A DNA stretch of 64,000 bases from contig JAGOQB010000004.1 in NCBI GenBank assembly GCA_017991675.1, positions 186,001 to 250,000 of the forward strand, in the 5' to 3' direction. How positions within the stretch are numbered: the stretch's first letter is position 1; each line of letters begins with the position of its first letter. The notes below the pieces were generated by a model. That model saw only the letters and a program-made list of their open reading frames with translations. It had not been told where the DNA came from and did no database searches. The stretch is from Phenylobacterium sp. Lineage in GTDB: Bacteria; Pseudomonadota; Alphaproteobacteria; Caulobacterales; Caulobacteraceae. Made by a program: the position numbers and the translations under genes. Shown here one piece after another: positions 1-64,000 of this stretch.

Positions 1-86
1 GCAGCGACGTCTGGACGATCAAGGATTTATCGACCAACGACCGCGTCGTCGTGGGCGTGAAAAACCCCTTGGAAACGCGCAAGTGA
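1..86 (+). CDS. prmC: C-terminal end of probable PrmC (release factor glutamine methyltransferase), partial
   Basis: The window opens inside a plus-strand reading frame that ends at a TGA at 84-86. Only 27 residues remain, including KDLSTNDRVVVG. This resembles the usual PrmC/HemK C-terminus, where an aspartate-leucine motif followed by DRVV closes the Rossmann domain. PrmC methylates the GGQ glutamine of release factors RF1 and RF2. The call rests partly on context: in many alphaproteobacteria prfA and prmC lie directly before a DUF4167 gene and clpB, and both follow here. The catalytic NPPY motif is outside the window, so the identity is inferred. Confidence 0.55.
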   Translation, partial: SDVWTIKDLSTNDRVVVGVKNPLETRK

Positions 87-335
87 ATCGCTAAGTCTTT
101 ATCTCGTCTCCACCCAATTCGCCGGTGCTAGAGGCTTGGGCCGCCCTGAGAAACCAGGATGGAAAGCCGTATCGGCAGGCGCGCAGGCTTAGCGTGTCTC
201 GCGCCTCAAGGTCAGGGCGGACGACGGAGAACACTTACGTCTTCAACACGGACTTACGGGCGATACGGCCCGATCAAGGCGAGAGGATAGACCGCGCGCT
301 TCCCGGCGAGGCCGAAGCGGCGGTGGACATAAAGA

Positions 336-1331
336 ATGAGAGATTTCAAGGGTATGAAGCGCCAGCGCGGCCGCAATCGTGGCGGCGGCGGCGGCGGAAA
401 GCCTCAGCAGCAGAACGCGAACAGGGCCTTCGATTCGAACGGTCCTGACGGCGTGAAGGTGCGCGGCAACGCCCAGCACGTCTTCGAAAAGTACCAGCAG
501 CTCGCCCGCGACGCCTCGTCGTCGGGCGACCGCGTTCTGGCTGAGAACTACCTGCAGCACGCCGAGCACTACTTCCGCACCGTGCGCGCCATGCAGCCGA
601 CCAAGCCCGCCGCCGAGATCCTTGGCCGCGACAATTATTCGGGCGGCCTCGACATCGACTTCGAGGACGAGAGCGGCGCCCAGGCGGCGGCTGCAGCGGC
701 CGAAGCCGAAGCGGCCAACGGCGAGAGCGAAGCCTCAGAAGGCGGCGATGGCGAGGGTCAGCAGGCCCGCGGCGAGCGCTGGCGCGACCGTGACGATCGC
801 CAAGATCGTCAGGACCGCCAACGCGACGACCGTCCGCGCGACCGCGACGATCGCCAAAGAAACGACCGCTTCGAAGGCCGCAACCGCGACCGCAACGAGC
901 GTTTTCGTGACCGCGACGACCGTCCCCGCGACGGCCAGCGCGACGACCGCCAGCGTGACGACCGTCCGCGCGCTGAACGCGAAGACCGCCGCGACCGCGA
1001 CGATCGTCCGCGCAGCGAGCGCTTCGAAGGCCGCCGCGACCGCGAGGAACGCGGCGAGCGCCAGGACCGTCCCGAACGCGATCCGCTGGCCGTGGTCGAA
1101 CCGCAGGCCGCGCCGCTGGTCGCCGCCGAGGAAAAGAGCTCTCCGGTGCTGCGCGACGAGGATGGCGGCGAAAGCCACGCCCCGGCCTTCCTGAAGCCCC
1201 CCCGCGCACCCCGCGCCCCCAAGGCCGAGGCCCCCGCCGCCGACGGCGAGGAAAAGCCCAAGGCCCGCCGTCGCCGCGCGCCGCGCAGCTTCGAGGGCGG
1301 CGAAACCTCCAACGAGACCGAGGAGGCCTGA
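336..1331 (+). CDS. DUF4167 domain protein with long charged low-complexity tail
   Basis: 331 residues. The first ~90 form the conserved DUF4167 domain: a basic start (MRDFKGMKRQRGRNRGG), a Gly/Gln linker, then a helical segment with GNAQHVFEKYQQLARDA and HAEHYFR. From about residue 147 to 245 the chain is almost only Arg, Asp, Glu and Gln in RDRDDR-like repeats, and the tail is Ala/Pro/Lys rich, so most of the protein should be disordered and could bind nucleic acid. The function of DUF4167 is not established. ATG 336 is preferred because the MRDFKG start is typical of the family; ATG 354 is an alternative. The 249 bp before it hold no convincing gene. An intrinsic terminator follows. Confidence 0.85.
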   Translation: MRDFKGMKRQRGRNRGGGGGGKPQQQNANRAFDSNGPDGVKVRGNAQHVFEKYQQLARDASSSGDRVLAENYLQHAEHYFRTVRAMQPTKPAAEILGRDNYSGGLDIDFEDESGAQAAAAAAEAEAANGESEASEGGDGEGQQARGERWRDRDDRQDRQDRQRDDRPRDRDDRQRNDRFEGRNRDRNERFRDRDDRPRDGQRDDRQRDDRPRAEREDRRDRDDRPRSERFEGRRDREERGERQDRPERDPLAVVEPQAAPLVAAEEKSSPVLRDEDGGESHAPAFLKPPRAPRAPKAEAPAADGEEKPKARRRRAPRSFEGGETSNETEEA

Positions 1332-1360
1332 GGCCTGAAAGCCTGGGCTCTGAAACGATC

Positions 1361-1390
1361 AACCCCTCCCTTCCGGGAGGGGTTTTTCTT
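1361..1390 (+). terminator. Intrinsic terminator of the DUF4167 gene
   Basis: AACCCCTCCC (1361-1370), a TTCC loop, then GGGAGGGGTT, giving a 10-bp perfect stem followed by TTTCTT. The T-run is on the plus strand only, so it serves DUF4167 rather than the convergent receptor gene. Confidence 0.9.
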
Positions 1391-1398
1391 TGGCCGAT

Positions 1399-3423
1399 CT
1401 AGAACTTGTAGCCGACCCCGAGGCGGAAGCTGCGCCCGGGCAGCGGCGCCAGGTCCTTCAGGAACGAGGCGTGCTCGCGCGCCTCGGCGTCGTTGAGGTT
1501 CCGCCCTTCCAGGAACAGCCGCAGCTTGCGGTCGGCGAACGGCGTGGCCGACAGATAGGCGTTGATCGTCTGGTAGCTGTCGGTCGGCAGCTCGAAATCG
1601 GCCACGCGATCCTGCTCGCCCACATGACGCAGCTCCAGCTTGCCGGTCCACCAGTCGCCGTCGAACACCGCCCGGCCGGTCACCGACCACGGCGGGATGC
1701 GGGCCGGCGGACCAAGGTCGGTGTCGCCGTGGACATAGTCGGCCGCGCCCTGCAGCGAGAAGCTGCGCGCGCCGTCCTGCCACAGCCGGTACGAGGCCTC
1801 GGCCTCGGCGCCGTAAAACGTCGCGTCGGTCTGCAGGTAGTCGAAGACCGCAAAGCCGCTCTCCGGGTCGACCTGGCCGTTCGGGCGCAGGTCGATGAAG
1901 CCGTCGTACTTCACGGCGAAGGCGTGCAGGTCGATCTCCCAAGGGCCCTCGCCGTAGTGCACCGTGGCGTCGAGCGAGTAGGAGACCTCCGAATCCAGGT
2001 CGGGATCGCCGACCTCGAAGCCGCGGGTCGCCGCATGGGCGCCGTTGGCGAACAGCTCCGCCTCGGTCGGCGCCCGCGCCGCGCGCGAGGCCGACAGCCC
2101 CAGGAACCAGCCCTCTGCCGGGCGCAGGAAGCCGCCGATGCTGGCCGAGACGTTGGTGAAGTCGCGCGAGGCCGCGTCGGTCTCCAACTCACGGCGATCA
2201 AGCCGCAGCCCGCCCTCGACGCCCCAGGTGTCGTTGTCCAGCCGCTGCAGGGTGAAGAGGCCAAGCTCGCGGGTTTCGGTCGAGGGCACATAGGCCTCCT
2301 CGCCGACCGCATCCAGCGTCCGCGACAGCGCCTGCAGCCCGACCGCGCCCTGCCAGCCGCCGCGCGCCTTCTGCACCAGCTCGGCCCGCGCCTCCCAGCC
2401 CTCGGACAGGAACTGAGTGCCGATATGGCCGCCCTCCAGCTCGGCGTGCTCGTAGTCGGCATAGCCGGCCGAGACCTTGAGCTGATCGAACAGCCCGAGG
2501 TCGAGGTTCAAGCCGCCGCGCAGGTCGTAGCGCGTCTGCTTCAGGTCGATCTGGACGCCGCCCTCCTCGTCCTCGTGGTCGTGGTCATGATCTTCCTCGG
2601 CCTCGTGCGCGTGGCCGGGAACGCCATAGGTCGTGTCGGTGCGCTTGACCGCGACGCCCAGGAAGCCCTTGTCGCCGACATAGGAGACGCCGCCGCCATA
2701 GGCCTCCAGCCTGACCGCGGTGTTGGCGACGGTCGAAGGCTCTTTGCCCAGGTACTCCTCGCCCTCGGCGGCCATGAACCGGCGCGATTCCGCCGGCGAG
2801 GGAATGTCGTAGTCCGAGCTTTCACGGTGCAGGCCGTCCAGGCTGAACACCCAGCCGCCGACGCCGGCCTTGACCGAGGCCGACACCGCCGAGCCCTCGT
2901 CGACGCTCGTGCCCGAGGCCAGCAGGCGGCCATGGACGCCCTCGACCTTGGTGCTGGAAATGCGCTCGTCGATGATGTTGACGATGCCGCCGATCGCCGA
3001 GCCGCCATAGGCCAGGGCCGAGGGGCCTCGCAGCACCTCGATCCGCTCGGCCTCCTGCGGGTCGTTGGCCACCTGGTGGTCAGGCGACAGCGCCGAGGCG
3101 TCGATCATCCCGACGCCGTTGCTCAGAACCAGCACCCGCGGCCCGGCCAGGCCCCGGATCACCGGCCGACTCGCGCCGGGTCCGAAGAAAGTCGAGCGTA
3201 CGCCGGGCAGGCCCGACAGCACGTCGCCGAGGCCCGCGGAGGGCGCGGCGTCCAGGTCGTCGCGCTTCATCACCTCGACGCTGGTCGTCACCGAGTCCAT
3301 CGAGACGACATAGGGCGCAGCGGTCACCACCAGCTCCGAGACCTCCTTGGCCGCCTCGGCATGGGCCGATCCCGCAAACAGCGCAGCGGCGCCGGCGGCG
3401 GCGAGCAGGTAGGTCTTGGTCAT
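1399..3423 (-). CDS. TonB-dependent outer-membrane receptor, probably for zinc (ZnuD-like)
   Basis: 674 residues from the ATG at 3423, which has a GAGG about 10 bases upstream; an upstream in-frame start would cross the operator. Residues 1-22 are a signal peptide ending AHA. A TonB-box-like ELVVTAAP follows, then a plug domain with the RIEVLRGPSALAYGG segment and a 22-strand barrel ending in a terminal Phe. Around residues 270-289 an extracellular loop is packed with His, Asp and Glu (HDHDHEDEE, about 2555-2610 on the map). Such loops are typical of zinc receptors of the ZnuD type. The gene diverges from a Zur-like regulator across two palindromic operators, so zinc-repressed import is the likely role. 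Nickel or cobalt transport is possible. The substrate is inferred. Confidence 0.85.
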   Translation of the reverse strand: MTKTYLLAAAGAAALFAGSAHAEAAKEVSELVVTAAPYVVSMDSVTTSVEVMKRDDLDAAPSAGLGDVLSGLPGVRSTFFGPGASRPVIRGLAGPRVLVLSNGVGMIDASALSPDHQVANDPQEAERIEVLRGPSALAYGGSAIGGIVNIIDERISSTKVEGVHGRLLASGTSVDEGSAVSASVKAGVGGWVFSLDGLHRESSDYDIPSPAESRRFMAAEGEEYLGKEPSTVANTAVRLEAYGGGVSYVGDKGFLGVAVKRTDTTYGVPGHAHEAEEDHDHDHEDEEGGVQIDLKQTRYDLRGGLNLDLGLFDQLKVSAGYADYEHAELEGGHIGTQFLSEGWEARAELVQKARGGWQGAVGLQALSRTLDAVGEEAYVPSTETRELGLFTLQRLDNDTWGVEGGLRLDRRELETDAASRDFTNVSASIGGFLRPAEGWFLGLSASRAARAPTEAELFANGAHAATRGFEVGDPDLDSEVSYSLDATVHYGEGPWEIDLHAFAVKYDGFIDLRPNGQVDPESGFAVFDYLQTDATFYGAEAEASYRLWQDGARSFSLQGAADYVHGDTDLGPPARIPPWSVTGRAVFDGDWWTGKLELRHVGEQDRVADFELPTDSYQTINAYLSATPFADRKLRLFLEGRNLNDAEAREHASFLKDLAPLPGRSFRLGVGYKF

Positions 3424-3471
3424 ATGACGCCTCGGCGAACTCACGGCCGCGGACTTGAAACGGGCGCGCCG

Positions 3472-3506
3472 TGTTACGAAATAACATCGACCGTTATGAG
3501 ATAACA
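3472..3506. promoter_or_regulatory. Two tandem Zur/Fur-type operators
   Basis: Two 15-bp dyads lie between the receptor and the regulator: TGTTACGAAATAACA (3472-3486) and CGTTATGAGATAACA (3492-3506). The second contains the perfect palindrome GTTAT-GAG-ATAAC. Their centres are 20 bp apart, close to two helical turns, which suits side-by-side dimers. The form GTTAT-N3-ATAAC fits alphaproteobacterial Zur boxes as I know them. The pair could control both divergent genes. Confidence 0.75.
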
Positions 3507-3565
3507 TAACCAGCCGTCAAGCGGCTTCGCTTGCGGACAAGCCGGGAGGCGGGTAGCCAGGGCGT

Positions 3566-4048
3566 ATGGGAAGCGAGTGTCATCACGCGGACGGCGCGCA
3601 TCCGGGCCTCAAGGGACATGCCCTGACCCACGCGCTCGGTGCGGCCGAGACCCGCTGCGTGGCGACGCAGGAGCGCCTGACCGCGCCGCGGCGCCGGGTG
3701 CTGGAGCTGCTGCTCGAGGCCGACGGCCCGCAGAAGGCCTACGACCTGATCGCCGCCTTCGGCGAACACGGCGAACCGGCCAAGCCGCCAACCGTCTACC
3801 GGGCGCTGGAGTTTCTCGAACGGCTGGGCTTCGCCCACCGGATCGAGAGCCTGAACGCCTACGTGCCCTGCCGCATCGACGGCGGCGAACACCGCGCCGC
3901 CTTCCTGATCTGCGACTGCTGCGGCGCGGCCCAGGAGTTCGAACCCGACTTCACCGCCCAGCTCGCCGCCGCCGAGGCGGCGGGCTACCAGGTCGCGACC
4001 ATCACCCTGGAAGCCCGCGGCCGCTGCGCGGCCTGCCGTGGCGGCTAG
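3566..4048 (+). CDS. zur: Fur-family zinc uptake regulator (Zur-like)
   Basis: 160 residues. After a His-containing N-terminus, residues ~38-100 form the Fur winged helix with the family signature PTVYRALEFLERLGFAHR. The C-terminal half has CDCC (C116/C119) and CAAC (C154/C157), the structural zinc pairs of Fur proteins, and GGEHRAAF for the regulatory metal site. The short Cys/His-rich start and the weakly conserved Fur iron-site residues favour Zur over Fur or PerR. A GGGAGG lies 16 bases before ATG 3566, rather far. The gene is divergent from a receptor with a His-rich loop, with operators between, so zinc-loaded protein probably represses the receptor and perhaps itself. Its TAG stop overlaps the repeat that follows. 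Confidence 0.82.
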   Translation: MGSECHHADGAHPGLKGHALTHALGAAETRCVATQERLTAPRRRVLELLLEADGPQKAYDLIAAFGEHGEPAKPPTVYRALEFLERLGFAHRIESLNAYVPCRIDGGEHRAAFLICDCCGAAQEFEPDFTAQLAAAEAAGYQVATITLEARGRCAACRGG

Positions 4049-4109
4049 AGCATTTTCCGCCGAAGTGGATACCGGTTCGGCGAAGAAAATGCTCCAAATT
4101 CAAAGAGTC
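4046..4109. repeat. Palindromic intergenic repeat starting at the zur stop codon (copy 1)
   Basis: A long hairpin: GAGCATTTTC + CGCCGAA (4048-4064) pairs with TTCGGCG (4076-4082) and, after an AA bulge, GAAAATGCTC (4085-4094). The tail GCTCCAAATTCAA (4091-4103) recurs at 5271-5283. The left end CTAGAGC supplies the TAG stop of zur. No T-run makes it a standard terminator, though it could protect the 3' end. Elements of this kind are common in Caulobacter and rhizobial genomes. Confidence 0.8.
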
Positions 4110-4594
4110 TAAGGCCGCAGGCGCGCCATCGCGATGGCGTCGACATGCTCCCCATCGCGCCAGGCGTATGACCTGAACACTCCCTCGCGTTCGAAACCGA
4201 ACCGCTCATAGAGCGCGATGGCGCGGACATTGTCTGCCCACACGGAAAGCTCCAACCGCTGGACGTTCAGCCAGCGGTCGGCCTGCTCGACGATCGCGGC
4301 CATCAGCGCCGTGCCGGCGCCGCGGCCGGCATAAGCGTCGTGCACCGCCATGCCCAGCGTCGCCGAGTGACCGCGCCGGCCCTCACCCCGCACCAGGCCG
4401 AGCGTGCCGATCACCTTGCCCTCGATCACCGCCACCAGATGGGTGTCGGGCCGTCCCTCGTACTTACGGCGGCGCTCGGCGACGCTGGTGAACGGGAACT
4501 GCATGGTCCCCCACACCGCACGCGGCTGGTTCAGAACCTCGGTCAGGTCGGGCACGTCCTCCGGCTCGGAGGCGCGGATCAGGATGTCGCTCAT
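4109..4594 (-). CDS. GNAT N-acetyltransferase, YhhY-like
   Basis: 161 residues, one GNAT domain. The start (ILIRASEPEDVPDLTEVLNQP) and GTMQFPF resemble E. coli YhhY, an L-amino acid N-acyltransferase. The acetyl-CoA binding motif A is visible as GMAVHDAYAGRGAGTALM, followed by LELSVWADNVRAIALYERFGF (motif B) and a C-terminal DAIAMARL strand. Predicted cytoplasmic enzyme moving an acetyl group to the amine of an amino acid or small metabolite; the substrate cannot be read from sequence. A minus-strand terminator lies just upstream (4627-4655), so the gene should have its own promoter close to its start. Confidence 0.85.
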   Translation of the reverse strand: MSDILIRASEPEDVPDLTEVLNQPRAVWGTMQFPFTSVAERRRKYEGRPDTHLVAVIEGKVIGTLGLVRGEGRRGHSATLGMAVHDAYAGRGAGTALMAAIVEQADRWLNVQRLELSVWADNVRAIALYERFGFEREGVFRSYAWRDGEHVDAIAMARLRP

Positions 4595-4626
4595 GGCTCT
4601 TTCTCTCGGTTTCGAGGCGGGGCCAT

Positions 4627-4655
4627 GAAAAAAGCCCCGTCCTTGCGGCGGGGCT
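4627..4655 (-). terminator. Intrinsic terminator upstream of the acetyltransferase gene
   Basis: Read on the minus strand: AGCCCCG, a 9-nt loop, CGGGGCT, then TTTTTTC. It is a good rho-independent terminator but has no recognised minus-strand gene in front of it; only the short candidate transcript at 4627-4760 would end here. It could also be a leader attenuator of the acetyltransferase gene 32 bases downstream. Confidence 0.75.
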
Positions 4656-4760
4656 GGTGGGGCGAATTGCGGCTAAACCGTCCTAGCGCACGACATCCCT
4701 CACCGATCCCGCTTGGGCGGTTCGGCAGGTCACGTGCATAAGGGTCGCGAAAGCGGTCAT
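4627..4760 (-). ncRNA. Candidate short transcript (small RNA or 25-aa leader ORF)
   Basis: The terminator at 4627-4655 must end some minus-strand RNA. Upstream of it is a 25-codon frame, ATG at 4760 to TAG at 4683-4685, beginning MTAFATLMHV. It stops about 28 bases before the hairpin. It matches no family I know and has no clear Shine-Dalgarno. A GGCTAAGCT just upstream is a weak -10-like match. A small RNA of about 130 nt or a leader peptide before the acetyltransferase gene are both possible. Confidence 0.25.
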
Positions 4761-4800
4761 GCGACCAGCTTAGCCGACAACAGCGATATCTGGAAACCCG

Positions 4801-5226
4801 GTGATCGAAGTCACCCCTGCCATCAGCATTTCCGACGACGAGATCACCGAGCGGTTCATCCGCGCGGCCGGTCCCGGCGGCCAGAACGTCAACAAGGTCT
4901 CCACGGCCGTGGAGCTGCGCTTCGACGTCCGCCGCTCGCCCTCGCTGCCCAACGACGTCGCCGTGCGGCTGATGCGGCTGGCCGGGCGCAAGCTGACCCA
5001 GGACGGCGTTCTGGTCCTGACTGCGATGAGCTTCCGCACCCAGGAGCGCAACCGCGCCGACGCGCTGGAGCGCCTGCTGGAGCTGATCCGCGAGGCCGCC
5101 AAGCCCCCGCCCCCGCCGCGCAAGAAGACCAAGCCGACCAAGGCCTCCCAGAAGCGCCGGGTGGAGGCCAAGGTCCGCCGCGGCGGCGTGAAGTCCATGC
5201 GCGGCAAGGTCCGAGGCGACGACTAG
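4801..5226 (+). CDS. arfB: Alternative ribosome-rescue factor ArfB (peptidyl-tRNA hydrolase, YaeJ)
   Basis: 141 residues from a GTG start. The release-factor domain carries the catalytic GGQ at residues 26-28 inside RAAGPGGQNVNKVST. The C-terminal 40 residues are Lys/Arg/Pro rich (RKKTKPTKASQKRR...), the tail that in ArfB enters the empty mRNA channel of stalled ribosomes. There is no RF1/RF2 codon-recognition domain, and the short length fits ArfB. It frees ribosomes stuck on non-stop mRNAs by hydrolysing peptidyl-tRNA. Its TAG stop, like that of zur, lies in a CTAGAGC repeat end. Confidence 0.93.
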   Translation: MIEVTPAISISDDEITERFIRAAGPGGQNVNKVSTAVELRFDVRRSPSLPNDVAVRLMRLAGRKLTQDGVLVLTAMSFRTQERNRADALERLLELIREAAKPPPPPRKKTKPTKASQKRRVEAKVRRGGVKSMRGKVRGDD

Positions 5227-5289
5227 AGCCTTATCCACTCACGTTGGATCATCGTGAGTGGATATGACGGGCTCCAAATTCAAGGAATC
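5224..5289. repeat. Palindromic intergenic repeat starting at the arfB stop codon (copy 2)
   Basis: Perfect 12-bp arms TATCCACTCACG (5232-5243) and CGTGAGTGGATA (5253-5264), enclosed by GAGCC (5226-5230) and GGCTC (5270-5274). It shares the CTAGAGC left end and the GCTCCAAATTCAA tail with the element at 4046-4109, but the stem sequence differs, so pairing is kept while sequence is not. Confidence 0.8.
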
Positions 5290-5390
5290 GACCCTGCTCA
5301 TCCGGGTTGGTTTGATTCAAGCCGACGCGGACAGGGTCTAGGGGTAAACCCTTGGCGGTGGGGCTTTGCGGTGCGTAAGGTGCGCGCGCC

Positions 5391-5927
5391 ATGTCACGCA
5401 TTCGTCTGCTCTCCGCCTCCGCCGCCCTTCTGTTCGTCGCCGCCTGCGCGCCGACCCTGGGCCCGCCCCCGCCTCCGCCGCCCGGCGGCGGCCCGGCCAC
5501 GGCCGGCGTCTTCCGCGCCGAGGACTTCTCGTGGTCGGCCGTGCCCGGCTCGGGCCGCGTCGACGGCCGCCTGACCTACAAGGCCGGCCAGACCCGCTAT
5601 TCCTGCACCGGCGCCGGCGTGGTGCTGACGCCCGAGACGCCCTGGACGCGTCGGCGGATGAGCATCCTATACACCTCCGCCGACCGCGCCGCCCTGCCGG
5701 CCGACGAGGTCCGCGCCCGCACGCCCTCGGCGCCCAGCGGCGACTACTCGGCCTTCGTCAAGCGCGCGGTCTGCGACGCCAACAGCGCGTTCAGCTTCTC
5801 AGGCCTCGCCAACGGCGCCTGGTACGTGATCACCGTCGCCAAGCCGGTCAGCGGCTCTGGCCCCGACATCGCGGTCATGCGCCGCGTCGAGGTCCGCGGC
5901 GGTCGCGCCGTGAAGGTCGAACTCTAG
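5391..5927 (+). CDS. Putative lipoprotein of unknown function
   Basis: 178 residues. A lipoprotein signal peptide ends in FVAAC with the lipidated Cys at 19, followed by a Pro/Gly-rich tether (PPPPPPPGGG). The mature part (about 45-178) has two Cys (about residues 73 and 124), GAWYVITVAKPVSGSG and a final VRGGRAVKVEL, looking like a small beta-sandwich exposed in the periplasm. I recognise no catalytic motif and cannot name a family. The start at 5391 is the ATG directly before the basic signal-peptide head (MSRIRLL). Confidence 0.75.
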   Translation: MSRIRLLSASAALLFVAACAPTLGPPPPPPPGGGPATAGVFRAEDFSWSAVPGSGRVDGRLTYKAGQTRYSCTGAGVVLTPETPWTRRRMSILYTSADRAALPADEVRARTPSAPSGDYSAFVKRAVCDANSAFSFSGLANGAWYVITVAKPVSGSGPDIAVMRRVEVRGGRAVKVEL

Positions 5928-5947
5928 AAACGGCCGTCACACGCAAG

Positions 5948-6080
5948 TGTCATCCCGGAAAGCGCAAAGCGCTTGTCCGGGATCCATTCGCGCCGCGACA
6001 GCAGGACCGGGCGCAGCCGATCCGCTCGGCCAACTTGAGTGTTCATGGATCCCGGTCTTGCTTCGCAAACCGGGATGACA
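5948..6080. repeat. REPIN-like element (family A, copy 1)
   Basis: Bounded by TGTCATCCCGG (5948-5958) and its inverse CCGGGATGACA ending at 6080. The left half is a hairpin around AAGCGCAAAGCGCTT, the right half a hairpin around TCTTGCTTCGCAAA. The same bounded, two-hairpin architecture occurs at 16520, 43039 and 46443. Confidence 0.85.
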
Positions 6081-6087
6081 TTCTCAG

Positions 6088-6120
6088 ATAAAAGCGCCCC
6101 GGAGATCGCTCTCCGGGGCG
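6088..6120 (-). terminator. Intrinsic terminator of clpB
   Basis: An 11-bp stem, CGCCCCGGAGA (6095-6105) with TCTCCGGGGCG (6110-6120), around a 4-nt loop. On the minus strand it is followed by CTTTTATC. It lies just after the clpB stop. Confidence 0.85.
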
Positions 6121-6127
6121 TTTGTCG

Positions 6128-8710
<2,583 letters not shown>

Positions 8711-8779
8711 GCGTTCCCCTCGATAGGCGGATGGACGCGACCGCCTTCATCAAGCACGGCCGCGCCTCGACGGGATGTA

Positions 8780-8799
8780 GTGTGGCGATTTCGCCACAC
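8780..8799. promoter_or_regulatory. Palindrome upstream of clpB
   Basis: GTGTGGCGA-TT-TCGCCACAC: 9-bp perfect arms around 2 nt, about 70-90 bp before the clpB start and 20 bp after the S9 peptidase stop. Neither strand has a T-run, so it is not a typical terminator. It could be an operator or a 3'-end stem of the upstream gene. It does not match CIRCE. Confidence 0.4.
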
Positions 8800-8818
8800 A
8801 ACAGGGACCGCCCCGAAA

Positions 8819-10729
8819 TCAGCTCGGCGGGTTGTTCTTCTCCAGGAACATCGTCACCGCATTGAGCATCCGCAATCGGGTTTCGCCCCGAGACAGCCAG
8901 TGATCCTCGCCTTTCAGCACCACCAGCTCGGCCCGATCGCCGGCCGCGCTCAGGGCCTCGGCCATGACGTAGCTTTGGTCGACCGGGACCACCTTGTCCT
9001 CGTCGCCATGCACCAGCAGGATCGGCGTCTTCACGCCCTCGGCGTTGAAGGCCGGCGACAGCGTGATCAGCTTGCGGTCATTGGGGCCGTCCGCACCCAG
9101 GTAACGCATCCAGTAGCGGTAGGCCGCAGCGCCCTGGGCGCTGGGAGCAGCTAGCATGCTCCGCAGGTCGGAGACGCCGGCCACCGAGGCCGCGCAGCGA
9201 TAGACGCCGCGGTCGAGCGTGGCGCCCGCCAGCGCCGCGTAGCCGCCGTAGCTCGCGCCGACGATGCACACCCGCCTGGCGTCTACGATCCCCTGCGCGG
9301 CCAGATGGCGAACCCCGTCGGAAAGGTCGGTCTGCATCTTGCGGCCCCACTCGCCGAAGCCGGCCTCCTGGAATTCGCGGCCAAATCCCGCCGAGCCGCG
9401 GAAGTTCACCTGCAGCACCGCATAGCCGCGCGAGGCCAGCGCCTGGGCCCACCAGTCGAAGCCCGGCGCATCGCGCGAGGCCGGACCGCCATGGGCGAGC
9501 ACGACGAGGGGCAGCCCCTTGGCCTCGCGGTTCTTCGGCAGGGTCAGGTAGCCGGAGAGCTCGAGACCGTCGGCGGCCTTGAACTGAACCGGGCTCACCG
9601 CGGCGATGTCGGCGGCGGTCAACTGCGGATAGAACGGGCCGATCCAGTCGGCCTTCTTCTTGCTCCAGTCGACATAGGCCAGGGCCGGCCCCTCGACGGG
9701 CGAGTCGACGCTGACGATCAAGCGCTTGCGATCGTCCGACCAGGAGATCAGCTCGACCAATTGCCCCGGATAGGCGGCCTGCACCGAACGCCAAAGCTGC
9801 TGATCTTCCGGGCTGCGGAAATCATAGCGACGCTGGTCGCCGGCCAGGTAGGTCAGCCCGGTCATGTGGCCCCCCAGCGGGTCCAGCACCACGCCTTGCC
9901 CGCTGATGTCGGCGAAGGGCTCGGGCCAACCGGCGGCGCCCGGGGCGAGTTCGCGCAGCATCGGCTTGCCGTCGACATCCTCCTCCACCAGGGCCGAGAC
10001 CCCGTCGCGCCCCAGCCCCACCAGCATCGGCGTCTCGCCGAACGTGGTCATCGACTTCACGTCCCGCCAGCCGGCCGGCCCGTTCAGCTTCATGGACCAG
10101 CGGCCCTTGGCGGCGTCGTATTCGGTCTCGGCCAGGGGCTGTCCGTCGGCGCCGACCAGCCAATCGACGGTGTTCGGAAATCCGGTGTGCAGCACGCTCG
10201 ACCGCCGCGTCTCCGGATCGACGCGGAAGAGAGCCACGCTCCCCTGCCCCATCTTGTCGAACCGCACGCCCTTGACGAAGATCTGCGCCTTGCCGCCGAC
10301 ATTGCGGACCTGCGGCGCGCCCACGGTGATGTTCAGGCCGGTGGTCGCGTCGATGAGCAGCGGCGTTCCCTTCCGGCGCGCGACATCGAAGACGCTGATG
10401 GTCGTGTAGTCGGCGTCACGGCCAAGGGCGCCGACGACCTCCGCCGCGCGGCTGCTGGTGACCAGCAGATGCCCCGGCCCGGCCCAGGTGACGCTCGGGG
10501 CCTTCGCCCGGCCGGCGACCATCACTTCGGCCTGTCCGGTCTCCACGTTCTTGATCAGGATCCGATGCTCGTCGGCTTCCGCCGTCACCAGCGCGAAGTG
10601 CTTGCCGTCCGGCGCAAGCGCAGCCGTCTCGATGGCCGGCAGCCGGCCATAGGCTTCAAGCGGCGCGGCCTCCGCGGCCCACGCGACCGAAAGCAGCGCC
10701 GCAGCCAGCGCAATCACCTTGATGAACAC
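8819..10729 (-). CDS. Secreted S9-family prolyl-oligopeptidase-like serine peptidase (paralogue 1)
   Basis: 636 residues. A signal peptide (1-22, ending AEA) leads to an N-terminal beta-propeller (~25-370) and a C-terminal alpha/beta hydrolase. The catalytic triad is visible: Ser493 in GASYGGYAAL, Asp578 in HGDEDKVVP and His610 in GEDHWLSRGE. LVVLAHGGP and NFRGSAGFG supply the oxyanion region. Such enzymes cut small peptides, usually after Pro or as dipeptidyl or acyl peptidases; which activity applies is not visible. It is exported, probably periplasmic. The next gene upstream is a same-length paralogue with a similar 5' flank, a tandem duplication. It runs toward clpB with a 108-bp gap. Confidence 0.9.
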   Translation of the reverse strand: MFIKVIALAAALLSVAWAAEAAPLEAYGRLPAIETAALAPDGKHFALVTAEADEHRILIKNVETGQAEVMVAGRAKAPSVTWAGPGHLLVTSSRAAEVVGALGRDADYTTISVFDVARRKGTPLLIDATTGLNITVGAPQVRNVGGKAQIFVKGVRFDKMGQGSVALFRVDPETRRSSVLHTGFPNTVDWLVGADGQPLAETEYDAAKGRWSMKLNGPAGWRDVKSMTTFGETPMLVGLGRDGVSALVEEDVDGKPMLRELAPGAAGWPEPFADISGQGVVLDPLGGHMTGLTYLAGDQRRYDFRSPEDQQLWRSVQAAYPGQLVELISWSDDRKRLIVSVDSPVEGPALAYVDWSKKKADWIGPFYPQLTAADIAAVSPVQFKAADGLELSGYLTLPKNREAKGLPLVVLAHGGPASRDAPGFDWWAQALASRGYAVLQVNFRGSAGFGREFQEAGFGEWGRKMQTDLSDGVRHLAAQGIVDARRVCIVGASYGGYAALAGATLDRGVYRCAASVAGVSDLRSMLAAPSAQGAAAYRYWMRYLGADGPNDRKLITLSPAFNAEGVKTPILLVHGDEDKVVPVDQSYVMAEALSAAGDRAELVVLKGEDHWLSRGETRLRMLNAVTMFLEKNNPPS

Positions 10730-10833
10730 GACGAAAGTCCTCCCCGATCAGGAAGACCTTGGCCGAGCCGCCGCCCACGTGCAACCCGGAGTTGGGAGGC
10801 GCAATCTACCGGCGCATCATCGCCCGCCTGGCC

Positions 10834-12744
10834 TCACCCTGCGGGGTTGTGCTTCTCCAGGAACGTCGTCACCGCATTGAGCATCCGCAGCCGCGTCTCG
10901 CCCCGCGACAGCCAATGATCCTCGCCGTTCATGACCACCAGTTCGCCGGGCGCGCCGGCCTTTTCCAGCGCCCGCTGCATGATGACGCTCTGCTCCAGCG
11001 GCACCACCGTGTCGTCACGGCCGTGCACCAGCAGGATCGGCGTCGTCACCCCGTCGGCCTTCTCGGCCGGTGACAGCGCGCGCAGCACCGGGTCGTCGGG
11101 ATCGTCGGCGCCCATGAAGCGGATCCAGTACTTCTGCGCCGTACGCCCCTTGTTGGTCTTCGACCAGCCGACCATCCGGCGCAGGTCGGACACCCCTGCG
11201 ACCGACGCCGCGCAGCGATAGACGCCGCGATCCAGCGTCGCCCCGGCCAGGGCCGCATAGCCGCCGTAGCTCGCTCCGACGATGCAGACCCGCGCCGGGT
11301 CGACAAGGCCCTGCCCGGCCAGATGCCGCACGCCGTCGGAGAGGTCGGTCTGCATCTTGCGCCCCCATTGGCCGTATCCGGCCTGCAGGTGCTGCGCGCC
11401 AAATCCGGCGGAGCCGCGGAAATTGACCTGCAGCACGGCATAGCCGCGCGAGGCCAGCGCCTGCGACCACCAGTCGAAGGTCGGCGTATCGCGCGCCGCC
11501 GGCCCGCCGTGGGCCAGCACCACCAGCGGCAGCGTCTTGGCCTCGCGCCCGCGCGGCAGGGTCAGGTAGCCGCTCAGCTCCAGCCCGTCGGCCGCCTTGA
11601 AGCGCACCGGCTTCACCTGTGCGATGTCGGCCTCAGTCAGCCCGCGATAGACCGATCCGATCCAGTCCGCGCGCTTGGTCTTCCAGTCGACATAGGCGAT
11701 CCCGGCGCCCTCGGTCGGAGAGTCCACCCGGATGATCATCCGCTCGCGGTTGTTCGACCACGAGAGCAGTTGCACATGCTGGCCGCGATAGGCCGCCTCG
11801 ATCGACCGCCACAGCCTCTGGTCCTGCGGATTGAAGAAGTCGTAGCGGAACTCGTCGCCGACCAGCGCCCGCGATCCGACCAGGTGATGGCCGCCGGGGT
11901 CGAAGATCAGCTGCGAGCCGCTGATCGTCCTGATCGGTTCGCCGCTCGTCCCGTCGACGTTCAGCTCCCGCAGCACCCGCTGGTCATCCTCCTCGTCGAA
12001 CAGCAGGATCGAGCGGCCGTCCCGGCCCAGCCCGGCCAGGCTCGGGCGGTCGAGATAGCCCTCCGAGCGCATGACCTCCTTCCAGCCGACCTGTTGCTTG
12101 ATCTTCAGCGTCCAGACGCCGCTGACATAGTCGAAGGCCGAGGCCGCCAGCGGCTGGCCGTCGGCCCCGACCACCCAATCCTCGCTGTAGGGAAAGCCCT
12201 CGTGGATCATCTTCGAGGCGCCGGACTTCAGGTTGATCCGATAGAGCGCGATGCGCCCGCGGCCGCCGCTGTCGAAGCGGACGCCGGTGACGAACACCGC
12301 CGGCTCGCCGTCGACGGTGCGCCGCACCGGCGAGCCGACCACGATGTTCAGCCCCCGCTCGACGTCGCGCATCAGCCGCATCTGCCGGTTGGTCTCGACA
12401 TCGAACAGGACGACGGTCGTGTATTCCTGGCGCGGCGCCATCACATTGGCGATCGTCGCGGTCGTGCTGGCGGTGATCAGCAGGTGCCGGGGGCTCGCCC
12501 AGTCCAGGTCGCGCACCTTGGCGTCGCCGGCGTTGATGACGCTGTCCTTGCCGGTGGCGATGTCCTTGACGACGATCTGCCGGTCCTCGCCGCTCGTCAG
12601 GATGACCGCGAACCGCGCGCCGTCCGGCGAAATCGCCGCCGCCTCGATGCTCGGCAGTTTGCCGTAGGCCTCAAGCGGCGCGGCCATGGCGACGGTCGCG
12701 GTCGCCAGATAGGCGGCCGCCAGCGCAAGCACCTTGATGAGCAC
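10834..12744 (-). CDS. Secreted S9-family prolyl-oligopeptidase-like serine peptidase (paralogue 2)
   Basis: Also 636 residues, colinear with paralogue 1 from signal peptide (MLIKVLALAA...) to tail. Triad: Ser492 in GASYGGYAAL, Asp578 in HGRDDTVVP, His610 in GEDHWLSRGE. The hydrolase domain is nearly identical over long stretches (SGYLTLP, LPLVVLAHGGPA, RHLA.QG, DRGVYRCAASVAGVSDLR), while the propeller has diverged, which suggests changed substrate access with conserved chemistry. A short gap (10730-10833) separates the two genes. They could be cotranscribed, but each keeps a similar upstream block. Substrate unknown. Confidence 0.9.
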   Translation of the reverse strand: MLIKVLALAAAYLATATVAMAAPLEAYGKLPSIEAAAISPDGARFAVILTSGEDRQIVVKDIATGKDSVINAGDAKVRDLDWASPRHLLITASTTATIANVMAPRQEYTTVVLFDVETNRQMRLMRDVERGLNIVVGSPVRRTVDGEPAVFVTGVRFDSGGRGRIALYRINLKSGASKMIHEGFPYSEDWVVGADGQPLAASAFDYVSGVWTLKIKQQVGWKEVMRSEGYLDRPSLAGLGRDGRSILLFDEEDDQRVLRELNVDGTSGEPIRTISGSQLIFDPGGHHLVGSRALVGDEFRYDFFNPQDQRLWRSIEAAYRGQHVQLLSWSNNRERMIIRVDSPTEGAGIAYVDWKTKRADWIGSVYRGLTEADIAQVKPVRFKAADGLELSGYLTLPRGREAKTLPLVVLAHGGPAARDTPTFDWWSQALASRGYAVLQVNFRGSAGFGAQHLQAGYGQWGRKMQTDLSDGVRHLAGQGLVDPARVCIVGASYGGYAALAGATLDRGVYRCAASVAGVSDLRRMVGWSKTNKGRTAQKYWIRFMGADDPDDPVLRALSPAEKADGVTTPILLVHGRDDTVVPLEQSVIMQRALEKAGAPGELVVMNGEDHWLSRGETRLRMLNAVTTFLEKHNPAG

Positions 12745-12820
12745 GTCGTTCCTCCCCCCGGATCACGGAAACTGTGGCCGAGCCGACCAGCTTCCGCAAC
12801 CCGAAGTTGGGCCATGCAAT

Positions 12821-15061
12821 CTACTGGCGCGCCAGCTCCGCGGCTCCGACCGCCTCGCCGTCCAGCGCCTGGTCGGCGTCCATGGTCACCGTCACCGTCC
12901 GCAGCGCGCCGGTGAACTTGAACGGCTCGGCATAGTCGCCGACCGCGCTGCCGCGGTCGCGGCCGATGTCCAGGCCCGACCACGAGATCAGGGTCATGAA
13001 GCCCAGATGGGTGGCGACCTCGCCGGCGGGCTGACCATCGATGCTGAGGATGAAGCGCCGCCCGTCGCCCTGCACGCACTGCACGCCCAGCCGCCGGCGC
13101 CCCGGCGCCACCGCCGCGTCCGAGCTGACCGTGGTGCGCAAGCCCCCGACGTTCAGGGTGTGATGCAGCCGCCCGTCACGGACGAACAGCGAATAGCCGC
13201 TGGTGGCGTCGCCATGGGCGATCAGCACCCCCTCGTCGCCCTCGCCCAGGGTCACGTCGGCCTCGATGAAGTACGAGCGCGAGCGCACGTCGGGCGCGCA
13301 GTCGCTGGGCACGTGCCCCATGCCTTTGTGGAACACGAACTGCTTGCGCGCGCCCTGGTGGCGCAGGGCGTTCTCGGCGAAGCGCGGCCCGAAGCGGTCG
13401 TCCAGCGGCAGCACGTTGCAACGCTCGGCCTGGGCCCACCACTCGTCGATCAGGGCTTCCAGCCGTTCCGGCTCGGCCTCGGCGAGGTCCTTAGTCTCCG
13501 AGAAGTCGGCGTCCAGGTGGTAGAGCTCCCAGACGTCCTTGTCGAAAGGCGCGCCCGGCGGGTGGAACGCCACCGCCTTCCAGCCGTCCTTCCAGAGGCC
13601 GCGGTGGCCGAACATCTCGAAGTACTGGGCCGAGGTCTTGGCCGGCGCCTGAGGGTCGGTCAGCGAGGCGGCGAAGCTCTCGCCCTCCATCGGCGTCTGC
13701 GCCACCCCGGCGATGGTCTCGGGCGAGGTCATCCCCAGGAGCTCCAGCAAGGTCGGGGTCAGGTCGCAGGCGTGGGCGAACTGGCCGCGGGTCTCGCCGC
13801 GGGCGGCGATCCCGTTCTTCCAGCTGATCACCAGCGGGTCGCGGATGCCGCCTCCGTGGGTGTTCTGCTTGTAGCGGCGCAGCGGCGTGTTCGAGGCCTG
13901 GGCCCATCCGAACGGGAAGTTCGAGTGGCTGTCGGGTCCGCCGATATCCTCGATCCGCGCCAACTTCTCGGGCATCGGCTCGAACTTCATGTTGTAGGGG
14001 CCCATGGCGTTGACGAAGCCCAGCGGCCCGCCTTCCTGGCTGGCGCCGTTGTCCGACAGCACCAGGATCAGGGTGTCGTCCTTCACGCCGGCCTGCTCGA
14101 GGAAGTCGACCAGCCGCGCCAGATGCCGGTCGGCGTGGTCCAGCATGCCGGCGAAGGCGCTCTGCAGGCGGGTGAACACCTTTTGCTCGTCGGGCGAGTG
14201 ATCGGCCCAGGCCTTCACCCCGTCGTTGCGCGGCGGCAGTTGGGTGTCCGGCGGCACGATCCCCATCGCCTTCTGGCGCTCCAGCCGGCGCTCGCGCTCG
14301 ACGTCCCAGCCGGCCTCGAACACCTCGTCATAGCTGCGGATGATGTCCATCGGCGCCTGGTGCGGCGCATGGCAGGCCCCCAGAGCCAGCCACAGCAGCC
14401 ACGGCTGGTCCGGCGCATCGGCGATGTGGTCGGCGACGAAGCGGATGCTCTCGTCCACCAGGTCTTCGGTCAGGTGATAACCGTCGCGGTAGCCGCCCGG
14501 CGGGTCGACCGGGGTGTTGTCGCGCACCAGCTCGGGCGAGAACTGGTCGGTCTCGGCGTCCATGAAGCCGTAATAGCGGTTGAAGCCGCGCCCCAGCGGC
14601 CAGCCGTCATAGGGCCCCGCCGCGCCCGTCTGGTTGACCGGCGTCGCGTGCCACTTGCCGACCATGTAGGTCCCATAGCCCTGGCCGCGCAGGATCTCCG
14701 GCAAGGTCCCCGCTTCCCTGGCGATCTTGCCGCGATAGCCGGGGAAGCCTGAATCGAAGTTGGCCAGGCAGCCCATGCCTACCGAGTGGTGGTTGCGCCC
14801 GGTCAGCAGCGCCGCGCGCGTGGTCGAGCACATGGCCGTGGTGTGGAAGCCGGTGTAGCGCAGGCCCTCGGCCGCCAGCTTGTCGATCGTCGGCGTCTTG
14901 ATCGGCGAGCCGTAGCAGCCGAAGTCCGAGAACCCGACGTCGTCGAACAGCACGACCAGGATGTTCGGCGACCCGGCCGGCGGCTTCACCCTCGGCGGCC
15001 AATAGGGGACCGAGTCCGCCAGGGTGCGACCAACCTTCGCCGCGTGATGCGATCCAGACAT
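12821..15061 (-). CDS. Arylsulfatase-family enzyme with C-terminal LamG-like domain
   Basis: 746 residues from ATG 15061, with GGAG about 12 bases upstream. Sulfatase domain ~30-560: metal-binding LFDDVGFSDFG (Asp40, Asp41), the putative formylglycine site Cys78 in AMCSTTRAALLTGRNHH, MVGKWHATP, and LVLSDNGASQEGG for the second metal aspartate. The last ~170 residues (from KGMGHVPSD) form a jelly-roll LamG-like region often attached to this family. No signal peptide is seen, so it may be cytoplasmic or use another route. The modification motif reads C-S-T-T-R, not the standard C-x-P/A-x-R, so maturation is uncertain. Substrate (sulfate ester or phosphonate) unknown. Confidence 0.88.
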   Translation of the reverse strand: MSGSHHAAKVGRTLADSVPYWPPRVKPPAGSPNILVVLFDDVGFSDFGCYGSPIKTPTIDKLAAEGLRYTGFHTTAMCSTTRAALLTGRNHHSVGMGCLANFDSGFPGYRGKIAREAGTLPEILRGQGYGTYMVGKWHATPVNQTGAAGPYDGWPLGRGFNRYYGFMDAETDQFSPELVRDNTPVDPPGGYRDGYHLTEDLVDESIRFVADHIADAPDQPWLLWLALGACHAPHQAPMDIIRSYDEVFEAGWDVERERRLERQKAMGIVPPDTQLPPRNDGVKAWADHSPDEQKVFTRLQSAFAGMLDHADRHLARLVDFLEQAGVKDDTLILVLSDNGASQEGGPLGFVNAMGPYNMKFEPMPEKLARIEDIGGPDSHSNFPFGWAQASNTPLRRYKQNTHGGGIRDPLVISWKNGIAARGETRGQFAHACDLTPTLLELLGMTSPETIAGVAQTPMEGESFAASLTDPQAPAKTSAQYFEMFGHRGLWKDGWKAVAFHPPGAPFDKDVWELYHLDADFSETKDLAEAEPERLEALIDEWWAQAERCNVLPLDDRFGPRFAENALRHQGARKQFVFHKGMGHVPSDCAPDVRSRSYFIEADVTLGEGDEGVLIAHGDATSGYSLFVRDGRLHHTLNVGGLRTTVSSDAAVAPGRRRLGVQCVQGDGRRFILSIDGQPAGEVATHLGFMTLISWSGLDIGRDRGSAVGDYAEPFKFTGALRTVTVTMDADQALDGEAVGAAELARQ

Positions 15062-15203
15062 ATGACAGACTCCATGCCAATTCATTAAGTTGTGGCTCCT
15101 GGGCCACGGTTTGGCAAGCGGTTGATCGCCGTTCTGCAACCCGCCGCGGGCTGATCGGGTTTTGGAAAGCAGCCGATCCGCGCGCGGATCCCTCCCCGGA
15201 ACG

Positions 15204-16505
15204 ATGAGCACCCCCATGACCCGGCTGACCCTCCTGGCGGCGACCACGGCCGCAACCGCCCTCCTGTCCACCACGGCGCACGCGGCGGGCTACTACCTGC
15301 AGGAACAGTCGGTGAAGGGTGCGGGCCGCGCCTATTCCGGCGAGGTCGCCGACCAGGGGGTCTCCTCGCTGTGGTGGAACCCGGCCGCCATCGCCCGCTC
15401 GGGGCGCGAGGCCTATGTCGGCCTGCATGCGGTGTTCGTCGACGCCACGGTCAGGAACGAAGGCTCGACCATCACCTATCCGAACGGCCTGACCATCCCG
15501 ATCCAGGGCGAGCCGCGCGCCTTCAGTCCGATCCAGGACGGCGTCGCGCCGAACTTCGCCATCGCCACCCCGATCGGCGACCGCTTCGCGCTCGGCCTGT
15601 CGGTCGCCGCGCCGTTCAACTTCACCACCGAGTACCGCAAGTCGTCCTGGGCGCGGTACGACGCCCTGACCTCGCGGCTGACCACCGCCGACATCCAGGT
15701 GACCGGCGCGATGAAGGTCACCGAATGGCTCGACCTCGGGGCCGGGGTCAGCGCCCAGTACACCGACGCCAAGCTGCAGACCGCCTATCCGAACCTCTCG
15801 CCGCTGCTCGCCGACGGCATCTCCCAGCTCAGCGGCGACGGCTGGGACTTCGGCTGGACGGTCGGCGCCCAGGCCTATTTCGGCCCGGTGACGCTGGGCG
15901 CCAGCTACCGCTCGAAGGTCGAGCACGACCTCGACGGCAATGTCCTGGTCGCCGGCCTGCTCGGCCCCCTGGCCCCGGCCAACCGCGAGGTCGGCGGCTC
16001 GGCCGCCTTCACCACGCCCTGGATCGCCACCCTCGGCGCCCGCTGGCAGGCCACCGACAAGCTCGCCCTCAACGCCCAGGTCCAGCGCATCGGCTGGAGC
16101 GAGTTCGAAGCGATCGACGTGACGTTCGCGGGCGGCGGCGGCGAAAGCCTGTTCCAGGGCTATGAGGACGTCACCTCGGGCGGCGTCGGCCTCGACTACG
16201 CGGTCAACGACAAGCTGACCCTGCGCGCCGGCGTGCAGTACGACCCGACCCCGACGCCCGACGCGGCCCGCACGGCGCGGGTGCCGGACGGCGACCGCTG
16301 GCTCTACGGAGTCGGCGCCACCGCCGACGTCATGAACGGGCTGAAGGTCGACGCGGCGTTCGCCTACATCGACTTCGCCAACTCCGACGTCCACCACGAC
16401 ACGGTGTTCTACGAGGGCACGCCTGCGGCCACCACGACCCGCCTGCGCGGCGAGGTCGAGGGCGCCGGCTACGTGCTGTCGCTGGGGCTGCGCAAGACGT
16501 TCTGA
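15204..16505 (+). CDS. OmpP1/FadL-family outer-membrane transporter
   Basis: 433 residues from ATG 15204 (GGAA 6 bases before; ATG 15216 is also possible). Signal peptide ends AHA before AGYYLQEQSVKGAGRAYSG, the typical FadL N-terminal hatch motif. The rest is a beta-barrel with alternating strands (LGAGVSAQYTD, LGASYRSKVEHDL) and a C-terminal aromatic (LGLRKTF). FadL proteins let long-chain fatty acids and other hydrophobic molecules cross the outer membrane. It is divergent from the sulfatase gene with a short gap, so the two may share control. No fatty-acid gene is adjacent; the thiolase lies 16 kb away. Confidence 0.9.
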   Translation: MSTPMTRLTLLAATTAATALLSTTAHAAGYYLQEQSVKGAGRAYSGEVADQGVSSLWWNPAAIARSGREAYVGLHAVFVDATVRNEGSTITYPNGLTIPIQGEPRAFSPIQDGVAPNFAIATPIGDRFALGLSVAAPFNFTTEYRKSSWARYDALTSRLTTADIQVTGAMKVTEWLDLGAGVSAQYTDAKLQTAYPNLSPLLADGISQLSGDGWDFGWTVGAQAYFGPVTLGASYRSKVEHDLDGNVLVAGLLGPLAPANREVGGSAAFTTPWIATLGARWQATDKLALNAQVQRIGWSEFEAIDVTFAGGGGESLFQGYEDVTSGGVGLDYAVNDKLTLRAGVQYDPTPTPDAARTARVPDGDRWLYGVGATADVMNGLKVDAAFAYIDFANSDVHHDTVFYEGTPAATTTRLRGEVEGAGYVLSLGLRKTF

Positions 16506-16519
16506 CGCCGAGCCCTGGG

Positions 16520-16636
16520 TGTCATCCCGGTTTGCGAAGCAAGACCGGGACCCATTCGCGCCAAGTCAGCAGAATGATCACCAACATCAGGTGTTCATGG
16601 GTCCCGGTCTTCGGCTGCGCCGAAACCGGGATGACA
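16520..16636. repeat. REPIN-like element (family A, copy 2)
   Basis: TGTCATCCCGG at 16520-16530 and CCGGGATGACA ending 16636. The left hairpin loop is TTTGCGAAGCAAGA, the right one TCTTCGGCTGCGCCGAAA, so both hairpin types of the family are present. The centre contains CAGGTGTTCATGGGTCCC. It fills the gap between the convergent fadL-like and M20 genes. Confidence 0.85.
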
Positions 16637-16647
16637 TTGCGGCGAAC

Positions 16648-18057
16648 CTACTTCTGGTTCGCGTAGAGCTTGACCACCTCGTAGAGGAAGTCGCGGCCCT
16701 CATAGAGCGAGCGCACGCGCATCTTCTCGTTCAGCCCGTGCGCGCCGTTGCCGGTCGGCTCGCTGAAGAAGCCGGTCAGGCCGTAGGTCGGCACGCCGAC
16801 CGCGTTCAGGAAACGGCCGTCGGTGGCGCCGGTGGCCATCACTGGCACGATCGGCACCCCCGGCCACAGCTTGGCCGAGACCGTCTCGACCGGCCCCATG
16901 ATCTGCTTGTTCAGCACCGGCGGCGGGGTGACCGGGCTCGGCTCGCCGACTGTCGCGACCTTGATCGCCGGGTCGGCCAGCACCTTGACCAGGGCCTCGC
17001 GAGTGGCCTCGACGCCCTCGCCCGGCAGGATCCGGCAGTTGACGTTGGCCCGCGCCCGCTGCGGCAGGGCGTTCGGCGCATGGCCGGCGTTGACCATCGT
17101 CGCCACGCAGGTGGTCCGCATCATCGAGTTGCGGCCCGGGTCACGCGCCACGGTCGCCACCGCCACGGCGTTGGACGGGTCCTTGGCGACCGCGGCCATC
17201 GCCTCGCCCATCGGCCCGCCCTCGATCTTGGCCATCTGCACGAAGTTGCCGCGTACCGCGTCGTTCAGCTTCACCGGGAAGTCGTACTCGCCCAGCCGCG
17301 CCAGCCCCTGCGACAGGTGATAGATCGCGTTGTCGCGCACCGGCGCCGAGGAGTGGCCGCCCGGATTGGTCACCTCCAAGGTGTAGTCCTGATAGACCTT
17401 CTCGCCGGCCTGCACGCCCAGCGACACGCGGTTTCCCTGGCCGTCCAGCCGCCCGCCGGCGCCCTCGTTCAGCACGAAGGCCGCGTCCATCAGATCGCGG
17501 TGGTTCTTGATCAGGTACTGGACGCCGTTGAAGGTGTCGGGCGTCTCCTCGCCGCAGGTCAGCGCCATGCGGATCGTCCGCTTCGGCTTGAAGCCCTCGG
17601 TCTTGTAGCGGGCCAGGGTGTCGACCCAGACCGCGGCCTGGGCTTTGTCGTCAGCCGCGCCGCGGGCGTAGAAGAAGCCGTTCTCCTCGACCAGCTTGAA
17701 CGGGTCGCGCTCCCAGTCGGCGCGATTGGCCTCGACCACGTCGATATGGGCCAGCAGCAGGATCGGCTTGGCCTTGGCGTCGGTCCCCTTCAGCGTCGCG
17801 ATCAGGTTTCCGTCCTTCGGCCGGTCCGGCGAGACGATGATCTGCAGGTCCGCGTCGGCGAACCCCGCCGCCTTCAGTCGCGTCGCCATGGCCTCCGACG
17901 CCGCCGTGCAGCTGCCGACCGACAGGGTGGTGTTGATCTCGATCAGCTCTTTGTAGAGCTCCCGGAACGCCAGCTGGTCAGGCCGCGGGCTCTGCGCCAT
18001 CGCCGGCGAGGCGACAGCGGCGGCCGCCAAGGCGGCGGCGGTGAAGGTACGGATCAT
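16648..18057 (-). CDS. Secreted M20-family zinc metallopeptidase
   Basis: 469 residues from ATG 18057; the frame remains open upstream, but that part is repeat-derived. Signal peptide 1-21 (ending AMA). M20 zinc site: His104 and Asp106 in LLAHIDVV, bridging Asp136 in GAADDK, catalytic Glu170/Glu171 in TCGEET, and a late His in GAHGLNE. A dimerisation (lid) domain lies about 220-340 (NPGGHSSAPVRDNAIY). Members remove N-terminal or C-terminal residues from peptides, or hydrolyse N-acyl amino acids. Its export, with two secreted S9 peptidases nearby, suggests a periplasmic role in peptide use. A family C repeat lies upstream. Confidence 0.92.
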   Translation of the reverse strand: MIRTFTAAALAAAAVASPAMAQSPRPDQLAFRELYKELIEINTTLSVGSCTAASEAMATRLKAAGFADADLQIIVSPDRPKDGNLIATLKGTDAKAKPILLLAHIDVVEANRADWERDPFKLVEENGFFYARGAADDKAQAAVWVDTLARYKTEGFKPKRTIRMALTCGEETPDTFNGVQYLIKNHRDLMDAAFVLNEGAGGRLDGQGNRVSLGVQAGEKVYQDYTLEVTNPGGHSSAPVRDNAIYHLSQGLARLGEYDFPVKLNDAVRGNFVQMAKIEGGPMGEAMAAVAKDPSNAVAVATVARDPGRNSMMRTTCVATMVNAGHAPNALPQRARANVNCRILPGEGVEATREALVKVLADPAIKVATVGEPSPVTPPPVLNKQIMGPVETVSAKLWPGVPIVPVMATGATDGRFLNAVGVPTYGLTGFFSEPTGNGAHGLNEKMRVRSLYEGRDFLYEVVKLYANQK

Positions 18058-18127
18058 TGACGCTCCCCATGAACTGGCGGGGAGCCTATGGGGCGTCCGG
18101 CGCGGCGGCAAGGCAGAGCAGCAGGAT

Positions 18128-18251
18128 GCTCCCCCTCTGGGGGAGCTGTCAGCCGAACGGCTGACTGAGGGGGACTTTGACTCAACCAGACTGAAGTAGT
18201 CCCCTTCCGTCTCGATGCTGCGCATCGATCCACCTCCCCCAAGAGGGGAGG
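18128..18251. repeat. Palindromic intergenic repeat (family C, copy 1)
   Basis: GCTCCCCCTCTGGGGGAGC at the left, a middle AGCCGAACGGCTGACTGAGG, and an inverted CTCCCCC-type hairpin at the right. Parts recur at 29471, 51504 and 61579. The block ATCGATGCGCAGCATCGAGA (here inverted) is shared with the 61579 copy. Confidence 0.8.
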
Positions 18252-18262
18252 ATCTGGAGCGT

Positions 18263-18694
18263 TCAGTTCACGTCCGACTTCTTCGGCGGCGCCGGCGGCA
18301 GCGGGGCGATCTGGATGCCGTCGTCCTTCAGCGCCTTGATCTCGGTCGGGCTGGCCTCGCCATAGATGCCGCGGTCTTCCGAGCGGCCCTCGTGAATGGC
18401 GCGGGCCTCGCCGGCGAAGGCGTCGCCGACATAGTCGAAGTTCTCCTCGACGTGGGCGCGGACCTTGCCCATCGCCTCCATCACCATCGAACGCATCTGG
18501 GGCGAGAGGTCGGCCCCGGCGCTCTTCTTGGTGCCGGCCACCGAGGGGGCCATGATCTGCTTCTCCACCGCCTTGCTGTCGCAGACCGGGCACGAGATCA
18601 GCCCGCGGCCGGCCTGGTCGTCGTAATCGCCGGACGAGCCGAACCAGCCCTCGAACGTATGGGCGTGGTCGCAGATGAGCGCGTAGCGGATCAT
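18263..18694 (-). CDS. DUF1178 family protein
   Basis: 143 residues, near family length. The N-terminus MIRYALICDHAHTFEGWF followed by CPVC (C35/C38) is the DUF1178 hallmark and probably binds a metal together with Cys8 and His10. The middle has EENFDYVGDAFAGEARAIHEG. Function is unproven; a small cytoplasmic zinc-ribbon-like protein. Its ATG (18692-18694) overlaps the TGA of the nitrilase-family gene by four bases, so the two are translationally coupled. The gene pair beside grxC is recurrent in alphaproteobacteria. Confidence 0.9.
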   Translation of the reverse strand: MIRYALICDHAHTFEGWFGSSGDYDDQAGRGLISCPVCDSKAVEKQIMAPSVAGTKKSAGADLSPQMRSMVMEAMGKVRAHVEENFDYVGDAFAGEARAIHEGRSEDRGIYGEASPTEIKALKDDGIQIAPLPPAPPKKSDVN

Positions 18695-19524
18695 GCGATA
18701 GATATAGGCGCTGCAAAGCTCCGCGCATTGGGCAGGGCCGGGATCGCCGCCCGCGCCTTGGCCACGGCCGCCAGGTCCACGTCGGCGAACAGCACGCCCG
18801 GCTCGTCGTGATCGAGCTTGCCCAGCAGCTCGCCCCAGGGGCCGATGGCCAGGGTGCGGCCCCAGGTGCCGCGGCCGTCCTCGTGGAATCCGCCCTGGGC
18901 CGGGGCCAGCACGAAGCTGCCGGTCTCGATGGCGCGGGCCCGCAGCAGCGTCTCCCAGTGCGCCTCGCCGGTCGGCCGGGTGAAGGCGGCCGGCGTGACG
19001 ATCACCTCGGCCCCAGCCAGGGCCAGGGCGCGGTAGAGCGCCGGAAAGCGCACGTCGTAGCAGATGGTCAGGCCCAGCTTCAGCTCGCCGGCCCGCGCCG
19101 CCACAGCCTGCTCGCCGGGTTCGTAGGTCTCGCTCTCGCGCGCGGTCTCGCCGGTCGGCAAGTCCACGTCGAACATGTGCAGCTTGTCGTAGGTGGCGGC
19201 GATCTGACCCTGCGGCGTGATCAGCGCCGCGCGGTTGGCGGCCTTGCCGTCCGGCCGCTTCACCAGCGCCGAGCCGATCAGGATGGTGACGGAAAGCTCG
19301 GCGGCCAGGGCCTGCAGGCCCTGCACGACGAGATCGTCCTCCAGCAGGGCCAGCTGCGGCAGCAGCGCGGCCTTGTCCTTCTGCAGGATGTTGGTCCCCT
19401 CGGGCGTGGCGATGAAGCTCGCGCCGTCGGCCGCCGCCTGCCGGATCAGCGGCGTCACGTGCGCCAGCGCCGCCGCGTGGCTGGCGGGGGTTCTGGTCTG
19501 GATCAGGCCGACGCGCAGGGTCAT
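18691..19524 (-). CDS. Carbon-nitrogen hydrolase (Nit1/Nit2-type amidase)
   Basis: 277 residues, the full length of a single nitrilase-superfamily domain. The catalytic triad is present: Glu42 in ATPEGTN, Lys114 in YDKLHMFDVDLP, and Cys155 in TICYDVRFP. YDKLHMFDVDLP and RPTGEAHWETLLRARAIE place it with Nit1/Nit2-like amidases, whose known members hydrolyse deaminated glutathione or omega-amides of keto acids as metabolite repair. A glutaredoxin gene 93 bp upstream, and coupling to DUF1178, fit a thiol-metabolism setting, though that is inference. Confidence 0.9.
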   Translation of the reverse strand: MTLRVGLIQTRTPASHAAALAHVTPLIRQAAADGASFIATPEGTNILQKDKAALLPQLALLEDDLVVQGLQALAAELSVTILIGSALVKRPDGKAANRAALITPQGQIAATYDKLHMFDVDLPTGETARESETYEPGEQAVAARAGELKLGLTICYDVRFPALYRALALAGAEVIVTPAAFTRPTGEAHWETLLRARAIETGSFVLAPAQGGFHEDGRGTWGRTLAIGPWGELLGKLDHDEPGVLFADVDLAAVAKARAAIPALPNARSFAAPISIA

Positions 19525-19532
19525 TTGCTACT

Positions 19533-19605
19533 CCGCTCATCCCCGCGCAGGCGGGGATCCAAGCTGATGCTCAGCTTAGGCTCCCGCTTTCGCGGGAGTG
19601 AGCGG
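19533..19605. repeat. Multi-hairpin intergenic repeat (family B, copy 2)
   Basis: Outer stem CCGCTCA (19533-19539) with TGAGCGG (19599-19605). Inside are three hairpins: ATCCCCGC-GCAG-GCGGGGAT, AAGCTGATGCTCAGCTT, and CTCCCGC-TTTC-GCGGGAG. The cloverleaf layout and the CTCATCC...CCAAGCTGA order match the element in front of the GIY-YIG gene at 33376. It lies between grxC and the nitrilase gene. Confidence 0.8.
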
Positions 19606-19617
19606 AAAGATCAAGCC

Positions 19618-19875
19618 TCAGGCCGCCAGCAGGGCGTCCAGCTTGCCGTCGTATTCCAGCGCCATCATGTCGTCGCAGCCGCCGATGTGGCGCTCGCCGA
19701 TGAAGATCTGCGGGAAGGTCGCCCGGCCGTTGGCGCGCTGGACCATTTCCTGGCGCTTCTCGGGATCGCTCGAGGCCTCGATCTCCTCGAACGCCACGCC
19801 CTTCTTCTCCAGCAGCGACACCGCGCGGATGCAGTAGGGGCAGTACGGTTTCGTATAGATGGTGACTTCGGCCAT
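19618..19875 (-). CDS. grxC: Glutaredoxin 3
   Basis: 85 residues, a complete dithiol glutaredoxin with the CPYC active site at C12-C15 (IYTKPYCPYC), the TFPQIFIG cis-proline region and GGCDDMMAL for glutathione binding. It reduces disulfides and glutathionylated proteins with GSH in the cytoplasm. ComF lies upstream on the same strand with a 33-bp gap; the nitrilase and DUF1178 genes are downstream after a repeat, so one operon is plausible. Confidence 0.95.
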   Translation of the reverse strand: MAEVTIYTKPYCPYCIRAVSLLEKKGVAFEEIEASSDPEKRQEMVQRANGRATFPQIFIGERHIGGCDDMMALEYDGKLDALLAA

Positions 19876-19908
19876 GGCTCGACTGATGCGGGTGGAGACG
19901 GGTCTGCT

Positions 19909-20694
19909 CTATATGGAACGACTTGAGCTTTCTTTAACCCTCGCGACCACTGCGGCATGGACGCGCAGCGCCCCGGCCGCCAGCAGCGCCCGCGCGCAGC
20001 CTTCCAAAGTGGCGCCGGTGGTCATCACGTCATCGATCAGCAGGACGGTCTTGCCGGCCACCAGCCTGGCCCTGGCCGGCGGCACGGCGAACGCCGCGGC
20101 GACGTTGCGCCGCCGCCCGCCGCCCGACTTGCCGCCCTGGCTCGCGGTGTCGCGCACCCGCGCCAGCGCGTCGGGCAGATAGGCCACGCCCGTGAGCCGG
20201 CTCAGCGGCCGGGCGATCTCGGCGGCCTGGTTGTAGCGGCGCCCCAGCAGCCGCGCGCGGTGCAGCGGCGCCGGAACCAGCGCGTCGGCCTCGTCGAGCA
20301 GTTCGCGGGCCGAACGGCTGATCCAGCGGGCGAACAACGGCGCCAGGTCGGTGCGGTCGGCGTGCTTCAGCTGCAGGATCGGCCCGCGCGAGGTCTCGTC
20401 GTAGAGGCAGGCGGCCCGCGCCCGCGAAAACGCCCGCGGCCGCGCCGAGCAGTCGGCGCAGCGCACGCCGGCTCCCAGGTCGTACTCGAACGGCAGGCCG
20501 CAGCCGTCGCACAGCGGCCCGTCGATGAACGGGATCGCGCTCCAGGCCTGCGCGCTCAGGCCGCCGCTCATCGCCGGCGCGCCGCCGTCGAGCGATTGGG
20601 GTGGGAAAAGCAGGTCCAGCGCGCTACGAACCGCGGCCTTCGCGCGCGGCCCGGGTTTCCACCGGGCGTCCGCATCGCCATCTAGAAAGCCCAT
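19909..20694 (-). CDS. comF: ComF-family phosphoribosyltransferase-like protein
   Basis: 261 residues. A four-cysteine zinc finger (C62, C65, C79, C82) is followed by a PRTase fold with the PRPP loop VLLIDDVMTTGAT (~215-227) and RRYNQAAEIARPLSRLTG. ComF is needed for DNA uptake in naturally competent bacteria, probably acting in the cytosol on incoming single strands; in non-competent species its role is unclear. Its start codon shares the tetranucleotide CATG (20692-20695) with the divergent methyltransferase gene. A later start would still keep the finger. Confidence 0.88.
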   Translation of the reverse strand: MGFLDGDADARWKPGPRAKAAVRSALDLLFPPQSLDGGAPAMSGGLSAQAWSAIPFIDGPLCDGCGLPFEYDLGAGVRCADCSARPRAFSRARAACLYDETSRGPILQLKHADRTDLAPLFARWISRSARELLDEADALVPAPLHRARLLGRRYNQAAEIARPLSRLTGVAYLPDALARVRDTASQGGKSGGGRRRNVAAAFAVPPARARLVAGKTVLLIDDVMTTGATLEGCARALLAAGALRVHAAVVARVKESSSRSI

Positions 20695-21604
20695 GTCCGC
20701 CCCGCCTCGCCTCTTCGACCGCGACCTGCACCGCGCCCGCCTGGACCGCGCCGCCCCCGGCTACGCCGGCGCCGACTTCCTGAAAGCCCGCGCCGCCGAG
20801 GACGCCGTCGTGCGCCTCGAAGCGATCATGCGCGACTTCCCGCGCGCCGTCGATCTGGGCGCGCGCAACGGCTGGTTCGCCCGCTGCCTCTCCCAGAGCG
20901 ACGCCGCCGCCCGCGTCGGCTTCCTGGTCGAGACTGACCTGTCGCCCAAGATGCTGGCCGGCCGGCAGGGCCCAAGGCTGGTCGCCGACGAGGAACGCCT
21001 GCCCTTCGCGCCCGGCAGCCTCGACCTGGTGGTCTCGACCCTGGCCCTGCACTGGACCAACGACGTGGTCGGGGCGCTGATCCAGATCCGCCGCGCCCTG
21101 AAGCCGGACGGCCTGTTCATCGGCTCGCTGCTGGGCGGCGCCACCCTGACCGAGCTGCGCCAGTCGCTGCTGGCCGCCGAGGCCGAGCTGACCGGCGGCG
21201 CCGGCCCGCGAGTCTCGCCCTTCGCCGATCCCTACGACGCCGCCGGCCTGCTGCAACGCTCGGGCTTCGCCCTGCCGGTCGCCGACGTCGACCGCGTCAC
21301 GGTTCGCTACGCCCATCCGCTGAAGCTGCTCGCCGACCTGCGGGCCATGGGCGAGACCAGCGTCCTGGCCGAGCGTCATCCCAAGCGCCTGACCCGCCAG
21401 GTCCTGGCCCGCGCCTTCGAGATCTATGTCGAGCGGTTCGCCGAACCCGACGGCCGCGTGCCCGCCACCTTCGAGATCCTGACCCTGACTGGCTGGGCGC
21501 CCGACCCCAGCCAGCAGAAGCCGCTCAAGCCCGGCTCGGCCAAGATGCGCCTGGCCGACGCCCTCGGCGTGGTCGAGAACCCGCTCCCGCGGGACGAGGA
21601 CTAA
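20693..21604 (+). CDS. SAM-dependent methyltransferase, BioC/NDUFAF5-like
   Basis: 303 residues from ATG 20693. Class I fold: motif I RAVDLGARNGWFA (~51-63), the acidic residue in LVETDLSPKML, VVSTLALHWTNDV (motif IV region) and RRALKPDGLFIGSLLGG. The overall order and the C-terminal LTLTGWAPDPSQQKPLKPGSA match proteins annotated as BioC-like or NDUFAF5-like, the latter a complex I assembly factor. Bacterial function is unproven. Divergent from comF with overlapping start codons; convergent with the next lipoprotein gene, the two stop codons overlapping at 21601-21604. Confidence 0.85.
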   Translation: MSAPPRLFDRDLHRARLDRAAPGYAGADFLKARAAEDAVVRLEAIMRDFPRAVDLGARNGWFARCLSQSDAAARVGFLVETDLSPKMLAGRQGPRLVADEERLPFAPGSLDLVVSTLALHWTNDVVGALIQIRRALKPDGLFIGSLLGGATLTELRQSLLAAEAELTGGAGPRVSPFADPYDAAGLLQRSGFALPVADVDRVTVRYAHPLKLLADLRAMGETSVLAERHPKRLTRQVLARAFEIYVERFAEPDGRVPATFEILTLTGWAPDPSQQKPLKPGSAKMRLADALGVVENPLPRDED

Positions 21605-22194
21605 CTCAGCTTCGCCGAGCCGAGGATCGCCTCGACCTCGGCCAGATTGGCGTCGAAATAGTGCTCGGCCGGCGCCAGGTAGAGCAGGGCATAGGTCTTG
21701 CCGCCCTGCTCGCTGATCACCCCGGCGCCCTTTATGTCCAACCCTTCCTTGGTCTGCGCGGTCAGGTCGAAGCGAACGCCGGCGCCCTGACCGAACCGGG
21801 CCGGCCGCGGCCGCACCAGCTGCACACGTTGGTACTCCAGGGCCACGACGCTGTCGGTGATGAACTCCAGCCGCTCGCTGGCGCTCATGTCCGGACGGAT
21901 GACCGGGGTCGGGGTTTCCTTGCGGGCCGGCTTGATCAGGTACTCGCCCGGCGCCAGGCCGTCGGTGACATAGAGCCGGTTGAGCAGCGGCCCGTCGATC
22001 GACAGCAGCCGCACCTTCGCCGTGCGGCCGGTCATGATGTTGCTGATGTCGGACCACTCGCGGCCCAGGGCGACCTCATAGCCCGCCCCGACCTTCAGCG
22101 CCCCGGCGGGCGCCGAGGTGACGGAGGCGCAGGCCGCCAGCGCCAGGCAGGCGCCGAGCGGCGCAAGAGCTCGGATGAAGGTCCGCATGGTCAT
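21601..22194 (-). CDS. Putative lipoprotein, last gene of a lipoprotein/M48 operon
   Basis: 197 residues. Lipobox LALAAC with lipidated Cys22. The mature part is mostly predicted strand: VGAGYEVALGREWSD, LYVTDGLAPGEYLI, LVRPRPARFGQGAGVRFDLTAQTKEGLDIKG, ending AEHYFDANLAEVEAILGSAK. I recognise no named family. The start overlaps the stop of the M48 protease by four bases (22191-22194), so the three genes 24104 to 21601 are coupled. A shared envelope function is likely; the exact role is unknown. Confidence 0.78.
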   Translation of the reverse strand: MTMRTFIRALAPLGACLALAACASVTSAPAGALKVGAGYEVALGREWSDISNIMTGRTAKVRLLSIDGPLLNRLYVTDGLAPGEYLIKPARKETPTPVIRPDMSASERLEFITDSVVALEYQRVQLVRPRPARFGQGAGVRFDLTAQTKEGLDIKGAGVISEQGGKTYALLYLAPAEHYFDANLAEVEAILGSAKLS

Positions 22195-23417
22195 TTCCCC
22201 TTGTCGAGGCTGGAAAGGCTGTCCTGCACCATCCAGGCGTCCTCGGCCTGCGGCGCCTTGGCCAGATAGCTTTCATAGGCGGTTCGCGCGCCGGCCAGAT
22301 CGCCGTCCCGCCGCCGGATGTCGCCCAGGTCGCGCCAGACGGCGGCCGGGGCGTCGGCATGGACCGCCGCGGTCAGATAGGCGTCCCGCGCCTTGGCCAG
22401 ATCGCCGTCGCCGCGCCGCATCCGATAGGCCTCGCCGCGGTAGTAGTTGAGCACGCCCAGGTCCTCGCCGTCGGCCGCCAGCCGGTCGATCACCACCAGC
22501 GTCTGTCCAAAGTCGCGCTTGCGCAGGTCGTCGCGCAGCCAGGCGCCCAGGTGCGGACGGATCGCCGCGCGGTGACGCTCGCGGCCCCGGTCGCCGCCAG
22601 GCTTCAGGGTCGCGGCCTGCGTATCCAGGGCGGCGATCCGCTGGGCCCCGAGCGGGTGGCTCGAGAACACGCTGATCCGCGTCTCGGACTCCCGGACCCG
22701 CTTGAAGTCCGAGCCCTTGGTCTCGGCGGTCAGCCCGCGCCAGCTCTGCGCCGCCGCCGCCGGATCGTAGCCCGCCGCCGCCAGCTTGCGCTGGCCCAGC
22801 AGGTCGGCCTCGGCCTCCTGCTCGCGGCTGAATCTGAAGAACGAGGCGATCTGCGCGTAATAGATCAGGTCGATCGTATTGCCGGTGGCGTCCATGATCG
22901 ACTGCGCCTCGCTCGCGGTGCCGGCGCTGGCCGCCGATGCAGCGCCGGCGACCGCGACGACGACCGTCGCGGCGAGGACCACGTTGGCTCGCGTCTTCTG
23001 GGCGCGATGCGACTCGATGGTGTGGCTCTCGGTGAAATGGCTGACCTCATGGCCCAGCACATAGGCCAGCTCGGCCTCGTCGCTCGCCCGCAGCAGCAGG
23101 CCCGACCAGACCTCCGAGTAACCGTTCGGCGCCATGCTGGCGTTCATGAACGGCCGGTCCATGACATAGACCCGCAGGTCCGGGCAGTACGCTCCCGCCA
23201 CCTTGCACATCACCCCGCGCACATAGGCGTTCAACGCCGGGTCAGTGTTGAGGTCGGCGCGGGTCTTGGCCTCGGCCTCGGCCTTGTCCATCACCGACCA
23301 GAAGCCGGCCTCGGCAGAGGTCGCGTCCGGCCGCAGGCCCGCTGCGCGTTCCTGGGCGGCCGCCGGCGTCACGGCCAGGGCCGCCGCCAGTGCGATGGCT
23401 GACGTACGCACCGTCAT
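22191..23417 (-). CDS. Secreted M48-family metalloprotease
   Basis: 408 residues. Signal peptide 1-21 (ending AAA), then an M48 domain with HEVSH (His123, Glu124, His127) and the third zinc ligand in SREQEAEADLLGQ. NASMAPNGYSEVWSGLLLRASDEAELAYVLGHEVSH is organised as in BepA/LoiP-type proteases. The last ~100 residues carry TPR-like repeats (YYRGEAYRMRRGDGDLAKA, WRDLGDIRRRDGDLAGA). BepA-type proteins work in the periplasm on outer-membrane protein and LPS assembly. Coupled to lipoprotein genes on both sides, suggesting a client or partner relation. Confidence 0.9.
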   Translation of the reverse strand: MTVRTSAIALAAALAVTPAAAQERAAGLRPDATSAEAGFWSVMDKAEAEAKTRADLNTDPALNAYVRGVMCKVAGAYCPDLRVYVMDRPFMNASMAPNGYSEVWSGLLLRASDEAELAYVLGHEVSHFTESHTIESHRAQKTRANVVLAATVVVAVAGAASAASAGTASEAQSIMDATGNTIDLIYYAQIASFFRFSREQEAEADLLGQRKLAAAGYDPAAAAQSWRGLTAETKGSDFKRVRESETRISVFSSHPLGAQRIAALDTQAATLKPGGDRGRERHRAAIRPHLGAWLRDDLRKRDFGQTLVVIDRLAADGEDLGVLNYYRGEAYRMRRGDGDLAKARDAYLTAAVHADAPAAVWRDLGDIRRRDGDLAGARTAYESYLAKAPQAEDAWMVQDSLSSLDKGK

Positions 23418-23420
23418 GAC

Positions 23421-24104
23421 CTAGAGCGGCGCGTCTTTCAGCACGGCCTGGACGAGCTGGGCCGCCCCGTCCGGCTTGCGCATGTCGTCGTTGGGGCCGG
23501 TGCTGGCGACGTTGAACCACACGACGCGGCCCGTCTTCAGATCCACCAGCGAGGCGAAGCACTGCTGGCCGCCGACCGGGACGCCGACGCCCAGGATCGC
23601 CAGACCCACCGCCGTCGCCACCCGCGCCCCGCTGGCGTAGTTGCCGCGGCCGAACACGAACAGCGCATAGTCGGCCTCGTACGCCGCGCCCAGCGCCTGC
23701 GCGCCTTCGCCCAGCGTCCAGTCGAAGGCCCCCGACTTGGTCGGCAGACTGACATAGCCGTAGTTGAACATCATGATCGACTGACCGACCGCCTCGTGCA
23801 GGCGCAGCAGCTGGCCGGTTCGCCCGCCCATGGCCTCGTCCGGATCGATCATCCGGTAGGTATGGGCGCGGGCCTTCATCTGGCGCTCGACCTCGGCGGC
23901 GACATTGCTGCGCCCCTGCTCGGTCCAGTCGGCCCGCGGCTCCTGCATCCCCGAGGCGGTCAGCACCGCCAGTTCGATGTCCGGCTCGACCAGGATGATC
24001 CGCGCCCCCGCCGACGGCTTGGTCGGATTGGTGGCCAGCTTGGTGTTGGTCGTCGTGCAGGCGGCCATCAGCAGGCACGCGGCGACAACAGCGAACAGTC
24101 TCAT
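23421..24104 (-). CDS. Putative lipoprotein, first gene of the M48 operon
   Basis: 227 residues with a lipobox LLMAAC (Cys16). The mature protein has an early strand region (ARIILVEPDIEL), MIDPDEAMGGRTGQLLRLHEAVGQS, a Gly-rich hydrophobic stretch at about 165-182 (ATAVGLAILGVGVPVGG), and ends in SLVDLKTGRVVWFNVAST. This resembles envelope lipoproteins of the GNA1162 or CsgG-adjacent type, but I cannot assign it firmly. Three bases separate its stop from the M48 start. Confidence 0.75.
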   Translation of the reverse strand: MRLFAVVAACLLMAACTTTNTKLATNPTKPSAGARIILVEPDIELAVLTASGMQEPRADWTEQGRSNVAAEVERQMKARAHTYRMIDPDEAMGGRTGQLLRLHEAVGQSIMMFNYGYVSLPTKSGAFDWTLGEGAQALGAAYEADYALFVFGRGNYASGARVATAVGLAILGVGVPVGGQQCFASLVDLKTGRVVWFNVASTGPNDDMRKPDGAAQLVQAVLKDAPL

Positions 24105-24335
24105 GACGCCCCCCAGCGGCCCTCGGCTGCATCGGAGGGCGGCCGCAATCTATACGCGAAGCCGATCGCTTGTCGACGTGATTTCCGGCGCCTGCCGGGC
24201 CCCCGATTCTGCGTCAATCCTGGGCGCCGCAGGAGCTTCACGCACCAAACGGCCAAGCCGGGTCGCTTTTTGGACACGTCGCCGATCTAACGTCGGTCTC
24301 GGCTCGATCCAAAACGACTACAGGAACCCCCCTAT

Positions 24336-24713
24336 ATGCGTATTGCTATCCTGGCCGCCGGCCTGCTCGGCGCCGCCATCGCCGCGACTTCCGTCCAAGC
24401 TCAGACCGCTCCGGCCGCTCCCGCCGCCGAAGCTCCTGCCGCGGGCGGCTTCTCCGACGCCGATCTCAAGGCCTTCGGCTCGGCCATGGCCGAGATCCAG
24501 AAGATCAACGGCGAGTACACCCCGAAGCTGACCGGCGCCGACGGCCCGACCAAGGCCGAGGTGCAGAAGGAAATGATCGGAAAAATGGGCGCGGCCGTTC
24601 AGGCCAGCGGCCTGTCGCCGCAAAAGTACAACGACATGTCGGCCGCCGTGCAGAAGGACGCCGCCCTGCGCGCCCGCCTGACCACGGTGCTGAACGCCGA
24701 ACCGGTCGCCTAA
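24336..24713 (+). CDS. DUF4168-like exported small protein
   Basis: 125 residues. Signal peptide ends at VQA (about residue 22), followed by an Ala/Pro linker. The conserved part is helical: GFSDADLKAFGSAMAEIQKI, then EVQKEMIGKMGAAVQASGLSPQKYNDM and AVQKDAALRARL. This matches the DUF4168 pattern, small periplasmic proteins of unknown role. It has its own terminator. The 231-bp upstream gap separates it from the divergent M48 operon and should hold both promoters. Confidence 0.75.
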   Translation: MRIAILAAGLLGAAIAATSVQAQTAPAAPAAEAPAAGGFSDADLKAFGSAMAEIQKINGEYTPKLTGADGPTKAEVQKEMIGKMGAAVQASGLSPQKYNDMSAAVQKDAALRARLTTVLNAEPVA

Positions 24714-24734
24714 GACTTCGGCTCACGCCTTCCA

Positions 24735-24767
24735 AAGGCCGCTCCGGTTCGCCGGGGCGGCCTTTTT
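24735..24767 (+). terminator. Intrinsic terminator of the DUF4168 gene
   Basis: 11-bp stem GGCCGCTCCGG with CCGGGGCGGCC (one G-U) closed by a stable TTCG tetraloop (24748-24751), followed by TTTTT. The T-run touches the stop of the convergent kinase gene. Confidence 0.92.
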
Positions 24768-25636
24768 CATGCCCGCAACGTCGGCCGCCGCGCCGCGTCC
24801 AGCGCCACCACGACATCGGCCCGGCCGGGCATCTCCTCGAGGATCCAGCGCGTCAGGCGCTCGTAGTGGGCGATGAAGCCTGCGACCTCCGCATCGCTCA
24901 TCGCCCGGCCGGCGCCTGCGCCCTCGCGCGCCAGCCGCTCGCGCAGCTTGCGCTCCTGTTCGATCCGCCAGCCCAGCACCACCTCGAAGCTCGGCGCCTG
25001 CAGCAGGACCAGCAGGTCCAGCGCCCCGAACAGCGTCTGATAGGGTCCGGCCAGGGCCGCGTTGACAAAGCTGCGCCAGGCGCCGTCCGCGTCCTGCTGC
25101 GCTTCCAGCTCATTGACCGGCGCGGCCAGCGCCGCCGCTGGCTGGGACCGCGCGCCCACGCACCAGCCTTCGAACAGCACCACGTCCGCCGGCCCCTCGA
25201 ACGGCGCGCCGTGCGCGCGGCGGTCGTCACGCGCCTTTTCGAACACCGGCCGCTCGTGGACGCCGGGCGTCCGCAACGCCGCCAGCATCTCCAGCCCCAG
25301 CGCCACGTCGTGCGTGCCCGGGACGCCGCGCACCGCCGCCAGCGGATGCACTCGCCGCGCCAGGTCCTGCCGCTCGGCCCGCGTCAGGTAGAGGTCGTCC
25401 AGCGAGATCGCCGCGGTCTTCAGTCCGCGCGCCTCCAGCAACTGCGCCAGCACCGCGGTCAGGGTCGACTTGCCGCTGGCCTGCGGGCCGCAGATCCCGA
25501 CCACGATCCCGCCCGGCCGCGCGGCGGCGGCGATGCGGTCGGCCAACGGAACCGCCACCTCGCGAACCACCGCCGCATAGCTGGCCGGCAGTTGCTCGCG
25601 CGCCATGAACTGCGTCAGCCAGGCGTCAGGCGTCAT
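24767..25636 (-). CDS. D-glycerate 3-kinase-like P-loop kinase
   Basis: 289 residues. A P-loop GPQASGKST at 50-58, SLDDLYLTRAERQ as acceptor-binding region, HPLAAVRGVPGTHD, FEGWCVGAR (Walker B-like) and WRIEQERKLRER (lid). This arrangement matches the GLYK family of plant and cyanobacterial D-glycerate 3-kinase and the bacterial YggC/UdhK-like kinases. It should phosphorylate glycerate or a similar small metabolite with ATP. Its 5' end overlaps the oxyR stop by 11 bases, so it is probably cotranscribed with oxyR. Confidence 0.82.
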   Translation of the reverse strand: MTPDAWLTQFMAREQLPASYAAVVREVAVPLADRIAAAARPGGIVVGICGPQASGKSTLTAVLAQLLEARGLKTAAISLDDLYLTRAERQDLARRVHPLAAVRGVPGTHDVALGLEMLAALRTPGVHERPVFEKARDDRRAHGAPFEGPADVVLFEGWCVGARSQPAAALAAPVNELEAQQDADGAWRSFVNAALAGPYQTLFGALDLLVLLQAPSFEVVLGWRIEQERKLRERLAREGAGAGRAMSDAEVAGFIAHYERLTRWILEEMPGRADVVVALDAARRPTLRA

Positions 25637-26507
25637 GCGCCGCCTCCGCCGCCAGCCGCGCGGCGATGTCCTTCAGCGCCCGTCGGCGCGCCGATCCGGC
25701 GCGCCAGGCCATGACGATGGTCCGCCGCGGGGCGGGCTCAGGGAACCGCGCCAGGCTGATCCGCGGATCAGCCAGGTCCCGCGCCGCCATCTGCGGCAGC
25801 AGGGTGACCCCCTGCCCGTGCGCCACCAGCTGCAAAAGCGTCGTCAGGCTGGTCGCGCCGAAAGTGGTGAGATCGCCGAGCTCGCAAGCCCCCAGCGCCT
25901 GGTCGCGCAGGCAGTGGCCTTCCTCCAGCAGCAGCAGCCGGTCCGCCGGCAGCCGCCGCGGGTCGTCGGCGGCCAGCGGCGCGCTCGCCGGGCTGGCCAG
26001 CAGGAACGGGTCGTCGAACAGCGCCACGGTCTCGATCCCCTCGCCGGCCAGCGGCGCGGCGGCGATCACCGCGTCCAGCTCACCGGCCGCCAGTTCGCTC
26101 AGCAGGGTCGCGGTCTGGGTCTCGCGGACCTTCAGCTCCAGCCCCGGCAGCGCCGCCTGCAGCACCGGCGCGGCCCGCGGCAGCAGATAGGGCGCCACCG
26201 ACGGGATCATGCCCAGCGCCAGGCGCCGCGAGCCGACCCCGCGCCGCTCGCGCGCGAAGTCCTCCAGGTCCTTGACCCCGGCGATCAGCGCCCGCGCCCG
26301 CTCGGCCAGGGCCGCCCCGTCCGGCGTCAGCACGCTGGCGCCACGGCCGCGCTCGACCAGCACCAGGTCCAGTTCGGCCTCCAGCTCACGGATCTGCATC
26401 GACAGCGCCGGCTGGGTGACATGGCAGGCGGCCGCCGCACGGCCGAAGTGGCGCTCTTCGGCCAGGGCGGTCAGGTAGCGCAGCTGTCGCAGGGTCGGCA
26501 TCGGCAT
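25626..26507 (-). CDS. oxyR: LysR-family hydrogen-peroxide regulator OxyR
   Basis: 293 residues. N-terminal LysR helix-turn-helix (TLRQLRYLTALAEERHFGRAAAACHVTQPALSMQI). The effector domain carries EEGHCLRDQALGAC, with Cys199 and Cys208 at the same numbers as the redox pair of E. coli OxyR. Peroxide should form the Cys199-Cys208 disulfide and activate antioxidant genes. No catalase or ahpC adjoins it; mutT is next upstream on the same strand. A dyad overlaps the start codon and may allow self-repression. The ATG at 26507 may be nearly leaderless; ATG 26501 is also possible. Confidence 0.92.
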   Translation of the reverse strand: MPMPTLRQLRYLTALAEERHFGRAAAACHVTQPALSMQIRELEAELDLVLVERGRGASVLTPDGAALAERARALIAGVKDLEDFARERRGVGSRRLALGMIPSVAPYLLPRAAPVLQAALPGLELKVRETQTATLLSELAAGELDAVIAAAPLAGEGIETVALFDDPFLLASPASAPLAADDPRRLPADRLLLLEEGHCLRDQALGACELGDLTTFGATSLTTLLQLVAHGQGVTLLPQMAARDLADPRISLARFPEPAPRRTIVMAWRAGSARRRALKDIAARLAAEAAHDA

Positions 26508-26520
26508 AAGCTAGATTTAT
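26506..26520. promoter_or_regulatory. LysR-type dyad at the oxyR start
   Basis: ATAAGCTAGATTTAT: ATAA-N7-TTAT, with a central TA symmetry, lying over the oxyR start codon and its likely -10. The spacing suits the T-N11-A sites of LysR regulators, and it may be an OxyR autoregulatory half of a longer site. Confidence 0.45.
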
Positions 26521-26589
26521 TGGCGATCGAGGCAAGCGCCCTCGGCGCTTATCGCGGCGCGGCCCGCGGGTGCGACCTTTCGCCCTAGC

Positions 26590-26736
26590 ATAACGGCGAT
26601 ATGGGGCTGGCGCGGCGCCGGGACTCAGGCTCAACCTTGAGGCGTCCGATGCACAGCCTGCGTCGACGCGGTCGGGGACTAGCTAGCTTCGACCTTGAGA
26701 GGCCCGTGGTGATCCGAGCTCACCGCGGGCCTTTTT
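26590..26736 (+). ncRNA. Candidate small RNA divergent from oxyR
   Basis: A strong plus-strand terminator at 26701-26736 has no plus-strand gene upstream: oxyR on the left and mutT on the right are both on the minus strand. The region 26590-26700 has no frame with a start and a stop before the hairpin. A short noncoding transcript is the simplest explanation. The 5' end is a guess: CCTAGCATAAC near 26584-26594 is the only -10-like stretch, and I see no good -35. Confidence 0.4.
26701..26736 (+). terminator. Orphan intrinsic terminator between oxyR and mutT
   Basis: 12-bp stem GGCCCGTGGTGA / TCACCGCGGGCC (one G-U), 7-nt loop, then TTTTTCATTT on the plus strand. On the minus strand (the direction of mutT) it is followed by TCTCAAGG, with no T-run. 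Confidence 0.88.
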
Positions 26737-26740
26737 CATT

Positions 26741-27151
26741 TCAGACCAGGTCGCGCAGCCAGGCCACCAGCGGCGCGTCGGCCGGCGGCATCGGATAGTC
26801 GGCGAGCTTCATCGGCTTCACCCAGGCGATGCCTGAGTGCTCCTTGGCCGTGACCACGCCCTCCCAGCGCCGCACCAGATAGAGCGGCATCAGCAGGTGG
26901 AAGTCCTCATAGGTGTGGCTGGCGAACACGAAGGGCGCCAGGCAGGCGTGCGAGACGGTGATCCCCAGCTCCTCGTCCAGCTCGCGGATCAGGCACCGCT
27001 CGGGCGTCTCGCCCGGCTCGACCTTGCCGCCCGGAAACTCCCACAGCCCGGCCAGTTGCTTGCCCGGCGGCCGCTGACAGATCAGCACTCGGCCGTCGGA
27101 ATCGATGAGCGCCGCGGCGGCGACGAGAACCATGCGCTTGGTGTCGGACAT
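26741..27151 (-). CDS. mutT: MutT-like 8-oxo-dGTP diphosphatase
   Basis: 136 residues. The Nudix box lies at about 41-63 (GGKVEPGETPERCLIRELDEELG) with all glutamates of the metal site. LICQRPPGKQLAGLWEFPGG matches the MutT nucleotide pocket, and HTYEDFHLLMPLYL the second half. It hydrolyses 8-oxo-dGTP to the monophosphate, keeping oxidised guanine out of DNA. Position next to oxyR fits an oxidative-stress role. In C. crescentus and relatives mutT often lies near argJ and secA, which are 4 kb away here. Confidence 0.88.
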   Translation of the reverse strand: MSDTKRMVLVAAAALIDSDGRVLICQRPPGKQLAGLWEFPGGKVEPGETPERCLIRELDEELGITVSHACLAPFVFASHTYEDFHLLMPLYLVRRWEGVVTAKEHSGIAWVKPMKLADYPMPPADAPLVAWLRDLV

Positions 27152-27190
27152 GCCAGCTTCCTCGCGGGATGCGCCGGCGATTGCAAGGGG

Positions 27191-27712
27191 TCAGGACCAG
27201 AGCTCGAACGGCTCGTCGATCTCCTCGCCTGCCAGGAACGTCGCCAGCAGGCTCGGCAGCCGCCCCGGATAGAAGCGGCCGTCATGCGCCTCGATCTCGC
27301 CAACCGACCACCAGCGGAAGTCGGTATAGTCCTCCAGCTCGTAGTCCAGGCGCCCGGCCTCGTCGATCGCCGCGCCCCGCCCGTCCAGGGCCACCTCGAC
27401 CACCACCTCGTGCTGCACGCGCCGGGCCTGGCGATAGCGGAAGGTGGCGGTGCGCCGCCACGCGGGGGCCCGGACCTGGTCCGCCCGCGCCACGATGCCG
27501 GTCTCCTCGCGCAATTCGCGCAGCGCCGCCTCGAGGTAGGTCTCGCCCGGATCGATCCCGCCGCCCGGCAGCTCCCACCACTCGCCCTGCTCCGGCTCGG
27601 TGACGTCGCGGGTGCGAAACAGCAGGATCCGCCCCTCGCAATCGCGCACCACCACCCGCACCGCATGGCGCTCGGTCAACGGCAAGTCGTCCGGCAGTTC
27701 GATCATCGACAT
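27191..27712 (-). CDS. Nudix hydrolase of unknown substrate
   Basis: 173 residues from ATG 27712, with AAGGGA about 8 bases upstream; the frame extends further up without good initiation. Nudix box GGGIDPGETYLEAALRELREETGI is intact. The preceding VVRDCEGRILLFRTRDV and the later DYELEDYTDFRWWSVGEIEAHDG resemble ADP-ribose or nucleoside-diphosphate pyrophosphatases of the Nudix superfamily. The substrate cannot be decided. Same strand as mutT with a 39-bp gap, so probably transcribed together. Confidence 0.85.
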   Translation of the reverse strand: MSMIELPDDLPLTERHAVRVVVRDCEGRILLFRTRDVTEPEQGEWWELPGGGIDPGETYLEAALRELREETGIVARADQVRAPAWRRTATFRYRQARRVQHEVVVEVALDGRGAAIDEAGRLDYELEDYTDFRWWSVGEIEAHDGRFYPGRLPSLLATFLAGEEIDEPFELWS

Positions 27713-27948
27713 CGCCAATCCCTTGCAAACCTTGACTTTCGGCGCGCGGCCAGCCATATCCGCGCTGCGCCGCAACATCTATGGCGCTATCGGCGCTCCA
27801 GCCGCGTGATGGTTCCGGCCACTTCGGACCCAGCTGTCGAGCGCCCGAAAGAGATCGCATAGATCGCCCCGCCACGCGGGGGCTTTCCACAAATGACCCG
27901 CGTTTTCGCGACCCTCGCAGCCTGCGAGCGGCCGCGTTAGGCGCATCC

Positions 27949-29463
27949 GTGAAAGACATTCGTTTGACCAAGTTCACCGACCTCGGCCTCGACAAGATGC
28001 TGCTCAAGGCCCTCCACGACGAGGGCTATGAGAAGCCGACCCCGATCCAGGCCCAGGCCATCCCCGGCGTCCTGGCCGGCAAGGACCTGCTCGGCATCGC
28101 CCAGACGGGCACCGGCAAGACCGCCGCCTTCGCCCTGCCCATCATCCATCGCCTGGCCGCCGACAAGAAGGCCGCCCCGCGCCGCGGCTGCCGCGTGCTG
28201 GTGCTCTCGCCGACCCGCGAGCTGGCGACCCAGATCGCCGAGAGCTTCAAGGCCTACGGCAAGCACATGAACCTTTCCGTCGCCGTGATCTTCGGCGGCG
28301 TGAAGTACGGCGGCCAGATGCGCGCCATGGCCCCGGGCGTCGACGTCCTGGTCGCCACCCCCGGCCGCCTGCTCGACCACCTGCAGGAAAAGACCATCAC
28401 CCTGCAGGGGGTGGAGATGTTCGTCCTCGACGAGGCCGACCAGATGCTCGACATGGGCTTCATCGTGCCGATCCGGCAGATCGTGAAGCACCTGCCGCGC
28501 CTGCGTCAGAACCTGTTCTTCTCGGCCACCATGCCGAGCGAGATCGAGAAGCTGGCCGGCGAGCTGCTGCGCCCCAACCCGACCAAGGTCTCGGTGACCC
28601 CGCAGGCCACGACGGTCGAGCGCATCAAGCAGCAGGTGATCTTCGTCGAGACCGCCCGCAAGCGCGCCCTGCTCTGCGAGATGTTCGCCGAGCGCGACTT
28701 CAAGCGCGTCATCGTCTTCACCCGCACCAAGCGCGGCGCCGACCGCGTGGCCAAGTCGCTTGAGGCGGCCGGCGTCGAAGCCGCCGCCATCCACGGCGAC
28801 AAGAGCCAGGGCCAGCGCGAGCGCGCCCTGGCCGCCTTCAAGGCCGGTGAAGTCCGCGCCCTGGTCGCCACCGACATCGCCGCCCGCGGCATCGACATCG
28901 ACGCGGTCAGCCACGTCATCCAGTACGAGCTGCCCAACGTGCCGGAAGCCTATGTCCACCGCATCGGCCGCACCGCGCGGGCCGGCGCCGACGGCTCGGC
29001 CGTGGCGTTCTGCGCCGACGACGAGCGTAACCTCCTGAAGGACATCCAGAAGGTCACCCGCCAGACCATCCCGTCCTTCGACCGCCGCAACGACCGCGGC
29101 CTGCACGTCATGACCCAGGCGATGCCGGAAGTGGCCGCCGAGCGCGCCGAGGCCGGCCGCAAGAACGCCGAGCGCGGCGGCGCCGGCGGCGGACGCAAGC
29201 CGCAGGGCCGCAGCGAGCTGCCCCCCGGCCTGCGCAAGCAGCGCAACCGCCCCGCGGCCAAGGCCGGCGGCGGACGCCAAGGCCAAGGCGGCGGCGAGCA
29301 GCGCCAGGGCCAGCCCCAGCGCCACACCGACCACCGCGCCGGCGGCCAGCGCGCTCACGGCGAGCGCGCCTCGACCAAGCCGATCGACCAGTCGCAGTTC
29401 AAGGGCCCCAAGCGCGGCGGCGACAAGCCGGCCGCGGAGAAGCGCTGGACGCCGCTGGACTAA
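27949..29463 (+). CDS. DEAD-box RNA helicase, RhlE-type
   Basis: 504 residues if the GTG at 27949 is used; TTG 27964 is an alternative, and neither has a strong Shine-Dalgarno. Motifs in order: Q motif GYEKPTPIQ, Walker A AQTGTGKT (51-58), PTRELA, TPGR, DEAD (161-164), SAT, ARGIDI, YVHRIGRTAR. The last ~110 residues are Gly/Arg/Gln rich (GGGRKPQGRSE, GGGRQGQGGGEQRQGQPQ), a flexible RNA-binding tail. RhlE-like helicases act in ribosome assembly and RNA turnover, especially in the cold. A small GC hairpin at 27866-27883 in the leader could influence expression. Confidence 0.9.
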   Translation: MKDIRLTKFTDLGLDKMLLKALHDEGYEKPTPIQAQAIPGVLAGKDLLGIAQTGTGKTAAFALPIIHRLAADKKAAPRRGCRVLVLSPTRELATQIAESFKAYGKHMNLSVAVIFGGVKYGGQMRAMAPGVDVLVATPGRLLDHLQEKTITLQGVEMFVLDEADQMLDMGFIVPIRQIVKHLPRLRQNLFFSATMPSEIEKLAGELLRPNPTKVSVTPQATTVERIKQQVIFVETARKRALLCEMFAERDFKRVIVFTRTKRGADRVAKSLEAAGVEAAAIHGDKSQGQRERALAAFKAGEVRALVATDIAARGIDIDAVSHVIQYELPNVPEAYVHRIGRTARAGADGSAVAFCADDERNLLKDIQKVTRQTIPSFDRRNDRGLHVMTQAMPEVAAERAEAGRKNAERGGAGGGRKPQGRSELPPGLRKQRNRPAAKAGGGRQGQGGGEQRQGQPQRHTDHRAGGQRAHGERASTKPIDQSQFKGPKRGGDKPAAEKRWTPLD

Positions 29464-29470
29464 GCTAAGC

Positions 29471-29592
29471 AATTCCTCCCCCGCTGGGAGAGGTGGCTCG
29501 CTGCGCAGCAGCGAGACGGAGGGGGCCTGCTGAGTCAGCAAGCCCCCTCAGTCAGTCATCCGGCTGACAGCTCCCCCAGCGGGGGAGCAATT
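29471..29592. repeat. Palindromic intergenic repeat (family C, copy 2)
   Basis: Bounded by AATTCCTCCCCCGCTGGGAG and an inverted GGGGGAGCAATT. The middle contains GCTGCGCAGCAGC and CCTGCTGAGTCAGCAAGCC hairpins. It lies between the convergent helicase and argJ genes and could act as a bidirectional transcript end. Confidence 0.85.
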
Positions 29593-29595
29593 GGC

Positions 29596-31026
29596 CTAAG
29601 ACCGATAGTCGCCGTTGATCGCGATGTACTGCTTGGTCAGGTCGCAGGTCCACATGGTCGCCGAGGCGCGACCGACGCCGACGTCGACCGACACCTCCAG
29701 CTCCTGGTTCTTCATGTAGGCGCTCATCTTGGCCTCGTCGTAGGTCGGCGAGATGAGGCCGTCCTGGGCGGCGACCAGCGGCCCGAACTGCACCTTCACC
29801 CGGTCGCGGTCGATCGGCTCGTCGGCGCGGCCCACGGCCATGACGATCCGCCCCCAGTTGGCGTCCTCGCCGGCGAAGGCGGTCTTGACCAGCGGGCTCT
29901 CGCAGATCGTGCGGGCGATCTTGCGGGCGCTGGCCGAGCTCTCCGCCCCGGTCACCGTCACCTTCACGAACTTGCTGGCGCCCTCGCCGTCACGGACCAG
30001 CTGCAACGCCAAGTCCATCAGCACCGCCTCCAGCTTCTCGCGGAAGTCGGCCAGCCGCCGGTCGCCGGCGCGGGTGATGCTCGGCGCGCTGGATTGGCCG
30101 GTGGCGAACAGCAGCAGGGTGTCGTTGGTCGAACGGTCGCCGTCCACCGTCACCGCGTTGAAGCTGTTGCGGGTGTAGAGGCTGGCCAGGGTCTGCAGCG
30201 CCGTCGACGAGATCTTCGCGTCGGTGGCCACGAAGGCCAGCATGGTCGCCATGTCCGGCGCGATCATGCCCGAGCCCTTGGCGATGCCGGCGATGCGCAC
30301 CTTCTCGCCGTCGATGGTCGCCTCGGCATAGGCGCCTTTCGGGAAGGTGTCGGTGGTCATGATCGCCCGCGCCGCGCCGGCCCAGCCGTCGTCGGTCAGC
30401 TTGGCTTCCACGTCGGGCAGCCGGTGGGCGATCTTGGTGTCGTCCAGCAGCACGCCGATCACCCCGGTCGAGGCGACCATCACGTCGCGCTGGCGGCAGT
30501 CGAAGCGCTTGGCCACGGCCGAGGCCACCCGCCGCACCGCATCCGCGCCCGGCTTGCCGGTGAAGGAATTGGCGCAGCCGGCGTTGACCACCAGGGCGCG
30601 CACGTCGGCGCCCTTGGTCATCTCCAGATGCTTCTTGCACCAGTCGACCGGCGCCGAGCCGACGCCGTGGCGGGTGAACACGCCCGCGCCCGCCGTACCC
30701 TTCGCGAAGCGCATGACCAGCAGATCCTCGCGCTCGTGCTTGTAGAAACCGGCCCGGCCCGTCGCCAGCTGCACGCCCGGGATCGGGGGCATATGCGGGA
30801 ACGGCACAGCCAGCGGCGAGACCGGCAGCGCGCCCTTGGCGGGCTTGGGCTCTTCGGCCTTGGCCGCAGGTTCGGTCTTCTTGGCGGCGCGTTTTATGGC
30901 GGTCGCCAGCGGGTCGACGATGGCGCCGGCCAGCGCCTCGACGGGCTTGGCGGCGGCTTCCAGCGCCTTGCCGGCGGTGGACTTGATCGGGGCGGCCTTC
31001 TTCGGGGCGGCGGGGGTCTTGGTCAT
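29596..31026 (-). CDS. argJ: Glutamate N-acetyltransferase / amino-acid acetyltransferase ArgJ, with N-terminal extension
   Basis: 476 residues, about 65 longer than usual. The ArgJ core starts near residue 66 (GALPVSPLAVPFPHMPPIPGVQLATGRAGFY) and carries the self-cleaving threonine, Thr261 in PDMATMLAF, which becomes the nucleophile of the beta chain. It transfers acetyl from N-acetylornithine to glutamate in arginine synthesis. The extension (1-65) is Lys/Ala/Pro rich and matches no targeting signal I know. The ATG (31024-31026) overlaps the stop of the parvulin gene by four bases, so translation is coupled. A family C repeat follows. Confidence 0.95.
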   Translation of the reverse strand: MTKTPAAPKKAAPIKSTAGKALEAAAKPVEALAGAIVDPLATAIKRAAKKTEPAAKAEEPKPAKGALPVSPLAVPFPHMPPIPGVQLATGRAGFYKHEREDLLVMRFAKGTAGAGVFTRHGVGSAPVDWCKKHLEMTKGADVRALVVNAGCANSFTGKPGADAVRRVASAVAKRFDCRQRDVMVASTGVIGVLLDDTKIAHRLPDVEAKLTDDGWAGAARAIMTTDTFPKGAYAEATIDGEKVRIAGIAKGSGMIAPDMATMLAFVATDAKISSTALQTLASLYTRNSFNAVTVDGDRSTNDTLLLFATGQSSAPSITRAGDRRLADFREKLEAVLMDLALQLVRDGEGASKFVKVTVTGAESSASARKIARTICESPLVKTAFAGEDANWGRIVMAVGRADEPIDRDRVKVQFGPLVAAQDGLISPTYDEAKMSAYMKNQELEVSVDVGVGRASATMWTCDLTKQYIAINGDYRS

Positions 31027-32009
31027 GGCTGGGCGGCCTTGGCTGGGGCGGCGGACGCGGCCGGGGCGGCCTTCGTCGCGGGAGTTTGCGGAGCGGTCTT
31101 CGGGGCGTCGGCGGGTTCCTTCGGCTGGCCCGGCACGTCTTGCGGCGCGCCGATCAGCGTCTGGACCTTCGCCCGGCTTCGGAGCTTCTCCAGCAGGTCG
31201 CGGACCTGGTCATAGGTCAGGAAACGCACGATCTGCGGCCGCGCGGCCTCGAAGGTGATCGGCTGCTCCAGCCGCCGGTCTTCGATCTTCAGGATCGCCC
31301 AGCCGCCCTCGATCGCGAACGGGCCGACGATGTCGCCCGCCTTGCCGATCTTGAGGTTGGCCGCATAGGCCTCGGGCATGACGTCGACCGTGAAGTAACC
31401 GAGGTCGCCGCCGTTGAACCGCGTCGCAGCGTCGGTGGAGCGTTCCATCGCCAGGGCGTCGAAAGAGGCGCCGGTGGTCAGCAGCTTGCGCACCGCTGCG
31501 GCCTCGGGTTCGGTGGCCACCACGATCTGGCGGGCGCGGATTTCCTCCGACTGCTTGGCCAGCTTCAGCTGCTCCTGGTAGAGGCCGCGGATGGCGTTGT
31601 CGTTGACCGCGTCGGAGACCACGCTTTCCACCAGCATGTCGCCCAGGATGCGCTCGCGCGCCGCGGCCAGCCGCTTCTGAGCGACCGGGTCTTTGTCGAG
31701 CTTGCGGTTCAGCGCCTCGGCGGCCAGCAGTTTCTGGTCGACCACCTCGTCCAGCACCCGGCGGAACAGGTCCGAGGAGACGTCCAGCGGCTCACCGTCG
31801 CCGATCAGCCCCTGGGCCACCGCCTCGCGCTTGACGTCCGAGGCCCAGACCGTCTTGCCGTCGACCTTGGCGACGGCGGTGTCGCCGGGCGCGGGCGCGC
31901 CTTCGGTCCCGCCGCGATCACCGCAGGCGACCAGCAACGTCGCCGCAACCAGCATGACTGCGGCCAGCGCCAGCGCGTTCGGGACGCGACGGAAGGCGGA
32001 GTTCGTCAT
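31023..32009 (-). CDS. Parvulin-type peptidyl-prolyl isomerase lipoprotein
   Basis: 328 residues from ATG 32009. Lipobox LLVAC with Cys29. A SurA-N-like helical region (VDGKTVWASDVKREAVAQGL to ~155) precedes a parvulin domain (~165-260: RARQIVVATEPEA, FDALAMERSTDAATRFNGGDLGYF, VGPFAIEGGWAILKIEDRR). The last ~50 residues are Pro/Ala rich (PGQPKEPADAPKTAPQ). Likely a membrane-anchored periplasmic foldase for exported or outer-membrane proteins. Coupled to argJ and lying in the secA region, which is a recurrent alphaproteobacterial arrangement. Confidence 0.88.
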   Translation of the reverse strand: MTNSAFRRVPNALALAAVMLVAATLLVACGDRGGTEGAPAPGDTAVAKVDGKTVWASDVKREAVAQGLIGDGEPLDVSSDLFRRVLDEVVDQKLLAAEALNRKLDKDPVAQKRLAAARERILGDMLVESVVSDAVNDNAIRGLYQEQLKLAKQSEEIRARQIVVATEPEAAAVRKLLTTGASFDALAMERSTDAATRFNGGDLGYFTVDVMPEAYAANLKIGKAGDIVGPFAIEGGWAILKIEDRRLEQPITFEAARPQIVRFLTYDQVRDLLEKLRSRAKVQTLIGAPQDVPGQPKEPADAPKTAPQTPATKAAPAASAAPAKAAQP

Positions 32010-32122
32010 TGTCGACGTACCTCGTGTGCGAAAACCGCCCGCAGGCGCTTGCCCGTCCCTAGCCAACTCGGCGCGGGGATGCAAAGGTCGCGCCCGATCT
32101 AAAGCCGCCCGGATCGGATAAC

Positions 32123-32145
32123 AGCCGCTGCGGCTTCAATTTTTT
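32123..32145 (+). promoter_or_regulatory. Hairpin plus U-run in the thiolase leader
   Basis: AGCCG-CTG-CGGCT (32123-32135), TCAA, then TTTTTT (32140-32145), directly before the GGAGGA Shine-Dalgarno at 32147. It could be a weak attenuator, or only an unstructured ribosome site behind a short stem. Confidence 0.35.
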
Positions 32146-32160
32146 CGGAGGAATCATTTC

Positions 32161-33333
32161 ATGACGCGTGAAGCCGTAATCGTCTCCTACGCTCGGACCG
32201 GGATGGCCAAGTCCCAACGCGGCGGGTTCAACATGACCCCGACCGTCACCATGGCCGCCCACGCGATCAAGCATGCGGTCGAGCGCTCGGGCGTCGACAA
32301 GGCCGCCGTCGAAGACGTGATCCTCGGCAACGTGGCGCACGGCGCCGGTAACCTGGGCCGCCAGGCCTCGCTGCTGGCCGGCCTGCCGATCACCACCTCG
32401 GGCGTGACCGTCAACCGCTTCTGCTCGTCGGGCCTGCAGACCATCGCCACCGCGGCCAACTACATCCGCAACGACGGCGCTGAAGTCGCCATCGGCGCGG
32501 GCGTCGAATCGCTGTCCTTCCCGGGCGGCGGCGGCGGCGGCGACAACTTCGACAAGAACCTGGTCGCCCAGTATCCGGCCATCTTCATGCCGATGATCGA
32601 CACCGCCGACATCGTCGCCGAGCGCTACAATGTCAGCCGCGAAGTCCAGGACGAGTACAGCCTGGAATCCCAGCGCCGCATGGCCGCCGCCCAACAGGCC
32701 GGCAAGTTCAAGGACGAGATCGTCCCGCTCGCGACCAAGATGAAGGTCGTGAACAAGGAAACCAAGGAAGAGAGCATCGTCGACTACGTGGTCGACCGCG
32801 ACGAGTGCAACCGTCCGGACACCACCATCGAAGGCCTGCGCAAGCTGCAGCCGGTCCGCGGCGAAGGCAAGTTCATCACCGCCGGCAACGCTTCGCAGCT
32901 GTCGGACGGCGCCGCCGCCGTGGTGCTGATGGAAGCCAAGGCCGCCTCCAAGGCCGGCCTGACGCCGCTCGGCGCCTTCCGCGGCTGGGCCGTCGCCGGC
33001 TGCGCGCCTGACGAAATGGGCATCGGTCCGGTGTTCGCCGTTCCGCGTCTGCTCGAACGTCACGGCCTGAAGGTCGACGACATCGACATCTGGGAACTGA
33101 ACGAAGCCTTCGCCTCGCAGTGCGTCTATTCGCGCGACAAGCTCGGCATCGACCCGGAAAAGTACAACGTCAACGGCGGCTCGATCGCCATCGGCCACCC
33201 CTACGGCATGACCGGCGCCCGCCTGACCGGCCACATCCTGCAGGAAGGCAAGCGCCGCGGCGCCAAGTGGGGCGTCGTCACCATGTGCATCGGCGGCGGC
33301 ATGGGCGCGGCGGGTCTCATCGAGATCTACTAA
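32161..33333 (+). CDS. Thiolase (acetyl-CoA C-acyltransferase)
   Basis: 390 residues, a complete thiolase. Catalytic Cys88 in [11 protein letters not shown], the NEAFA motif, His346 in [16 protein letters not shown], and Cys376 in [11 protein letters not shown]. It is closer to FadA-type 3-ketoacyl-CoA thiolases (RFCSSGLQT) than to PhaA acetoacetyl synthases. It cuts 3-ketoacyl-CoA to acetyl-CoA in beta-oxidation. No fadB partner is adjacent. A strong Shine-Dalgarno (GGAGGA, 8-9 bases before ATG) and codon use rich in C-ending codons suggest high expression. It sits between the parvulin gene and secA. Confidence 0.93.
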
Positions 33334-33375
33334 GTCTGGCCCAATAAGCCTGAACTGACTTGAGAACTGCCCCCT

Positions 33376-33431
33376 CCCCCGCTCATCCCGGCGAAAGCCG
33401 GGACCCAAGCTGAGTTTCAGCCGAGCGGGGG
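33376..33431. repeat. Multi-hairpin repeat abutting the GIY-YIG start codon (family B, left arm)
   Basis: Outer stem CCCCCGCTC (33376-33384) with GAGCGGGGG (33423-33431), 9 perfect pairs. Inside: hairpin TCCCGGC-GAAA-GCCGGGA (33386-33403) with a GNRA loop, and hairpin GCTGA-GTT-TCAGC (33409-33421). The last paired base is immediately before the ATG at 33432. Bases 33381-33410 recur exactly, inverted, at 33741-33770. Confidence 0.92.
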
Positions 33432-33734
33432 ATGGGTTTCTACACCTACATCCTGGCGAGCGGCCCGCGCGGCACGCTCTACACCGGAAGCACCGACGAC
33501 CTTCCGAAGCGGATCTTCGAACACAAGGAGAAGGTCCGGCGCGGTTTCACCGCCAAATATGATGTCACTCAACTCGTCTGGTTCGAGGCCCTCGAAGGTC
33601 GCGAAGCCGCCTTTCGGCGCGAACGCCAGATCAAGGAGTGGAAGCGGCGCTGGAAGATCGAGCTGATCGAGGCGGCCAATCCGACCTGGCGCGATCTCTA
33701 TCCCGAGCTAAATCGCCTTATCTCATTTGATTGA
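33432..33734 (+). CDS. Small GIY-YIG nuclease-domain protein framed by inverted repeats
   Basis: 100 residues, a single GIY-YIG domain. The first half-motif is YTYIL (4-8), the second LYTGS (16-20), with Arg27 and His31 in PKRIFEHKEK and a conserved acidic/Arg helix (EALEGREAAFRRERQIKEWKR). This matches the UPF0213/YhbQ-like group, single-domain nucleases without a DNA-binding module. The ATG has no normally spaced Shine-Dalgarno; the G-run before it is inside the repeat's outer stem, so initiation may be blocked when the stem forms. A perfect 30-bp inverted repeat flanks the gene (33381-33410 and 33741-33770), which suggests the gene and its flanks are one unit. Confidence 0.88.
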   Translation: MGFYTYILASGPRGTLYTGSTDDLPKRIFEHKEKVRRGFTAKYDVTQLVWFEALEGREAAFRRERQIKEWKRRWKIELIEAANPTWRDLYPELNRLISFD

Positions 33735-33740
33735 AAGCCC

Positions 33741-33770
33741 GCTTGGGTCCCGGCTTTCGCCGGGATGAGC
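33741..33770. repeat. Inverted copy of the GIY-YIG upstream repeat (right arm)
   Basis: Exact reverse complement, over all 30 bases, of 33381-33410, starting 6 bases after the TGA of the GIY-YIG gene. Only the hairpin with its flank is copied, not the outer stem. Confidence 0.95.
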
Positions 33771-33818
33771 GAAGGGTTGGCGCCCGGCTCACCATTTTGT
33801 TGAGTCTCCACCCTCGCG

Positions 33819-33846
33819 TTGACACTGGCATGGGTGCTGCTTAAGT
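33819..33846 (+). promoter_or_regulatory. Predicted secA promoter
   Basis: TTGACA (33819-33824), 16 bases, then TTAAGT (33841-33846) inside GCTTAAGTC. It matches both the general sigma-70 -35 and the Caulobacter -10 pattern (GCTANAWC-like). The start point would be near 33853, giving a leader of about 90 nt before the secA TTG. Confidence 0.6.
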
Positions 33847-33940
33847 CTCGCGCGCCCTGAAAAGAGCGGAATTTCCGGGCAGGCGAGCAGGCTTAGAGGC
33901 GCCGCCGTCGGGCCCTCCCGCGAATCCGGAACGATTTCCC

Positions 33941-36703
<2,763 letters not shown>

Positions 36704-36716
36704 GGGACCCGAGCAG

Positions 36717-37502
36717 ATGGCCGACTTCCTCTTCCAGGTCGACGGCTTCTGCCCAGTCTGCGAACTCCCCGCCACCTTTGCAGCCAGGGATCCCTGGCTG
36801 CGGGACCACTTCCTCTGCCAGACCTGCAACGCCCAGCCGCGTGAGCGGGCGCTGTTCTCGGTGCTCAGCCAGCTGCGGCCCAACTGGCGCGAGCTGGCCA
36901 TCCACGAGAGCTCGCCCGGCACCGCCGCCAGCCGCCGCTTGGCCGAGCAGGCGCCGGGCTACCGGGCCAGCCAGTTCGATCCCTCGATCCCCTGGGGTTC
37001 GACCCATCCGGCCGGCGGCTGGCGGGCCGAGGACCTCGAGCGCCAGACCTTCGCCGACGCCAGCTTCGACCTCGTCGTCACCCAGGACGTCATGGAGCAC
37101 GTCTTCGCCCCCGACCTGGCCCTGCGCGAAATCGCCCGCACCCTGAAGCCGGGCGGCCTGCACGTCTGCACCGTGCCGATCGTGAACAAGGAAAAGCCGT
37201 CCGTCCGCCGCGCCGCGCGCCGCGCCGACGGCGCCGTCGACCACCTGCTGGAGCCGGTCTATCACGGCAATCCGATGGACCCGAACGGCTCGCTGGTGAC
37301 CATCGACTGGGGCTACGATATCGCCGCCTACTGGGACTCGGTCAGCGGCCTGACCACCACCATCTGGACCATCGAGGACCTCGGCCGCGGCATCCAGGCC
37401 GAATACATCGAGGTGCTGGTCTCGCGCAAAGCCGGCCTGCCCGACCTGACCGGCGACGTCCGCCCCGCCCGCAAAGGCCTGTTCGGCAAACTCTTCGGCT
37501 AG
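36717..37502 (+). CDS. Class I SAM methyltransferase with N-terminal zinc knuckle
   Basis: 261 residues. N-terminal CPVC (C12/C15) and CQTC (C34/C37) form a zinc-knuckle-like module; the methyltransferase type 11 domain follows, with FADASFDLVVTQDVMEHVFAPDLALREIARTLKPGGLHV showing motifs IV-VI. Motif I is poor: the usual GxGxG is replaced by IHESSPGTAASR, as in several sugar or polysaccharide methyltransferase-like proteins. The substrate is unknown. It follows secA by 13 bp and probably shares its mRNA, but no functional link to export is visible. Confidence 0.82.
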   Translation: MADFLFQVDGFCPVCELPATFAARDPWLRDHFLCQTCNAQPRERALFSVLSQLRPNWRELAIHESSPGTAASRRLAEQAPGYRASQFDPSIPWGSTHPAGGWRAEDLERQTFADASFDLVVTQDVMEHVFAPDLALREIARTLKPGGLHVCTVPIVNKEKPSVRRAARRADGAVDHLLEPVYHGNPMDPNGSLVTIDWGYDIAAYWDSVSGLTTTIWTIEDLGRGIQAEYIEVLVSRKAGLPDLTGDVRPARKGLFGKLFG

Positions 37503-37548
37503 TCGCCCCGGCCTGCTAGGCTCGCCCGATAATGGGAGGAGCCAGACC

Positions 37549-38688
37549 ATGGCCGACGGTGCAGTTCAGGGTCTCGTCCACGACAAGTACGCCGGCGTGC
37601 GCACGGCGTTCGAAGCCAATCTCGACAGCGGCGCCGACATCGGCGCCTCGTTCTGCGCCACGGTGGAAGGCGAGACCGTGGTCGACCTCTGGGGCGGTTT
37701 CGCCGACGAGGCCCGCACCCGCCCCTGGGCGCGCGACACCATCGTCAACGTCTACTCGACCACCAAGACCATGACCGCCCTGACCGCCCTGCTGTTGGCT
37801 GACCGTGGTGAGCTCGACTTCGACGCCCCGGTCGCCCGCTACTGGCCGCAGTTCGCCGCCGGCGGCAAGGAAGCCGTCAAGGTCAGCCACCTGATGAGCC
37901 ACTCGGCCGGCCTTTCGGGCTGGAAGGAGCCGCTGGTCAAGGAGGACCTCTACGACTGGGACAAGGTCACCGCCCTGCTGGCGGCCCAGGCCCCGTTCTG
38001 GGAGCCGGGCACGGCCCCCGGCTATCACGCCCTGACCCAGGGCTATCTGGTCGGCGAGGTGGTGCGCCGCATCACCGGCAAGAGCCTCGGCACAGTGTTC
38101 CGCGAGGAAATCGCGCAGCCGCTCGGCGCCGACTTCCACATCGGCCTGCCGGCCTCGGAGGACGCCCGCGTCGCCGAGTTGATCGCCCCGCCGCCGGCCG
38201 AGGCCGGCCTCGGCGCCGGGCCGCGGAGCGAACTGCAGGCCAATATGTCCGACAACCCGCCGCTGGAGGTTTCGGAAACCCGCACCCGCGCCTGGCGCGG
38301 CGCGGAGATCCCGGCCGCCGGGGGCACCGGCAACGCCCGCTCGGTGGCCGAGGTGCAGTCCGTGCTGGCCAACGGCGGGATCGCCAAGGGCAAGCGGATC
38401 CTGTCGGAAGCCGGCTGTCGCAAGGCGCTGGAACTGCAGGTCGAAGGACCGGACCTGATCCTCGGCATTCCCGCCCGCTTCGGCATGGGCTTCGGCCTCG
38501 CCGGCGGCGCGGTGCCGCTGCCCAACCCCAACACCATCTATTGGGGCGGCTATGGCGGCTCGCTGGTGATCATCGACATGGATGCGCGCACCACCTTCGC
38601 CTACGCCATGAACAAGATGGCGGGCACCACGACCGGCGACATGCGCGCCTTCAGCCTGGCCATGGCGATGTGGGAAGCGTTGGGCTGA
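37549..38688 (+). CDS. Beta-lactamase-fold serine hydrolase (EstB-like esterase)
   Basis: 379 residues from ATG 37549, with GGGAGGAG nine bases upstream. SxxK motif STTK (Ser70, Lys73 in VNVYSTTKTMTAL), Tyr163 in YHALTQGYLVGE as general base, and a late HxG/KTG-equivalent GGYGGS. No signal peptide, so it is cytoplasmic, unlike a true AmpC. Members of this family (family VIII esterases, EstB) hydrolyse short-chain esters and sometimes beta-lactams weakly. The substrate is unknown. It may be read through from the preceding methyltransferase. Confidence 0.88.
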   Translation: MADGAVQGLVHDKYAGVRTAFEANLDSGADIGASFCATVEGETVVDLWGGFADEARTRPWARDTIVNVYSTTKTMTALTALLLADRGELDFDAPVARYWPQFAAGGKEAVKVSHLMSHSAGLSGWKEPLVKEDLYDWDKVTALLAAQAPFWEPGTAPGYHALTQGYLVGEVVRRITGKSLGTVFREEIAQPLGADFHIGLPASEDARVAELIAPPPAEAGLGAGPRSELQANMSDNPPLEVSETRTRAWRGAEIPAAGGTGNARSVAEVQSVLANGGIAKGKRILSEAGCRKALELQVEGPDLILGIPARFGMGFGLAGGAVPLPNPNTIYWGGYGGSLVIIDMDARTTFAYAMNKMAGTTTGDMRAFSLAMAMWEALG

Positions 38689-38743
38689 GACGGCGCGCCC
38701 GTACGCGCCGCCTCAGCCCTCGGGCCTCTAGGACCGCCGGGCC

Positions 38744-39208
38744 CTAGTCGCCCTTCTTCTTCTCGGCCGCGGTGACCACGCCGTCGCCGTCGCCGTCCTG
38801 TTCGGCGAAGGCGCGGACGCCCGAGGCCTCGAATTCGGCCGGCGTCATCTTGCCGTCCTTGTTGCTGTCGAGGACACCGAACCGGACATGCGCCTGGCGC
38901 ATCTGGCGCACGCGCTGCTCCTCCTTGCGCTCGGCGCTCTCCTTCGAGGCGGCCAGCTGGGCGGTCAGCCGCCCCTCGTACTCGCCGACATACTCGGCCT
39001 CGGTCAGGGCGCCGTCCTTGTCGGCGTCCATGGCCGCGAAGCGCTGGTCGCGGGCGGTCTTGAACTCGGCGGCGGTCACCTTGCCGTCCTTGTCGAGGTC
39101 GTAGTCGGTGACGAAGGCCGAATGCTCGTGCGGCGCGGCCTGGGCCGAGGCCGCGCCCAGCGCCAGCAGGGCGGCGGTCATGGCGAGGGGAAGACGGATG
39201 CTGGTCAT
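38744..39208 (-). CDS. Exported protein with four EF-hands
   Basis: 154 residues. Signal peptide 1-24 (ending AQA). Four EF-hand loops are visible: DLDKDGKVTAAE, DADKDGALTEAE, DSNKDGKMTPAE and DGDGDGVVTAAE, each with the D-x-D/N-x-D-G pattern and a Glu or near-equivalent at 12. The middle linker is charged and helical. It should bind calcium in the periplasm. It lies 11 bp after the DUF4198 gene on the same strand and faces away from a TonB receptor, so it is probably part of that metal-uptake locus; the link is inferred. Confidence 0.9.
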   Translation of the reverse strand: MTSIRLPLAMTAALLALGAASAQAAPHEHSAFVTDYDLDKDGKVTAAEFKTARDQRFAAMDADKDGALTEAEYVGEYEGRLTAQLAASKESAERKEEQRVRQMRQAHVRFGVLDSNKDGKMTPAEFEASGVRAFAEQDGDGDGVVTAAEKKKGD

Positions 39209-39219
39209 GTCGGTCGGTC

Positions 39220-40017
39220 CTATTGGGTCGCTTCGAAGGTCAGGGTGTAGGAGTAGCTGCGGTACGGGGTCTCGGCCCCGGCCGGCGCGGCGGTGCGGTG
39301 GCGGATCAGCGCCAGATAGGTTCCGGCGTCCGGCGGAGTGATCGCGAACCGGCCCGCGGCGTCGGTGGTGATCTGGCCGGCGAGCTGCTTCTTGCCGTCA
39401 TAGGCGCCGGCGCTGCGGAACACCTCGACATGGGCCCCGGCGACCGGCTTGCCGTCGAACAGCAGCTCGAAGCTCGCCGGCTGGGCGGCGAAGATCTCGC
39501 TCGGGTGGGTGATCGGGCGCAGCTCCAGGCTCTTGCCGGTCGGCGCCAGGGCGTCCGGGCTGGGCCCGCCGCGGGTCACATAGACCTCGGCCAGGGTCAT
39601 GCTCTGCACGTCGACCAGCTCGGCGCCGGCCGGCTTGTCCTTGCCCTCGCTGATGATCCACTGGCCCTTGGCGTCGCGGTACATCTTGCCCTTGCGGCCA
39701 AACCGCTCGCCCGACGAGACGCGATAGGTGCCCTTCGCCGCGATCGGCGCCTCGAACACCGCCAGGTCGCGCAGATAGGTCACGCCCGAGATCGGGGTCG
39801 TCGCCCCGCCCGGCCCGCGCACGTGCCAGGCGTCCGACTTCATCACCACCTCGGCCTGGAACGGGTCCTCGGTGAAGCTCGCCTGGACGGTGACGTGGTC
39901 ACGGTCGGTCAGGTCGAACAGGTTCGGCAGCATGTAGGGCATGTGCGCCTGCGCCATGCCCGGCGCCGCCGCCAGCACTCCGGCGCCTGCCAGCGCCGCA
40001 AATCCGATACGCCCCAT
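39220..40017 (-). CDS. DUF4198-family exported protein (metal-transport associated)
   Basis: 265 residues. Signal peptide 1-24 (ending AQA), then AHMPYMLPNLFDL with the His right after cleavage that is typical of DUF4198/NikM-like proteins. A beta-rich body follows: ASFTEDPFQAEVVMKSDAWH, VTYLRDLAVFEAPIAAKGTYRV, FELLFDGKPVAGAHVEVF and PPDAGTYLALIRHR, an Ig-like carboxypeptidase-regulatory fold. Such genes lie next to TonB receptors in many alphaproteobacteria and are thought to take part in metal (iron, nickel, cobalt) uptake. It is divergent from a receptor across an operator-like region. Confidence 0.85.
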   Translation of the reverse strand: MGRIGFAALAGAGVLAAAPGMAQAHMPYMLPNLFDLTDRDHVTVQASFTEDPFQAEVVMKSDAWHVRGPGGATTPISGVTYLRDLAVFEAPIAAKGTYRVSSGERFGRKGKMYRDAKGQWIISEGKDKPAGAELVDVQSMTLAEVYVTRGGPSPDALAPTGKSLELRPITHPSEIFAAQPASFELLFDGKPVAGAHVEVFRSAGAYDGKKQLAGQITTDAAGRFAITPPDAGTYLALIRHRTAAPAGAETPYRSYSYTLTFEATQ

Positions 40018-40058
40018 AGGGTCCCCTTCATCAGTTCGTAAGTCGCCGACTAATGCAC

Positions 40059-40156
40059 TTGCGAGTCACTTGCAATTAACTTTCGGATGCTGCATTGACG
40101 GCCTCGTCGAAGCGCCCACGGGGGGCGTCACGCGAGTCATATGCGATTGACTCGCA
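40059..40156. promoter_or_regulatory. Fur-like operator cluster between DUF4198 and the TonB receptor
   Basis: Site 1 TTGCGAGTCACTTGCAA (40059-40075) is symmetrical at all but two pairs. Site 2 TGCGATTGACTCGCA (40142-40156) has perfect TGCGA/TCGCA arms. GCGAGTCA occurs at 40061-40068 and 40132-40139, and inverted as TGACTCGC at 40148-40155, so site 2 is also an 8-bp inverted repeat. The shared form TGCGA-N5-TYGCA suits an iron-responsive repressor. Confidence 0.65.
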
Positions 40157-40180
40157 CTTGCATATCATTTGGAGAGATCG

Positions 40181-42223
40181 ATGGGGCGCGGACGATACGG
40201 ACTTCTGGCGGGGGCCTCGGTCCTGCTGCTGGCCGGGGCGGCGAACGCCCAGCAGGCGCCTGAGGGCGCGGCCGCCCAACTCTCGCTCGGCCGCATCGTC
40301 GTCTCCGCCGGCGCCGAGAAGGTCGCCATCGACACGCCCCAGGCGGTCACCGCCCTCGACCAGGACGATATCGACGACGCCCAGGCCACCACCATGGGCG
40401 ACCTGCTGGAGGCTATTCCCGGCGTCAGCGTGGTCGGCGGCGTCTCGGCCCTCGGCCAGGGCTTCAACATCCGCGGCATGGGCACCGGCATCGCCGACTC
40501 CGACAGCCGCATCCTCACCCAGATCGACGGGGTGACGAAGTTCTACGAGCAGTACCGGATGGGCGCGCTGTTCAGCGAGCCGGACATGTACAAGCGCGTC
40601 GAGGTGCTGCGCGGCCCCGCCTCGTCCACCCTCTACGGGGCCGGCGCCCTGGCCGGGGTGGTCAACTTCACGACCAAGGACGCCTCGGACTTCCTGACCG
40701 GCGACGACCGCTTCGCCGTGCGCCTGCGCGCCGGCTTCGAGAGCAACAACGAGGGCCTGTTCGGCACCGCCATCGTCGCCGGCCAGCCGGCCGAGAACCT
40801 TGACCTTCTGGCGATGTACACCCGCCGCGAGGCCGACGACTACAAGAGCGGCGACGGGACCACGGTCGTCCCCTCCGGCGTCACCTCCAGCTCGTACCTG
40901 CTGAAGGGCCGCTACTATATCGGCGGCGACCAGGACCACAGCATCTGGGCGACCTACCAGAACTGGCTGTCCGACAGCACCCAGATCTACGACCAGGCCG
41001 AGGCCTTCGGGACCATGCCGGTGCGCCGCAAGGTCGACGACATCACCGCCACCTTCGGCTACGAAAACGACTTCGGCGGCTCCAAGCTGTTCGACCTCGA
41101 GGCCCAGGTCTCCTACGCCAATTCCAAGGTCGAGCAGCGCGAGACCACCTTCCTTTCCGGCGTGGTCTATTCCGAGTTCTCCTACGAGACCTGGCAGGGC
41201 CGCATCCAGAACACCTCGCGCTTCGACTGGGGCGAGGACTGGACCGGCTTCCTGTTCCTCGGCGCCCAGGCCTACACGCAGGAGCGCCGCAATCCGCGGG
41301 TCAACGCGGCCGGGAACACCACCCCCGGCGCAGCGACCCACCCCGAAGGCGACATGGACAAGTACGGCCTCTACGCCCAGGCCGAGCTGATCTGGTCCGA
41401 CAAGCTGACCATCATCCCCGGCGTCCGCGTCGACTGGACCAAACTGCAGCCCGGCGCCGGGGTCACCAACCGCACCCAGGTCGAGGACAGCGCCGCCTCG
41501 CCCAAGCTGGCCGTGCTCTATTCGTTCACTGACAACTTCGCGGTGTTCGGCTCGGTGGCCCGCACCGTGCGCATGCCGGTGCTGGACGAGATCTACAGCC
41601 GCACCAGCGCCGCGGCCTCGAACTACAGCCTCAACCTGAAGCCGGAAGAGTCCGACAACTTCGAAGGCGGCTTCACCCTGTCGTTCGACGACGTGCTGAC
41701 CCAGGGCGACGCCGTCCGCGCCAAGGTCACGGCCTTCCGCAACGACGTCTCCAACCTGATCACCCGCGGTACGGCCAACTCGGCCTACTTCGTGAACATT
41801 GGTGAATCGCGGTTCGAGGGTGTCGAGATCGAGGCCGAATACGCCTCCCGCAACCTCTTCGCCCGCGCCGGCCTCTCGCGGATCGAGGGCGAAAACCGCC
41901 TGACCGGCCGGCCGCTCAACACCATCCCCGCCGACGAGCTCGACATGACCGTCGGCTGGCGCTTCACCGACCAGAACCTTTCGGCCGGCTGGCGCGGCGA
42001 GTTCGCCGCCGACCAGGAGGACATCGGCCCGGGCGGGCGCCGCACCGGCGGCTACGGCGTGCACGGCCTGTTCGTGACCTGGACGCCGGACCAGGGCCCG
42101 TTCGAGGGGCTGGAAGTCCGCGCCGCGGTCGACAACGTCCTCGACAAGCAGTTCCGCCGCCATCTGCAGTCGCTCGACGCCGAAGGCCGCACCTTCAAGC
42201 TGACCCTGGCGCGGACGTTCTGA
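40181..42223 (+). CDS. TonB-dependent outer-membrane receptor (iron or heme type)
   Basis: 680 residues from ATG 40181, preceded by GGAGAGA six bases upstream. Signal peptide 1-23 (ending ANA). The TonB box is likely LGRIVVSA; the plug contains GDLLEAIPGVSVVGG, FNIRGMGTGIADSDSRILTQIDG and KRVEVLRGPASSTLYGAGALAGVVNF. The barrel ends in DNVLDKQFRRH and a terminal Phe. The plug pattern resembles heme/hemoglobin and ferric-siderophore receptors. TonB follows with a one-base overlap (TGATG). Substrate is inferred from the operator and the neighbours only. Confidence 0.9.
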   Translation: MGRGRYGLLAGASVLLLAGAANAQQAPEGAAAQLSLGRIVVSAGAEKVAIDTPQAVTALDQDDIDDAQATTMGDLLEAIPGVSVVGGVSALGQGFNIRGMGTGIADSDSRILTQIDGVTKFYEQYRMGALFSEPDMYKRVEVLRGPASSTLYGAGALAGVVNFTTKDASDFLTGDDRFAVRLRAGFESNNEGLFGTAIVAGQPAENLDLLAMYTRREADDYKSGDGTTVVPSGVTSSSYLLKGRYYIGGDQDHSIWATYQNWLSDSTQIYDQAEAFGTMPVRRKVDDITATFGYENDFGGSKLFDLEAQVSYANSKVEQRETTFLSGVVYSEFSYETWQGRIQNTSRFDWGEDWTGFLFLGAQAYTQERRNPRVNAAGNTTPGAATHPEGDMDKYGLYAQAELIWSDKLTIIPGVRVDWTKLQPGAGVTNRTQVEDSAASPKLAVLYSFTDNFAVFGSVARTVRMPVLDEIYSRTSAAASNYSLNLKPEESDNFEGGFTLSFDDVLTQGDAVRAKVTAFRNDVSNLITRGTANSAYFVNIGESRFEGVEIEAEYASRNLFARAGLSRIEGENRLTGRPLNTIPADELDMTVGWRFTDQNLSAGWRGEFAADQEDIGPGGRRTGGYGVHGLFVTWTPDQGPFEGLEVRAAVDNVLDKQFRRHLQSLDAEGRTFKLTLARTF

Positions 42224-42927
42224 TGTTCGCGGTCACGCCCACGCGCACGCTCGCCTTCGCGGTCTCCGCGGCGCTGAACCTCGGCCTCATCGCCCTGGTC
42301 ATGCGCTCGGCCGCCGACGAGCCGCCCGTGTGGGACGAGACCGTGATCATGGCGGAGTTGGTTCAGGTCCGGGGCGGCGCGAATAACGCCCCGGTCCCAA
42401 CGTCGGCGCAGGCTCCTTCCTCCCCTCCTCGGGAGCCTGCGCCGACGACTTCCGCCTCTGTCCCCACGCCGCCCCAGCCGCGTGAGGCGCCTGCCGCGTC
42501 GTCTACGGCCGCCGCCGCGCCGGCCCCCTCGCCCGCGCCAGCGCAGATCGCAGCCGCCTCCGGGCCGCCGACCCCGACCATGCAGGCTCAGCGGCAGGGA
42601 ACCCGCGACGGGCTCGACATCGACGCCAGGAACGGAACCAGCACCGACTACGCCTCGCGCCTGCGCGCCTGGCTGGAGGCGCACAAGACCTATCCCAAGC
42701 GCGCCCGCATGCGTCGCGAGGAAGGCGTCGTGCATGTGCATTTCGCGGTCGACCGCCAGGGCCGCCTGCTCGGCGGCGACGTCGTCCGCTCGTCCGGCTA
42801 CGCCAGCCTCGACGCCGAGGCCATGGCCATGCTGGACCGCTCCAACCCCTTCCCCGGCGCCCCGCACGCCGTGCGCGGCGAGCGGATCGAGGTCTCCACC
42901 CCGGTGGAATTCTTCCTCACCCGCTGA
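42223..42927 (+). CDS. tonB: Dedicated TonB energy-transducing protein
   Basis: 234 residues. N-terminal membrane anchor (residues ~9-28), a Pro/Ala/Ser-rich periplasmic spacer (~55-125), and the TonB C-terminal domain (~145-234) with HKTYPKRARMRREEGVVHVHFAVDRQGRL, GYASLDAEAMAML and a final VEFFLTR. It couples the ExbB/ExbD proton-motive complex to the receptor. Its start overlaps the receptor stop, so the pair is made in a fixed ratio. No exbB or exbD is adjacent. The spacer is shorter and less Lys/Pro-repetitive than in E. coli TonB. Confidence 0.92.
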   Translation: MFAVTPTRTLAFAVSAALNLGLIALVMRSAADEPPVWDETVIMAELVQVRGGANNAPVPTSAQAPSSPPREPAPTTSASVPTPPQPREAPAASSTAAAAPAPSPAPAQIAAASGPPTPTMQAQRQGTRDGLDIDARNGTSTDYASRLRAWLEAHKTYPKRARMRREEGVVHVHFAVDRQGRLLGGDVVRSSGYASLDAEAMAMLDRSNPFPGAPHAVRGERIEVSTPVEFFLTR

Positions 42928-43023
42928 CGCTCCTCCCGGCGAAGGCCGAGGCCCACGACCGCGCTTGGAGTCGGTCACCTGTTCGGTCGACGCGCTGGAC
43001 CCCGGCCTTCACCCGGACGAGCG
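42928..43023. repeat. Degenerate multi-hairpin repeat (family B, copy 3)
   Basis: Begins ACGCTCCTCCCGGCGAAGGCC and ends GGCCTTCACCCGGACGAGCG, so the ends pair over about 20 positions with several mismatches. The centre holds GGTCACCTGTTCGGTCGAC. It seems to be a worn copy. It follows tonB directly and may end its transcript. Confidence 0.6.
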
Positions 43024-43038
43024 GTAAACAGCCAAGGC

Positions 43039-43176
43039 TGTCATCCCGGTTTCGGCGCAGCCGAAGACCGGGCCCCATGAACACCAGATCTCTCAAGCAA
43101 GCGGCGGCCGCCCCGCCACTCCCTCCCGGCCACGGCGTCAATGGGTCCCGGTCTTGCTTCGCAAACCGGGATGACA
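43039..43176. repeat. REPIN-like element (family A, copy 3)
   Basis: TGTCATCCCGG at 43039 and CCGGGATGACA ending 43176. The left hairpin has the TTTCGGCGCAGCCGAAGA loop, the right one TCTTGCTTCGCAAA. The centre shares CCATGAACACCAGAT with the copy at 46443. It ends 8 bases before the leuA stop and may serve as its 3' boundary. Confidence 0.88.
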
Positions 43177-43183
43177 CGCAGGA

Positions 43184-44851
43184 CTAAACCCCGTTCGCCG
43201 CGCTCAGCACCGCCCGCACCGAGGCGGTCGCCACGTCGGCGTCCATGCCCACCCCGAACACCGTCCGCCCGTCCGCCGTGCGGCACTGGACATAGGCCGC
43301 GGCCATGGCGTCGCTGCCCGCCCCGATCGCGTGTTCCTGGAAGTCGGCGACATCGAGCTTCAGCCCGCAGTCGGCCTCCAGCGCCGCCAGCAGGCTGGAG
43401 AGCAGCCCGTTGCCGCGCCCGCGGATGGTCATTTCCCGGCCGTCCAGCCGCAGCTGGCCGACGAACACCCGCTGGCCGTCGACGCGCGAGACGCCGGACT
43501 CCTCAAAGCTCGCCATTTCGAACTTCTGCCCGGGGGTCAGATGATAGGTCCGCTCGAACGCCTCCCAGATGTCGGCCGTGGCCAGCTCGCGGCTGGTCTC
43601 GTCGGCCAGCTGCTGCACCGCGCGGCTGAAGTGCGCCTGCATCGGCTTGGGCAGTTTCAGGCCCTTGTCCTGCTGCAGCACCCAGGCGACGCCGCCCTTG
43701 CCGGACTGCGAATTGACCCGGATCACCGCCTCGTAGCTGCCGCCCAGGTCGGCCGGGTCGATCGGCAGATAGGGCATGGCCCACAGCTGGTCGTTGCGCT
43801 TGGCCTGCGCGTCAAAGCCCTTCTTGATCGCGTCCTGGTGGCTGCCCGAAAACGCCGTGAACACCAGCTCGCCGGCATAGGGATGGCGCGGGTGGACCGG
43901 CAGCTGGTTGCAGTACTCGACGGTCTTCACCACCGTCTCCATGTCCGAGAAGTCCAGCCCCGGATCGACACCCTGCGTGTAGAGGTTCAGCGCCAGGGTC
44001 ACCAGGTCGACATTGCCGGTCCGCTCGCCGTTGCCGAACAGGCAGCCCTCGATGCGGTCGGCGCCGGCCATCAGCCCCAGCTCGGCCGCCGCCACCCCGG
44101 TGCCGCGGTCGTTGTGCGGGTGCAGCGAGATCACCACGGCCTCGCGCCGCGAGATGTGGCGGCACATCCACTCGATCTGGTCGGCATAAATGTTGGGGCT
44201 CGCCGCTTCGACGGTCGCCGGCAGGTTCAGGATCACCGGCTTCTCCGGCGTCGGCTCCAGCACGTCCAGCACCGCCTCGCAGACCTCCAGGCTGAACTCC
44301 AGCTCGGCGGTCGAGAAGGTCTCTGGGCTGTACTCATAGCGCCAGTCCGTGCCCGGCCGCCGCTCGGCCTGCTCGCGCATGATGCTGACGCCCTCGATCG
44401 CCAGCGCCTTGACGCCCGCCCGGTCCAGACCGAACACCACCTCGCGCCAGACCGGCGAGACGGCGTTGTAGAGGTGCACCGTCGCCGTCCGCGCCCCTTC
44501 CAGGGCCGCGAAGCTGGTCTCGATCAGGTCGCGCCGCGACTGGGTCAGCACCTGGATCATCACGTCGTCGGGCACCCGGCCCTGCTCGATCAGGCCGCGG
44601 ATGAAGTCGAACTCGGTGGCCCCCGCGGAGGGGAAGCCGACCTCGATCTCCTTGGCCCCGATGCCGACCAGCAGATCGAAGAAGCGCTGCTTCTTCTCGG
44701 CGTTCATCGGGTCGGCCAGCGCCTGGTTGCCGTCGCGCAGATCGGTCGACAGCCAGCGCGGCGCCTTGGTGATGGTCCTCGACGGCCACTGGCGGTCGGG
44801 CAGATCGACTTGCGGGAACGGACGATATTTGACGGATGGGTCGCGCAGCAT
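43184..44851 (-). CDS. leuA: 2-isopropylmalate synthase LeuA (long form)
   Basis: 555 residues from ATG 44851 (GAGAGAGAG ahead); the GTG at 44869 is an alternative. HMG-like TIM barrel: [13 protein letters not shown] with the metal-binding Arg-Asp, [22 protein letters not shown] (zinc His-x-His) and [12 protein letters not shown]. The C-terminal regulatory domain (~420-555) should bind leucine. The chain is of the long actinobacterial/alphaproteobacterial class. It joins acetyl-CoA to 2-oxoisovalerate, the first committed step of leucine synthesis. The other leu genes are not in the window. A probable leader peptide lies 76 bp upstream. Confidence 0.96.
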
Positions 44852-44926
44852 GGTGCGGCTCTCTCTCACGAGGCGTGGCAGATACGAATGTCGATGAGGC
44901 TGGCGTGCCGCCGCCGGGGCAGCCGT

Positions 44927-44983
44927 CTAGGTCCGGCGGCCGCCGGTAAGTCGCGCAAGAAGGGCTGCAAAGGTGCGAACCAT
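44927..44983 (-). CDS. Probable leucine leader peptide of leuA
   Basis: 18 codons, ATG 44983 to TAG 44927: MVRTFAALLARLTGGRRT. All three leucines use CTT, including an adjacent pair, while CTT is uncommon in the surrounding GC-rich genes. A GAAGGGG Shine-Dalgarno lies 2-8 bases before the ATG. GC-rich dyads follow toward leuA (GGCGGCCGCC, and GCCCCGGCGGC/GGCACGCC). I cannot find a clean U-run terminator, so the mechanism may be other than classical attenuation. Too short to be found by length alone. Confidence 0.5.
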   Translation of the reverse strand: MVRTFAALLARLTGGRRT

Positions 44984-45029
44984 GCCCCTTCTTAACCGCC
45001 GCCCGCGCGCGGTTCAACCGTGCGGCGTC

Positions 45030-45404
45030 TCAGCCGACCGTCACGAACGTCTCGCTCTCGATCACCCACTGGCCGACCACCTTCTTCCAGGCGGCCAGGT
45101 ATGGCCCGGTGGCGGTGGCGTCCTTCCAGGTCGCCAGCCAGGTCCCGGCCTCGGCGGCGCGCAGGCCGTCCGCCGCCAGGGTGACGCTCTGCGTGGTCCG
45201 CAGATAGGTCACGAAGCTCGGATCGGCGAACTGCGCGTCGAAGGCGGCGATGATCGCGGGCGCGCCCATCAAGAGGCCGCCCTCGCCCGAGATCAGGTTG
45301 GCGTCGGGCGCGAAGAACGGCTTCAGCCGCGGCGCGTCATGGGCGGCGATCAGCTTGTTGGTCAGCTTGCGCCGCGCGCGGATGGCGTCTTCTGGCGCGG
45401 TCAT
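45030..45404 (-). CDS. NTF2-like / SnoaL-fold small protein
   Basis: 124 residues, one cone-shaped alpha+beta domain: a first helix pair (AIRARRKLTNKLIAAHDAPRLKPFFAPDANLI), GEGGLLMGAPAIIAAFDAQFADPSF, and C-terminal strands LAAWKKVVGQWVIESETFVTVG. This matches DUF4440 / SnoaL-like proteins, which include isomerases and enzyme-associated lids. No clear catalytic set is visible. Its ATG overlaps the stop of the upstream dehydrogenase by four bases (45401-45404), so the products may act together. Confidence 0.8.
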   Translation of the reverse strand: MTAPEDAIRARRKLTNKLIAAHDAPRLKPFFAPDANLISGEGGLLMGAPAIIAAFDAQFADPSFVTYLRTTQSVTLAADGLRAAEAGTWLATWKDATATGPYLAAWKKVVGQWVIESETFVTVG

Positions 45405-46381
45405 GGCTCAACCACCACGGTGCCGACCTTACCGCCGCTCTCGACCAGTTCGTGCGCCCCGGCGCAGTCCTCCAGCGGGAAGCGCCCGGCCACCGACAGG
45501 ATGCGCTCGCCGGTCCCGATCCAGCGGGTGATATCGGCCTGAGCCCGGCGCCGCGCCTCGTGCGGCGAGACCGGCAGGTAGACGCTGTTGATCTGCAGGT
45601 TCAGCCCCATAGCCGCCCCGGCCGCAAAGACCGGCTCCCGCGAACCCTTGGTGGCGTAGTAGGCGATCGAGCCGTTCAGCCGCACGCTGGCCAGCGTCGA
45701 GGCGAGGTTGCCGCCGAAATCGACCTCGACCACGTGATGCACGCCCTGCCCGCCGGTCAGCTCGCGCACCCGCGCGGCGACGTCCTCGCGGCGATAGTCG
45801 ATGACGTGATGGGCGCCGCCCTGGCGGGCCCGCTGCGCCTTGTCTTCCGAGCTGACGGTGGCGATCACGCTCGCCCCGGCCCAGGCGGCCAGCTGCACCG
45901 CGTAGTGTCCGACCGCGCCCGCCCCGCCGGTGACCAGCACCGTGCGGCCCTGCACGGGACCGGCCAGGAACAGGCTGCGATGGGCGGTCATGCAGGGAAT
46001 GCCCAGGGTCGCGCCTTCCGCGAACGACACCGCGTCCGGCAGCTCGCTCAGCAGGTCGATGTCGAGCTCGATATATTCCGCCGCCGAGCCGAACGCCCGG
46101 CCGTTGCGCTGGCCGTTGTAGAACCAGACCCGCTTGCCGACCCAGGCTTCGGAGACGCCCGGGCCCACCGCCTCGACCACGCCGGCCCCGTCGCTGTTGG
46201 GGGTGATGCGCGGGTAGGCCATCGGCGCCGGTCCCGCCCGCATCCCGGCGTCGGACGGGTTGACGCCCGAGGCCCGCACCCGGATCAGCGCCTGGCCCTG
46301 CCCGGCCTGCGGCGTCGGCCGCTCGCCCAGTTCCAGCACCTCGCGCGCCGGCCCCGTCCGCTCGTACCAGATCGCCCGCAT
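45401..46381 (-). CDS. NADPH:quinone reductase-like MDR oxidoreductase
   Basis: 326 residues. N-terminal GroES-like catalytic domain (VRASGVNPSDAGMRAG, PNSDGAGVVEAVGPGV), then the Rossmann domain with TVLVTGGAGAVGHYAVQLAAWAG (~148-170). It lacks the four structural-zinc cysteines and the catalytic zinc Cys, so it belongs to the zinc-free zeta-crystallin/QOR group. It likely reduces quinones or enals with NADPH. Translationally coupled to the NTF2-like gene. The promoter should lie in 46382-46440, before the repeat. Confidence 0.9.
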   Translation of the reverse strand: MRAIWYERTGPAREVLELGERPTPQAGQGQALIRVRASGVNPSDAGMRAGPAPMAYPRITPNSDGAGVVEAVGPGVSEAWVGKRVWFYNGQRNGRAFGSAAEYIELDIDLLSELPDAVSFAEGATLGIPCMTAHRSLFLAGPVQGRTVLVTGGAGAVGHYAVQLAAWAGASVIATVSSEDKAQRARQGGAHHVIDYRREDVAARVRELTGGQGVHHVVEVDFGGNLASTLASVRLNGSIAYYATKGSREPVFAAGAAMGLNLQINSVYLPVSPHEARRRAQADITRWIGTGERILSVAGRFPLEDCAGAHELVESGGKVGTVVVEP

Positions 46382-46442
46382 GGCCCCTCCTGCGCCTCGT
46401 TCAGGGCAACAGGTCTAGGGGAGGTCCAAGTGGAAAAGAAGA

Positions 46443-46582
46443 TGTCATCCCGGTTTCGGCGCAGCCGAAGACCGGGACCCATGAACACCAGATGGCGCAG
46501 GAACCGGCTCAGTCAGCGCCAAGCGCTCCACGCATTGCGCGAATGGGTCCCGGACAAGCGCTTCGCGCTTTCCGGGATGACA
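46443..46582. repeat. REPIN-like element (family A, copy 4)
   Basis: TGTCATCCCGG at 46443 and CCGGGATGACA ending 46582. The left hairpin is nearly identical to copy 3; the right hairpin (ACAAGCGCTTCGCGCTTT) matches the left hairpin of copy 1 inverted. It lies between the MDR gene start and the carotenoid-oxygenase stop. Confidence 0.88.
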
Positions 46583-46596
46583 CTCGATGGGCGCCC

Positions 46597-47988
46597 CTAC
46601 TCCGACACCCAGTTCCCGTGGAACCCGAACGGCACGCGGCGCGGCAGCTGCGCGGTCCCGATCGGCCCCTTGGCGATGTCCTGGGCGTCGAACACCACGA
46701 AGTCGCTGCGGTTCTCCGCCGCCCGCCAGACCACGGCCGTCACCCAGCCGTCGCCCTCGTCGGCGCTGCCCGAGCGCGGGGTGAACACCGGCTCCGAGGT
46801 CATGTCGCCGCCCTTCAGCTCGTAGACCTGGCGCTTGCCGGTCTTCAGGTCCAGATGCGCGATCGCCGTCTGCTTGATGGTCTTGGCGCCCGACGGATCT
46901 GCCGCGTACCAGCCGTGCCGGTAGGCCAGGCCCGCATGGCGCTCGTCGAAGCGCGGGAACTCGCCGTCCAGGTCGTCGATCGCCTCTTCCTTGATGGCGT
47001 CCGAGCTCCCCGTCAGGTCGAAGGTCCAGCGCACCAGCCGCGCGGCCGACCTGGCGCCCGGCGAGCCGTCCGCATTGGGGAACAGCGGGGCGCTGTCATA
47101 GCGGAACACGTCGGCGATGATCTTGCCGTCCTCTTCCCAGGCGTTCATCGGGTGGAAGACGTAGGACGGCGGGGCGTTGAACCAGCGGATGGTCGAAACG
47201 TCGGCGTCGCGGCGCATCACCGCCACGTGACTGCCCTTGTCGGGCTCCCACGCATAGGCCGGCAGGCCGCTCATCGCCCGCTGCAGGCTGCCGGTCAGCG
47301 GCAGCACCGGGAACAGCACGTAATTGTCGGTGACCAGGAAGTCGTGGATCATCGAGGAATAGGGCGCCTCGAAGTCGTCGCGCCGCACCACCTTGCCGGT
47401 CGCGTCGGTGACGCCGTAGCTGATCCCCGTGCCGAACGGCATCGGCCCGATCCCATAGCCGAACCAGACCATCTCGCCGGTCTTCGGGTCGACCTTCGGG
47501 TGCGCCGTGACCCGGCCCTTATAGGCCTCGGCGGGGCCTTTGGACTCCAGGGTCCGCGGCTGCATCTCGAAGGGCAGATGCCCCTCCTCCAGCGCCAGCA
47601 GCTTGCCGGCGTGGAAGACGATGTTGGTGTTGGCCACCCCGCCGCTGTCCTTGCCGACCACGCTGGGGTCGGTGGTCATCGGATTGCCGAACGCGCCCCA
47701 CAGCGCCCGGCCGGCGGCGTTTTCCGCCTCCCACTTGGGCGTGCGCACATAGCGGTTGCGATAGCTGACCTTGCCGTCCTCGACATGGAAGGCGTGGATC
47801 ATGCCGTCGCCGGAGAACCAGTGGTACTCGCCGCGCGGCTCGAACTGCGGGTTCGGCCCGGTGCGGTAGAGCGTGCCGCGCAGACCCTTGGGGATCTCGC
47901 CGATCACCGTCAGTTCGAAATCGTCCTCGCTGCGGACCGGCGCGAAGTTACCGGACAGGTAGGGGTTGATGCGAGCATCGCCGTCCAT
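46597..47988 (-). CDS. Carotenoid cleavage / stilbene dioxygenase family enzyme
   Basis: 463 residues, RPE65-type seven-bladed propeller. The four iron-binding histidines are visible: His163 in TAHPK, His215 in SMIHDF, His279 in VFHPMN and His457 in GFHGNW. The start NPYLSGNFAPV and GTLYRTGPNPQFEP are typical. The closing HGNW is shared with bacterial lignostilbene dioxygenases of the NOV1 type, so it could cleave a stilbene or an apocarotenoid C=C bond with O2. No signal peptide. It follows DUF2855 by 24 bp, in an operon divergent from a TetR regulator. Confidence 0.9.
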   Translation of the reverse strand: MDGDARINPYLSGNFAPVRSEDDFELTVIGEIPKGLRGTLYRTGPNPQFEPRGEYHWFSGDGMIHAFHVEDGKVSYRNRYVRTPKWEAENAAGRALWGAFGNPMTTDPSVVGKDSGGVANTNIVFHAGKLLALEEGHLPFEMQPRTLESKGPAEAYKGRVTAHPKVDPKTGEMVWFGYGIGPMPFGTGISYGVTDATGKVVRRDDFEAPYSSMIHDFLVTDNYVLFPVLPLTGSLQRAMSGLPAYAWEPDKGSHVAVMRRDADVSTIRWFNAPPSYVFHPMNAWEEDGKIIADVFRYDSAPLFPNADGSPGARSAARLVRWTFDLTGSSDAIKEEAIDDLDGEFPRFDERHAGLAYRHGWYAADPSGAKTIKQTAIAHLDLKTGKRQVYELKGGDMTSEPVFTPRSGSADEGDGWVTAVVWRAAENRSDFVVFDAQDIAKGPIGTAQLPRRVPFGFHGNWVSE

Positions 47989-48012
47989 GGTCTTCCTCCT
48001 CTAACGCCGGCC

Positions 48013-49062
48013 TCACGCCGGTCGAATGATGTGTCCCTCGTCGGGCCGAGCGCGGCCTTCCAGCACCTCGCGATAGGCGGCCAGAAGCCCCTCGGGGCCC
48101 TTCGATTGCTTGAGCTTCAGCCAGCCGGCGTCGGCCACGAACTCGCGCAGCGCCGCGGCGAACCGCCGGTCGAGGTCCTCGGCCCCCCATTCGGCCGCCC
48201 GCTTGCGGATCTGGTCGGGGGCGAAGAACAGCACTGGCTGCGGACCCGGCAGCGCGCGCGGCGCGCGATCGCCGCTCCAGTGCGTGCCGCCGACGATGAT
48301 GCTGCGCGCCAGGCTCTCGCCCAGGGCGGTGTGGACCGTCTCGTTCACCTGCGCGTCGCCGGCGAAGTCGACATAGACCGCCGGCCCCTCGACCTTCAGC
48401 GCGCCGGCCTCGCCATAGGGGACGATGCGGTCGTAGAGGCCGAGCGCCCCCAGGGTCTTGCTGTTGCCCGGCGAGGTCAGCCCCACCACGGGCACGCCGC
48501 GCCGCCGCGCGAACCAGGCCAGGCCCATCGCCGTCTTGCTCGACGCGCTCGACAGCACCAGCGTCTTCATCGACGCGTCCTCGGACAGGAAGTCGTCCAG
48601 CAGCCACGAGGTCATGAACAGCGGCCGCAACAGCGCCCGGTGGTCGTCCATCGCCTCCTCCGGCGCCTCGGCATAGGCGTTGTAGGTCGGCGGCAGCTCG
48701 GCCCGGTGCGCGGAGGTGTCGACATAGCCGCCGCCCTTGCGCGCCAGCCGCGCCGTGAAGCTGCTCGACATCGGCAGGTAGCCGAACACCCGCAGGCCGA
48801 CGGGCGTGTCCGCCGCCTTCGATTCCACCACCCGCGCAAAGCCCCAGACCGGGATGCGGCCCAGCCCGTCCTCGGCCGGGAAGAACTTCCAGTAGCCGAA
48901 CGCCTCGCCGATCAGGCCGTAGGTGATGTTGTTGGCGGTCAGCGCGAACCGCTCGACTTCCAGCCGAACCTCGCCGTCCGCCAGCGGCGCCCGCGGCGCA
49001 GCCTCGCGCACCTCGACCTTGCGCAGATCGTCCCGCGCGATGAGCACATCCCAGTCCGACAT
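48013..49062 (-). CDS. DUF2855 family protein
   Basis: 349 residues. The pattern VLIARDDLRKVEV, FALTANNITYGLIGEAFGYWKFFPA and GRIPVWGFARVVES is that of DUF2855, whose fold resembles MDR dehydrogenases without the metal ligands. A Rossmann-like segment is TLVLSSASSKTAMGLAWFARRRG (~167-189), and VYVDFAGDAQV follows. Enzymatic activity is unknown. It is the first gene of the unit with the cleavage dioxygenase, so it may process the aldehyde product or a CoA derivative; that is inference. GAGGAAGCG precedes the ATG. Confidence 0.85.
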   Translation of the reverse strand: MSDWDVLIARDDLRKVEVREAAPRAPLADGEVRLEVERFALTANNITYGLIGEAFGYWKFFPAEDGLGRIPVWGFARVVESKAADTPVGLRVFGYLPMSSSFTARLARKGGGYVDTSAHRAELPPTYNAYAEAPEEAMDDHRALLRPLFMTSWLLDDFLSEDASMKTLVLSSASSKTAMGLAWFARRRGVPVVGLTSPGNSKTLGALGLYDRIVPYGEAGALKVEGPAVYVDFAGDAQVNETVHTALGESLARSIIVGGTHWSGDRAPRALPGPQPVLFFAPDQIRKRAAEWGAEDLDRRFAAALREFVADAGWLKLKQSKGPEGLLAAYREVLEGRARPDEGHIIRPA

Positions 49063-49075
49063 CGCTTCCTCGCCT

Positions 49076-49100
49076 TTTACATTGTAAATTTATTACGTAA
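49076..49100. promoter_or_regulatory. Probable TetR-family operator pair
   Basis: An AT-rich island with TTTAC-ATT-GTAAA (49076-49088, perfect 5-bp arms) followed by TTACGTAA (49093-49100, perfect). Two TTAC/GTAA dyads lie in a row between the DUF2855 and TetR starts, a usual place for TetR binding. The sequence contrasts sharply with the GC-rich surroundings. Confidence 0.6.
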
Positions 49101-49144
49101 GAGCTAACCCAGGACAAGCACTTTCTTTTGGGTCGAATTTACCG

Positions 49145-49747
49145 ATGCCCCGCGTCCTCTCCGAGTCCGATGTCGCCGACTTCCGCGAACGCCTGTGCGA
49201 CGCGGCCGAGAAGCTGTTCGCTGAAAAGGGGCCGGACGCGGTGACCATGCGCCAGCTGGCCGCCGAACTGGGGGTCAGCCCGATGACCCCCTACCGCTAC
49301 TTCACCGACAAGGAGGACATCCTGGCGGCGGTGCGCACCAATGGCTTCAACCGCTTCGCCGAAGCGCTGGAGACCGCGCTCTCGACCACCCAGGGCGGCG
49401 CCAAGGCCAAGAGCTCGGCGGTGGGCGAGGCCTATCTGAACTTCGCCTTCGAACATCCGCAGACCTACAAGCTGATGTTCGACCTCAACCAGCCGCTCGA
49501 GAAGGACTATCCCGAGCTGGTCGCCGCCGCCTCGCGGGCCAACGCCATGCGCTCGGCCTACATCAAGGGCTTGGTCGAGGCCGGCGTCATGGAAGGCGAC
49601 CCCGAGGAGATCGGCCGCATGTACTGGGCCGCCACCCACGGGGCGGTGACCCTGGAACTGGCCGGCAAGCTGCCCAGGGGCATGGCCCGCATCATCAACC
49701 GCCAGCTCGGCCACACCCTCGCCAAGGGCCTGCGCCCGGGGGCGTAG
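49145..49747 (+). CDS. TetR-family transcriptional regulator
   Basis: 200 residues. N-terminal TetR helix-turn-helix: FRERLCDAAEKLFAEKGPDAVTMRQLAAELGVSPMTPYRYFTDKEDIL (~13-60). The C-terminal ligand domain is helical (LNFAFEHPQTYKLMFDLNQPLEKDYPEL, a WHG/TetR_C type). It probably represses the divergent DUF2855-oxygenase operon and its own gene through the dyads at 49076-49100, and is released by a hydrophobic ligand. The ClbS/DfsB gene begins 4 bases after its stop, so both are cotranscribed. Confidence 0.9.
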   Translation: MPRVLSESDVADFRERLCDAAEKLFAEKGPDAVTMRQLAAELGVSPMTPYRYFTDKEDILAAVRTNGFNRFAEALETALSTTQGGAKAKSSAVGEAYLNFAFEHPQTYKLMFDLNQPLEKDYPELVAAASRANAMRSAYIKGLVEAGVMEGDPEEIGRMYWAATHGAVTLELAGKLPRGMARIINRQLGHTLAKGLRPGA

Positions 49748-49751
49748 CGCC

Positions 49752-50297
49752 GTGTCGGTCCCCTCATCCCAGGCCGAGCTCCTGGCCGCGATCGCCACAG
49801 CCTTCGACAAGCTCATGGCCGACCTGGCGCGGGTTCCCGCCGAGCAGGCGCGCGAGGCGGCGCTGGCCGGTCACCTCGCCGGAACGCGCATGAGCCCGGC
49901 CGACCTGGTCGCCTACCTGGTCGGCTGGAACGAACTGGTCCTGAAGTGGCTTGAGCGGGACGACCGGGGCGACCGCGTGGATTTCCCGGAGGCGGGGTTC
50001 AAGTGGAGCCAGCTCGGGCTGCTGGCCCAGAAGTTCTATGACGACCACCGCGCCCTCGCCTGGCCGGGCCTGCTGAGCCGCCTGGAGGCGGCCAATGCAC
50101 GGCTGGTCGCAACCATCGCCGCCCGTTCGAACGACGAACTCTACGGGCGGGCCTGGTACGGCAAGTGGACCAAGGGACGAATGATCCAGCTCAACACCTC
50201 GTCCCCCTACGCCAACGCCCGCGGCCGCATCCGCAAATGGCTGCGCGAACAAGACGTCAGCGACATTCGCCGCGGCTTGGGCCGCACCGCCTCTTGA
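49752..50297 (+). CDS. ClbS/DfsB family protein (DUF1706)
   Basis: 181 residues from GTG 49752. Four-helix DinB-like fold with FDKLMADLARVPAEQAREAALAG, MSPADLVAYLVGWNELVLKWLE, FPEAGFKWSQLGLLAQKFY and WTKGRMIQLNTSSPYANARGRIRKWLRE, which is the DfsB/ClbS pattern. ClbS of the colibactin cluster hydrolyses the cyclopropane of colibactin to protect the producer, and DfsB relatives occur without such clusters. No colibactin-type genes are present, so a role against reactive metabolites is only inferred. Placed with TetR, it may respond to the same ligand. Confidence 0.85.
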   Translation: MSVPSSQAELLAAIATAFDKLMADLARVPAEQAREAALAGHLAGTRMSPADLVAYLVGWNELVLKWLERDDRGDRVDFPEAGFKWSQLGLLAQKFYDDHRALAWPGLLSRLEAANARLVATIAARSNDELYGRAWYGKWTKGRMIQLNTSSPYANARGRIRKWLREQDVSDIRRGLGRTAS

Positions 50298-50356
50298 CGC
50301 CCCTTGGGGCAAGTCCCCCATCTACTGATCAACGATCAGGGGAGAGGGTGCGTCAC

Positions 50357-51502
50357 GTGGTTCAACCGTTCGAGGTCGCCTGGAGCGACGAGGCCGTGCA
50401 GGCGGTGCTGGATCAGGTCCGCGCCTACCCCTGGCCGCCGATCCCCGAGGTTCCCGACGGCTGGGCCTATGGCTGCGACGGCGCCTACCTGAAGGACCTC
50501 TGCGCCCACTGGACCGACGCCTATGACTGGCGCGCGGCGATGGCCGACCTCAACCGCTTCCCGCAGTTCACCGCCAAGGTCGAGGACTACGACCTCCATT
50601 TCGTCCACGTGGTCGGCGAGGCCGGCGGCAAGCGGCCGCTGCTGCTGAGCCACGGCTGGCCGGGCTCCCACTACGAATTCTGGGACTCGATCGAGAAGCT
50701 CGCCTTCCCCAGCCGCTTCGGCGGTGATCCGAAGGACGCCTTCGACCTAGTCATCCCCTCGCTGCCGGGCTTCGGGTTCTCGTCCAAGCCGGTCCGTCCG
50801 ATCGGCCAGCGCACCACCGCGCGGCTGTTCAACACCCTGATGACCCAGGTGCTGGGCTATGACCGCTATCTCGCCCAGGGCGGCGACTGGGGGGCGATGA
50901 TCACCTCCTGGCTCGGCCACGAGCACGCCGGCCATGTCCGCGCCATCCACCTCAACATGATGGCCCTGCGCCCGTTCGGCGGCCCCAAGGACGAGGCCGA
51001 GGTCGCCTGGCTGACCCGCCAGGGCCAGATGATGGAGCTGATGGGCGCCTACTTCCGGCTCCAGGCCTCCAAGCCGCAGTCCCTGGCCTGGATGGGCGCG
51101 GGCAATCCGGTCGGCCAGGCCGCCTGGATCGCCGAGCGGTTCCACGACTGGTCGGACCTGCGCGAAAAGCCCTTCGACCAGGCCCACCCCAAGGACAGGC
51201 TGCTGACCAACATCATGCTCTATGTGATGACCGGCAGCTTCACGACCGGCGCCTGGTACTATCGCGGCTTCCTCGAGGAGGGCGGCGTCGCCCTGGCCGA
51301 GGGCCAACGCTGCGAAACCCCGACCGCCTTCGCCAACTTCCCGGGCGAACCGCTCTACACCGCCCCGCCCCGCAGCTGGGCCGAGCGCGCCTACAACATC
51401 GTCCGCTGGACCGACCAGCCGCGCGGCGGCCACTTCGCCGCCATGGAGGAACCCGACCTCTTCGTCGCCGACGTCCAGGCCTGGGGCCGGGAGCACAGCT
51501 AG
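50357..51502 (+). CDS. Epoxide hydrolase family alpha/beta hydrolase
   Basis: 381 residues from GTG 50357, with GGAGAGGG nine bases before; GTG 50348 is an alternative. An N-terminal EHN helix-loop (VAWSDEAVQAVLDQVRAYPWP) precedes the hydrolase. Nucleophile Asp177 in GGDWGAM, the oxyanion HGWPGS (~99-104), the lid Tyr pair (Tyr in WYYRGF), and His in RGGHFAAMEEPD complete an epoxide-hydrolase active site. It opens epoxides or hydrolyses related substrates in the cytoplasm. Its place after TetR/ClbS fits a detoxification unit, though a gap of 59 bp leaves separate transcription possible. Confidence 0.87.
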   Translation: MVQPFEVAWSDEAVQAVLDQVRAYPWPPIPEVPDGWAYGCDGAYLKDLCAHWTDAYDWRAAMADLNRFPQFTAKVEDYDLHFVHVVGEAGGKRPLLLSHGWPGSHYEFWDSIEKLAFPSRFGGDPKDAFDLVIPSLPGFGFSSKPVRPIGQRTTARLFNTLMTQVLGYDRYLAQGGDWGAMITSWLGHEHAGHVRAIHLNMMALRPFGGPKDEAEVAWLTRQGQMMELMGAYFRLQASKPQSLAWMGAGNPVGQAAWIAERFHDWSDLREKPFDQAHPKDRLLTNIMLYVMTGSFTTGAWYYRGFLEEGGVALAEGQRCETPTAFANFPGEPLYTAPPRSWAERAYNIVRWTDQPRGGHFAAMEEPDLFVADVQAWGREHS

Positions 51503-51503
51503 T

Positions 51504-51617
51504 TCCTCCCCCGCTGAGGGAGGTGGCGCGCGAAGCGCGACGGAGGGGGCCTGCTGAGCCAGCGGTCCCCCTCAGTCGGCCATGCGGCCGACAGCTCCCC
51601 CAAGCGGGCGAGCAATT
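51504..51617. repeat. Palindromic intergenic repeat (family C, copy 3)
   Basis: Starts at TCCTCCCCCGCTGAGGGAGG right after the epoxide-hydrolase stop and ends CTCCCCCAAGCGGGCGAGCA. Inside are GCGCGCGAAGCGCG and CTCAGTCGGCCATGCGGCCGACAG hairpins. It separates convergent genes. Confidence 0.8.
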
Positions 51618-51623
51618 TGGAGC

Positions 51624-53927
51624 CTACCCTTCCATCACCGCCGCGATCGCGCCGATCAGCCGCTCCAGCTCCACCGGCTTGGGCACCAGTACGTCCATGC
51701 CGGCGGCCAGGTATTCGGCCTCGTGGTGGGCCATGGCGTTGGCGGTCAGGGCGATGATCGGCGTGCGCGCCAGCCCCTGCTCGGCCTCGCGCTCGCGGAT
51801 CGCGCGCGCCGCGCTCGGCCCGTCCATCACCGGCATCTGCACGTCCATCAGGATCACGTCCCAGCCGCCCTCCTGCGCCGCGGCCACCGCCGCCGCGCCG
51901 TCCTCGACGCAGCGCAGGTCGACGCCCACCTGGCTCAGCAAGGTCTTCAGCACCAGCCGGTTGATCGGGTTGTCCTCGGCCGCCAGCACCCGCATGTCGC
52001 CGGCCGGAGCCAACGCCGGCGCCTCGGGCGCGGGCTCTGGCGCGGCCTTGGCCCGCACCAGCGGCAGAACCACCGTGAAGCTCGCCCCCGCGCCGGGCTG
52101 CGAGGCCACCGCGATGGTCCCGCCCATCAAATCGGTCAGCTCGCGGCAGATCGCCAGCCCCAGCCCCGAGCCGCCATAGCGCCGGGTGGTCGAGGCGTCC
52201 TCCTGCACGAACTTCTGGAACAGCGCCCCCTGGCGCTCGGCGGCGATGCCCGGTCCGGTGTCGGCGACCTCGATGACCAGCTTGCCGGCCCGGCGCAGGG
52301 CCCGCGCCCGCACCCAGCCCTCGGCCGTGAACTTCACGGCATTGGAGATCAGGTTGTGCACGATCTGGCGCACCCGGGTGGGATCGCCGCCCCACACCCC
52401 CTTCAACGCTGGCTCGACCTCCAGCTCCAGCGCCAGCCCCTTCTCGGCCGCCAGCGGGCCGAAGGTCGACTGCGCCCCCTGCATCAGGGCGACGATATCG
52501 ACGACCCCGTCTTCCAGCTCCAGCCGCCCGGCCTCGATCCGCGACAGGTCCAGCAAGTCGTTCAGCAGCACCAGCAGGGTCTCGCCGGCCTGGCGCACCA
52601 CCCCCAGCCGCTCGCGCTGGCGGGACGACAGCTCGTCGCGCTCCATGGCCTGGGCCATGCCCAGCACCCCGTTCAGCGGGGTGCGGATCTCGTGGCTCAT
52701 GGTCGCCAGGAACGCCGACTTGGCGACATTGGCGGCGTTGGCCTGGTCGCGGGCCCGCTTGAGCGAGGCGTTGACCACCTTCAGCCGCCGCTCCGATCGC
52801 TTCAGGTCCTCGATCGATTGGGTGATCACCACGCAGCGCACCGGCCCCTCGCCCTGGAACCGCGCGGCGGTCAGCCGGAACCATTCGCCGTCCTGGGCCT
52901 GGTAGGCGCGCGAAAAGCTGTCCGCCTCCCCGGCGATCACCGAGCGCACCCCCCGCACCAGCGCCTTGCCGCCCGACAGGCCGTCGAACACCCCGAACAG
53001 GTTGCGCCCCATCGGATAGACGTCCACGCCCAGCAACTCGGCGCCCAGCATCTTGAAGGCCGAGTTGGCGGCGATGATCGCCCCCTGCTCGTCGATGACC
53101 GTCAGATAGGCCGCGACGCTGTCGATCACCCCGCGGCCGAAACGCTCGGACTCGCGCAACTCGGCGGTGGCCTCGCGCTGGGCGGTGACGTCCTGGCTGG
53201 CGCCGTGCAGCGCCACGCAGCGGCCGTCGACCATCCGCGTCTCGCCCATCACCCGCAGCCAGATCGGCTGGCCGCCGGCCGTGCTGGCCTTGGCCTCGAA
53301 GTCGATCGGAATGCCGGTGGCGATCGCCTGCCGCAGGTGCGCCAGCACCGACTCGCGGTCCTCCTCGGCATAGACCGCCAGCGACGCCATCTGGTCGTCG
53401 ACCATGGGGCGTCCGAACAGCTCGGCCAGCTCCGGGCTCCAGCGCACGACCTGCTCGTCGAGATCGACTTCCCAACCGCCGAGCCGCGCCAGCCGGCCCG
53501 CCGACTTCAGCGCCAGCGAGGTGGACTTCAGCCGCTCGCGGGTGGCGTGCGCGGCCGAGATGTCGGCCGTGATCACGATGAAGCCGTCCAGCACGCCGTC
53601 GGCCGAATAGCTTGGCCGCATGTCGACATCGACATGGATCCGCCGTCCGTCCTTGGTCTGGTCGACGACCTCGGCGCGAAAGCCTTCGCCGACCGCCGCA
53701 GCGGCGTCGATCATCGCCCAGGTCTCGGGATCGCCCTCGGGGCTGCGCAGCACCTGCGCCAGGGTGCGTCCCTTCACCTCGTCGAACTCATAGCCGGTCA
53801 TGACCGTGAAGCCGTCGTTGACCCAGTCGATCCGTCCGGCCGGATCGCACAGCACCACCGCATGCGGCGTCAGCCGGGCCACGCTCGCCAACCGCGAGGT
53901 CAGGTCGACCGCCTTCGAACCACTCAT
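51624..53927 (-). CDS. Hybrid sensor histidine kinase with three PAS domains
   Basis: 767 residues, no membrane segments, so a cytoplasmic sensor. Three PAS domains lie at about 15-128, 140-250 and 260-375. HisKA follows with His412 in SHEIRTPLNG, then HATPase (NLISNAVKF, VADTGPGIA, GSGLGLAICREL), and a receiver domain with Asp695 in LMDVQMP and Lys750 in VPKPV. Architecture resembles Caulobacter hybrid kinases that sense redox, light or small ligands, but no chromophore Cys motif is evident. No response regulator or phosphotransferase lies nearby, so its partner is elsewhere. Confidence 0.92.
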   Translation of the reverse strand: MSGSKAVDLTSRLASVARLTPHAVVLCDPAGRIDWVNDGFTVMTGYEFDEVKGRTLAQVLRSPEGDPETWAMIDAAAAVGEGFRAEVVDQTKDGRRIHVDVDMRPSYSADGVLDGFIVITADISAAHATRERLKSTSLALKSAGRLARLGGWEVDLDEQVVRWSPELAELFGRPMVDDQMASLAVYAEEDRESVLAHLRQAIATGIPIDFEAKASTAGGQPIWLRVMGETRMVDGRCVALHGASQDVTAQREATAELRESERFGRGVIDSVAAYLTVIDEQGAIIAANSAFKMLGAELLGVDVYPMGRNLFGVFDGLSGGKALVRGVRSVIAGEADSFSRAYQAQDGEWFRLTAARFQGEGPVRCVVITQSIEDLKRSERRLKVVNASLKRARDQANAANVAKSAFLATMSHEIRTPLNGVLGMAQAMERDELSSRQRERLGVVRQAGETLLVLLNDLLDLSRIEAGRLELEDGVVDIVALMQGAQSTFGPLAAEKGLALELEVEPALKGVWGGDPTRVRQIVHNLISNAVKFTAEGWVRARALRRAGKLVIEVADTGPGIAAERQGALFQKFVQEDASTTRRYGGSGLGLAICRELTDLMGGTIAVASQPGAGASFTVVLPLVRAKAAPEPAPEAPALAPAGDMRVLAAEDNPINRLVLKTLLSQVGVDLRCVEDGAAAVAAAQEGGWDVILMDVQMPVMDGPSAARAIREREAEQGLARTPIIALTANAMAHHEAEYLAAGMDVLVPKPVELERLIGAIAAVMEG

Positions 53928-54023
53928 AAAGCTCCCCCCAGAGCCAGCATGCTTGGCGTCTATGAAAAAACCAGAAAACTCCGGGTTTCGCCGCGACCTG
54001 AGGCCGCGCTACGAAGCACTCCC

Positions 54024-55031
54024 ATGGCCCGCTACGATTTCGCCTCCGACAACACCGCTCCCGCCGCGCCCGAAGCGATCGAGGCGCTGATCGCCGCCAA
54101 TAGCGGGTTCAGCTCGGGCTACGGAACCGACGCGGTCAGCGCGCGCGCCGCCGACGCCGTCCGCGCCCTGCTGGACGCCGACGCCGAGGTCCGCTTCGTC
54201 GCCTCCGGCACCGCCGCCAACGCCATCGCCCTGGCCGCGCTCTGCCGCCCGTTCGAGGCGGTGCTGGCCCACAGGCACGCCCACATCTGCACCGACGAGA
54301 CCGGCGCCCCGGGCTTCTTCGGCCAGGGCCTGGGACTGGTCGGCCTGCCCGGCGCCTCGGGCCGCATCGACCCGGCCGCGCTCGCCGCGCCGCTGGCCCA
54401 GCCCGATATGGCCCATCGCCAGTCCCCCGTCGCCCTGTCGCTGACCAACGCCACCGAATACGGCACGGTCTATTCGGTCGAGCAGGTCGCCGCCCTCACC
54501 GCCCCGGCCAAGGCGGAGGGCCTGGCGGTCCACCTCGACGGCGCGCGGCTGGCCAATGCCGCGGCCGCCGGATTCGACCTCAAGGCGATCGGTTCGCTGG
54601 GCGTCGACATCCTGGTGGTCGGCGGGACCAAGGCCGGCATGACCGCCACCGAGGCCGTGGTGATCTTCGACCGCGCGCTCGCCCGTCGCTTCGACGCCCG
54701 GTTGAAACAATCGGGCCAGTTGCCCTCCAAGGGCCGCTTCTACGCCGCCCCGTTCATCGGCATGCTGGAGAGCGGGGCCTTCGTCGCCCGCGCCGCCCAC
54801 GCCAACGCCATGGCCCGGCGGCTGGCCGAGCTGTCGCCCTTCCCGGTACGCCACCCGGTCGAGGCCAACGCCGTGTTCGTCGAGATGGACGATGCGACGC
54901 TTGGCCGCCTCCACGCCGCCGGCTGGTTCGCCTATCGGTTCCTCGACGGCTCGGTGCGCTTCATGTGCTCGTGGGCCGTCACCCCGGACAGCGTCGAGGA
55001 GCTCGGCGCCGCGCTCAAGGCCATCGCCTGA
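54024..55031 (+). CDS. ltaE: Low-specificity L-threonine aldolase
   Basis: 335 residues from ATG 54024, the first start with family homology (MARYDFASDNTAPAAPEAIEAL). PLP-binding Lys203 in VVGGTKAGMT, HLDGARLANA with the active-site Asp/Arg, and SGTAANAIAL. Fold type I. It cleaves L-threonine and allo-threonine to glycine and acetaldehyde. It is divergent from the hybrid kinase with a 96-bp gap; no operon partner is visible. The 305 bp after it contain only the duplicated leader of the next gene. Confidence 0.92.
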   Translation: MARYDFASDNTAPAAPEAIEALIAANSGFSSGYGTDAVSARAADAVRALLDADAEVRFVASGTAANAIALAALCRPFEAVLAHRHAHICTDETGAPGFFGQGLGLVGLPGASGRIDPAALAAPLAQPDMAHRQSPVALSLTNATEYGTVYSVEQVAALTAPAKAEGLAVHLDGARLANAAAAGFDLKAIGSLGVDILVVGGTKAGMTATEAVVIFDRALARRFDARLKQSGQLPSKGRFYAAPFIGMLESGAFVARAAHANAMARRLAELSPFPVRHPVEANAVFVEMDDATLGRLHAAGWFAYRFLDGSVRFMCSWAVTPDSVEELGAALKAIA

Positions 55032-55081
55032 CGTCCGACGCTCTGCGCCATCCGGCCAAGCTCGCCCCTAGCGTAACAAGT

Positions 55082-55259
55082 GTGTCGCAATCGCCGCATA
55101 CGCGAGCGATTTGATACGTTGAGATACGTAATATTACGAACCTGTGACTTTTCCGTTGCAGGCGAAACGATCGCATGGAAGCAGTTCGGCTCGCCGTTTT
55201 CGGAACGCAGAGTCGTCACAATCGCACCAGCGAGCGTAACAATCTGACGTTGAGATACG
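55082..55259 (+). promoter_or_regulatory. Duplicated upstream region of the large TonB receptor
   Basis: The 305-bp gap 55032-55336 has no gene. It holds two related blocks, 55082-55128 and 55212-55259, each passing through a CAATCGC, a CGAGCG and ending in the identical 13-mer ACGTTGAGATACG (55116-55128 and 55247-55259). Right after the first is the perfect palindrome CGTAATATTACG (55127-55138), and TTGATA...TAATAT could be a promoter. A regulator may bind both blocks. Confidence 0.5.
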
Positions 55260-55336
55260 GCCGAGTAACCGCGGCTCCGGCGACCCACCGGGGCCCTCTT
55301 CCTCATTCAGGCCGGGGGGCCAGATTGAAAGTTCCC

Positions 55337-58270
55337 ATGAAGAACGCGCTTCGAGCCGTACTGCTCGGCTCCGTCGCGGCGACCAGTTTCGCCGTGCCCG
55401 CTATTGCTTCCGCCCAGGAGCAAGTCGCCGTTGACGAGATCGTCGTCACCGGTTCGCGCATCCGCCGCGACACCTTCAACGCTCCGGTGCCGCTGGCCAC
55501 CATCGATTCCGAACAGATCGTCGCCTCCGGGTCCGTGTCGCTGGGCGACATGCTGATGGACCTGCCGATGATCAACGCGGCCAGCAACTCGCAGAACACC
55601 TCCTCGACCCTGTTCCTGGCCGGCCAGTCGCGCGCCGACATCCGCGGCCTGGGCCCGACGCGCACCCTGGTGCTGCAGGACGGCCGCCGCATCGTGTTCT
55701 CCGACGCCTCCTCGCCGGCCGTCGACATGAACCTGCTGCCGGCCATGATGGTCGAGCGCGTGGAAACCGTCGCCGGCGGCGCCTCGGCGGTCTACGGCTC
55801 GGAAGCCATCGCCGGCGTCGTCAACCTGATCATGAAGAAGGAATTCGACGGCCTGCAGATCGAGGGCCAGGTCGGCTCCTCGCAGGAAGGCGACGGCGAG
55901 ACCTTCCGCATCTCGGGCATGTACGGCACGAAGCTGCTGGACGACCGCCTGAACATCCTGGTCGGCGGCGAAGTCTCGCGCGAAGAGCCGATCTTCCAGC
56001 GCGACCGCGACTGGGGCTATCCGGGCATCCGCCGCAACACCCTGGCCAACCCGCAGACGGTGATCACGGCCAGCAAGTCGAACACCGCCCCGACCGCGAC
56101 CTTCCAGTTGCTGCCGGGCGCCGTGGGCGTGGCCCGCGCGGTCACCCTCGACTACCGCAACCCCTCGCAGGTCGTGCGCCTCAGCGCCCCCTGCTCAACG
56201 CCGTCCGTGCAGCCGACCTGCCAGGACGAGGCCCTGTTCTACTCGGCCTCGCTCAACGCCCTGCAGGCCAAGTCGCAGCGCGGCACCATCCGCGGCTACG
56301 CCGACTACCGTGTCGCCGACAACGTCAAGGCGTTCCTGGACGTCACCTACTCCAAGGTCGACGGCTACGGCTTCTTCCAGCCGGCCTTCTCCAACGCCCA
56401 GGGCGGCGGCACCATGCCGGTGTCCCTGAAGGGCGACAACGCCTTCCTGAACGGGGCCGGCGCCACCGCCGAGGCCCTGCGCGCCGAATGGCTCGCGGCC
56501 GGCAAGACCCTGACCTCGGGCTCCACGGCCCAGGTCGGCAAGTTCTGGACCGAGTTCGGCGGCCGTGACGTCAAGTCCGAGCGCGAGACCCTCCGCGTCG
56601 TCGCCGGCATGGAAGGCGACTTCGAGGCGCTCGAGCGCAAGTTCAACTGGGATTGGTACGCCCAGTTCGGCAAGACCACCGGCTCGACCTCCTCGTTCAA
56701 CCTCCCGAACGTCAAGCGCGTCCAGCAGGCCACCGACGCGGTCCTGGTCAACGGCCAGGTCGTCTGCCGCGACGTCGCCGCCCGCGCCGCCGGCTGCGTG
56801 CCGTGGGATCTGGTCAACGGCGCCAACCAGGCCGCCGTCGCCTGGACCAACGCCCGCTCGGTCACCGACCAGGAGGTCAAGCAGACCGTCGTCGCCGCCA
56901 ACATCGGCACGGACCTGTTCGAACTGCCGGCCGGCCCGGTGGGCTTCGCCATGGGCGCGGAGTACCGCAAGGAAGAGAGCTTCTTCGCCCAGGACGAACT
57001 GGGCGCCTCGGGCGCGCTGTTCTTCAACGCCATCGGCACCCGCGAAGGCGAGTACGACACCAAGGAAGCCTACGCCGAACTGCGCGTTCCGCTGCTGAAG
57101 GACCTGCCGTTCGCCCAGGAGCTGACCTTCGAGGCCGCCGGCCGCATCGCCGACTACTCGTCGATCGGCAAGACCGACCAGTACCAGGTCCGCCTGGAAT
57201 GGGCCCCGGTCGAGGACGTCCGCTTCCGCGCCTCGCAAGGCACCGCCGTGCGCGCGCCGAACATCGTCGAACTGTACTCGCCGCAGAGCCGCAACTTCAC
57301 CACCGTGGCCATCGACCCCTGCGACAAGGACAGCTACGCCGTCGCCAGCGCCGCCAACAAGGCCCTGCGCCTGGCCACCTGCTCGGCCGCGATCGCGAAC
57401 TACAACCCGGCGACCTTCGTCTCGAACTTCGGCACCGGCCGCCCGTCGCTGCCGCTGCTGCAAGGCGGCAACCCGGACCTCGGCCCGGAAACGGCGAACA
57501 CCTACAACCTCGGCGTCGTCGTCCAGCCGCGTTGGATTCCGCGCCTGCAGTTCTCGCTCGACTTCTTCAAGTACAACATCGCCGACCAGGTCGGGACCAT
57601 CCCGATCAACACCCTGCTGCAGGACCTCTGCTACCAGTCGACCGAGGCCTACGCCTCCAACCCGTTCTGCTCGCTGATCATTCGTGATCCGACCGGCGCG
57701 AACGGCGGCGCGGTCGCGGGCGGCGTGATCGAGGTCATCCAGACCAACCAGAACGTCGCCAAGGTGAAGGTCGAGGGCTACGACGCCTCGGTCCAGTACG
57801 GCCTCGACTTCGAGGAGATGTTCCAGAAGTCGTGGGGCCAGCTGCTGTTCCGCGTCGACGCCACCTGGATGTACCGCTGGGCCCAGCAGGGCCTGCCGGG
57901 CCAAGCCTACACCCAGTTCGCGAACACCATCACGAACGCCACTCCGGAGTGGAAGGGGCAAGCCAGCGTCCAGTGGAACTACAACGACCTGGCGTTGACC
58001 TGGACCACCCACTACATCGGCTCGATGGCCTCGACGACGGCCTTCACCCCGACGCAGCTGGAGCCGTACTACACCGGCGACTACTACAGCCACGACCTGC
58101 GCGCCTCGTACAAGGTCAACGAGCAGATCGCCGTGCGCGGCGGCATCGTCAACCTGACCGACGAAAACCCGCCCTACCTGCCGGAAACCTACACCGGCAC
58201 CGGCACCGGTTCGTCGAACTTCGACAACCGCGGGCGCTTCTTCTACGTCGGCGCCACCCTGCGCTACTAA
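55337..58270 (+). CDS. Large TonB-dependent receptor
   Basis: 977 residues from ATG 55337; a TTG at 55325 has the better G-rich Shine-Dalgarno. Signal peptide 1-27 (ending ASA). TonB box VDEIVVTGSRIRRD, a plug with GDMLMDLPMINAASNSQNTSSTLFLAGQSRADIRGLG and VERVETVAGGASAVYGSEAIAGVVN, then a long barrel ending VNLTDENPPYLPETY and RFFYVGATLRY. Receptors of this size and plug type in Caulobacter and Xanthomonas often take up oligosaccharides or peptides rather than iron. The substrate is unknown; no transporter or hydrolase is adjacent. It has its own strong terminator. Confidence 0.92.
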   Translation: MKNALRAVLLGSVAATSFAVPAIASAQEQVAVDEIVVTGSRIRRDTFNAPVPLATIDSEQIVASGSVSLGDMLMDLPMINAASNSQNTSSTLFLAGQSRADIRGLGPTRTLVLQDGRRIVFSDASSPAVDMNLLPAMMVERVETVAGGASAVYGSEAIAGVVNLIMKKEFDGLQIEGQVGSSQEGDGETFRISGMYGTKLLDDRLNILVGGEVSREEPIFQRDRDWGYPGIRRNTLANPQTVITASKSNTAPTATFQLLPGAVGVARAVTLDYRNPSQVVRLSAPCSTPSVQPTCQDEALFYSASLNALQAKSQRGTIRGYADYRVADNVKAFLDVTYSKVDGYGFFQPAFSNAQGGGTMPVSLKGDNAFLNGAGATAEALRAEWLAAGKTLTSGSTAQVGKFWTEFGGRDVKSERETLRVVAGMEGDFEALERKFNWDWYAQFGKTTGSTSSFNLPNVKRVQQATDAVLVNGQVVCRDVAARAAGCVPWDLVNGANQAAVAWTNARSVTDQEVKQTVVAANIGTDLFELPAGPVGFAMGAEYRKEESFFAQDELGASGALFFNAIGTREGEYDTKEAYAELRVPLLKDLPFAQELTFEAAGRIADYSSIGKTDQYQVRLEWAPVEDVRFRASQGTAVRAPNIVELYSPQSRNFTTVAIDPCDKDSYAVASAANKALRLATCSAAIANYNPATFVSNFGTGRPSLPLLQGGNPDLGPETANTYNLGVVVQPRWIPRLQFSLDFFKYNIADQVGTIPINTLLQDLCYQSTEAYASNPFCSLIIRDPTGANGGAVAGGVIEVIQTNQNVAKVKVEGYDASVQYGLDFEEMFQKSWGQLLFRVDATWMYRWAQQGLPGQAYTQFANTITNATPEWKGQASVQWNYNDLALTWTTHYIGSMASTTAFTPTQLEPYYTGDYYSHDLRASYKVNEQIAVRGGIVNLTDENPPYLPETYTGTGTGSSNFDNRGRFFYVGATLRY

Positions 58271-58328
58271 GAGAACCAGACGCCGCTCGCCCGCCCCACT
58301 GGGCGGGCGGCCGACGGTCCCAACAGAA

Positions 58329-58368
58329 AACCCGCCGGGGCTCACGCTCCGGCGGGTTCTTCTTTTTT
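58329..58368 (+). terminator. Intrinsic terminator of the large TonB receptor
   Basis: AACCCGCCGG (58329-58338) pairs with CCGGCGGGTT (58349-58358), 10 perfect pairs plus two more possible inside, then CTTCTTTTTT. A further GC stem (GCCCGCC...GGCGGGC, about 58289-58307) lies before it. Confidence 0.92.
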
Positions 58369-58411
58369 CGGCGCTTCCTCCCCCGTCTACGGGGAGGCTC
58401 CATGGTTCGTC

Positions 58412-58438
58412 ATGGCCGGGCCGGCAGGTCCCGGCCAT
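58412..58438. repeat. GC-rich hairpin repeat before the nitronate-monooxygenase-like gene
   Basis: ATGGCCGGG (58412-58420) and CCCGGCCAT (58430-58438), a 9-bp perfect inverted repeat, with a preceding CCCCGTCTACGGGG stem. It may be another degenerate REP-like element. The rest of 58271-58515 has no gene. Confidence 0.55.
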
Positions 58439-58515
58439 CCATAGACGCCGAGCCTTGCCGAAACGCGCAGCGCACCCCGGCACGCATGCGCGGCCGAGGA
58501 TGACGATCGCGGCTG

Positions 58516-59550
<1,035 letters not shown>

Positions 59551-59604
59551 CTACGACGCCGCGTCAGGCAAGCAGGTTTAGGTGACGCACACTCCCTCAT
59601 TGCG

Positions 59605-59763
59605 CCCTTCTCCCCTTGCGGGAGAAGGTGGCCCCGCGCAGCGGGGTCGGATGAGGGGTAAGCGGCGTCTCAAACGCCCCTGCTGCGGTGCTCGATTGCG
59701 GGAGGGGCCGCCCCCTCATCCGTCAGGCTTCGCCTGCCACCTTCTCCCGCAAGGGGAGAAGGA
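59605..59763. repeat. Palindromic intergenic repeat (family D)
   Basis: CCTTCTCCCCTTGCGGGAGAAGG at the left (about 59605) and the same stem at the right (59739-59763), with CCCCGCGCAGCGGGG and GCAGGCGAAGCCTGAC hairpins between. The two ends are inverted copies of each other, so the whole can fold as one long stem. Similar CTTCTCCC elements are frequent in alphaproteobacteria. Confidence 0.8.
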
Positions 59764-59780
59764 AGCCGGTGGGCTGACAC

Positions 59781-60743
59781 CTACTGCAGCCCCGAACGGC
59801 CGATGGCGTAGAAGCGGTCAGCGCGCTGCTTCTTCAGCTGCTCGGTGCTCAGGTCGGCGATCTTGGCCAGCTCGTCGGCGATCACCTCGCCGACCGCCGC
59901 GACCATCGCCTCCTTGTCGGAGTGCGCGCCGCCCGGCGGTTCCGGAATGATCCGGTCGACGATCTTCATGCCGATCAGGTCCTGGGCGGTGATCTTCATC
60001 GCCTTGGCCGCTTCCTCGGCGGTGCGCGCGCCGCGCCACAGGATCGAGTTGGCGCCCTCCGGCGGGATCACCGAATAGATCGCGTGCTCCAGGATCAGCA
60101 CCCGGTTGCCGCAGGCGATGCCCAGCGCTCCGCCCGAGCCGCCCTCGCCGGTGACGATGGCGATCATCGGCACCTCCAGCATCAGGCTCTTCTCGGTCGA
60201 GCGGGCGATGGCCTCGGCCACGCCGCGTTCTTCCGAGCCGACGCCCGGATAGGCCGCCGGCGTGTCGACGAAGCTGATCACCGGCAGGTTGAAGCGCTCG
60301 GCCAGTTCCATCAGGCGGATGGCCTTGCGATAGCCCTCGGGCCGCGCATAGCCGAAATTGTGCTTCACCCGGCTGACGGTGTCGCGGCCCTTCTCGTGGC
60401 CGATCACCACCACCGGCTGGCCGCGGAACCGGCCGAGGCCGCCGATCAGCGCCTGGTCGTCGGCGAACTTGCGGTCGCCGCGCAGCTCGACGAACTCGTC
60501 GATCAGGCCGCTCACATAGTCGATGAAGTGCGGCCGGTCCGGATGGCGCGCGACCTGGGTCTTCTGCCAGGCGTCGAGCTTCGAATAGGCTTGGCGGCGG
60601 ACTTCCTGGGCGCGGGCGCGCAGCGCCTCGATCTCGGCGTCCAGGGTTCCCGAGCCGGTCGTCTCCGACAGCTTGGACAGTTCCTCGATCTTCGCTTCGA
60701 GGTCGGCGATAGGGCGCTCGAACTCGAGATAGTGTGCGGCCAT
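59781..60743 (-). CDS. accA: Acetyl-CoA carboxylase carboxyltransferase subunit alpha
   Basis: 320 residues, complete. Helical N-terminus (YLEFERPIADLEAKIEEL), RHPDRPHFIDYVSGLIDEFVELRGDR, VIGHEKGRDT, and the crotonase-like core: NFGYARPEGYRKAIRLM, FVDTPAAYPGVGSEERG, GEGGSGGALGIACGNRVLILEHAIYSVIPPEG. It transfers carboxyl from biotin to acetyl-CoA to make malonyl-CoA, with AccD, in the cytoplasm. accD and the biotin subunits are not in this window. The gene is divergent from the glycine-zipper gene with a 170-bp gap. Confidence 0.97.
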   Translation of the reverse strand: MAAHYLEFERPIADLEAKIEELSKLSETTGSGTLDAEIEALRARAQEVRRQAYSKLDAWQKTQVARHPDRPHFIDYVSGLIDEFVELRGDRKFADDQALIGGLGRFRGQPVVVIGHEKGRDTVSRVKHNFGYARPEGYRKAIRLMELAERFNLPVISFVDTPAAYPGVGSEERGVAEAIARSTEKSLMLEVPMIAIVTGEGGSGGALGIACGNRVLILEHAIYSVIPPEGANSILWRGARTAEEAAKAMKITAQDLIGMKIVDRIIPEPPGGAHSDKEAMVAAVGEVIADELAKIADLSTEQLKKQRADRFYAIGRSGLQ

Positions 60744-60913
60744 TCGAGGAATCTTCTCTTTCCGTTTGCGGAAGCGGCGGAAACTAGGCTCGAAGCGCCC
60801 GCCTCACAACCCCGAGGAACAGCCATCAGGCGCCCTGCGTCAAGCCGCCAGCGCCCCGCCCCTGCAACTGGCCGGCCCGGCTCACGTTTTGTTGCGGATC
60901 AGGGAGTCCGCCG

Positions 60914-61576
60914 ATGCACCTCGCCAGAGCCGCCCTCGCCGCCGCCGCCGTCGCCATGACCGCGCCGCCGGCCCTCGCCCAATACCAGCCGCCAGCGCCG
61001 CCGGCGCAGGACGCACAGAGCCGCTATGAGGCCGACCGCGCCGCCTACGAACAACAGCAACGGGACTACGAGGCCGCCCGCGCTCGCTGGGAAAGCTCGC
61101 GCGAGCAGTACGACCGCCAGTACGGCTACGGCTCTAACGCCGGCGCCTACGGCCAGGACGCCTCGACCAACGCCTACATCAGCAACGACCCGTCCTGCAC
61201 CAACAGCAAGACCAACCGCTCAATCGGCGGGGCCCTGGTCGGCGCCCTGCTCGGCAGCGCGCTGGGCTCCAACGTCGCCGGCAGCGGCGTGCGGACCGAA
61301 GGCGCGGTGCTCGGCGCCCTGGTCGGCGGCGGCATCGGCCTCGGGGTCGGCCGCGCCTCGGCCAAGTGCGACGAGCGCGGCTATTACTACAGCTACGACC
61401 AGACCATCCCGTACCGGGAAAGCGACTACGACCGCTCACGCCAGTCGGGCCAGTACGGCTACAACGACTACGACCGCATGCAGTGCCGCCTGGCCCCCGC
61501 CCAGGTCTCGGGCAGCGAGCAGCGCTACGTCCGCGTCTGCCCCGACGGCGCGGGCCGCTACCGGATCACGAGCTGA
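60914..61576 (+). CDS. Exported glycine-zipper protein (17-kDa surface antigen-like)
   Basis: 220 residues. Signal peptide 1-22 (ending ALA), a Gln/Tyr/Arg-rich coiled segment (~35-85), then the glycine zipper GGALVGALLGSALGSNVAG, VLGALVGGGIGLGVGRA (~105-150) of the Rick_17kDa/OmpA-like linker family. The C-terminal part has four Cys including CDERGYYYSY and CRLAPAQV. Likely a periplasmic or outer-membrane protein in envelope stability; a lipobox is absent. The frame is complete with a normal start. A family C repeat follows. Confidence 0.8.
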   Translation: MHLARAALAAAAVAMTAPPALAQYQPPAPPAQDAQSRYEADRAAYEQQQRDYEAARARWESSREQYDRQYGYGSNAGAYGQDASTNAYISNDPSCTNSKTNRSIGGALVGALLGSALGSNVAGSGVRTEGAVLGALVGGGIGLGVGRASAKCDERGYYYSYDQTIPYRESDYDRSRQSGQYGYNDYDRMQCRLAPAQVSGSEQRYVRVCPDGAGRYRITS

Positions 61577-61578
61577 CA

Positions 61579-61681
61579 GTTCCTCCCCGCTGGGGGAGGT
61601 GGATCGATGCGCAGCATCGAGACGGAGGGGGACTGCTCTCCTGGCAGAAGAGTCAATGTCCTCCCCCAGCGGGGGAGCAAC
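61579..61681. repeat. Palindromic intergenic repeat (family C, copy 4)
   Basis: TTCCTCCCCGCTGGGGGAGG at the left, ATCGATGCGCAGCATCGAGA in the middle, and CTCCCCCAGCGGGGGAGCAA at the right. The middle hairpin is the inverse of that in copy 1 (18220-18240). It lies between convergent genes. Confidence 0.85.
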
Positions 61682-61687
61682 CAAGTG

Positions 61688-62596
61688 CTACTTCTTCGCC
61701 AGCGGGTGCTTGCTCGCCACCACTTCGCGCAGCCGCTCGCCGGCGACGTGGGTGTAGATCTGGGTGGTGGCGATGTCGGCGTGGCCGAGCAGCTTCTGCA
61801 CCACCCGCAGGTCCGCCCCGCCCTCCAGCAGATGGGTCGCGAAGGCGTGGCGCAGCACGTGCGGGCTGACCCGGGCCGGGTCGATCCCGGCGTCGGCCGC
61901 CGCCTCGTCCAGCAGCTGGGCGAACCGCCGCGGCGTCAGCCGCCCGGCCTTGCTGCGCGAGGGGAACAGCCACGGATTGGCGCCGTCGCCCTTCGGCAGA
62001 AAGCCCTTGCGGACTTCCAGATAGGCCTTCACCGCCGCCCGCGCGGCGTCGTTCAACGGCGCCAGCCGCTCCTTGCCGCCCTTGCCCTTGACGATCAGAT
62101 AGGCCGGATCGCGCGCCAGCACCGCCAGCGGCAGCGCCGTCAGCTCCGAGATCCGCAAGCCGGAGGCGTAGGCCAGCTCGACCATGCAGGCCAGCCGCAG
62201 CCCCTGCGCCCCGTCCCGCGCCCCGGCCGCGGCGATGATCGCATCGACCTCCGCCCGGCTCAGCACCTTGGGCAGCGGCCGGCCCTTCTTGGGCGCGTCG
62301 ACCCGCCGCGAGGGGTCATCGCTGCGCCAGCCCTCGCCCAGCACGAAGCGGTAGAACTGCCGCACCGCCGAACGCCGCCGCGCCGCCGTCGCCGGCGACA
62401 GGCCCCGGTCGCTGAGCGCGGCGAAATAGGCCTCGATCTGTTCAGGCCCAGCGGTGCTCAGGTCCGCGCCGCGCCCTTTCAGGAACGCCTGGGCGTCGGC
62501 CAGGTCCTTGCCATAGGCGGTCAGGGTGTTCCTGGCGCTGGCCCGCTCGCCGGCCATCATCTCCAGGAAGGCTTCGATCCAGTCCGCGCCGCTCAT
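61688..62596 (-). CDS. xerD: Site-specific tyrosine recombinase XerD
   Basis: 302 residues. N-terminal SAM-like core-binding domain (WIEAFLEMMAGERASARNTLTAYGKDLADAQAFL), then the catalytic domain with Arg148 (SGLRISEL), Lys172 (KGKGGKER), His246 and Arg249 (HVLRHAFATH), His272 (LLGHADI) and Tyr281 (TTQIYTHV). All tyrosine-recombinase residues are present. With XerC it resolves chromosome dimers at dif with FtsK. No att site or phage gene adjoins it, so it is the housekeeping enzyme. It overlaps the upstream gene by four bases (62593-62596). Confidence 0.95.
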   Translation of the reverse strand: MSGADWIEAFLEMMAGERASARNTLTAYGKDLADAQAFLKGRGADLSTAGPEQIEAYFAALSDRGLSPATAARRRSAVRQFYRFVLGEGWRSDDPSRRVDAPKKGRPLPKVLSRAEVDAIIAAAGARDGAQGLRLACMVELAYASGLRISELTALPLAVLARDPAYLIVKGKGGKERLAPLNDAARAAVKAYLEVRKGFLPKGDGANPWLFPSRSKAGRLTPRRFAQLLDEAAADAGIDPARVSPHVLRHAFATHLLEGGADLRVVQKLLGHADIATTQIYTHVAGERLREVVASKHPLAKK

Positions 62597-63903
62597 CGTT
62601 GCGCCAGCAGACCTTCGACCGCGAAGGCGCGCGCCTCAGGCTCCAGCCCGGCCAGCCGCAGCGCCCGCACGATCCGCGCCCGGTCGCCGGTCGCAGGGCC
62701 CGCAGGCCCCGCCTCGGCGCTGATCCACAGCGCCAGCAGCGCGGTTTCCCCCATCAGCTTGGCCTCCCCGGCCAGGTCCAGCGCCAGGCCGCGCGCCACG
62801 CTCGCCTTGCAGGCCTCGGCCCCGACGAACTTGGCGAACTCGCCGCGGGCCTGCGGCGTCATCGGCGCGCCCAGCGCCGCCAGCAGGATCGCCGCGTTCT
62901 GCATCTTGCCGCGGGTCTTGGCGCCTTCGACCGCGCCGCGTTCGACCAGCCGGTCCAGGGTCGGCCCGTCCGGCTTGCCGCTCGCCGCCGCGATCAGCGC
63001 GTCCAGCAGCGCCAGCTCGTTGACCGGCGTGGCGTCCGCCGTCAGTCCGGCCCGCAGGCTCTGCGCGCCCGCCAGGTCGCCCGCGGCCGCCGCCGCCATC
63101 GCCGCCTTCAGCGGCCCCGGCCCGGCCTCGATGCTCCAGCTCGCCGGCCCCGGCTTGTCCGCCGCCAGCGCCGCGGCCACCGCCGGCGCCGGGCTCGCAG
63201 CCGCCAGGTCCAGCCCCAGGCTGCGCGACAGCGCATAGTCCAGTCCGCCCCGCAGCGAGGCCGCGCCCGGATCGCCGGCCCCGGCCAGCTTGGCGCCCAT
63301 CAGCCGCCCGAAGATCGCGTCCCGCGCCACCCCCTGCGCCAGGTCGAAGGTCAGCCGCGCCGCCCCCGCCTGTCCGCCCTGCGCCTGGCAATAGGCCCGC
63401 AGCCGCAGCCAGTAGATCTCCTCGCGGCCGCTCGCCAGGCCCTCGGCGATGTCGCAGGCTCGCGCGTCCTGCCCGGCCAGCAGCGCCGCCTCGGCGCCGG
63501 CCTGCGCCAGCACCGGATTGCGCTCCAGGCCCGAGGTCCGCGACAGGATCGCGCCGGCGTCCTTCACCCCGCCCTGGGCGATCAGCGCGGCGATCCGCGC
63601 CCCGGCCAGTTCACGGTCCTGTCCTGCGCCCTCCGGGCCGTTCGCCCCGGTCGCCAGCACCCTTCGGGCCAGCGCCGCGGCGGCCGGCGACAGCGGCCTG
63701 GCCGCCAGCAGCGGCAGCACCGTCCGCGCCGTCTCCACCGAGGCTCCGCGCCAGAGGTCCGGCGGCAGGCCGGTGTCGCGTGCGCCGTTGGCGAAGGCGT
63801 CGGGCGCGGCCAGGGGCGTGACGTCGACGGCGGGCTGAGCGAGGGCGGGAGCGGCGCCGATCAGCAGGGCGCCGAGCGTCATGACGGTAAGCGTGCGGCT
63901 CAT
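62593..63903 (-). CDS. Exported Ala-rich helical protein of unknown function
   Basis: 436 residues from ATG 63903; ATG 63912 and a GTG at 63945 are alternatives. Signal peptide 1-22 (ending ALA). The mature chain is Ala/Leu/Gly rich and almost fully helical, in repeated blocks (AGARIAALIAQGGVKDAG, AGAEAALLAGQDARACDIAEGLASG, RLRAYCQAQGGQAGAA), as in TPR/HEAT-like scaffolds. No enzyme motif. Its stop overlaps xerD's start by four bases, so the two are coupled. I cannot name a family. Confidence 0.75.
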   Translation of the reverse strand: MSRTLTVMTLGALLIGAAPALAQPAVDVTPLAAPDAFANGARDTGLPPDLWRGASVETARTVLPLLAARPLSPAAAALARRVLATGANGPEGAGQDRELAGARIAALIAQGGVKDAGAILSRTSGLERNPVLAQAGAEAALLAGQDARACDIAEGLASGREEIYWLRLRAYCQAQGGQAGAARLTFDLAQGVARDAIFGRLMGAKLAGAGDPGAASLRGGLDYALSRSLGLDLAAASPAPAVAAALAADKPGPASWSIEAGPGPLKAAMAAAAAGDLAGAQSLRAGLTADATPVNELALLDALIAAASGKPDGPTLDRLVERGAVEGAKTRGKMQNAAILLAALGAPMTPQARGEFAKFVGAEACKASVARGLALDLAGEAKLMGETALLALWISAEAGPAGPATGDRARIVRALRLAGLEPEARAFAVEGLLAQR

Positions 63904-63971
63904 CCCCACCTTCATGGCAGTACGGTCAACTTGGCGTCGAGGCACATGCTCGTGTAAGACCCTCCCCGTTC

Positions 63972-64000
63972 ATGGACCGTTACTCACCGCTGCGCGCCCG
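63972..64000 (+). CDS. Start of a plus-strand gene, possibly shikimate kinase, partial
   Basis: ATG 63972 begins MDRYSPLRA and continues past the window. TTGGCG (63931-63936) and TAAGAC (63955-63960), 18 bp apart, make a plausible promoter, and the short leader suggests a nearly leaderless start. Shikimate kinase (aroK) often lies divergent from this xerD pair in Caulobacter relatives; nothing in the nine visible residues proves it. Confidence 0.45.

Follow-up and report, generated by a model that had tools for sequence, protein, structure and literature searches.

A GIY-YIG nuclease gene between inverted REP hairpins as a candidate autonomous element of the CGTC class

A gene for a single-domain GIY-YIG nuclease lies between two exactly inverted REP hairpins in a 64-kb stretch of Phenylobacterium DNA (here called the window, meaning the whole stretch that was analysed). 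This arrangement of REP, GIY-YIG gene, and inverted REP quite probably constitutes an autonomous element of the CGTC class of REPs, whose nuclease would act on its own folded ends and disperse gene-less REP dimers. An element of this kind had been proposed in the initial annotation, and it is supported by the flanks of homologous genes, by the number of REPs per genome, and by the presence or absence of units and dimers at given sites, with its transposition and a nuclease acting on the hairpins as postulated parts. The case rests on results for the family as a whole. Judged from sequence comparison, the nuclease is probably the enzyme, missing until now, by which a large bacterial repeat family is spread.

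According to the accessible part of Di Nocera et al. 2013 (PMC3733652), the CGTC REPs form a super-family with an unpaired CGTC, TGTC, or CCTC tag, a stem of 8–9 bp, a loop of 4–5 nt, and a CCA-like tail. They occur mostly as dimers with the tags outside, show an alphaproteobacterial bias, and include dRS3 from Neisseria and RPE-4 and RPE-6 from Rickettsia; S. meliloti, A. lipoferum, Neisseria, and N. aromaticivorans are among the carriers listed (PMC3733652). In the same accessible part, a dedicated transposase is described as apparently absent, the mover is left open, and GIY is nowhere mentioned (PMC3733652). Among the top-ranked open-access papers searched, none links GIY-YIG proteins to REPs, and one that does may exist elsewhere, also as a preprint.

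The unit in the window and its nuclease

The unit and its surroundings comprise the following features:

33380..33410, + strand: left REP hairpin of the CGTC class, with a GCTC tag on the outside, a 7-bp stem, a 4-nt loop, and the tail CCCAAGC
33432..33734, + strand: GIY-YIG nuclease gene, 100 aa, single domain
33741..33771, − strand: right REP hairpin, an exact inverted copy of the left hairpin
33371..33436, + strand: extended fold, formed by the left REP and, around it, an outer stem that base-pairs with the gene start
32161..33333, + strand: left neighbour gene, presumably for an acetyl-CoA acetyltransferase (thiolase); in relatives, a terminator-like hairpin lies 3' of this gene, where the element now sits
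33941..36703, + strand: right neighbour gene, which we take to be secA; the gene order is kept in relatives without the insert

The exact 30-bp inverted copies reported initially (33381-33410 and 33741-33770) are confirmed and reach one base further outward, giving 31 bp, and the 40-nt arms of the unit are 93% complementary. A 24-nt core with at most three mismatches occurs only in the two arms of the unit within the 64-kb window and was never obtained in 100 shuffles, while a looser hairpin pattern gave seven matches in the window, both arms included, and none in shuffled sequence.

The product of the ORF at 33432-33734 holds one Pfam match, to the GIY-YIG domain (residues 3-76, E 5e-14), in which Y6, Y17, R27, and E64 are invariant among 41 aligned sequences. 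Its predicted structure (pLDDT 92.9) finds 1zg2 as the best Foldseek match (E 2.4e-4), followed by Slx1 (E 0.01), and both the active-site residues and the modelled fold are those of the GIY-YIG nuclease superfamily. With its single Pfam match, the 100-aa protein has no extra DNA-binding domain of the NUMOD type. A PHROGs search returned no match for it, the single NCBIfam match, to a group I intron endonuclease, stays below the cut-off, and only 1 of 50,697 phage records matches. The gene is patchily distributed among 385 Alphaproteobacteria, with up to 10 matches per genome, and is under purifying selection, with dN/dS values of 0.04-0.29 in all 15 pairs tested.

REPs beside homologous nucleases

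Inverted hairpins, noted at first beside a single gene, recur beside homologues in many phyla, far above control. Genome contigs were scanned for relatives of the protein, with repeats as no selection criterion, and 205 were found; among the best 80 of these 205, an inverted repeat with a score of at least 18 between flanks of ~300 bp was present at 45 loci, whereas, with up to 40 random positions drawn in each locus, the highest score was at least 14 in 11 of the 80 loci and 18 in 2 of them. A larger set of 184 loci, selected rather than random, comprised these best 80 relatives, 3 loci of the window genome, 29 of the family, 60 regions, most of them in family genomes with several copies, and 12 of 35 plasmid records, and left 174 distinct elements after duplicate removal. 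By a rule-based hairpin finder, a few of whose matches are spurious, REPs with outward tags flank 65 of the 174 elements on both sides, 31 upstream only, and 25 downstream only, with none in 53; at 1141 random positions in the same loci, the respective numbers were 3 on both sides, 23 upstream only, and 40 downstream only. The nearest hairpin had the opposite orientation upstream in 38 of 106 cases and downstream in 32 of 99, A. lipoferum being one such case. Compared with long ORFs of the same loci, 0 of 163 of which had REPs on both sides (15 had them on one side), nuclease genes are flanked on both sides in 36 of 88 cases (p 1e-19).

The two arms of a unit also resemble each other closely. 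In the 65 units with both arms, some of which are mutually orthologous, the mean edit distance between the arms of one unit is 3.1, as opposed to 10.7 when arms are permuted (0 of 5000 permutations as low), and the first eight stem letters are identical in 47, compared with 5.0 expected. The REP stem exhibits compensatory variation, with covariation over 38 diverse members. The tags in homologous units are GCTC, CGTC, or TGTC, and many units carry the published tag of the CGTC class. Units with REPs on both sides are also found in bins labelled Chloroflexota, Elusimicrobia, and Patescibacteria.

The carriers of CGTC REPs listed above have the gene beside CGTC-like hairpins, Neisseria being represented by N. 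gonorrhoeae. CGTC REPs flank the gene on both sides in records of S. meliloti and A. lipoferum, the gene of the latter lying between two whole dimers, and 50 kb of S. meliloti 1021 pSymB yielded no REP. Copies like dRS3 lie on both sides of the gene in N. gonorrhoeae, with outward orientation on one side, and a matched pair of GTCG-tagged hairpins, missed by the finder, was recognised by eye in N. aromaticivorans. The neighbour genes vary among the named, annotated loci. In Rhizobium CIAT894 (L200 2452-3387), the unit is followed by two more gene-less REP dimers in tandem.

The kind of REP follows the kind of nuclease. When the tag class (GCTC or GTC) of 58 Caulobacteraceae elements that have a REP is mapped onto the nuclease tree, it switches a single time, compared with a mean of ~19 changes under shuffling; this result followed the manual correction of the label of L126, where the finder had taken a spurious hairpin upstream, and there were two changes before. 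The single change has a support of 99/94 and is recovered in all of 200 bootstrap trees; the tree is built from few columns, and many of its forks are weak. Both kinds of nuclease, each by its own kind of REP, are encoded in seven genomes (G000, which is the window genome, G027, G061, G093, G097, G116, and G117), and therefore the REP tracks the enzyme and not the host. In the window genome, the window gene and a 67% paralogue have GCTC-type REPs, and a 47% paralogue has a TGTC-type REP. Distances between proteins and between REPs are correlated as well (Mantel r 0.41 overall and 0.46 within the family, with permutation maxima of 0.16 and 0.21).

The proposed tie between hairpins and nuclease extends to REP number, which is associated with the gene in both sets of genomes surveyed. 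In 149 Caulobacteraceae genomes, counted with a pattern for exact GCTC-type hairpins only, at least three such REPs were found in 48 of 85 genomes with the gene and in 8 of 64 without it, a value that was reached in 3 of 2000 trials when gene presence was shuffled within genera. In 385 Alphaproteobacteria, where a covariance model scored ~18 hairpins per genome and thereby caps the REP counts, at least 10 REPs were present in 93 of 125 genomes with the gene and in 34 of 260 without it (OR 19), and 10 of the 125 had no REPs by this model. In the 34 REP-rich genomes without the gene, it may have been lost or be present in a diverged form, or the genomes may be incomplete.

Gene-less dimers and comparison of sites

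The window genome (3.03 Mb, and 71% complete, which makes absences weak) has 29 related hairpins by one pattern and none by the same pattern reversed, together with three GIY-YIG homologues, the window gene included. Many of the hairpins are paired as dimers in opposite orientation, the REPs of the gene-less dimers lying 12-63 nt apart, and such dimers outnumber the units. The tail CCCAA is common to the window unit and five of the six GCTC-type gene-less dimers. Five dimers in the window were delimited, for none of which a strand is assigned:

19536..19602: gene-less dimer of the window unit's subtype, with its two hairpins oppositely oriented; shared with G098 and G159, absent from G123, G156, and G157
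5949..6079: gene-less dimer of a second subtype (TGTC tag); absent from all five relatives compared
16521..16635: gene-less dimer of the second subtype; a dimer in G098 too, one collapsed symmetric hairpin in G159
43040..43175: gene-less dimer of the second subtype
46444..46581: gene-less dimer of the second subtype

Six hairpins elsewhere in the window had been related to those of the unit. This holds for the one at 19533, which is of the unit's own subtype, and that at 42928 appears to be a degenerate copy of it, but the hairpins at 5948, 16520, 43039, and 46443 belong to the second subtype, which is characterised by its TGTC tag and long loop. A REP of this TGTC subtype adjoins another GIY-YIG paralogue of the window genome (C12, L032). 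At some of the sites 16521-16635, 43040-43175, and 46444-46581, the relatives G123, G156, G157, and G159 carry an unrelated repeat, CTCCCCC...GGGGGAG with an inner GTCAGC hairpin, as if such gaps were landing places common to several repeat families.

Presence and absence of units or dimers at the same site were seen between species. A comparison of six window sites in five relatives, with one flank pair lacking, found dimers in some and not in others. The thiolase site was compared in 30 loci (the window and 29 relatives) with a reach of ~1.5 kb, and a nucleotide match to the nuclease gene, which may miss a diverged gene, was found at the window locus only. The gap between thiolase gene and secA measures 204-344 bp in 19 of 21 relatives with both neighbours in reach, compared with 607 bp in the window, and the relatives' gaps that were displayed hold a terminator-like hairpin. 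Outside those 30 loci, G093 has a shortened and, by eye, apparently frameshifted copy of the unit between thiolase gene and secA, so that the history of the window site is not one simple recent jump; it may involve an old insertion lost elsewhere, an exchange, or a repeated hit. In A. lipoferum (L194 2380-2886), the unit and REP dimers separate sufB from sufC, and three relatives are without all of it.

At the gene site of Sphingobium, two strains have a single hairpin that resembles the joined outer halves of both REPs (one of them imperfect), and two others have none. Such a collapsed, double-tagged hairpin is possibly the footprint of a deletion or excision. As a regular intermediate, the symmetric collapsed hairpin was rejected, with two found in 1.67 Mb of fetched DNA (L207 2564-2592 and L186 11542-11577), a count outside which the imperfect form of TomTYG74 stands. 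No target-site duplication was obvious by eye beside the dimers of the window genome, and none was found in the window relatives, Sphingobium, or Azospirillum, where the empty sites are too distant to settle the point. Three collinear Sphingobium stretches of 50 kb showed no polymorphic dimer.

Related copies with unlike flanks are also found within one genome (84% in G071, roughly from REP to REP; 91% in G050, ending at the REPs; 85% in G063; and 97% in G012, one of these at a contig end). L250 and L251 are copies at unrelated sites of one genome, with homology from about REP to REP. Three of the four within-genome pairs displayed are old (dS 0.40-0.60). An element that is 82% similar over 377 bp is present in a Bradyrhizobium bin and a Chromatiales bin (L083 and L088) between unrelated flanks, which suggests a transfer between classes if the binning is right.

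Proposed mechanism, alternatives, and relation to known systems

In the mechanism proposed here, the nuclease would recognise the unpaired tag and the stem of its own folded REP, as a single strand or a cruciform, as RAYT/TnpA-REP enzymes do with GTAG REPs, and would nick it. The cutting would lead to the copying of the unit and of gene-less inverted REP dimers to new intergenic sites, aided by host replication and repair. GIY-YIG enzymes hydrolyse DNA and form no covalent link between protein and DNA, and for this reason the rejoining is expected to be a step of the host. To our knowledge, such mobility chemistry is not known for transposons.

Several of these observations could also be accounted for by a homing passenger, i.e., a GIY-YIG gene that inserts itself into REP dimers whose formation and movement have another cause, with the REPs as its target and not its own ends. 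GIY-YIG is a classic homing-nuclease domain, gene-less dimers are more numerous than units in the window genome, a nuclease with REPs as its target would equally show specificity for the REP tag, and 34 of the 260 genomes without a detected gene are rich in REPs. However, at the window and A. lipoferum sites, alleles without the gene are without the REPs too, the REP number is tied to the gene even without Y1_Tnp, and the unit shares its CCCAA tail with most of the GCTC-type dimers; this explanation is considered unlikely. Rather less probable still is a housekeeping function, in which the nuclease trims or resolves REP cruciforms for the host and is kept beside REPs that spread otherwise. The patchy presence of the gene with up to 10 matches per genome, the polymorphism of its sites, and the similar elements of L083 and L088 all speak against such a function, which would suit the purifying selection on the protein and a predicted fold nearest to UPF0213 and the branched-DNA nuclease Slx1.

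Movement of the CGTC REPs in trans by a RAYT or another transposase, to which the GIY-YIG gene would be linked indirectly, is left open in the accessible text of Di Nocera et al. (PMC3733652), and Y1_Tnp (RAYT and IS200 type) is present in 69 of the 385 alphaproteobacterial genomes. This domain, the sole transposase family tested, is related to the presence of at least 10 REPs by an OR of 1.6 overall (p 0.09) and of 0.97 in genomes without the GIY-YIG gene. In genomes without Y1_Tnp, the effect of the GIY-YIG gene remains (69 of 95 genomes with the gene and 29 of 221 without it), and the window genome, which is 71% complete, has no Y1_Tnp match. With the OR of 0.97 and no match in the window genome, Y1_Tnp acting in trans is disfavoured, and an indirect link of this sort seems very improbable. 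Plain terminators, finally, were rejected as an explanation of the hairpins, as they would leave both the link with the nuclease and the matching of the tags unexplained.

The autonomous element preferred here resembles the published CGTC REPs in its unpaired outer tag, short-loop stem-loop, CCA-like tail, and predominance of tag-outside dimers, which are found both in the window genome and as dimer-like pairs among the family places listed. It differs from their description in the accessible part of the source in the nuclease gene inside the pair, the 7-bp stem, and the GCTC tag, which is missing from the published tag list, while the loop of the window unit has 4 nt and its tail reads CCCAAG; the TGTC of the window's second subtype is on that list, but its loops are long (PMC3733652). 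With the RAYT/TnpA-REP systems (REPtrons and REPINs), it has in common an enzyme gene flanked by the hairpins it presumably disperses, inverted dimers, a cognate pairing of enzyme and repeat, and a REP number tied to the enzyme. Those enzymes are of the HUH Y1 type and their REPs bear a GTAG tag, whereas here a GIY-YIG enzyme is paired with CGTC, GCTC, or TGTC. TnpA-REP enzymes use both the GTAG motif and the palindrome, as stated in the accessible part of PMC8266576. Because enzyme and tag differ, the window unit works like RAYT/REP without being a member of it, and by this analogy it would be a second system of REP dispersal, enzymatically unrelated to RAYT.

GIY-YIG homing endonucleases of the I-TevI type exhibit the same catalytic domain and selfish-gene behaviour, but here a single domain of 100 aa is combined with terminal inverted hairpins of its own and varied neighbourhoods. 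Small GIY-YIG proteins of UPF0213 (1zg2, 1ywl) are alike in size, fold, and sequence, and their entry titles give no mobile context. Like the MITEs of insertion sequences, the gene-less copies have the ends of a gene-bearing unit, although here the unit contains no known transposase and no target duplication was seen.

It is somewhat favoured that these units represent a new class of transposable element, in which a single-domain GIY-YIG nuclease would cut its own tag-and-hairpin ends and disperse itself and CGTC-class REP dimers through Alphaproteobacteria and far beyond. If true, the orphan CGTC super-family, including dRS3, would be explained, REP dispersal would have found an independent second solution beside RAYT, and a hydrolytic nuclease would be added to the enzymes that drive mobile DNA. 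The original definition of the widespread CGTC REPs did not settle how they spread, a question that a dedicated, clade-matched nuclease makes directly testable.

A cloverleaf-like fold reaching to the ATG had been described initially as part of the element. At the window unit it is real, the DNA fold up to the ATG having −27.1 kcal/mol and a z of −6.1, but as a general feature of the family it was rejected, its outer stem being recognised by eye in two of 56 elements folded, the window unit and L213. An outer stem on the start region of the gene could possibly lower translation of the nuclease. In L213, the outer stem holds compensatory changes relative to the start-region pairing of the window.
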